A program made the position numbers and the translations under genes. Positions 1 through 27,628 of a DNA stretch of 27,628 nt are shown piece after piece. The notes below the pieces were generated by a model, which made no database searches, had not been told where the DNA came from, and saw only the letters and a list, made by a program, of their open reading frames with translations. Position 1 is the first letter of the stretch. Every line of letters starts with the position of its first letter. Origin of the DNA: a virus; the IMG/VR virus record IMGVR_UViG_3300032173_000006, positions 1 to 27,628 of that record, one strand, 5' to 3'.

Positions 1-236
1 CGGTATCGAAACCCCAGAGACCAGAACGTGACAGTGTCAGTCATCCAGTCCAAGGGAGACTTGTTGCCTACCTTGAACGGCATCTTCTTGCCGGTGGTCT
101 CTGTGTCGAACCCTATGAGGTCTCCTGGATCCTCCTGCACCTTCCGCAGAGTCATGTGCAGGAGATCTTGGGCTTGCTCGTCGGTGTCAATGTACGAGGG
201 TAGTGGCACTCCGATGTTGAACTGCCTACCGGACAT
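1..236 (-). CDS. N-terminus of a DnaQ-type 3'-5' exonuclease / probable family A DNA polymerase (partial)
   Basis: The reading frame opens with ATG at 236 and runs off the left edge of the window after 78 codons. A GGAG Shine-Dalgarno sits 5 bases upstream of the start. Residues 41-49 read IGFDTETTG, the ExoI motif of DEDD exonucleases, with the metal-binding pair D44 and E46. This is followed by a segment ending in TFWSLGF, like the strand after ExoI in the proofreading domain of family A polymerases. The role expected is proofreading in phage DNA replication, which fits its place downstream of the primase, helicase and possible SSB genes. The polymerase domain itself lies outside the window, so a free-standing exonuclease remains possible. 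A terminator-like hairpin lies just upstream, so expression may be set separately from the operon above. Confidence 0.75.
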   Translation of the reverse strand, partial: MSGRQFNIGVPLPSYIDTDEQAQDLLHMTLRKVQEDPGDLIGFDTETTGKKMPFKVGNKSPLDWMTDTVTFWSLGFRY

Positions 237-253
237 GCACGCTCCATAAGAAA

Positions 254-285
254 AGGGGTGCGCCAGCTCTCGCCAGCGCACCCCT
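254..285 (-). terminator. Hairpin with U-tract: intrinsic terminator or attenuator
   Basis: A perfect 10-base inverted repeat (arms at 254-263 and 276-285, 12-base loop) is followed, reading the minus strand, by TTTTCTTAT. This has the form of a Rho-independent terminator for the transcript coming from the zinc-ribbon gene that ends at 300. The U-tract ends only a few bases before the Shine-Dalgarno of the next gene, whose ATG is at 236. It could therefore also act as an attenuator or as an mRNA-stabilising structure. Confidence 0.75.
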
Positions 286-299
286 GGGTTGACGTTGAA

Positions 300-1523
300 C
301 TACTCGGTCACGGCCTGGTCATCACCAGCCGGGGCCTCTCCCTCACCGCCGGCGTCGTACTTCGCGTAGCGAGCAGCGCCACGCGCAACGGCGTTGAACG
401 GATTGGGCTTGCCGAGGACCTTGCACTGCTCGTCCGCGCTCGGAGCCTTGAGCAGGTACTCGAGATCGATCGGCTTCGCAAAGGACTCAGCGACCTGGGC
501 TGCTCGCTCGTCGTTCCCTTGGAAGGTGGGATCGAACAGACGGGGGTCCGGTTCCTGAATCACGTGCGCGTCGATGAGGAGTCGCTTCTCCTTCTTGTCG
601 CCAGTCACCCGAACGGTGAGCTGACAATCGAAGATGCCGTACGGCTGCACAGCACAGCCTTCCGTCGAGCAGATGCGGGTGGGCTTCAGGAAGCCCTTGT
701 GCCCGCAGTCTCGGCAGTTGTACGCCTCGTTGCTCTCCTCGTAGATCTTCTGGTGCTCGGTGTAGAACCCGGACCAGCTCTTCCCGCATTTGCCGCAGCC
801 CGCCTGACCCGTCTCCGTGTTCAGGCTGACGTCGTCGCTACCGCAATCGCAGTAGGTGGCAACGTCGAGTACCAACTTCTCGCATCCAGCGCAGACGAAG
901 CTGGGCACGTAGAGAGTCCCACCGCACTTGCAGTAGGTGTTCTCGATGCGCTTGTGCAGGTCGTGGAACGAGTGTCTCCACTGACCGGGGCTGACCTCCA
1001 TGTAGAACCGCTGGCCGAACACCATCGGCCACTGGTCCGTGCAGTACTGGCAGCCTCGACCCAGGCAGCGCCAGCGCTCTTTGTGAGTGCCGTCACCGCT
1101 CTGGTTCTCGACGTCGACGAGGTGGAACTCCTCCTCGATCCAGCCGGCCACTGCGTAGTACATCTTGGCCGCGCAGTTCTGAGCGAGGCTGGCATCCGGG
1201 GCCACGTTGACCAACCCGTACGCTGCCGGGTTGATGTAGGCGTCCACGACGCACTGCTCGCCCCGCTCCACGCCGCACTCGATGAAGGCACCCTTCTTGG
1301 CCTTGCCCTTGCCCGGCAAGAAGTGCCGCTTGCTGGCTCGGAAGGGGAACTCCTTTCCCGACGTCGGATGGACGTAGGGCTTCTCGGGCCGGCTCAGGTG
1401 GATCTTGGTGGGCGCCTCAGTAGGCCGCCACAGCAAGCCCCACTTCTTACCGCTGCTGCTTCTTCCAGATTGACGGTCTTCCTCCAGACTGTCGTCCCAA
1501 CTGTCGTACATCTCTTCTGACAT
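300..1523 (-). CDS. Multi-zinc-ribbon replication-module protein, candidate ssDNA-binding protein
   Basis: The protein is 407 residues, starting at the ATG at 1523, where GGAGG lies 8 bases upstream. An in-frame ATG at 1538 lacks that spacing. The N-terminal part holds a W-x-P...I-x-L segment (KWGLLWRPTEAPTKIHL) that recalls the start of gp32-like single-stranded-DNA-binding domains. The middle is packed with Cys pairs: CLGRGCQYC, CKCGG with CAGC, CDCG with CGKC, and CRDCG with CSTEGC, enough for about four zinc sites. The C-terminus is acidic and Ala/Gly-rich, as in many SSBs, where it recruits partners. The gene sits between the primase and the probable polymerase, which fits an SSB role. 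That role is an inference; the multiple zinc ribbons are what is seen. The start overlaps the end of the primase gene by 77 bases. Confidence 0.6.
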   Translation of the reverse strand: MSEEMYDSWDDSLEEDRQSGRSSSGKKWGLLWRPTEAPTKIHLSRPEKPYVHPTSGKEFPFRASKRHFLPGKGKAKKGAFIECGVERGEQCVVDAYINPAAYGLVNVAPDASLAQNCAAKMYYAVAGWIEEEFHLVDVENQSGDGTHKERWRCLGRGCQYCTDQWPMVFGQRFYMEVSPGQWRHSFHDLHKRIENTYCKCGGTLYVPSFVCAGCEKLVLDVATYCDCGSDDVSLNTETGQAGCGKCGKSWSGFYTEHQKIYEESNEAYNCRDCGHKGFLKPTRICSTEGCAVQPYGIFDCQLTVRVTGDKKEKRLLIDAHVIQEPDPRLFDPTFQGNDERAAQVAESFAKPIDLEYLLKAPSADEQCKVLGKPNPFNAVARGAARYAKYDAGGEGEAPAGDDQAVTE

Positions 1524-2541
1524 GGCTCTTTCCTCCAATACGCTTTGAGTTACCGAGAGCTGCTATGAGCTCTTCAACAATGAGGTCATCCGGTTGCGCT
1601 GCCTCATCGCAGTCACCCGGATATGTGACCTCATAAACTGGGAATGTACTTACCGCGACCCTCTGACAAACTCGAGTACTTCCTTCCCGACCGGGTCGGT
1701 TGTTGTCGAGAAAGACGAACGTCTCCACGCCAAGGCTGCGGACAATCCGCTCCTGGCCTGGGGACATCCTCGCGCCCATGAGGGCTACCGTGTTGATCCA
1801 GCCGTTCTGAACCATCCACAAGGCTGCTTTGTAGCCCTCAACGATGATGAGCTGTTCCTGCCCTCCTTCGTTCTTCATGAGGCGCTCGTAGCACTTGTCC
1901 AACCTCCACAAGTGGTCACGAATGCCTTCGTTGGTGTAGTCCGGGTACCACTCACCGAGCTCACCGAGGACCTCCTTGCCCTCGATGACTCGGCGCCCAC
2001 TGTAGATGAGGTACTTTGGCTCCTCCCCAATCAGGGTGGCCCGGCCTGAGAGACCTATGAGGTTCCCGAACAGGTCCCTTATGGGGAAAGTGATGCGGTT
2101 ATTGCGCCGGTCGTACCCAATCTCGTGATCTCTCAGGACTTCCTTGTCGAACCCGGCTTTCACCAGGTCCAGGGGAAGAAAGTCGAAGACTCCGAGCAGA
2201 GCGTCAGGCAGGATGTGTTCGCCAACGAACGGCTTCCGTGCCTTCTTCCGAGATCGAGCCTTCTCAATGTCTATGTTCTGCTTCGCCTGCTTCTCGGCCT
2301 CTTCGAGCTGAGCCTCGATGTGGGCCGTGCTGACGCCCAATCTCTTGAGCAGCCATTTGAGCCCACCGCCATGCTCACCACAGGTGAAGCATCCCCAGTT
2401 CCCGATCTGGCGGTTGACCCAGAACGAGGGTCTCGACTCGTGACCCTCCTTGTGGAAGGGGCACGCAGCCGAGATGAACTCGTCCTTGATCCTGACCCGC
2501 TTGAGATGCTTCTGAGCAATCTCGTCAGCGAGTGCCAGCAT
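1447..2541 (-). CDS. DnaG-type DNA primase
   Basis: This 364-residue protein should make RNA primers for phage replication. The N-terminus carries a CHC2 zinc site: C27-P-F-H30 and C51-F-T-C54, with the usual SRPSF strand between them. Residues near 145-175 (NNRITFPIRDLFGNLIGLSGR) match the region leading into the RNA polymerase-type domain. The Toprim domain follows, with E235 in LIIVEGYKAAL and the acidic motif LDNNRPG at about 278-284, in place of the more common DxD. At 364 residues it is shorter than bacterial DnaG (about 580), and the C-terminal helicase-binding domain seems absent. The start is an ATG that shares its A with the TAA stop of the helicase gene (TAATG), so the two are likely translationally coupled. 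The last roughly 25 codons overlap the next gene. Confidence 0.92.
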   Translation of the reverse strand: MLALADEIAQKHLKRVRIKDEFISAACPFHKEGHESRPSFWVNRQIGNWGCFTCGEHGGGLKWLLKRLGVSTAHIEAQLEEAEKQAKQNIDIEKARSRKKARKPFVGEHILPDALLGVFDFLPLDLVKAGFDKEVLRDHEIGYDRRNNRITFPIRDLFGNLIGLSGRATLIGEEPKYLIYSGRRVIEGKEVLGELGEWYPDYTNEGIRDHLWRLDKCYERLMKNEGGQEQLIIVEGYKAALWMVQNGWINTVALMGARMSPGQERIVRSLGVETFVFLDNNRPGREGSTRVCQRVAVSTFPVYEVTYPGDCDEAAQPDDLIVEELIAALGNSKRIGGKSHVRRDVRQLGRQSGGRPSIWKKQQR

Positions 2542-4154
2542 TACTTCATCCCGGAGTTCGCCAAGGCCTTGGAGAAGTCAGCCGATGAGGTCTTCGGCTG
2601 CGCTTTGTCCTTCTTGGTGTCGGGAGAGTCGTCACCCTTGTCATCGATCTTCATCCACTCCTTGACGCGCTTCATGTCCGGCTTGTCGGTGATGAGGTTG
2701 AAGTTGTACGAAGGGATGGCTTTGATCGTGAAGGCCTCCAGCGTGCCCTCTCGATTGCCGCCCAACACCAGAGCAAGCTCGCCGCCCACTCTCTTGATGC
2801 CCGACTGCTCTTGCAGCTTCTCCATCAGACGGGCATTCACGGAAGGTCCACTGCCCTGCACTTCTTCCTTGCCCAGCTTGATGCGGGGTAGGCGTCTTTG
2901 TGCAGGGGTGGGTGCTACCTTCTTGTCGCGTAGCATCCGAATGAACTCCTCCTCGTACTCCTCTTCGTGTAACTCGTTGTACCCCGGCGGCTTCAACACA
3001 CGAATGATGAGGTCAGCTTCTCGGGCAATGACGTCGGCATCTGCCAGGTCCGCCAGGGTGTTGCCAAAGGTTTTCTCACCGTATCGGTTGGCTTGGTGCA
3101 CGGCGACGATGGGTAGGTGGACGTCTTCGGCATACGCCTTCACGTCTTCAGCCATCGTTGCTACGCGCTGCCAGCGAACGGTCATCTGCTCCGACCTCGC
3201 GGAGTCCATGTGGTAGAAGCTGTCCAGGTAGATGACGTCGGGTTGGAACTGGTTGACCTTCTCTTTCAGCCCCTCGAGATTCCGGGGGGCATCCTTGCCG
3301 GCCAACAGAACCAGATCTCTCATCCCCGTGGCTAGCCCACGACGCAGGTCGTGCTTCACGTTGCCTGTGATCAGAGACTCCAGCACGTTGAAGCAGCTCT
3401 CTCTCACCTTGGGTGGGAGCAAGCCCTTCTTGAAAAGCTGGTAGTCCACCCGAGCCAGCAGGGTCGCCATGCGGAGACCCAACTTCATCGGGGACATCTC
3501 CTTCGACCACACCATCACTCGCTTGTTGTGGTTCAGGTAGTCGACGGCCGCGCAGTAGAGCAGAATCCAAGTCTTCATGCTCTTCATGCGTCCGTAGAAC
3601 ACTACGAAGTCACCACCACGTTTGCCGAGAGTGTCTTCAGTGAGACACGGCCACGGCCACGGGACACCGTAGATGGCGCCCGTCTGGGCGTTATCATAGT
3701 GCTCCTTGGCCATCGACAGAATCTCTTGGAGTCCCATCCCTCTGGACTGCTCCCCTGTGCTGAGCTTCACCTCGATCTCCATCATCCGCTTCTTCATAAC
3801 GGCGATGGCGTTGACCGGATCTTCCTCGACCAGCTCTTTGAAGTAGTCCGAGAAAGCCCAAACATCGGACTCGAAGGACTTCATCTTCAGCTCGTCGATG
3901 AGAGCTATGAGTGCCCCCTCCTCATCCTGGCTGGTAGCCGTGAGCGTGAACGCCGGCCATCGCTGGCGAACACGTTGGATGGTGGGGAGGGTGCCGCTGG
4001 TAGCAGGGTTGTACCAGTGCTGTTTCAAGAATCGGAAGATCATCCGGGAATCGGGGTTGAGGAAATGCTCTTCGCACAGGCCGCGTTGGGTCGCTTCGTT
4101 GAAGGACCCGCTTTTGAGTATCTTCGTGAGGACTCGATCCTCTAGTGCGGCCAT
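2541..4154 (-). CDS. DnaB-like replicative DNA helicase
   Basis: The protein is 537 residues. An N-terminal helical domain (about 1-110) resembles the DnaB N-terminal collar: it starts LEDRVLTKIL and contains EHFLNPDSRMIFRFLKQHW. A RecA-like ATPase core follows. The P-loop is at about 185-196 (GRMKSMKTW), a variant of the usual GxxxxGKT in which Met replaces the glycine before KT. Walker B is DVIYLDSFYH at about 303-312, and the sensor-like IVAVHQANR is near 350. The C-terminal region is long and polar, with a Lys/Asp/Ser-rich tail. Such enzymes unwind DNA at the fork and pair with the primase, whose gene follows with a one-base overlap. A GGAGAGGAG Shine-Dalgarno precedes the ATG. A family D-type recombinase ATPase is less likely because of the N-terminal domain and the primase neighbour. 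Confidence 0.9.
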   Translation of the reverse strand: MAALEDRVLTKILKSGSFNEATQRGLCEEHFLNPDSRMIFRFLKQHWYNPATSGTLPTIQRVRQRWPAFTLTATSQDEEGALIALIDELKMKSFESDVWAFSDYFKELVEEDPVNAIAVMKKRMMEIEVKLSTGEQSRGMGLQEILSMAKEHYDNAQTGAIYGVPWPWPCLTEDTLGKRGGDFVVFYGRMKSMKTWILLYCAAVDYLNHNKRVMVWSKEMSPMKLGLRMATLLARVDYQLFKKGLLPPKVRESCFNVLESLITGNVKHDLRRGLATGMRDLVLLAGKDAPRNLEGLKEKVNQFQPDVIYLDSFYHMDSARSEQMTVRWQRVATMAEDVKAYAEDVHLPIVAVHQANRYGEKTFGNTLADLADADVIAREADLIIRVLKPPGYNELHEEEYEEEFIRMLRDKKVAPTPAQRRLPRIKLGKEEVQGSGPSVNARLMEKLQEQSGIKRVGGELALVLGGNREGTLEAFTIKAIPSYNFNLITDKPDMKRVKEWMKIDDKGDDSPDTKKDKAQPKTSSADFSKALANSGMK

Positions 4155-4157
4155 AGT

Positions 4158-4499
4158 TTACTTCTCCTCTCCCAGGCCTTTTGGAAGGCCGTTGCCTGAC
4201 TCTGCTCCTCCCGGTGGTGTTGCCAACGGGCCGAACGGAGTCACGATGCCACCCTCAAACACGACCTCACCGAAGTCTTGCTCTGCACACTTCATGAATT
4301 CGAGCATGGCCTCGATGGTCTTCGGGCTGAAGGTGGTGAATGGGCATGTTCCGTACGTGGTCTTGGTCCCGCTGTTCAGGTAGACCATCGTCACTTCCAT
4401 GGCCGGAACGACGTCAACGTCAGGCCGGAACTTGAACTTGCCCTCGATCGCCACTACGGCGTCGGCCACTCCTGATTTTGTTTCGGAACGGACATACAT
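4158..4499 (-). CDS. Small protein of unknown function
   Basis: The protein is 113 residues, starting at the ATG at 4499 with GGAGG 6 bases upstream. The first two thirds look like a small alternating beta/alpha domain (VADAVVAIEGKFKF, AMEVTMVYLNSG, TIEAMLEFMKCAEQDF). The last 25 residues are Gly/Pro-rich and probably disordered. No catalytic motif was recognised. It lies 3 bases from the replicative helicase gene and 3 bases from the gene upstream, so it is part of the replication operon. A small accessory role is plausible but not shown. Confidence 0.75.
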   Translation of the reverse strand: MYVRSETKSGVADAVVAIEGKFKFRPDVDVVPAMEVTMVYLNSGTKTTYGTCPFTTFSPKTIEAMLEFMKCAEQDFGEVVFEGGIVTPFGPLATPPGGAESGNGLPKGLGEEK

Positions 4500-4502
4500 C
4501 CC

Positions 4503-5006
4503 CTACCTCCGGAATGATGGCCGTTGGACTCCAGGCTTGGCCGCGGCGACTGGCTGAGCGGTAGGGGGCTTGGCATTTGCCCTGGGAGGATTGCTGACCT
4601 TGCCGGTGGTCGGCGCTGGAGCCGTAGTACCCATGTGGGTGTCCCGGTCCTCCTTCATCTGATCCAGATCCGCGTTGACGAGCTGCCGCACGAACGGCTG
4701 AACGATCCCGTGGACTGCACCGATGTCGGTCTCATTGTTGTTGCAGGTGACGGACACACTCACAAAGGCTTGGGCTTTGCAGCCGTACTCTTTGCTGTGC
4801 CCGAGCTCGGCGCCGACCGTAATCTTCGCCTGGGCGTCACCAATGTGCTGCTCAAGTGCTGCCATGATGTCCTCCGGTATGGGGTGTTGTTGGCTCTGTT
4901 CTCTGCGAGTCACCTTTCCGTCATCCTTCTCGATCTCCCACCTGCGATTGCGGGTGACACGATCGAGCAGGCCAACGTCGTTGACCTCGACTACTTCATC
5001 CGTCAT
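4503..5006 (-). CDS. Small protein of unknown function with Pro/Ala-rich tail
   Basis: The protein is 167 residues. The start is the ATG at 5006 with GAGGTG 5 bases upstream. A folded part (about residues 20-120) contains EDIMAALEQHIGDAQAKITV and a strand-rich stretch around VSVSVTCNNNETDIG. From about residue 128 the chain is Pro/Ala/Thr-rich and ends in the basic RPSFRR. Basic low-complexity tails of this kind often contact nucleic acid or a partner, but nothing here proves it. The neighbour upstream (5015-5605) also has a Pro/Ala-rich segment, at its N-terminus. No family was recognised. Confidence 0.75.
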   Translation of the reverse strand: MTDEVVEVNDVGLLDRVTRNRRWEIEKDDGKVTRREQSQQHPIPEDIMAALEQHIGDAQAKITVGAELGHSKEYGCKAQAFVSVSVTCNNNETDIGAVHGIVQPFVRQLVNADLDQMKEDRDTHMGTTAPAPTTGKVSNPPRANAKPPTAQPVAAAKPGVQRPSFRR

Positions 5007-5014
5007 GTGACACC

Positions 5015-5605
5015 TCAGAGCTTAGGAGTAGTGACCGCGCAGGTGTCCTCTTGCTCTTCTTTGAACGCCGGGTGGAAAGCCTCGGCATAGCCAGGTCGCT
5101 GTGCGAACCACGCAATGGTGGCCTCACGGTTGAGCCCGATGGCATCGACGATGCCACTGGAGATCATCTCTTCGAAGACCTCGAGCCTGTTCTCCAACGA
5201 CGACAGGATCTGTGTGACTTCCTTCTCGTCGTAGTGGGCTTTCTTGAACTTCCTGGTGGCCTTGAACTCCCCGATGGTCTGCTTGATGGCAGCGATCAAA
5301 GGCTTGGCCTTGGCGATGGCATCTGTAACAAGGTCTTCCTGTCGCAGAATGTCCTGACGAGCCAGGTAGGCCTCTGGGTAGTTCTTCTCCCAGTCCTCCC
5401 TCATCTCGTTGAGCATCCTTCGCTGGAGCTCGTAGTTCTCGACTGCAACTCTCGCTTCAGCGAGCGCTGGGTCTTCCACCTTCTGGGGGGCAACCTTGGG
5501 CTTGGGTAGCCCAGTCGGTGCCAGAGCGGGGGCTGGAGCCACTACCGGGGTGGCGACCGGGTTGGCTTGTATCTTGGGCCTGACTCTACCGATGACTGGT
5601 TTCAT
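5015..5605 (-). CDS. Protein of unknown function with helical core
   Basis: The protein is 196 residues, beginning 2 bases from the glycosylase stop (TGACATG) with AAGGAAG as ribosome-binding site. Residues 1-45 are basic and Pro/Ala-rich (PVATPVVAPAPALAPTGLP), likely disordered. Residues 48-150 are dominated by charged heptad-like helices (VENYELQRRMLNEMREDWEKN, AKAKPLIAAIKQTI, LENRLEVFEEMIS), so a coiled coil is probable. The C-terminus has IAWFAQRPGYAEAFHPAF. No enzyme motif is visible. Its place between the uracil-DNA glycosylase and the helicase suggests a replication or recombination accessory role, on context only. Confidence 0.75.
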   Translation of the reverse strand: MKPVIGRVRPKIQANPVATPVVAPAPALAPTGLPKPKVAPQKVEDPALAEARVAVENYELQRRMLNEMREDWEKNYPEAYLARQDILRQEDLVTDAIAKAKPLIAAIKQTIGEFKATRKFKKAHYDEKEVTQILSSLENRLEVFEEMISSGIVDAIGLNREATIAWFAQRPGYAEAFHPAFKEEQEDTCAVTTPKL

Positions 5606-5606
5606 G

Positions 5607-6380
5607 TCACTTCCTTTCGAAGCGGGGGATCGAGGCGTACTCCTTCTCCAGCGCGTTCAACATCTTTTTGATTCGCTTGAGGTCCTCGAATGTACGATGC
5701 GTCACCCCATCTGGGGGGAACTTCATAGTCTTTTCATCGTAGCTGTCCTCGCGGAGCAGATACGCTGGGTGGAGAATCGGGATCATGTCGTACTCCAGAC
5801 AGACCTCTCGTTTCTCTGTGTCCTTCCTGGGGAAGATGTGGCCGGGGATCTCAACGCTGTTCCGGTCCCCTGTCAACTTGGCCGATACGTGAGGCGAGCT
5901 GAACACCACGCCTCGATGCTCAGTGATGGCCCAGTCCCTTCCTCGGGCCAGCGCCTTCAGAGCGGCCTTGCCTACTGGCACCACAATCAACGGGTCCACC
6001 ACGTAGATGATCTGGTGAACCCTTGGCTGGCACGCATCACGCTCTGTAGTGGAAGGGTCTCGGTTCTTCCCTTTGTCGTCCGTTGGACGGCAACCAACCA
6101 AGTTGGTGACGTAGAGATCCTCCCACTTGAGACCTGCGTTCTGGACCAGTCCTCGAAGGAGCTTTCCAGACGTGCCGCAGAAGGGCTCACCCTCAGCGTC
6201 TTCCTCCTCGCCTGGCCCTTCACCAATGAGCAGCAGCTTGGCATCGGGATTCCCCATGCCGAAGACCACATTCTCTCGGGCCTGGCTGAGAGGACACTCG
6301 ACGCAGTTCTTCCACTGCTCGTAATAGGCGAAGAGCTGAGCCTCTTTCCACTCTCGGCTCCAAGGCTTGAGCTCACTCAC
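5607..6380 (-). CDS. Family 4 uracil-DNA glycosylase, iron-sulfur type
   Basis: The protein is 257 residues and should remove uracil from DNA. Seen motifs: C26-V-E-C29 at the N-terminus; the active-site loop GEGPGEEEDAEGEPFCG at about 52-69; YVTNLVGCRP with a third Cys; a fourth Cys in DACQP 16 residues further on; and the late motif HPAYLLR near 210. The C-x2-C...C-x16-C spacing is that of the [4Fe-4S] family 4 enzymes. The start is GTG at 6380, overlapping the stop of the upstream gene as GTGA, with GAGG about 10 bases upstream. No ATG lies before the conserved N-terminal Cys pair, which supports this start. A repair role linked to phage replication is expected. The same fold includes SPO1-like 'DNA polymerase-associated' proteins, but the intact motifs favour an active glycosylase. 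Confidence 0.92.
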   Translation of the reverse strand: MSELKPWSREWKEAQLFAYYEQWKNCVECPLSQARENVVFGMGNPDAKLLLIGEGPGEEEDAEGEPFCGTSGKLLRGLVQNAGLKWEDLYVTNLVGCRPTDDKGKNRDPSTTERDACQPRVHQIIYVVDPLIVVPVGKAALKALARGRDWAITEHRGVVFSSPHVSAKLTGDRNSVEIPGHIFPRKDTEKREVCLEYDMIPILHPAYLLREDSYDEKTMKFPPDGVTHRTFEDLKRIKKMLNALEKEYASIPRFERK

Positions 6381-6796
6381 TGTGGCCGCCTCAATCCTGG
6401 GATGTGAATCCCTGCATCTGATGCTGACAGACGAGCCTCAGTCTCAACCGAAGCGTTCAGCAGCTCTTCGAACTTCTTCCTGACGCTGTCGTTCTCCGGT
6501 ACGAGGTACCACGTGGAGGAAATGACATTGATGACAGGCAGTGGCCCATTCATCGCGTCGATCGGCATCAGCAACAGCATCTTGGAGATGCCGAGGATGT
6601 TGCCCCGTGCGTCGATGTTGGGCTGAGCTTGGCCCATCAGGTTGCGAGCATCGTGGATCACAACCGGCTTCCCAGCCGTGCAGTTCTCGTCCAGGTACTT
6701 CTTTGGGTCTCCCATCTCTTCGGGAATCCACCCGAGGTACTTCTCGCCGTGCAACGCGGTCACGACAGCCATGCGATCCCAGTTGAGGTCTTTCAT
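6377..6796 (-). CDS. Small beta-rich protein of unknown function
   Basis: The protein is 139 residues if it starts at the ATG at 6796, which overlaps the SF2 helicase stop as ATGA and has GGGAG 5 bases upstream. An in-frame ATG at 6808 would add four residues but is poorly spaced. The sequence alternates hydrophobic residues in short strands: MAVVTALHGEKYLGWIP, KPVVIHDARNLMG, SKMLLLMPID, STWYLVPEN. The G-E-K-Y-L-G-W turn and the V-V-I-H-D-A-R strand recall Sm/Hfq-like small barrels, but this is only a visual resemblance. It lies between the helicase and the glycosylase, with both junctions overlapping, so it is tightly coupled to both. Confidence 0.78.
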   Translation of the reverse strand: MKDLNWDRMAVVTALHGEKYLGWIPEEMGDPKKYLDENCTAGKPVVIHDARNLMGQAQPNIDARGNILGISKMLLLMPIDAMNGPLPVINVISSTWYLVPENDSVRKKFEELLNASVETEARLSASDAGIHIPGLRRPQ

Positions 6797-8196
6797 TGTG
6801 TCTCCCATGTCACCCGTTCGTACGGGTAGTTGAACCTACGCAGGACCCCTCTCAGGTTCCCGCACGATTTCACGCTGCATGTGAATGCCGCGTCTTCAAA
6901 GACTCTGACGAGAGGTTCCTTCTTGTTAGCGAACCGTCTCTGGATACGACCCCATGCTTGTTGCAGGTCGTTCGAGTTACTGAACGGAGTGACCACGTAC
7001 AGCGTGTCGAGTGAGGGCTTGTTGAGCCCCTCTCTGGCCAACTGGAACGTGCCGAAGATGGGGTTACCGTTCCGCAGGATTGCCATGCGGCTCTCTTGCG
7101 GGGTCTCCCCTGTGATCATCCCTGCACCCATGCCACTCAGGTAGTTGTAGAGCATCTCCACGTGGTTCACGCTGTGGCTGAGCACGAGTATCTGCCTGCC
7201 CTCTTCGACGTCACGAAGCAGGTGGTCGTAGATCAGGTTGTTCCGCCACTCAAGACGCCCGAGGTACGTTCGTACTCTTGGGATGCTGATGTCGTCGTTC
7301 CTGTCCACCACGAGCTTCCTGTGAGCAGGTGGCATCTCCCACTTCAGCAGGTGGAAGACGGTGTTAGGAACGAGCTCTTGAGTGAGGTTGCTGTGGATGA
7401 CCCGGCCCAAGTGGTACTGGTAGATCACCTCCAACCCGTCGGTGCGTGATGCTGTTGCGGTGAGAGAGAACCTCCTACCGTAGAACAGATCTGCACTGAG
7501 TACGAAGACCGGGGCGCTCATGTGATGCCCCTCATCGTAGAGAACCAGGCCGAACCGACGTCTGAATTCCATGGGCCACCGTCTCGCTGAGAGCGTGTGG
7601 ACCATAGACAGGACGATCGGGTGTCTTCTCCAATCATGAGTCTGTCCCTGAAGGATGCCGATGCTATCGACACCCAGGTGCCTTTCGATCTCCTCCTTCC
7701 ACTGCTCAAGTAGAGCTGTGGTGTTCACCACTACGAGTGTTGGCACCTTGAGATTGGCGGCGGCCTTCAACGCAATAACAGTCTTCCCTTTCCCACAGGA
7801 CAGGTTGAGGGTACCGCTGTAGTTGTTCATCAGGGAGTCAAACGCCTCTTGTTGCTCGGCGTCTCGGAGCTCGATGAGGTCGTCGATACGGACCTGTTCG
7901 AAGTCTGGTGGTGGCACCATCTCGAACTGGCATCGAAACTCTGGGTACTGCTCAGGCGGCAGGAAATCCCGAGGGACGATGACGTGGTTGTTCGTCTCAT
8001 CCCAGAGCTTGAGCACCTTGGGTCTTGTCCCTATGGGCTCATTGGTCTGCTCGTCCAGGATCGGTTCCTCATCGTTCAGCGTGAACGTGAGCGCCGCCTT
8101 GATCACGGAAGCGTTGACGAACCTCTTCGGCAACAACAGGTTGTTGGTGAGGTACGCCTTGTCGGGGTCCTTCTCTGTGAAGCGGCACTCCACCAT
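6793..8196 (-). CDS. SF2 DNA helicase, UvsW/XPB-like
   Basis: The protein is 467 residues. The helicase motifs are in order: a Q-rich pre-motif (LRDAEQQEAFDSL) near 110, the Walker A loop LSCGKGKTV at about 130-138, motif Ia VVNTTALLEQW, motif II DEGH at about 219-222, motif III LTATASR near 245, motif IV around ILVLSHSVNH, motif V FGTFQLAREGLN and motif VI QAWGRIQRR near 411. The DEGH box and GKGKT loop fit the XPB/UvsW/RadD-like group of ATP-driven DNA helicases, which act in recombination, fork remodelling or origin clearing. The first roughly 105 residues form an extra domain. The ATG at 8196 follows CGGAGTGTGAC. The stop overlaps the next gene. Confidence 0.92.
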   Translation of the reverse strand: MVECRFTEKDPDKAYLTNNLLLPKRFVNASVIKAALTFTLNDEEPILDEQTNEPIGTRPKVLKLWDETNNHVIVPRDFLPPEQYPEFRCQFEMVPPPDFEQVRIDDLIELRDAEQQEAFDSLMNNYSGTLNLSCGKGKTVIALKAAANLKVPTLVVVNTTALLEQWKEEIERHLGVDSIGILQGQTHDWRRHPIVLSMVHTLSARRWPMEFRRRFGLVLYDEGHHMSAPVFVLSADLFYGRRFSLTATASRTDGLEVIYQYHLGRVIHSNLTQELVPNTVFHLLKWEMPPAHRKLVVDRNDDISIPRVRTYLGRLEWRNNLIYDHLLRDVEEGRQILVLSHSVNHVEMLYNYLSGMGAGMITGETPQESRMAILRNGNPIFGTFQLAREGLNKPSLDTLYVVTPFSNSNDLQQAWGRIQRRFANKKEPLVRVFEDAAFTCSVKSCGNLRGVLRRFNYPYERVTWETQ

Positions 8197-8197
8197 G

Positions 8198-8614
8198 TCA
8201 CACTCCGAGCACTGACTTGAGGATCATGGAGACACGCTTCTCGATCACCCCACCCGAGGCGTTCGGTACTGCGACTCCAGCCTGCTTCAGCACGAAGATG
8301 ATCTCTCCTCGTATGCGTTTAGCCAACGCATCGGAATCTACCGTAGACGTCTGACCAAAATGGGGCTTGAGCCCTACCTGCGCCGCCTTTGCGTCGTTGC
8401 GTAGGTTCAACACCTCGTCGGCCAGCCGTGGTTCGATGTTGGCCTTCTCGAAGATCTGCTGCAGTGCCTCCAGGCTGGGGATGCGCTCTCCCGTTTCGTA
8501 CTTCCTGTAGCCACCCAGGCTCAGCCCTACTCGACTCGCGAAGTCCTCCTGGTCAGGCCAGCGAGACTGCTGTCTCAGCGTCGCCAGCTTCAGGTGGAAC
8601 AGATGTACGGCCAT
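8198..8614 (-). CDS. XRE-family helix-turn-helix regulator
   Basis: The protein is 138 residues when started at the ATG at 8614, which has GGAGG 5 bases upstream. A GTG four codons earlier overlaps that ribosome site and is less likely. Residues about 5-60 form a Cro/C1-type helix-turn-helix: FASRVGLSLGGYRKYETGER followed by IPSLEALQQIF, which is the classic recognition helix and following helix. The C-terminal half (VDSDALAKRIRGEIIFVLK, VIEKRVSMILKSVLGV) looks helical and may allow dimerisation. As the second gene from the divergent spacer it could control the early operon or the switch to the virion operon. DNA binding is well supported by the family; the target is inferred. Confidence 0.85.
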   Translation of the reverse strand: MAVHLFHLKLATLRQQSRWPDQEDFASRVGLSLGGYRKYETGERIPSLEALQQIFEKANIEPRLADEVLNLRNDAKAAQVGLKPHFGQTSTVDSDALAKRIRGEIIFVLKQAGVAVPNASGGVIEKRVSMILKSVLGV

Positions 8615-8642
8615 TCGCTCCTCCACTCATAACGTATGTAGG

Positions 8643-9158
8643 TTATTCCGGACGTCTCTTCCGGAAGAAGTTGAGGCCCATCTCGAAGAATCCTTCGCCG
8701 GCGCCCCACGAGCTCACCTTCAGGAACCTCTTGAACAACCCGTCCTTCGGGTTCAGTTGCAGCGGCTCCGGATTGATGGGCTGCTGTATCAGAAGTGGCT
8801 CCCCAGGTTGAGGACCATAGTCCTGCAAGATGGGCAACCGACCTCGTTGCACTTGTTGCGTCTGAGTACCTGGCGCAACAGCCATACGCACTGCGCTCTT
8901 CGCTGGAGCGATTCCAGGGCGTATGATTCTGGGTGCATGGCGTACGTCGCTTTTGACGACACCATGTGTTAGAGAGGCACATTCTCTGTTGAGGACACAG
9001 GCTTGGCAGTCTTGATCACCATATTCATGGCGAACGCCAAAGCAGCACTTGCCTCCTACGCCCTCAGCCGCAGGGCAAAGATGCTGCCCTGTGAAGTGAG
9101 CACAGTCCGGGTGCCTATCACCATTCAAACATTCTCCAATCAGAACCTCTTCGCTCAC
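8643..9158 (-). CDS. Cys-rich small protein, first gene of the leftward operon
   Basis: The protein is 171 residues, starting at GTG 9158, which has AGGAGGT 7 bases upstream. The N-terminal 60 residues hold many Cys and His: ECLNGDRHPDCAHF, HLCPAAEGVGGKCCFG, DQDCQACVLNREC. This probably forms one or two zinc or iron-sulfur sites. The middle is Pro/Gln-rich and likely unstructured. The C-terminus is aromatic and basic (LFKRFLKVSSWGAGEGFFEM, then FFRKRRPE), perhaps an amphipathic helix. No family was recognised. Being first in the operon it is probably expressed early, and could be a host-takeover or regulatory factor, but this is a guess from position. Confidence 0.72.
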   Translation of the reverse strand: MSEEVLIGECLNGDRHPDCAHFTGQHLCPAAEGVGGKCCFGVRHEYGDQDCQACVLNRECASLTHGVVKSDVRHAPRIIRPGIAPAKSAVRMAVAPGTQTQQVQRGRLPILQDYGPQPGEPLLIQQPINPEPLQLNPKDGLFKRFLKVSSWGAGEGFFEMGLNFFRKRRPE

Positions 9159-9273
9159 GGGCTAACCTCCTGTGGTTTTGGGTTTAGGTTCAGGATACTT
9201 ATGACGTGGTTGGTGGGGGTTTTTCGATTGACCAGAACAGCCCGCCACCGTTACGTTCCAGCGTGAGGACTGC
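9159..9273. promoter_or_regulatory. Divergent spacer between replication and virion operons
   Basis: These 115 bases separate the GTG at 9158 (leftward) from the ATG at 9274 (rightward), so promoters for at least one operon should lie here or inside the flanking genes. Ribosome sites are clear: AGGAGGT for the leftward gene and GAGG 5 bases before the rightward ATG. The plus strand has regularly spaced G-tracts at 9174-9194 and again at 9208-9219. No convincing -35/-10 pair of bacterial sigma-70 type was found. The phage may use other promoter signals. Confidence 0.5.
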
Positions 9274-10848
9274 ATGAAGAAGCTCAAGACCGCAGGGATT
9301 GCTGACAGCCTGGGAAGATCAGCCGGGAAGGGTCTTTTGGAGGGTGTTCGAGAGAACATTCGCCCCCTTCTCGAAGAAGAACTGGGCCCCTTCTGGTCTC
9401 GACTTCACAAAGAGCTGCCCGGTACAGCCCGTGAGACCGTGCGCGCCGGCGCTGAAGAGGCCAAGGACCTCGGAGCTCGAGCAATCAAGGCTGTGAGCCT
9501 GCCCGCCGGGCTCGGAGCTGCCGCAGGTGCCGCTGCTGCTCCTGAAGGTGAACGAGGTAGTGGCGCTCTCCGTGGTGCAGCAGGTGGTGCAGCAGGTGGC
9601 CTGACCGGGGCAGCATGGGGTAGAGGCACAGGGAACATCAGCAAAGTACTTCCCGCAGCCGGCAGTTTGCTCGGGGGTGTTGCAGGTGGTGCCACCTTGA
9701 GAGAGAAGAAAGCTCAGATCCGTAGTCAGGAGAAGCCCATGAAGAACAAGTACGCTGGCGTGACCCTGGATTGGTACGACGACAAAGGTGCCACGCTGAA
9801 GACCAAGTTCCCGGCCGCCTCGGCTCTCCCTGACATCATCAAGGAAGCCGACGTGCGCCCGATGGAGAAGCTGGCGAACGAGGACTTCGCTCTCGTTGCG
9901 ATCGACTCTGGCCACGTGATGCGGAAGTTCGCATGCCACGATCCGGGCACCACAGCGATGTCAGTCATTTACTTCATGGAGCATGGTGACAAGCTACCCG
10001 AAGGTGCTCAGAAGATGGCTGCGGCCAACTTGGTCGACGCTTGCAAGCAGTTCGAGTTGAAGCCGCCGGCGGTGATGGAGAAGATGGCCGGAAAGGCTGC
10101 TCCGAAGGAGAAGGTTGCCGACATCACCGGCAAGCGTCCAGCGCCAAAGATGAAGGTTGCCAGCTCGAACGATCCGGGCGACTACGCGGTGGTGCTGCCT
10201 GATGGCCGTCGCTTCTACCCAATCCACACGTGGGACCTCGTGAAGAAGGCCGAGGACTACTTCCAGGACAAGCGGAACCGCATGCAACCAGAGATTCGCC
10301 GGCAGTACGCGGTGAAGCTGGCCGCCAAGGCGTACACCATTGGCTACCCCGTCGACCCCGAGATTCTCGACGCCGGCGCCACCGAGTGGGCACCGAGCGG
10401 TCACCTGAAAGCTGCGGTCGAGATGAGGAAGATCGCCTGCCAGCCTGGCAATGATCGCCGATTCCTCGACGAGCTCTTCGAGAAGCGTGCATCGTTGGAG
10501 CCGGGTACCTACGCTGAAGTGTTGCGAAGGTTCGACGTGAAGCACGGGCTCGATCGTGGCTGGGACCACGTCATCCTCGATCCGTGGGCTTCGACCTTCG
10601 GCATGAACAAGCAAGCTGACGTGGTGTGGGAGGATGGAAACGACCGCGTGACCAACGACCAGCTCGTCAGCCTAGCGCAGAACCACCTGCCCAGGCTTCG
10701 TCAGATCCTGACCGAGAGCATGTGCAAGGAGTTCCTGAAGGACCCAGCAGGCATCTTCGAGTCGATGCCACTGCCCCAGAAGAAGATCATCTCCCGCCTG
10801 GCCTCGGACCATCCTGAGAACAGCGAGATCACTCAAGCGGTTGTCTAG
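9274..10848 (+). CDS. Gly/Ala-rich two-part protein of unknown function, probable virion protein
   Basis: The protein is 524 residues, with an ATG preceded by GTGAGG. Residues 1-70 are charged and helical. Residues about 75-150 are extremely Gly/Ala-rich, with glycine-zipper-like runs (GAAGGAAGGLTGAAWGRG, GSLLGGVAGG), which could form a membrane-active or packing helix. From about residue 156 (MKNKYAGVTLDWYDDKG) a more ordinary globular part begins. A second start for it is possible at ATG 9739, which has AGGAG 6 bases upstream and would give a 369-residue product. The globular part repeats a short K-hydrophobic-A motif about seven times (EKLAN, RKFAC, EKMAG, EKVAD, MKVAS, RKIAC, VKLAA). As first gene of the portal-containing operon it is probably a virion or assembly protein. 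No family was recognised. Confidence 0.8.
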   Translation: MKKLKTAGIADSLGRSAGKGLLEGVRENIRPLLEEELGPFWSRLHKELPGTARETVRAGAEEAKDLGARAIKAVSLPAGLGAAAGAAAAPEGERGSGALRGAAGGAAGGLTGAAWGRGTGNISKVLPAAGSLLGGVAGGATLREKKAQIRSQEKPMKNKYAGVTLDWYDDKGATLKTKFPAASALPDIIKEADVRPMEKLANEDFALVAIDSGHVMRKFACHDPGTTAMSVIYFMEHGDKLPEGAQKMAAANLVDACKQFELKPPAVMEKMAGKAAPKEKVADITGKRPAPKMKVASSNDPGDYAVVLPDGRRFYPIHTWDLVKKAEDYFQDKRNRMQPEIRRQYAVKLAAKAYTIGYPVDPEILDAGATEWAPSGHLKAAVEMRKIACQPGNDRRFLDELFEKRASLEPGTYAEVLRRFDVKHGLDRGWDHVILDPWASTFGMNKQADVVWEDGNDRVTNDQLVSLAQNHLPRLRQILTESMCKEFLKDPAGIFESMPLPQKKIISRLASDHPENSEITQAVV

Positions 10849-10856
10849 GAGATCTG

Positions 10857-11729
10857 ATGGAAGCGGGGATGGCAAAATGGGGCCTGGACATTACGAAGGC
10901 CCCGGCTCCTGTGCAGGCGTCGCTGGAACCCATCATCCGGTTCTTCAGCTTCCATGACGCTCATCCAGTGGCGCTCACTCTCGTGCTGATGGAGAAGTTC
11001 GGCACCGAGTGGTTGGAGTGGGAGCCTGACACTCTGAAGAGAGAGATCCTCACCACCTTCAGAGCAACCTCTGTCAGCGAGCACAACTGGCAGAAGATTC
11101 AAGCTGTGCGCGTGCTCACTTCAACAATGGGCTTTTGGAGCGAGTGGCACATCTTCGAGAAGATCATCCAAGCCCTGAACAATAACGTACCAAGATTCGA
11201 CATCACGCAGCGCTGTACTCTCTCGCAGCTCATGGCCGGGGTCGACATCGCGAATACGATTCGAAAAGAGACCTACGGTGATGAGCCTCAGAGATACGTT
11301 GCTGCTTGTGCCCTCGACGAGGGAGTCGTCTACCTCCCGACTCCATTGGATTTTGCCAAGGGAGTCCTCTCCGAACCGACCTACCACTGCAAAGTCTGTG
11401 GAAACGTCGACACCGACGACCTCGACGGACGATGTGACTTCTGCACCGGAAGGTTCGCTGACGAACACCCCCTTAACATGAAGCCTCATCCCGATGTGCA
11501 TGCGAGTGCGGGGAATAACGTCGAGCGCTTTCTGTTGAGAGATCCAGCACCAGTTGAGAAGAGGTACTCTGAGCTCAAAGAGAAAGGGCCGGAGGCACTC
11601 AAGCTCGAAGAGAACAAAACAGAGGATGTCCAGGCAGCGAAGCTCGTGGTAGCGTATGACTACATGCAGAAGCGGAATCGCGAACTGGCAGAACAACTCG
11701 AGGAATTGAAGTCGTGGGTGACCCACTGA
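10857..11729 (+). CDS. Zinc-ribbon protein of unknown function in the virion operon
   Basis: The protein is 290 residues, with its ATG after TAGGAGATCTG just behind the previous stop. The N-terminal half is helical and aromatic (ASLEPIIRFFSFHDAHPVAL, FGTEWLEWEPDTLKREIL, NWQKIQAVRVLTS). A four-Cys zinc ribbon lies near 180-200 (YHCKVCGNV ... GRCDFCTG). The C-terminus is a charged helix, probably coiled coil (DYMQKRNRELAEQLEELKSW). Its end overlaps the next gene by 16 bases. The position, two genes before the portal, suggests a head or packaging role, but no signature of terminase or head-completion protein was seen. Confidence 0.78.
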   Translation: MEAGMAKWGLDITKAPAPVQASLEPIIRFFSFHDAHPVALTLVLMEKFGTEWLEWEPDTLKREILTTFRATSVSEHNWQKIQAVRVLTSTMGFWSEWHIFEKIIQALNNNVPRFDITQRCTLSQLMAGVDIANTIRKETYGDEPQRYVAACALDEGVVYLPTPLDFAKGVLSEPTYHCKVCGNVDTDDLDGRCDFCTGRFADEHPLNMKPHPDVHASAGNNVERFLLRDPAPVEKRYSELKEKGPEALKLEENKTEDVQAAKLVVAYDYMQKRNRELAEQLEELKSWVTH

Positions 11730-12529
11730 GCACACAATCCCTGGAGGCGTTCGCTGACGAACTCCAGAAGATGTCAGGCGCTGCGGACTTCCTCCGACAG
11801 GCCGGTCAGAAGTTGTTCTCCGGCGGCATCCAGAAGCCACTGAAGATGGGGCTGTCGGGCCTGGGCCGTATCGGCAAGGGCACCAAGACGCTACTCGGCG
11901 GCTCTGAGAAGATGGTGAACCGCGTCATGCACCCTATCGAAGGGCTGCGTGAAGGCTGGCGTGAATCCTCACCGCTCCCCGAGCTTGCTCGGAGGGCTAA
12001 AGAAATGGGCTTCGGTTCTCCTCAAGCGGCAGCTACAGCGTTGAAGTCCAACCCCAAGGCGTACAAGAAGCTGATGGCTGGTGCAGGAGAGCACCTGCTT
12101 GCTCCAACTGCTGATGCAGGTGCCCTTCGCAGAACTGCTGAGACTCTTTCTCGTAGTGGTTGGACTGGCGCCGGCGCTGGCACCAAGTACCTGCCTGTCG
12201 GCAGCAAGAGTCTCACTGTCGGTTTCGCGGGCATGGGCATCCCCGGTGTGGTGAATGCCGCCAAGCCGTCACCAACTGGGGAAGGTTCGACTGCGGAGAT
12301 GGGCCTTGGTGAGGGCGCTATGGGGCTGGCCAATGTACTGGCCACAGGAGGAGGGATCGGTCTCCTACCAGCTACGGTTGGCATTCTTGGAGCTCGAGCA
12401 GTTGGTTCTCGGCTCGGACGTGTTATAGACCGGATGCGAGCAGGGGCGAATGTTCGTCAAGCAGTCAATGCCCCTTCTCCGACTGAGGCCTCCGAGCAAC
12501 TGGAGAACGTCCAGAGGTACTACGGATGA
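11714..12529 (+). CDS. Gly-rich probable virion protein with N-terminal AFxDEL motif
   Basis: The protein is 271 residues, starting at GTG 11714 inside the end of the previous gene, with GAGGAA 9-10 bases upstream. The first 25 residues contain EAFADELQKMSGAADF. Nearly the same motif opens the gene after the portal (14550). The rest is rich in Gly, Ala and Pro. Segments such as VGFAGMGIPGVVNAA and LATGGGIGLLPATVGILGAR (about 205-240) are hydrophobic enough for a membrane or buried helix. The C-terminus is helical and polar. The stop overlaps the portal start as ATGA. An internal virion or ejection protein is a reasonable guess; no family was recognised. Confidence 0.75.
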   Translation: MGDPLSTQSLEAFADELQKMSGAADFLRQAGQKLFSGGIQKPLKMGLSGLGRIGKGTKTLLGGSEKMVNRVMHPIEGLREGWRESSPLPELARRAKEMGFGSPQAAATALKSNPKAYKKLMAGAGEHLLAPTADAGALRRTAETLSRSGWTGAGAGTKYLPVGSKSLTVGFAGMGIPGVVNAAKPSPTGEGSTAEMGLGEGAMGLANVLATGGGIGLLPATVGILGARAVGSRLGRVIDRMRAGANVRQAVNAPSPTEASEQLENVQRYYG

Positions 12530-14553
12530 TTGACGCCCTAACATTCGGCCCGGCTGGCGGCCTGCGGTTCTCGAGGAACACTGGCCGTTCCATGACCAGC
12601 GAGGCCTTGGGGGCTATTCGCTATCCGTCGCCGTTCTTCGACATCGCGCACACCTACTTGCCGTCGTCGTTCAAGACGATGCTCCGGTGGTGCCGCTACT
12701 ACTACCTGACGAATCCACTCGTGAATGCCGTCTGCACGAAGATGGCTGAGTACTCGGTCACCGATCTCATCTTCGATTCTGAGAACGAGCCTCTTCGCAG
12801 GCAGTGGGAGTACTGCTTCAGCACCGTTCTCAACTACAAGAAGTTCGAGGTGGAGGTCGGTCTCGACTACAACACCTACGGGAACGCCTTCGTCTCCTTG
12901 TCCTTCCCGTTCCAGAAGCTGCTCATCTGCAAGCACTGCCACAACATTGCCCGCATCGAGAAGCAGAAGTACATCTTCCGGGAGTACAAGTTTATTGGTG
13001 AGTGCCAGAAGTGCGGCAACCATCAAGAGTTCCAGGTCCGCGACCACTACATCCGATCGATTCGAGACATCCGGTTGGTGCGTTGGAACCCCGAGTACAT
13101 CACGGTCCAGCACAACGAAGCCACTGGAGAGAGTCGGTACTACTACGTCATCCCGCCGATGCTGGCGAACGACGTACGTATGGCCAAGCGCCACATCATC
13201 GAGCGCATCCCGCAGGTCTTCATGGAAGCACTGCGGCAGAACAAGGCCCTGCTCTTCAGTCGAGACAACATCTACCACATGAAGCGCCCCACCATCGCCC
13301 AGAAGGACAAGGGCTGGGGCATGCCAATGATCCTGCCGGTGTTGAAGGACGCCTTCTACCTGCAGGTTCTTCGCAAGGCGCAGGAAGCCATCGCCGTCGA
13401 GCACATCGTTCCACTCCGGCTGCTCTTCCCCCAGACAGCTTCTCCTGATGCGAGTGTCTACTCGACAGTCAACCTGACCCAGTGGCGCGACAAGATCGAG
13501 CAGGAGATCGTGCGCTGGCGCCTCGACAACAACTACATCCCGCTCCTCCCCATCCCCGTCGGGCAGCAGACACTCGGCGGTGACGGTCGCGCCCTCATGT
13601 TGGCGCAGGAGTACCGGGTGTGGTCGGAGCAGATCATCGCCGGTATGGGCGTGCCAATCGAGTTCGTCTACGGCGGTATGCAGTTCTCGGGCTCGAACGT
13701 CTCGATGCGAATCCTCGAGAACCACTTCCTCGACCAGAGAACCCAGCGGAAGCAGCTCGCCACCGACTTCATCATGCCCAACATCGCAGCATTCATGGGC
13801 TGGGAGACGGTGCCGTGCCACTACAAACGGTTCAAGATGGCCGACGATCTGCAGCGCAGCGCGCTGTACCTGCAGATGAACCAAGCCGGCAAGCTCTCTG
13901 ACAAGTCGATGCTCGAGGACATGGACTGGGATTCCGTCAAGGACGCCGAGATCATCTCCGTCGAGCAGAAGCGAGTGCTGGAGAACCAGCGCTCGCAGGC
14001 GCTTGCTCAGGCGGGCATTCAGGGTGAGGCCCAGCTCGTCCAGATCAAGTACCAGACCCGCGCTCAGAAGATCATGATGGAGCAGCAGGTCAGTGGTATC
14101 GACCCGAACGACCAGAAGATGCTCCAGCAGCAGGGCATGCAGGCAGCAGGTCAACCCGGCGTAGCCAGCCCGTCAGCGGTAGGCGCTCAGCAGAACGCGC
14201 AGGTCGGCCAGATGAATCAGGCGGGTCAGGTTCCCCCAATGGAACTGCCGCAAGGTCAAGAGCAGGGTCAAGACCAACCAGCCATGGCCGCTGGTGAGTC
14301 ACCGCTCGTTGCCAGCCAGCCGGCGCAGATGGACATCTTCACGGTGGCCAACCAAGTCGTAGGGTGGCTCAACCAACTGCCCGAGCATGAGAAACAGAAG
14401 AACCTCGTGCAGATGCAGAAGATGAATCCGCAACTCTACTCAATGGTTCTGCAGCTCTTGCAGCAGAGCCGTGGGGCCAACAAGAACTCGGCTGGTATGC
14501 CGCTCCCTGAGCAGCGTCCTCCGATGCGGGGCCCGGAGGCAGCGTCAGTATGA
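12526..14553 (+). CDS. Portal protein with inserted zinc ribbon
   Basis: The protein is 675 residues. It should form the dodecameric ring at the capsid vertex through which DNA passes. Portal-like features: an N-terminal clip/wing region with LRWCRYYYLTNPLVNAVC; the core DIRLVRWNPEYITV; a long helical stem part IEQEIVRWRLDN; the IIAGMGVPIEFVYGG strand-turn before MRILENHFLDQRTQRKQL; and a Gln-rich C-terminal tail from about residue 510. Unusually, residues 135-163 carry a zinc ribbon (C135-K-H-C138 and C160-Q-K-C163) followed by HQEFQVRDHY. The C-terminal 160 residues are Gln/Pro/Gly-rich and probably form the barrel end or are disordered. Both ends overlap neighbours (ATGA at start and stop), showing tight coupling with the Gly-rich proteins on each side. 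Confidence 0.85.
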   Translation: MIDALTFGPAGGLRFSRNTGRSMTSEALGAIRYPSPFFDIAHTYLPSSFKTMLRWCRYYYLTNPLVNAVCTKMAEYSVTDLIFDSENEPLRRQWEYCFSTVLNYKKFEVEVGLDYNTYGNAFVSLSFPFQKLLICKHCHNIARIEKQKYIFREYKFIGECQKCGNHQEFQVRDHYIRSIRDIRLVRWNPEYITVQHNEATGESRYYYVIPPMLANDVRMAKRHIIERIPQVFMEALRQNKALLFSRDNIYHMKRPTIAQKDKGWGMPMILPVLKDAFYLQVLRKAQEAIAVEHIVPLRLLFPQTASPDASVYSTVNLTQWRDKIEQEIVRWRLDNNYIPLLPIPVGQQTLGGDGRALMLAQEYRVWSEQIIAGMGVPIEFVYGGMQFSGSNVSMRILENHFLDQRTQRKQLATDFIMPNIAAFMGWETVPCHYKRFKMADDLQRSALYLQMNQAGKLSDKSMLEDMDWDSVKDAEIISVEQKRVLENQRSQALAQAGIQGEAQLVQIKYQTRAQKIMMEQQVSGIDPNDQKMLQQQGMQAAGQPGVASPSAVGAQQNAQVGQMNQAGQVPPMELPQGQEQGQDQPAMAAGESPLVASQPAQMDIFTVANQVVGWLNQLPEHEKQKNLVQMQKMNPQLYSMVLQLLQQSRGANKNSAGMPLPEQRPPMRGPEAASV

Positions 14554-15155
14554 ACAAGATCATGATGCAGGCTTTTTACGATGAGCTGATGAAGATCGCA
14601 GCGGACTTCTCTCTCGTTGGACCCGAAGCGATTGGCGCCCATGGGATTCAAGGGATGCAAGGCAAACTGCCGGAGGGGTTCCAGGCTGGCCCGTCCTACG
14701 GTCAGTTCATGAAGCAGCGTGAGGCGACTCACCAGTCTCAGCTCCAGGCCTCGACTGCCCGTGAAGCCAAGATGAACTCGATGCTTCAGAGCGGGGAGTG
14801 GAATCCCGCCACTCACACCGTGAATGCAGAGGGCAACTTGATTCCCAAGAAGCCCATGGCTGTTCCGAGTCGAGCATCTCGCACAGCCGTAACATCAGTG
14901 ACGGGTGGTAGGCCAGTAGCACAGGCGGCAGGTCCTGGTAGCACGCAGATCCTCCACGGAGCGGCTGCTGGTGCCCCGAGAGCAGCGGCCGGAGCTGCTG
15001 AGCATGCAGGAGCTGGTATGATGGGCCGACTGGGGCGCATCGGCAGCAAGATGCGTGGTGCAGGCAAGATGGGTCTTGGCCTTGCGGCTATGGGCCTGGC
15101 TGGTGGCGTTGGCGGCGCGATGGGATCCCATCAAAGCCAGCCGGCGATGGGCTAA
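14550..15155 (+). CDS. Gly/Ala-rich probable virion protein with N-terminal AFxDEL motif
   Basis: The protein is 201 residues, its ATG overlapping the portal stop. It opens with MNKIMMQAFYDELMKIAADF, whose AF-DEL-K...AADF core matches the start of the protein before the portal. The middle (60-120) is polar. Residues about 130-195 are Ala/Gly/Met-rich (GAAAGAPRAAAGAAEHAGAG, GLGLAAMGLAGGVGGAMG), with a probable membrane-active helix at the end. Its stop is followed after 2 bases by a hairpin. Internal virion or DNA-ejection protein is one possibility; function is not known. Confidence 0.75.
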   Translation: MNKIMMQAFYDELMKIAADFSLVGPEAIGAHGIQGMQGKLPEGFQAGPSYGQFMKQREATHQSQLQASTAREAKMNSMLQSGEWNPATHTVNAEGNLIPKKPMAVPSRASRTAVTSVTGGRPVAQAAGPGSTQILHGAAAGAPRAAAGAAEHAGAGMMGRLGRIGSKMRGAGKMGLGLAAMGLAGGVGGAMGSHQSQPAMG

Positions 15156-15157
15156 AA

Positions 15158-15175
15158 AGAGGCCGCTGGGCCTCT
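15158..15175 (-). terminator. Bidirectional-looking hairpin terminator between convergent genes
   Basis: A perfect 7-base stem (AGAGGCC and GGCCTCT) closes a 4-base GCTG loop. On the minus strand it is followed by TTTTT, giving a Rho-independent terminator for the small zinc-finger operon that ends at 15186. On the plus strand the stem is preceded by an A-tract but lacks a U-tract after it, so it may only weakly stop the virion operon. Confidence 0.75.
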
Positions 15176-15185
15176 GCTCCTCCTC

Positions 15186-15437
15186 TCACTGGAGCTTCCT
15201 CAGCCTGTACTTGCAGGCCGGGCACACTTGTTTGTGGATGAAGTTGAACTCCTCGCGAACTTGCTTCTGAACCTCTCCAACGATGACGTCGTTGCAGTGC
15301 TCGCGGAGGTACGCATCCAGACAAGTGCCTTGGCAGAAGTGTTTGGTTTGACCGCTGCGAGTGAGGCTGTCGGCAGAGCCAACAATCACCTCACCGCAGA
15401 GATCGCATCGGACCACCCCAGATTTTCCTACTCGCAT
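15186..15437 (-). CDS. Small zinc-finger protein
   Basis: The protein is 83 residues, with its ATG at 15437 overlapping the end of the upstream minus-strand gene by 10 bases. It has C11-D-L-C14 and, 20 residues later, HFCQGTC, a treble-clef-like four-Cys/His site. A second pair, CPAC, is near the C-terminus. A charged helix (GEVQKQVREEFNFIHKQ) joins them, and the tail is basic (KYRLRKLQ). Small zinc proteins of this kind often bind nucleic acid or modulate polymerases, but the target is not known. It is the last gene before the terminator at 15158-15175. Confidence 0.75.
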   Translation of the reverse strand: MRVGKSGVVRCDLCGEVIVGSADSLTRSGQTKHFCQGTCLDAYLREHCNDVIVGEVQKQVREEFNFIHKQVCPACKYRLRKLQ

Positions 15438-16015
15438 GGCGAGAGGTACTCTCGGTAGTCCGGCACGTCGGCCCTCTCAATCAGCCGCCAAAGTTCGATG
15501 TTGAGGTCATCCATGCAAAAGTAATGCAGGTGGCCGGTTTCGCTTGGGCGGTAGATCGAGAAGGGTCCTTTCGTGCTCGGCGTCATTTCACCTAGTTCGA
15601 TCAGTATCGCGCTTGACCAGTCTTCCAATGGGTAGGGCTCGATGACCTGAGAGCACAGGCAGCACTGGCCGTCTGCACTGAGTCCTTGGAGCCGGGACGA
15701 GAATCGTCTAGCGTCATCCGCGACGATGGAGTTGTCCCACGCGCACGTCATACACAACCACTTCACCTTCGAGTGGTCGTCGAACGGTAGCTCTATGAAC
15801 TCCGTTCCCCATTTTCGTTGTTTGACACAGCCGTGTCGTAGGCGAACAGCACTGGGCCCACCAAACTGCTCTTCGCACAACAAACAGCGGCCTATCAGTT
15901 CTGGTTCTGGCGCTTTGATGATCCTGGGCAAAGCTCTAGGCGCAACTCTAGGCTTGGCCGGCTGCGGTACGACGACTCTCGGCGTCGTTATGATTGCGGG
16001 TCTTCTGAAGTTCAT
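15428..16015 (-). CDS. Zinc-binding protein of unknown function
   Basis: The protein is 195 residues, starting at the ATG at 16015, which has AAGGAGA 7 bases upstream. An upstream in-frame TTG was not chosen. The first 40 residues are basic and Pro-rich (PRVVVPQPAKPRVAPRALPR), probably disordered. Three Cys clusters follow: RCLLCEEQ with HGC, WLCMTC, and QCCLCSQV. A final pair of Cys lies in YFCMDDLN and at the C-terminus. Arrangement suggests two zinc sites. The C-terminal part (LNIELWRLIERADVPDYREYL) is helical. It belongs to the reversed island between the portal block and the RNA polymerase. No family was recognised. Confidence 0.72.
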   Translation of the reverse strand: MNFRRPAIITTPRVVVPQPAKPRVAPRALPRIIKAPEPELIGRCLLCEEQFGGPSAVRLRHGCVKQRKWGTEFIELPFDDHSKVKWLCMTCAWDNSIVADDARRFSSRLQGLSADGQCCLCSQVIEPYPLEDWSSAILIELGEMTPSTKGPFSIYRPSETGHLHYFCMDDLNIELWRLIERADVPDYREYLSPCE

Positions 16016-16067
16016 GAATGAGTCTCCTTGCAAGGCCCACTACGAACCCCATGAGCAGCAGCCTCAT
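15948..16067 (-). CDS. Possible 39-residue hydrophobic peptide, overlapping gene
   Basis: An ATG at 16067 shares a base with the stop of the small acidic gene upstream (TGATG), which would allow coupled translation. The peptide begins MRLLLMGFVVGLARRLI, a short hydrophobic stretch followed by basic residues, and ends 39 codons later. It overlaps the start of the 195-residue zinc protein by 68 bases in another frame, and that gene has its own good ribosome site. This may be a real small membrane peptide or only chance. Confidence 0.25.
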   Translation of the reverse strand: MRLLLMGFVVGLARRLIHELQKTRNHNDAESRRTAAGQA

Positions 16068-16219
16068 CAGTTGGCCTCAACGTCCGTTCCAGCGTTGTCC
16101 TCCGTCTCGTCTTCGTGAGGCTGTTCCTCGGGCTCCGGTTCTGGGAAGCTCAAGAATCCTCCCACGAGATCGTTTTGGACGTCCTGCTGGAACATCTGCA
16201 TTGAGGTTGGGTTGCTCAT
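16067..16219 (-). CDS. Small acidic protein (50 residues)
   Basis: An ATG at 16219 with GGAGG 9 bases upstream opens a 50-codon frame. The peptide starts MSNPTSMQMFQQDVQNDLVGG and ends with a strongly acidic tail (PEPEPEEQPHEDETED). Codon structure and the good ribosome site support a real gene. It is the first gene of the minus-strand zinc-finger island. Its strong negative charge is like that of DNA-mimic or polymerase-binding peptides, but this is only a thought. Confidence 0.6.
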   Translation of the reverse strand: MSNPTSMQMFQQDVQNDLVGGFLSFPEPEPEEQPHEDETEDNAGTDVEAN

Positions 16220-16385
16220 TCTTCATTTCCTCCGTCGACAAGTTGGGTTAAGAGACGTATGGGCCCTTCACTTATCTTATGACGGGTTGCTGGCTGGACT
16301 TTCAGTGATGTAGGATGGCAAAACGTGGCATCTATCCACCGCTCAGGCGACCTAGCGTTGCCCACGACAGTGCTGGAGAGGGCTG
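16220..16385. promoter_or_regulatory. Divergent spacer upstream of the RNA polymerase gene
   Basis: This 166-base region separates the reversed island from the RNA polymerase gene and should hold promoters for one or both. On the plus strand TTGCTG (16287-16292) and TAGGAT (16311-16316) are 18 bases apart, a fair match to a sigma-70 promoter. A 23-codon frame (ATG 16315 to TGA 16386) ends in TGATG overlapping the polymerase start. No clear promoter was found for the minus strand. Confidence 0.4.
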
Positions 16386-19300
16386 ATGGCGCATTATTCA
16401 CCTGAAGAGGCATTCGAAAAGCTCAAGGAACGCACCGCTCAGACGATCCACAACTACTTCCCCATCGAGGGCAGGCAGCACACCCTCAGTGCGAAGAAGG
16501 TTTGGGTCGATGACAACAAGGGCGTTGACGACATCCGTGACCAGAAGGATGCCAAGGTCAAAGGCCGTAGCTGGACCGTTCCCATCCGGGCTGAGCTTGA
16601 GCTGAAGGACAACCTGACTGGCAAGGTTCTCGACCGCCAGGTGGTCAACGTCGCCCAGCTCCCCAAGATCACGCGCCGCTACAGCTACATCGTCAACGGC
16701 AACGAGTGGCAGGTGAACAACGTCTTCCGGATGAAGTCGGGCGTCTACACCCGAGTCCGAAAGAATGGTGAGCTCACTGCTCAGTGGAACCTGGCCAAGG
16801 GTCAGAACTTCCACATGGACTTCAACCCCAAGAACCAGAAGATGTCGCTCCGCTACGGCGAGGCGCAGATCCCGCTCTACCCTGTCCTCAAGACGATGGG
16901 CATCGACGACGACTCCATCGAGAGAGCTTGGGGAAAGGACATCTTCAGCGCCAACAAGTTGGTGACTGACGAGACTGCTCTTCGGAAGTTCTACAGGGCC
17001 ATCAAGGGGACCAACCCGGAGACGTTGGACAAGGCCAAGGAGCTGATTCACAAGGAGTTCGGTGAGTCGGTGTTACGTCCAGACTCCACGGCCCTCACGT
17101 TGGGTAAGCCCTACGACAAGGTCTCGGGGTCAGCTCTGCTCGATGGTTCGCACAAGATTCTCAAGGTCTCTCGTCAAGAGGTAGAGCCCGACGATAGAGA
17201 CTCGCTCCCGTTCAAGGAGCTCCACTCCGCAGAAGACCTCATCAACGAGCGTCTCGAGAAGTGGAAGACGGAGAAGGACGTCAAGCGGAAGATTGGCAAC
17301 ACGCTGGACAAGAACAGCAAGGTCCGAGACATCATCAACCCGGACATCTTTGGCAAGCCCTTGCGCCAGTTCTTCGTGAGCTCGGTCCTCTCTGAGCGGC
17401 CGACACAAACCAACCCCATCAGCTTCATCTCTGGCAACCGAAAGACCACGCTCTTCGCCCCAGGTGAGGGCGGCATCAGCTCGTCCCATCAGATCTCTCT
17501 CGAGGCCCAGTCCATCAACCCCAGTCACCTGGGTTTCCTCGATCCTATCCAGACTCCTGAGTCGGAGCGCATCGGTGTCACGCTGCAGCTCGCTTCCCAA
17601 GTGGTGAAGGACGGGCACGATCTCAAGATCCCAGTCTACAACGTGAAGACCGGCAAGCGGGACATGATCAACCCGCACCAAGCACTCAAGTCCAATCTCG
17701 CCTTCCCAGATCAGTACGAGTGGAAGGGTGGCAAGCCTGTGCCAATCAAGGCCAGCATCAAAGTCTCCGACCCAGAGGGTACGGTGACCGTGGTGAAACC
17801 CAGTGAGGTTGACTACGTCCTCGGCTCTAGCAAGGGCATGTTCGACTTGTCAGCGAACCTCATTCCATTCCTGCAGAACAACCAGGGCAACCGCACCATG
17901 GTTGCCTCTCGTCAGATCGAGCAGGCCATCGCCCTGAAGCATAGGGAGGCCCCTCTAGTTCAGACTCGAAGTGACAAGCCCACCCGCACGTTTGAGGAGG
18001 GCATCGGAGAGTTTGTCAGCCACACCTCTCCTGTCGCCGGCGTCATCGAGAAGGTGAAGAAGGACGCTGTCATCATCAAGGCAAAGAACGGTGACCGCCA
18101 CGAGGTTCAGCTCTACGATGACTTCCCCCTGAACGACGACAAGAGCGTGCTCAACAGCACCCCCATCGTGAAGGCGGGGGACACGGTGCATGCCGGTCAG
18201 GTGGTGGCCGACACCAACTTCACCAAGAATGGCACGCTGGCACTGGGCACCAATCTGAAGGTCGCCTACATGCCCTGGAAGGGCTACAACTTTGAGGACG
18301 GCATCGTCATCTCGGAGACCGCGGCTAAGAAGCTGACATCGGAACACCTCTTCCGAGAGAACATCACCTCCGAGAAGACCATCAACCTCGACAAGAAGAA
18401 GTTCCTCTCCTACATGGCCGGTAAGGTCACGAAGGACCAGGCAGAGAAGCTCGATGATGACGCGGTGATTCGGGAGGGTCAGGTTGTCAACAAAGACGAC
18501 GTGCTCCTGGGTATTCTCAAGGAAGAGACCATCACCCCGGACGAGCAGAAGCTCGGACTCTTCTCGAAGGGACTCATCCGTCCGTGGAAGCCTCGTGAGA
18601 TTCGCTGGACCAAGGACATCCCTGGTGTGGTTACCCGTGTTGTGAAGCACGGCAAGAACATAACGGTCTACGTTCGCGCTGAAGCTCCAGCCGACGTAGG
18701 TGACAAGATCGTCGGTCGCCACGGCAACAAGGGCATCATCACGAACATCATGCCCGACCATGAGATGCCGCAGGACAAGGACGGCGACCCGATTGAGGTC
18801 ATCCTGAATCCCACGGGCGTTCCTACCCGCATCAACTTGGGTCAGGTGTTGGAGACTGCCGCGTCCAAGATTGCGGAGAAGACAGGCAAGCCCTACATCG
18901 TCAACAACTTCGACCCCAAGGTACCCGACTACACCCGTAGCCTGAAAGAGGAGATGAAGCATCACGGGGTTTCGGATACGGAAGAGCTGCACGACCCCGT
19001 CACCAATAGCAAGTTCCCCAACGTCCTGGTCGGCAAGCAGTACATTCTGAAGCTGCACCACACGGCCGAGAAGGGTCTGTCAGTACGCTCACGTGACACC
19101 TACGACTCGAACATGCTGCCCGCCGGCGGCGGCCCGAAGGGCGGCCAGACGATGGACGCCATGGGCATGTACGCTCTGCTGGCGCACAACGCTCGCGAGA
19201 ACATCCGTGAGATGCAGACGTACAAGTCGGACATGAACGACGATTTCTGGGTCCAGCTTCAGGCAGGTGACTCCATCCCAACTCCGAAGGCACCCTTCGT

Positions 19301-22300
19301 GTTCAAGAAGTTCGAGGGCTACCTCAAGGGCATGGGCCTGGACATCCGCAAGGAAGGCAACGACCTCATCCTCCAGCCTCTCACGGACAAGAAGGTGTTG
19401 GAGATGAGCAACGGGGCACTGCCCGATGCGGGTCGTGCCCTGCGTGCGAAGGATGCCAAGGAAGAAGCTGGTGGCATCTTCGATCCTAAGATCACTGGCG
19501 GTGTGAAGGGCAAGAAGTGGTCGCATGTTCCACTGCCAGAGCGAATGCCGAACCCGGTGTTTGAGGGTCCCATCTCTGCTCTTCTTGGTCTGAACTCGAA
19601 CAGCTTCAAACGAGTAGTGACCGGGGAAGAGAAGCTCGGAGACAAGACCGGGCCTCAAGCGATCATCGACGCGCTCAAGGAGTTGGACCCGAAGAAGATG
19701 AAGAAGGAGGTCGAGACCAAGCTGCCTGACCTCCGCACCAACAAGCTCAATGACGCCAACAAGAAGCTCAAGTACCTCCGAGCACTAGAAAGCGCAGGTC
19801 TCTCTCCAGTCGAGGCCTACACGATGAAGCACCTGCCGGTGCTGCCACCTGTGTTCCGGCCCATCACGATTCTCGACAGCGGCGACATCAACTACGATGA
19901 CGTGAACCGACTCTACAACCACGTTGGTATGCTCAATCTGAAGTTCAAGGACTTCGACTCGGCTCTACCACCAGAGGAGAAGCTGCCGCTTCAGACGTCC
20001 CTTTACGACGGGCTCAAGGCAATCATGCTGACGGGCCAAGTCCACCAAGGGCGCCATCGCAACGCCATCATGCAGACCATCTCCGGCTCCAGCGGAGAGG
20101 GTGGGCAGCCGAAGGAAGGTTTCTTCCAGGACAAGATCATCGGCCGCCGGCAAGACCTGTCGATGCGTGGTGTTATCATCCCCGAGCCCTCACTCAGCTT
20201 GGACGAAGTGGGTCTGCCAAGGAAGGCCGCAACCGAGCTCTACAAACCCTTCATCGTACGCCGCCTGGTACAGCAGGGGCAGAAACCCCTCGATGCCCAG
20301 GAGATGGTGAAGAAGAACCATCCTGCGGCGCTCGAGGCTTTGAAAGCCGTGCTCGAAGAGCGACCCATCTTGCTGAAGCGTGACCCTGTGCTTCACAAGT
20401 TCGGAGTACAGGCCTTCAGACCCAAGCTGGTCGAGGGCAAGGCGGTGAAGATCCATCCGCTGGCAACCGCCGGCTACAACGCTGACTTTGATGGCGACAA
20501 GATGTCAGCCTTTGTCCCAGTCAGCCAGAAGGCAGTGAAGGAAGCATACAGGATGTTGCCTTCCTTCAACCTTTTCAGCCCTACGACTGGGCACCTCATG
20601 TCCAAGCCCTCCCAAGAATCTATGATGGGCCTCTACAAACTGACGGAGATCGACAAGAGGACCGCTCTCCGGTTCCCAACTGCTGCCGACGCTGCTCGCG
20701 CTGTGAAGGCTGGCAAGATCGGGATGAACGACCTCATCTCTCTCGACAACATCGAAGGTGATGCGTACACGGAGATGCTGAAAAAGGCGGCTCAGTCTGT
20801 GAAGACTACGGTCGGCCGACTCATGCTGTACCAATCACTGCCGGAAGAAGTACGTGAGCCTAAGCTGCTCACCGACACTGGCTACTTGCTGAACAAGGGC
20901 AACCTCTACGGGTTGCTCACCGACGTTGCGAAGCGGTCTCCAAAGGACTTCGGGTCGGTGTCTGACAGGTTCAAGGACATCGGCAACGAGTTTGCTACTG
21001 GCATGTCCATCGGGCTCGATGACTTCCTCTCGGACCATGTGCACCGAGACGAGGTCTTGAAAGACGCTGCTCGTAAGGAGCATGAGATTCGTGCCAGAGT
21101 GTCGAACCCGATGAAGCGAAAGGAAGAGATCGTCAAGCTCTACGTAGGAGCCGCTGAGAAGATCCACGCCGAGGCGAAGAAGAACGCCGACGGCAAGAAG
21201 AACCGCATGTATGATTGGGTTCGTTCAGGAGCACGCGGTAGCTGGTCGCAGTACAAGCAGATGACCGTGGCCCCCATGCTGGTCGCTGACTCGAAGGGCG
21301 AGCCAGTACCGATCCCGATTCCCAAGGCCTACTCAGAGGGCTTGGACATCGGTTCGTACTTCGCCTCGATGCACGGGGCCCGCATGGGAACCATCGGTCG
21401 CGTGCAGGGTACGCAAGCCCCCGGCAAGATGTCAAAGCAGCTCATCAACACCACGATGAACCAGATGGTAGTGGATGAGGACTGCGGAACCACAAAGGGC
21501 GTGGTGCTCCCCACTGACAACCGAGACGTGCTAGATCGCTTCACGGTCAGGGAGATCGACCTTGGCAACAAGGCAGGTCACGACAAGGGCAAGATTCCCG
21601 CAGGTGCACTGGTCACTCCTGACCTGCTCAACCGTCTGAAGAACAACAAGATCAACAAGATCGAGGTGCGTTCCCCTCTGAAGTGTGCCCACGGCAAGGG
21701 TCTGTGTGCCAAGTGCTATGGTCTGAACGAGGAGGGCAAGTTGCACTCTCCAGGCTCCAATCTCGGGGTGCTGGCAGCGCAGGCTCTCGGTGAGCCCGCC
21801 ACTCAGCTTGCGATGAACGCCTTCCACACGGGCGGTGTCGTAGGGGCGAAGGGCACCAGTGCGACAGGCCTGTTCAACCGACTGGAGCAGCTCCTCAACG
21901 TGCCCAAGAAGTTGCCTGGGGCAGCTACCCTGGCTGATGCTGATGGCAAGGTCAGTGACATCGAGAAGGACCCCGCCGGCGGCTGGCGTGTGCACGTGGG
22001 CGACAAGTCCCACTACGTTCCAGCCACACGTACCCTCACCGTGAAGAAGGGGGACGAGGTGAAGATGGGTGATGCTATCTCCGACGGACCAAAGAATCCG
22101 AGGGAGATGCTAGCCCGCACCAACATGAACGCGGTGCAGCAGTACCTCACCGACGAGATCTGGAATTCGTACAAGGACGAGGGCCCCGTGCGTCGCCGCA
22201 ATGTGGAGACCTTCGTTCGAGCCATGACCAATCTTAGTGAGGTCACCGACTCAGGTGACCATGAGACGCTGCTTCGTGGAGACCACGCAGCCACGTCGGA

Positions 22301-22562
22301 AGTCGTAGCTCACAACCGTAACCTGAAGCCTGGTCAGAAGCCGGTGCAGTACAAGCCGGTCCTGCAGGGTGTCAGCATGCTGCCGCTCGAGCTTCAGACG
22401 GACTGGTTGGCTCGGCTGCAGCACAAGAATCTGAAGGACACGATTCTCGATGCGTCTGCCGAAGGGTGGCGGTCTGTGCTACATAGCACGCACCCCATTC
22501 CGTCGATGGCATACGGCAAGGAGTTTGGAATGGGAACAGAGAAGGAACCCTGGCTGTACTAG
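16386..22562 (+). CDS. Single-chain RNA polymerase: fused beta and beta' subunits
   Basis: The protein is 2058 residues, a DNA-directed RNA polymerase in which both large catalytic subunits form one chain. The beta part (about 1-955) has the fork and rifampicin-pocket region TQTNPISFISGNR ... DPIQTPESERIGV (about 340-395), GYNFEDGIVISE (about 632-644), GDKIVGRHGNKGI with the catalytic lysines (about 771-784), NPTGVPTRINLGQVLE (about 807-822) and a C-terminal GGQTMDAMGMYALLAHNARE. A linker of about 100 residues leads to the beta' part: HLPVLPPVFRPI (about 1149-1160), RDPVLHKFGVQAFRP, the catalytic loop NADFDGD at 1365-1371 (three Asp for magnesium), SGARGSWSQYKQM, the trigger-loop region HGARMGTIGRVQG, a zinc site C1700/C1767/C1774/C1777, and GEPATQLAMNAFHTGG. 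The N-terminal zinc site of bacterial beta' is absent. E. coli beta plus beta' total about 2750 residues, so this is compact. The start has GGAGAGGG upstream. Confidence 0.95.
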   Translation: MAHYSPEEAFEKLKERTAQTIHNYFPIEGRQHTLSAKKVWVDDNKGVDDIRDQKDAKVKGRSWTVPIRAELELKDNLTGKVLDRQVVNVAQLPKITRRYSYIVNGNEWQVNNVFRMKSGVYTRVRKNGELTAQWNLAKGQNFHMDFNPKNQKMSLRYGEAQIPLYPVLKTMGIDDDSIERAWGKDIFSANKLVTDETALRKFYRAIKGTNPETLDKAKELIHKEFGESVLRPDSTALTLGKPYDKVSGSALLDGSHKILKVSRQEVEPDDRDSLPFKELHSAEDLINERLEKWKTEKDVKRKIGNTLDKNSKVRDIINPDIFGKPLRQFFVSSVLSERPTQTNPISFISGNRKTTLFAPGEGGISSSHQISLEAQSINPSHLGFLDPIQTPESERIGVTLQLASQVVKDGHDLKIPVYNVKTGKRDMINPHQALKSNLAFPDQYEWKGGKPVPIKASIKVSDPEGTVTVVKPSEVDYVLGSSKGMFDLSANLIPFLQNNQGNRTMVASRQIEQAIALKHREAPLVQTRSDKPTRTFEEGIGEFVSHTSPVAGVIEKVKKDAVIIKAKNGDRHEVQLYDDFPLNDDKSVLNSTPIVKAGDTVHAGQVVADTNFTKNGTLALGTNLKVAYMPWKGYNFEDGIVISETAAKKLTSEHLFRENITSEKTINLDKKKFLSYMAGKVTKDQAEKLDDDAVIREGQVVNKDDVLLGILKEETITPDEQKLGLFSKGLIRPWKPREIRWTKDIPGVVTRVVKHGKNITVYVRAEAPADVGDKIVGRHGNKGIITNIMPDHEMPQDKDGDPIEVILNPTGVPTRINLGQVLETAASKIAEKTGKPYIVNNFDPKVPDYTRSLKEEMKHHGVSDTEELHDPVTNSKFPNVLVGKQYILKLHHTAEKGLSVRSRDTYDSNMLPAGGGPKGGQTMDAMGMYALLAHNARENIREMQTYKSDMNDDFWVQLQAGDSIPTPKAPFVFKKFEGYLKGMGLDIRKEGNDLILQPLTDKKVLEMSNGALPDAGRALRAKDAKEEAGGIFDPKITGGVKGKKWSHVPLPERMPNPVFEGPISALLGLNSNSFKRVVTGEEKLGDKTGPQAIIDALKELDPKKMKKEVETKLPDLRTNKLNDANKKLKYLRALESAGLSPVEAYTMKHLPVLPPVFRPITILDSGDINYDDVNRLYNHVGMLNLKFKDFDSALPPEEKLPLQTSLYDGLKAIMLTGQVHQGRHRNAIMQTISGSSGEGGQPKEGFFQDKIIGRRQDLSMRGVIIPEPSLSLDEVGLPRKAATELYKPFIVRRLVQQGQKPLDAQEMVKKNHPAALEALKAVLEERPILLKRDPVLHKFGVQAFRPKLVEGKAVKIHPLATAGYNADFDGDKMSAFVPVSQKAVKEAYRMLPSFNLFSPTTGHLMSKPSQESMMGLYKLTEIDKRTALRFPTAADAARAVKAGKIGMNDLISLDNIEGDAYTEMLKKAAQSVKTTVGRLMLYQSLPEEVREPKLLTDTGYLLNKGNLYGLLTDVAKRSPKDFGSVSDRFKDIGNEFATGMSIGLDDFLSDHVHRDEVLKDAARKEHEIRARVSNPMKRKEEIVKLYVGAAEKIHAEAKKNADGKKNRMYDWVRSGARGSWSQYKQMTVAPMLVADSKGEPVPIPIPKAYSEGLDIGSYFASMHGARMGTIGRVQGTQAPGKMSKQLINTTMNQMVVDEDCGTTKGVVLPTDNRDVLDRFTVREIDLGNKAGHDKGKIPAGALVTPDLLNRLKNNKINKIEVRSPLKCAHGKGLCAKCYGLNEEGKLHSPGSNLGVLAAQALGEPATQLAMNAFHTGGVVGAKGTSATGLFNRLEQLLNVPKKLPGAATLADADGKVSDIEKDPAGGWRVHVGDKSHYVPATRTLTVKKGDEVKMGDAISDGPKNPREMLARTNMNAVQQYLTDEIWNSYKDEGPVRRRNVETFVRAMTNLSEVTDSGDHETLLRGDHAATSEVVAHNRNLKPGQKPVQYKPVLQGVSMLPLELQTDWLARLQHKNLKDTILDASAEGWRSVLHSTHPIPSMAYGKEFGMGTEKEPWLY

Positions 22563-22571
22563 GGAGAGACG

Positions 22572-23747
22572 ATGGCAATGAATCCGCTTGGCAACATGGG
22601 AACTGGGGGCCGCAGGCCTCAACCTCTCAGTGTAGCCGAGGGCGAATGGAAACCAGCCAGTGTAGAGACGTGCCGCATCATCAACGTCAACATCGAGCAG
22701 TGGTCTGTCGACTGCGTCAGCGAGCACGGCAACAAGCGCTTCTTCGACATCCAGGTGATGGCCCCCTACTTCCACTTTCTCAACGGCGAGGGCATCTACG
22801 CCCAGCCGGAGGTCGGAGCTCTCTGTTGGGTGTGTGTACCCAGCAGTGGCAGGTTCGCTGCTCCCTTCGTGATGGGGTTCCAATCAGCTCACGATGACGA
22901 CTTCGACAGCTTCCAAGGTGGCAGGCAGGCCTTGAATCCTGGAGACATCATGATGAGGACGCGGGATGAGAACTTCCTCATCCTCCGTCGTGGTGGCGTC
23001 GTGCAGATTGGGGCCACTCCAACGGCACAGCGCTTCTACTTACCCATCCGCAACTTCATCAAGGACTTCTGCGAAAACTATGAGCTCTTCACGTTCGGTG
23101 GCGAACTCACCTGGCTCACCCAGCGTGATGACCAGACCACGGATGGTAAGGCGCTGACGACACTCACGTTCAAGGTCAAAGAGCATGCAGACAACAAGCT
23201 GCAGATAGCCACGCTGAGTATCGGTTCCCACGGGGACAGCGACAAGACTACACTGAAGCTCGAGATCAATGACTCTGGGGATGATGGCAACAAGGTGATG
23301 GTGAGCCTGGCCATCACCAAGGAAGGCGATGTTGGTTGGACTCTGGAAAAGGGCTTTGCTATCGAGGCAAAGGAGAACGTCCAGATCACTTCCCTGGAGA
23401 AGGACATCACTGTCAAGGCAGCGAAGGGACAGGTCCTGGTGCAGGCCAACAAGGCAGCCACGATGAAGTCTGACACCGACGCTGCGACAGTAGAGGGCCA
23501 GACTATGGCCGTGCTGAAGAGTGGTACCAAGGCCATGCTGGATGCTCCGATGATGCACTTGGGCAATGGAGCTGCCTCTCCGCTGGTGAAGGGCGACATG
23601 CTCGTCAGCCTCCTTGGCACTCTCATCACGCAGATCTCAACATTCGCTTGTGGTCCACCTGGATCGCCAGTAGTTGCAGCCCCAGCGATAGCATCTCTTT
23701 CGGGTCAGCTATCAGGTCTGCTATCCACTGCATCGTTTACGAAGTAA
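22572..23747 (+). CDS. Baseplate spike / hub protein, gp5-VgrG-like
   Basis: The protein is 391 residues, its ATG 9 bases after the polymerase stop with GGGAG upstream. Residues about 30-115 form an OB-fold-like domain (CRIINVNIEQWSVDCVSEHG ... GEGIYAQPEVGALCWVCVPS ... FVMGFQS), as in the T4 gp5/P2 gpV/VgrG spike family. Next come DIMMRTRDENFLILRRGGVV and QIGATPTAQRFYLPIRNF, a segment typical of phage baseplate spike proteins. The C-terminal half has short regular strands (NVQITSLEKDITVKAAKGQV, LVQANKAATMKSDTDAATVE), expected to build a triple-stranded beta-helix, and ends with MHLGNGAASPLVKGDML. It should form the membrane-piercing tail tip, which points to a contractile tail. No lysozyme domain is visible. 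Confidence 0.8.
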   Translation: MAMNPLGNMGTGGRRPQPLSVAEGEWKPASVETCRIINVNIEQWSVDCVSEHGNKRFFDIQVMAPYFHFLNGEGIYAQPEVGALCWVCVPSSGRFAAPFVMGFQSAHDDDFDSFQGGRQALNPGDIMMRTRDENFLILRRGGVVQIGATPTAQRFYLPIRNFIKDFCENYELFTFGGELTWLTQRDDQTTDGKALTTLTFKVKEHADNKLQIATLSIGSHGDSDKTTLKLEINDSGDDGNKVMVSLAITKEGDVGWTLEKGFAIEAKENVQITSLEKDITVKAAKGQVLVQANKAATMKSDTDAATVEGQTMAVLKSGTKAMLDAPMMHLGNGAASPLVKGDMLVSLLGTLITQISTFACGPPGSPVVAAPAIASLSGQLSGLLSTASFTK

Positions 23748-23757
23748 GGAGATGACC

Positions 23758-25767
23758 ATGTCCACTGAAGCTCTGTTCCTCGACGCGCCCATCCAGTTCG
23801 AAGGCGCGGAGAAGTTTGCCGGCATGCTGACCCGCTTGGGTGACAACGTCGACAACTGGCACCAGGAGATCATGCAGGAAGCGTACAAGCAGCTTCCCTA
23901 CCTGAGCTCCTACGATTCGCACGTCATCCTCGACAAGGTGGACGAGGAGCGAGGTTACGCCTTCGGCTCCATCGAGGTCCGTCCGAAGTCGGCCATGACC
24001 GTCGAGGAGATGCAGAACTCGGGCATGGACAAGGTCCACATCCCGCTCGTTGTCAAAGAGCAGATGATGAGCCCGCTCGACGTGTTCTTGTCGGGCAAGA
24101 AGTACTTCCACCTCACCGAAGCCAAGCTCCGTGAGATGCTCATCCGTCCTGAGACGTTCGACGTCGCACGGCTGCGGCCCTACGACCCGTCTCTTGTTCA
24201 TGACCTTCAGCCCCCGCTTCGTTCGGGCTTCGGTGGCTTTGGCGCCGGCGGCACGAAGGTGGGCTCAGCCCAGGTCGAGGTAGAGAAGCTGCCGCTCTTG
24301 CCGCAGCTCTACGGCCGAGTCAAGGAAGGCCATGCCACGCGGATGAAGCAGGCGATGGAGGACCCGTCGGTTCGGGCTACGCTCCACCTTAGCGACGAGG
24401 GTGTGAAGGCGGCCTTCGCCTCGGCTCTTCGTCTCTCGCCCTCCGACCCGGAGAAGGTGGCCTCGTTGGTAGCGAGCCGCATCAAGCCGACGGTGGTGCA
24501 GATTACCAAGCTCGGTACCGATCGAGCGCTGGTGAAGTGGGCCGCCGATGAGATGTTCGCTCCCCAGCAGGAAGAGGTTCCGCTGGCTACTGCTCGCGAT
24601 CTCGCGGGTGAAGTGGACATGAACCAGCAGCTTGAGAATGATGGCACCGTCACTCTCAGCCCCGATGCGCCGGTCAAGCAGACGCTCGAGGCCGAAGAGG
24701 TGAAGGTAGCTGACTCGTTCGGCATCTGGAAAGTGCAGGATGCCAACGGCAACACGATGATCGGCTGGGTCTTCCCCAGGCTGATGACTCTCGACCTGCA
24801 GGTGCTGCCTCTGTCGTTGTTCAACAACGGCTCGCAGTACGCGGTGCAAGAGAACGTCGCCGGTGAGATCGCTGGCAAGTCCACGGACATCCCGAAGGGC
24901 ATCCCCCGTGGCTACGGCGCCCTCTACTACTTGGACCATGGCACAGCCAAGGCGTTCATCCCGATGACGGTGACGAGCTCCATGCAGTCCCCGAACGGCG
25001 TGCGCTTCTTGGCGCAGAGCGACATGGGTGAGCAGGTCACGTTCTCATTCGGCGAGGGTCTGGCCAAGCCAGTACGAGTGTCGGAGACGGAGTGGGTGCT
25101 GCCCAACTTCCTGAACTGGATGCCTCTCCGTGGCAAGACGGAGCTCGTGTCCGAGCCCAACCTGTTCTCGAAGCTGGCTGCCAAGAGCCGGGCTGGCTCG
25201 GTGGACATCGTTGGGGACAAGGATGGGACGTTCTCCTTCCGTGGTCCCTCGATTGCCAAGGTGGCCAGCGTGCACACCAAGTTCATCGACCGAGACAAGG
25301 CGATGTTCCTGGGCGTTGCTCTCGGCATGGACCATCGCTTCTGCAAGACTGCGCTCGACCGCGCTCAGAGCGGAGAGAGAGTCTCCGTAGCTGGTCTGAA
25401 GGTGCTGGGTTCTCTGTCAGAGAAGATGGCCAGCATCAAGGCCAACCTGCAGAAGGAGCTGAGTGAGCTCGACCCACCCATTCACAACTACTTCCTCGCC
25501 AAGGAAGCATCGGTGTTGGACGATGCACTCACCGCGGACAAGATCCTCGGTCTGGGCTTCCTCAATGCCGAGAACGTGTCGACGTTCATCGACCTCTTGC
25601 CCGCGCTACAGGCTGCGTCGAGCAAGCTGGCTGAGCTTCTCGTGGCAGTACGAATCGGCCTCAAGGAAGTGCCCGAGGTGGCGGTAGAGCGCATGCTGTG
25701 CGCTCTTGAGGATGTCATCCGCGGGCTCCAGTCCTTGCAGCAGAAGGAGCTACGGTTCTCGAACTGA
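23758..25767 (+). CDS. Large unknown protein, probable virion component
   Basis: The protein is 669 residues. The ATG at 23758 has GGAG 6 bases upstream, while an in-frame ATG at 23752 sits directly on that site, so 23758 was chosen. The N-terminal domain (1-150) is mixed alpha/beta (VDEERGYAFGSIEVRP, MTVEEMQNSGMDKVHIPLVV). A Gly-rich turn (GFGGFGAGGTK) is near 158-172. A middle region (about 300-470) is beta-rich (FGIWKVQDANGNTMIGWVFP, GYGALYYLDHGTAKAFIPMT). The C-terminus (550-669) is helical. The K-hydrophobic-A motif occurs about six times (EKVAS, VKVAD, SKLAA, AKVAS, EKMAS, SKLAE), as in the 9274-10848 protein. No family was recognised; its place after the spike suggests a tail or internal virion protein. 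Confidence 0.8.
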   Translation: MSTEALFLDAPIQFEGAEKFAGMLTRLGDNVDNWHQEIMQEAYKQLPYLSSYDSHVILDKVDEERGYAFGSIEVRPKSAMTVEEMQNSGMDKVHIPLVVKEQMMSPLDVFLSGKKYFHLTEAKLREMLIRPETFDVARLRPYDPSLVHDLQPPLRSGFGGFGAGGTKVGSAQVEVEKLPLLPQLYGRVKEGHATRMKQAMEDPSVRATLHLSDEGVKAAFASALRLSPSDPEKVASLVASRIKPTVVQITKLGTDRALVKWAADEMFAPQQEEVPLATARDLAGEVDMNQQLENDGTVTLSPDAPVKQTLEAEEVKVADSFGIWKVQDANGNTMIGWVFPRLMTLDLQVLPLSLFNNGSQYAVQENVAGEIAGKSTDIPKGIPRGYGALYYLDHGTAKAFIPMTVTSSMQSPNGVRFLAQSDMGEQVTFSFGEGLAKPVRVSETEWVLPNFLNWMPLRGKTELVSEPNLFSKLAAKSRAGSVDIVGDKDGTFSFRGPSIAKVASVHTKFIDRDKAMFLGVALGMDHRFCKTALDRAQSGERVSVAGLKVLGSLSEKMASIKANLQKELSELDPPIHNYFLAKEASVLDDALTADKILGLGFLNAENVSTFIDLLPALQAASSKLAELLVAVRIGLKEVPEVAVERMLCALEDVIRGLQSLQQKELRFSN

Positions 25768-25789
25768 GGCGTAGCGGGAGACCACGTAG

Positions 25790-26716
25790 GTGAAACATCC
25801 AGCGGACTACTATGTGCGCTACCTGTTGGCTGCTTCCTGGGGTGACCCAGAGAATCCGCTGACATTGGAGGCGGTCAACCAAACGCTCGGGGAGATGGGA
25901 CTACTGTCCGTGAAGGACACCCAGTGGGACTACCTGCTGGGCACGTTCCAGGCCCCGGACGATTACCTCTTCAACAATCATCGACACCAGCCGACGATTG
26001 ACTTCATGAAGAGGGAGAAGATCTTCCAGATCTGGAGCTCGGACCCAGACATTCAGCGCATCCTCACTGAGGTTCTCGGGGACCAGGGAGACCGTAGCTA
26101 TCAGCACGACCTCCACATCCTCATCATGGGGAACCTTCCGTGGGAGGTCATCGCTGAGAAGATCAGTAAGAAGTACTACCTCACTCGGTCTCTCACAGCA
26201 CGGATGGTGGAGATCTACGAGCACTACTTCTGGCGACGGAAAAATCTCTCCAAGCCTGAGTGGCAAGACTTCCTTGCTGGTCACCCCCTCCTCGACGACT
26301 ACATCGCTCCGCTCATGGCAGGGGAGCAGCAAGCGTTGTTCCGGGCGGGGATGAACCCCAAGTACGACCACAAGCAAGGCTTGAGGGATGCGTATCGGCA
26401 GGCTGCCTACAGAGTGCAGTACATGGCGTTCAAACCTGACGACAAGAAGACAGCAGACACCTACGGCAAGTACGTCCGTGAGATGCGTGCGTTGCATGGC
26501 ATCCTTGGCCAGGGTGGTGAGTTCGAAGAGCAGTTGAAGGAAGCTCGTCACTGGCACATGAACCATAGTGAGACAGAGATTACCGCCCTCGCTGATGCGG
26601 TGGGGCCCGAGGGGTCCTACAGTGGCGATGGCAAGAGTGAGAAGGCCGCTGACGAGAGTCAGCCACAGCAACCTGTTGAAGAGGGAGACCCAAATGTCGG
26701 GAATGAAGATGCCTGA
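25790..26716 (+). CDS. Helix-turn-helix-like protein with acidic tail, function unknown
   Basis: The protein is 308 residues, starting at GTG 25790 with GGGAG 9 bases upstream. The central part (about 105-150) reads DLHILIMGNLPWEVIAEKIS ... TRSLTARMVEIYEHYFWRR, which has the look of a helix-turn-helix followed by a helix, as seen in some phage small terminase or regulator proteins. The N-terminus carries HPADYYVRYLLAASWGDP. A long C-terminal helix region ends in an acidic Glu/Pro/Gln-rich tail from about residue 260. DNA binding is possible. Small terminase subunit is one guess, but no large subunit is present in the window to support it. It overlaps the next gene by 23 bases. Confidence 0.72.
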   Translation: MKHPADYYVRYLLAASWGDPENPLTLEAVNQTLGEMGLLSVKDTQWDYLLGTFQAPDDYLFNNHRHQPTIDFMKREKIFQIWSSDPDIQRILTEVLGDQGDRSYQHDLHILIMGNLPWEVIAEKISKKYYLTRSLTARMVEIYEHYFWRRKNLSKPEWQDFLAGHPLLDDYIAPLMAGEQQALFRAGMNPKYDHKQGLRDAYRQAAYRVQYMAFKPDDKKTADTYGKYVREMRALHGILGQGGEFEEQLKEARHWHMNHSETEITALADAVGPEGSYSGDGKSEKAADESQPQQPVEEGDPNVGNEDA

Positions 26717-27251
26717 GTGGTACACCGAGGCGAAGGAGAAGATGGGAACCGTCCTCTCTGAGCCGCCGCCTCCGATGAATGCACCGCCAGAGATGGAGAA
26801 GATCACGGACTTGCCGTACGTCTTCGCAGAGTACCAGGTGAAGGCCAGTGATGTGCTGCTCCACCTGTTCCCTCGTGCCGGCGAGACAGACCAGTGGACC
26901 GATGGGCACTACGTCAACCGCTGCCGTAACTGCAGAGCGGAAGTGCCTGTGCCGGAGAACCAGAAGGCTGTGAAGAAGTGCCCGAAGTGTGGGCACAGCG
27001 GCCTTGTCTACATCCCTGGTCGGTCAGAGGAAGCCTCGAAGGTGAAGTTCCCGGCCAATGCCAGAGACGTCATCAAAGAAGCTGTGGACGCCGCATGGAT
27101 GGGTGACGTAGCCATCGAGCTAGTGCCCGAGCTTGGAGCCTACGTAGTGCAGCTTCAGCAAGCGAGAAACACGGCGAACACGGTGGGCTTGGAGAAGTTC
27201 GTGAGGAAGACGTGTCTGATCCTCAACGGTCTTCTTGCTCCGAAGAACTGA
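26694..27251 (+). CDS. Zinc-ribbon protein of unknown function
   Basis: The protein is 185 residues, starting at ATG 26694 with GAGGGAGACC upstream, inside the end of the previous gene. An upstream in-frame start at 26568 was rejected because it would overlap that gene by about 150 bases and lacks this site. A classic four-Cys zinc ribbon lies at about 80-103 (NRCRNCRAEVPVPENQ ... KKCPKCGHSGLVYIPG). The N-terminus is Pro-rich (SEPPPPMNAPPEMEK). The C-terminal half is helical (ARDVIKEAVDAAWMGDVAIEL, FVRKTCLILNGL). No family was recognised. It is the sixth zinc-site protein on the right arm counting the polymerase, portal and island genes. Confidence 0.75.
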   Translation: MSGMKMPEWYTEAKEKMGTVLSEPPPPMNAPPEMEKITDLPYVFAEYQVKASDVLLHLFPRAGETDQWTDGHYVNRCRNCRAEVPVPENQKAVKKCPKCGHSGLVYIPGRSEEASKVKFPANARDVIKEAVDAAWMGDVAIELVPELGAYVVQLQQARNTANTVGLEKFVRKTCLILNGLLAPKN

Positions 27252-27263
27252 TGAGGGTTATCT

Positions 27264-27628
27264 ATGCCAGGGAGGCTCAGCAAGATAGCGGCGAAGATCA
27301 CTACCGCTGAACGCGCCCACTATAGGGAAGGCGAGTTAGGCCCTGGCGTAGCTGAACGGACTACTTCTTCTCTCCCAAAAATCCAAGCACCCCAGGTCTG
27401 GGAGTTCTCGGCGCATCCTCACCTGGCTGAGAAAGCTGGGCCGCACATCGACATTCGATTGGGAAACCCGGCGACGGGCATTGCCCATTCCTTTGTGTTG
27501 CCCAAGCGCACAGAGCTGCCGAAGCCTGGTGAGTCTGCCCTGGTGGTGCCGACGTACGACCACACCATCAAGTACATGGACTTCACTGGGAGGATCTCGA
27601 CGGAGTACGGCAAGGGCAAAGTCGTATC
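27264..27628 (+). CDS. LigD-type 3'-phosphoesterase-domain protein (partial, N-terminus)
   Basis: The ATG at 27264 follows GAGGG with 8 bases of spacing; the frame is open to the window end (121 codons). After a basic start (MPGRLSKIAAKI), residues 46-121 match the phosphoesterase domain of bacterial LigD: H53, then H61-I-D63-I-R65-L-G (family: HYDFRLE), SFVLPKR (family: W-AVPKG), DH100-T-I-K-Y104-M-D-F-T-G (family: DHPLxYxDFEG) and EYGKGKV (family: EYGAGxV). The key His, Asp, Arg, His and Tyr of that fold are all present. These enzymes heal 3' phosphate or ribonucleotide ends before ligation. Whether it continues into a ligase domain cannot be seen here. Its neighbours are virion genes, unlike the repair genes of the left arm. 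Confidence 0.78.
   Translation, partial: MPGRLSKIAAKITTAERAHYREGELGPGVAERTTSSLPKIQAPQVWEFSAHPHLAEKAGPHIDIRLGNPATGIAHSFVLPKRTELPKPGESALVVPTYDHTIKYMDFTGRISTEYGKGKVV

What the first reader, a model, noticed from the sequence alone, without database searches (positions are those of the whole stretch)
16386..22562. Single-chain, compact, bacterial-type beta-beta' RNA polymerase encoded by a phage
Seen: all main beta and beta' catalytic motifs lie in order in one 2058-residue frame, with the NADFDGD loop at 1365-1371. Known: bacterial beta and beta' are normally separate (fused in Helicobacter and Wolbachia), and phiKZ-type phage polymerases are split in several chains and diverged. A fused and much closer-to-bacterial enzyme in a phage may be a distinct class of viral RNA polymerase. 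No alpha, omega or sigma gene is present in the window.
Basis: partly seen in the sequence, partly recalled or inferred. Interest (0 to 1): 0.88.

Follow-up and report, generated by a model that had tools for sequence, protein, structure and literature searches.

The report
Single-chain bacterial-type phage RNA polymerase
A tailed phage and dozens of its relatives encode a complete RNA polymerase of the bacterial type as one fused protein chain, paired with a phage sigma-like factor but no recognisable alpha or omega subunit; the polymerase lineage was already known, but I found no report that it is fused.

Summary
In detail: window 16386-22562 (+) is one uninterrupted 2058-codon frame carrying a full RpoB-like half followed, with almost no linker, by a full RpoC-like half. 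It is not an assembly accident: 46 other viral contigs encode the same fusion in one frame (18 with intein-sized inserts). A further 24 loci are re-split, always inside beta' and never at the beta/beta' junction, so the fusion is shared by the whole lineage. Catalytic residues are invariant in 33/33 phage sequences aligned. No bacterial sequence found exceeds about 32% identity, and bacteria form a separate branch, so recent host capture is rejected. Each of 15 long relatives (at least 167 kb) has one such polymerase and a sigma-70-like factor; alpha and omega are not detectable in any. In the cultured relative Salmonella phage Arash the polymerase pieces and that sigma factor were found in purified virions (PMC10585845). 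Best reading: a sigma-dependent single-chain core polymerase, packaged and injected. The lineage matches the RNAP-encoding Caudovirales "mReC" (Weinheimer & Aylward 2020), whose searched text does not report fusion for it. New variant of a known kind. Activity and packaging in this particular phage are inferred, not shown.

The parts
16386..22562 (+). Fused beta-beta' RNA polymerase gene, 2058 aa
   Evidence: open frame; Pfam and NCBIfam RNAP domains in order; 46 other contigs with the same fusion
16386..19382 (+). RpoB-like (beta) half, residues 1-999
   Evidence: alignment to Salmonella and Pontibacillus beta; AF2 model pLDDT 79, pTM 0.73, VIA-align Z about 30 to bacterial, cyanobacterial and plastid beta chains
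19383..19445 (+). Beta/beta' junction, residues 1000-1020: the C-terminal end of beta runs into the start of beta' with almost no linker
   Evidence: alignments; residue listing
19446..22559 (+). RpoC-like (beta') half, residues 1021-2058; the N-terminal zinc ribbon (Zn1) is missing
   Evidence: alignment; PDB profile search E 1e-202 to bacterial beta'; AF2 model pLDDT 77, pTM 0.41, Z about 31 to bacterial beta'
20478..20498 (+). NADFDGD Mg-binding loop, residues 1365-1371
   Evidence: aligned to E. coli D460/D462/D464; the three Asp are conserved in 33/33 phage rows
18705..18731 (+). Beta active-site lysines K774 and K782 (E. coli K1065, K1073)
   Evidence: conserved 33/33
18534..18572 (+). 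Flap-tip helix equivalent, residues 717-729 (bacterial sigma region 4 contact)
   Evidence: aligned to E. coli 896-908; helix 718-724 in the AF2 model
21483..21716 (+). Zn2 site cysteines C1700, C1767, C1774, C1777
   Evidence: aligned to E. coli C814/C888/C895/C898
21813..21827 (+). Trigger-loop segment M1810 to H1814 (E. coli M932 to H936)
   Evidence: His kept in 29 of 30 phage rows with letters
16375..16382 (+). Ribosome-binding-like GGAGAGGG upstream of the start codon
   Evidence: read directly
12526..14553 (+). Portal protein gene, 675 aa, upstream neighbour
   Evidence: 32% identity to Arash portal gp204, E 9e-88; homolog upstream on the same strand in 56 of 60 loci

Best explanation
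The gene encodes a catalytically complete, single-chain bacterial-type core RNA polymerase (beta fused to beta') of a lineage of large tailed phages that very probably corresponds to the mReC phages. The fusion removes the need for an alpha dimer to bring beta and beta' together, and the enzyme is directed to phage promoters by a phage sigma-70-like factor encoded elsewhere in the genome. It is expressed from the structural-gene region, packaged in the virion with its sigma factor, and injected to start phage transcription; as the only such polymerase found in these genomes it probably also serves later in infection. Shown by computation: the fusion, its spread, intact active site, separate phylogeny, one copy per genome, co-occurring sigma-like gene, undetectable alpha/omega, portal-side location. 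Taken from a published proteome of a relative: virion association. Inferred: activity, sigma dependence, packaging and injection in this particular phage.
For: Single frame with all domains; 46 further contigs with the fusion in one frame. Catalytic residues invariant 33/33 and Zn2 kept. Both halves fold like bacterial beta and beta' in AF2 models (Z about 30 and 31). One beta' catalytic site per genome in 16/16 records. Sigma-like gene in 15/15 records of at least 167 kb by two independent searches. Alpha and omega 0/16 while controls ring 13/14 and 14/14. Sigma-contact residues on the clamp helices that are invariant in bacteria (R275, E295) are changed in most phage rows, which fits use of a cognate rather than host sigma. 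Portal gene upstream in 56/60 loci; terminase, head-protease-like and major head protein homologs lie downstream in the same record. In Arash, gp206 (3516 spectra, the most of any protein), gp216 and sigma gp10 are in purified particles (PMC10585845).
Against: No activity data exist for any member that I found. The Arash authors note that the enzymes could be carry-over from high expression. The sigma gene is not on the window's own 59.6-kb fragment. No phage promoter motif emerged from 126 upstream regions of the 192-kb relative. A divergent alpha or omega could escape the profiles. The beta' model has pTM 0.41 and rmsd about 12, so its domain arrangement is uncertain.
Confidence: 0.72

Rival explanations
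1. Same single-chain polymerase, but a non-virion enzyme: it is made in the infected cell for middle or late genes, the host polymerase does early transcription, and its presence in Arash particles is carry-over.
For: The Arash authors offer this alternative. Only one copy per genome is found, unlike the virion/non-virion pairs of phiKZ-type phages.
Against: The polymerase gave more spectra than the major capsid protein in Arash, and the polymerase gene sits by the portal in 56/60 loci.
Confidence: 0.25
2. Hybrid enzyme: the fused chain recruits host alpha and/or host sigma and omega.
For: No alpha or omega gene is found in the phage genomes; the flap-tip helix is retained.
Against: Sigma-contact positions that are invariant in bacteria have diverged; a phage sigma-like gene is always present in long records.
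Confidence: 0.2
3. Recent capture of a fused host rpoBC gene of the Helicobacter or Wolbachia kind.
For: Same order, beta then beta', and the fused-gene models hit (601 and 569 bits).
Against: Generic rpoC plus rpoB models together score about 939 bits, far more than the fused models. The best bacterial match is 32% identity and top matches are Actinobacteria, Bacillota and Atribacteria. The phage rows form a 100* clade on a branch of 0.9-1.1 changes per site, apart from bacteria. Helicobacter and Wolbachia themselves were not in the tree.
Confidence: 0.02
4. Assembly artefact or decayed gene.
For: The source is a metagenomic contig; one related contig (L042) shows an in-frame stop.
Against: 46 other contigs carry the fusion. 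The L042 stop is one of four clustered G-to-T differences from an otherwise identical contig, L070, so most likely an error. Catalytic residues are invariant.
Confidence: 0.01

Closest known systems
mReC: multi-subunit-RNAP-encoding Caudovirales (Weinheimer & Aylward 2020, PMC7481178)
   Same: Bacterial-like beta and beta' sequences with NADxDGD, in tailed-phage contigs from IMG/VR, forming a deep branch apart from cellular enzymes; polymerase genes surrounded by phage hallmark genes.
   Different: In the parts of the main text read or searched, fusion is mentioned only for crAssphage; no mention of sigma, inteins or splitting. Identity of the two sets by sequence could not be checked because the dataset was not available.
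Salmonella phage Arash gp206 + gp216 (PMC10585845); Vibrio phages D69, D148, D181
   Same: Same family (31-35% identity over nearly the full length), portal-side location in Arash, gp10-type sigma factor conserved.
   Different: Beta' is split after the catalytic loop: gp206 is beta plus the N-terminal half of beta' and carries DYDGD itself (residue 1434), though annotated as 'beta'; gp216 is the rest of beta'.
Fused RpoBC of Helicobacter and Wolbachia (NF007172, NF011417)
   Same: Beta then beta' in one chain.
   Different: 2839-2890-residue models against 2058 aa here; no special sequence affinity; a bacterial host gene that works with alpha and omega subunits (established knowledge).
phiKZ/AR9-type phage RNAPs (PMC7598289, PMC13282480)
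   Same: Phage two-barrel polymerases without alpha and omega; virion form injected.
   Different: Those have 4-5 split chains, virion and non-virion copies, and no sigma recognisable by sequence; here one chain, one copy and a recognisable sigma-70-like gene.
crAss-like gp66, P23-45 gp64/gp96, YonO-type single-chain RNAPs (PMC10770324)
   Same: Both barrels in one polypeptide, phage-encoded, virion forms known.
   Different: Those belong to a separate, highly divergent clade; this one aligns to bacterial rpoB/rpoC over both halves at about 30% identity.

Membership tests
mReC phage RNAP lineage | Both beta and beta' recognisable by cellular profiles, at least 800 aa each, with NADxDGD | tested here: met
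   NCBIfam rpoC 543 bits and rpoB 396 bits, NADFDGD present; the COG models themselves were not available
mReC phage RNAP lineage | Phage clade separate from bacterial RNAPs | tested here: met
   Bacteria 100*, phage clade 100*; no archaeal or eukaryotic rows included
mReC phage RNAP lineage | Groups with the published mReC sequences | not tested
mReC phage RNAP lineage | Major capsid protein of the PF07068 family | tested here: inconclusive
   0 of 16 records, but the control search rang nowhere; a phrog_2522 major head protein is present
mReC phage RNAP lineage | Tailed-phage hallmark genes around the polymerase | tested here: met
   Portal homolog upstream, terminase and major head protein in the same record
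Helicobacter/Wolbachia-type fused RpoBC | Specific sequence affinity to those fused genes | tested here: not met
   Generic rpoC + rpoB models outscore the fused models; nearest bacteria are other phyla
phiKZ/AR9-type multisubunit phage RNAP | Beta and beta' each split into several chains, virion and non-virion copies | tested here: not met
   One 2058-aa chain; one catalytic beta' site per genome
crAss-like/YonO-type single-chain RNAP | Highly divergent two-barrel chain not readily alignable to cellular beta and beta' | tested here: not met
   Aligns to bacterial beta and beta' over nearly full length at about 30% identity
Virion RNA polymerase (functional class) | Enzyme present in the particle and injected | not testable with these tools
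   Only by analogy to the Arash proteome

The most novel reading that the evidence does not exclude
A deep phage lineage carries a one-chain core polymerase with a cognate sigma-70-like factor as its only transcription machinery, dispensing with alpha and omega, packaged as a ready-made two-protein holoenzyme; in one sub-lineage the fused chain was later cut again at new places inside beta'.
Probability: 0.4. Interest if true: 0.82.

Novelty: new variant of a known kind. Interest (0 to 1): 0.64.

Why it matters
Bacterial core assembly normally runs through an alpha dimer. A natural one-chain core that keeps bacterial-type sequence and a sigma-like partner would be the simplest sigma-dependent polymerase of the cellular type that I know of: a tractable minimal enzyme, a test of what alpha and omega are needed for, and a possible source of orthogonal transcription tools. 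Its distance from all bacterial sequences found bears on the proposal that phages hold an ancient RNAP lineage. The fusion and its secondary re-splitting show that chain number in phage polymerases is evolutionarily fluid, and that 'beta' in the Arash annotation in fact holds the catalytic loop of beta'.

Tried and rejected
Promoter motif search upstream of genes in the 192-kb relative (k-mers, spaced pairs, EM): only Shine-Dalgarno-like and polypyrimidine signals, likelihood barely above shuffled. I first read the beta flap tip as deleted; checking against E. coli numbering showed the deletion is elsewhere and the flap-tip helix is kept. AU test of whether all fused rows could be held on one side of a branch: p 0.07, so nesting of the split forms among fused ones is favoured by branch supports but not proven; the breakpoint evidence (never at the beta/beta' junction) is the stronger argument. 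PF04542 misses the phage sigma in the 192-kb relative; PF04539 and a direct homolog search find it. PF07068 capsid search uninformative. Rhizobium phage RHph_Y65, YerA41 and Carin-5 sit on very long branches and their placement is not trusted. BFVD fold matches are mostly to NCLDV polymerases at TM about 0.6 or less, weaker than the bacterial PDB matches.

Full report
Observation. Window 16386-22562 (+) is a single open frame of 2058 codons. Pfam finds beta domains (Rpb2_2, 3, 6) followed by beta' domains (Rpb1_1, 2, 3, 5); generic bacterial rpoB and rpoC models score 396 and 543 bits. NADFDGD is at 1365-1371. Against Salmonella, beta ends and beta' begins within about residues 1000-1020, so there is practically no linker.

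Setting. The window is part of a 59,628-base viral record. A portal homolog (12526-14553) precedes the polymerase; terminase, a head-maturation-protease-like protein and a major head protein homolog lie downstream in the same record; primase, DnaB-type helicase, uracil-DNA glycosylase and another helicase lie on the opposite strand at the left. It is a tailed phage. A 192,137-base relative (G001) is largely collinear.

Not an artefact. A protein search plus a profile search of viral contigs gave 46 contigs, the window not counted, in which one frame covers the whole query: 28 of up to 2200 aa and 18 longer. Some of these contigs are near-identical to each other, so 46 is a count of contigs, not of independent lineages. 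Most of the long ones hold in-frame inserts that begin with Cys or Ser and end in Asn before Cys/Ser/Thr in many cases, i.e. inteins, at several of the most conserved sites; NCBIfam supports intein signatures in two of them. Another 24 loci are split: 12 after about residue 1453 (as in Arash) and 12 also or first at about 1081-1088. None is split at the beta/beta' junction. The apparent break in L042 comes from four clustered base differences from L070.

Evolution. In trees of 57 and 33 rows under LG+C20+F+G4, bacteria and the phage family are each one side of a 100* branch, 0.8-1.1 changes per site long. Split forms are one clade lying among fused forms, although holding all fused rows together is not firmly rejected (AU p 0.07). 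Because even the split forms keep beta joined to the start of beta', the fusion most likely predates the splits. The best bacterial match is 32% identity. Without archaeal rows the root is not addressed.

Active site and anatomy. In 33 phage rows the three beta' aspartates, R425, and beta K1065, K1073, R1106 (E. coli numbering) are invariant; Zn2 cysteines are kept, the trigger-loop His is kept in 29 of 30 rows with letters, and Zn1 is absent from the window protein. RIF-pocket positions differ (e.g. H526 to G350), which suggests, but does not show, rifampicin resistance. AF2 models of the halves match bacterial beta (Z about 30, rmsd about 4) and beta' (Z about 31, rmsd about 12, pTM 0.41).

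Partners. Alpha (PF01193) and omega (PF01192) profiles find nothing in 16 records while controls ring. A sigma-like protein of G001 (P0008; Sigma70_r3 1e-10), homologous to Arash gp10, is found in all 15 records of at least 167 kb, by homology and independently by PF04539 (some of these under the curated cut-off). Each of the 16 records has one beta' catalytic site, the double matches being neighbouring pieces of one frame. Bacterial sigma-contact residues on the clamp helices are mostly not conserved.

Mechanism. In Arash, gp206, gp216 and gp10 are in purified particles, gp206 with the most spectra of all (PMC10585845). I therefore favour a packaged, injected, sigma-directed polymerase; the authors' alternative, carry-over, remains open. 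Nothing has been assayed.

Relation to the known. The mReC paper describes a deep-branching phage beta/beta' lineage with the same hallmarks; in the parts of it that I read or searched, fusion is attributed only to crAssphage. The Arash paper passages seen call gp206 'beta'. Other papers searched did not describe a fused bacterial-type phage enzyme. The library holds only open-licence papers, so prior mention elsewhere cannot be excluded.

Noticed in passing
L004, L005, L027, L033, L039, L049, L058, L062, L064, L069, L077, L078, L096, L102 and others, within the polymerase frame: Intein-sized in-frame inserts at many sites of the fused polymerase, including directly after NADFDGD, in the trigger loop and at GDK; L096 carries four and is 3596 aa long.
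   Followed up: partly
G001: L018 9124-13548 (-) and L019 17686-20000 (+): The terminase of the 192-kb relative is 1474 aa against 618 aa in the window's record, and its helicase is also much longer; probably inteins there too.
   Followed up: no
L106 415-8327 (Pontibacillus sp. ALD_SL1 plasmid NZ_CP062975.1): A plasmid carries its own rpoB, rpoC and rpoA in a row; in the tree its beta/beta' sits on a long branch at the base of the bacteria.
   Followed up: no
L002 2962-10013 (Vibrio phage D69): The polymerase pieces of this phage are annotated only as hypothetical proteins.
   Followed up: partly
L003 3962-8539 (Salmonella phage Arash gp206): Annotated as RNAP beta but contains the beta' catalytic DYDGD loop (residue 1434): it is a beta plus beta' N-terminal fusion.
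   Followed up: yes
L011 20657-21694 (Arash gp196): A second sigma-70-like gene (Sigma70_r2) besides gp10.
   Followed up: no
L042 8061-8101: Four clustered G-to-T differences from the otherwise identical L070, one making an in-frame stop; looks like a sequencing or assembly error.
   Followed up: yes
window 15186-16219 (-): Small genes on the opposite strand between portal and polymerase; two are conserved in G001 and have CxxC motifs.
   Followed up: no
L191 1817-8642 (Cobetia phage Carin-5): Another phage RNAP type with two large RNAP genes, apparently beta' then beta, next to a gene annotated as a sigma factor.
   Followed up: no
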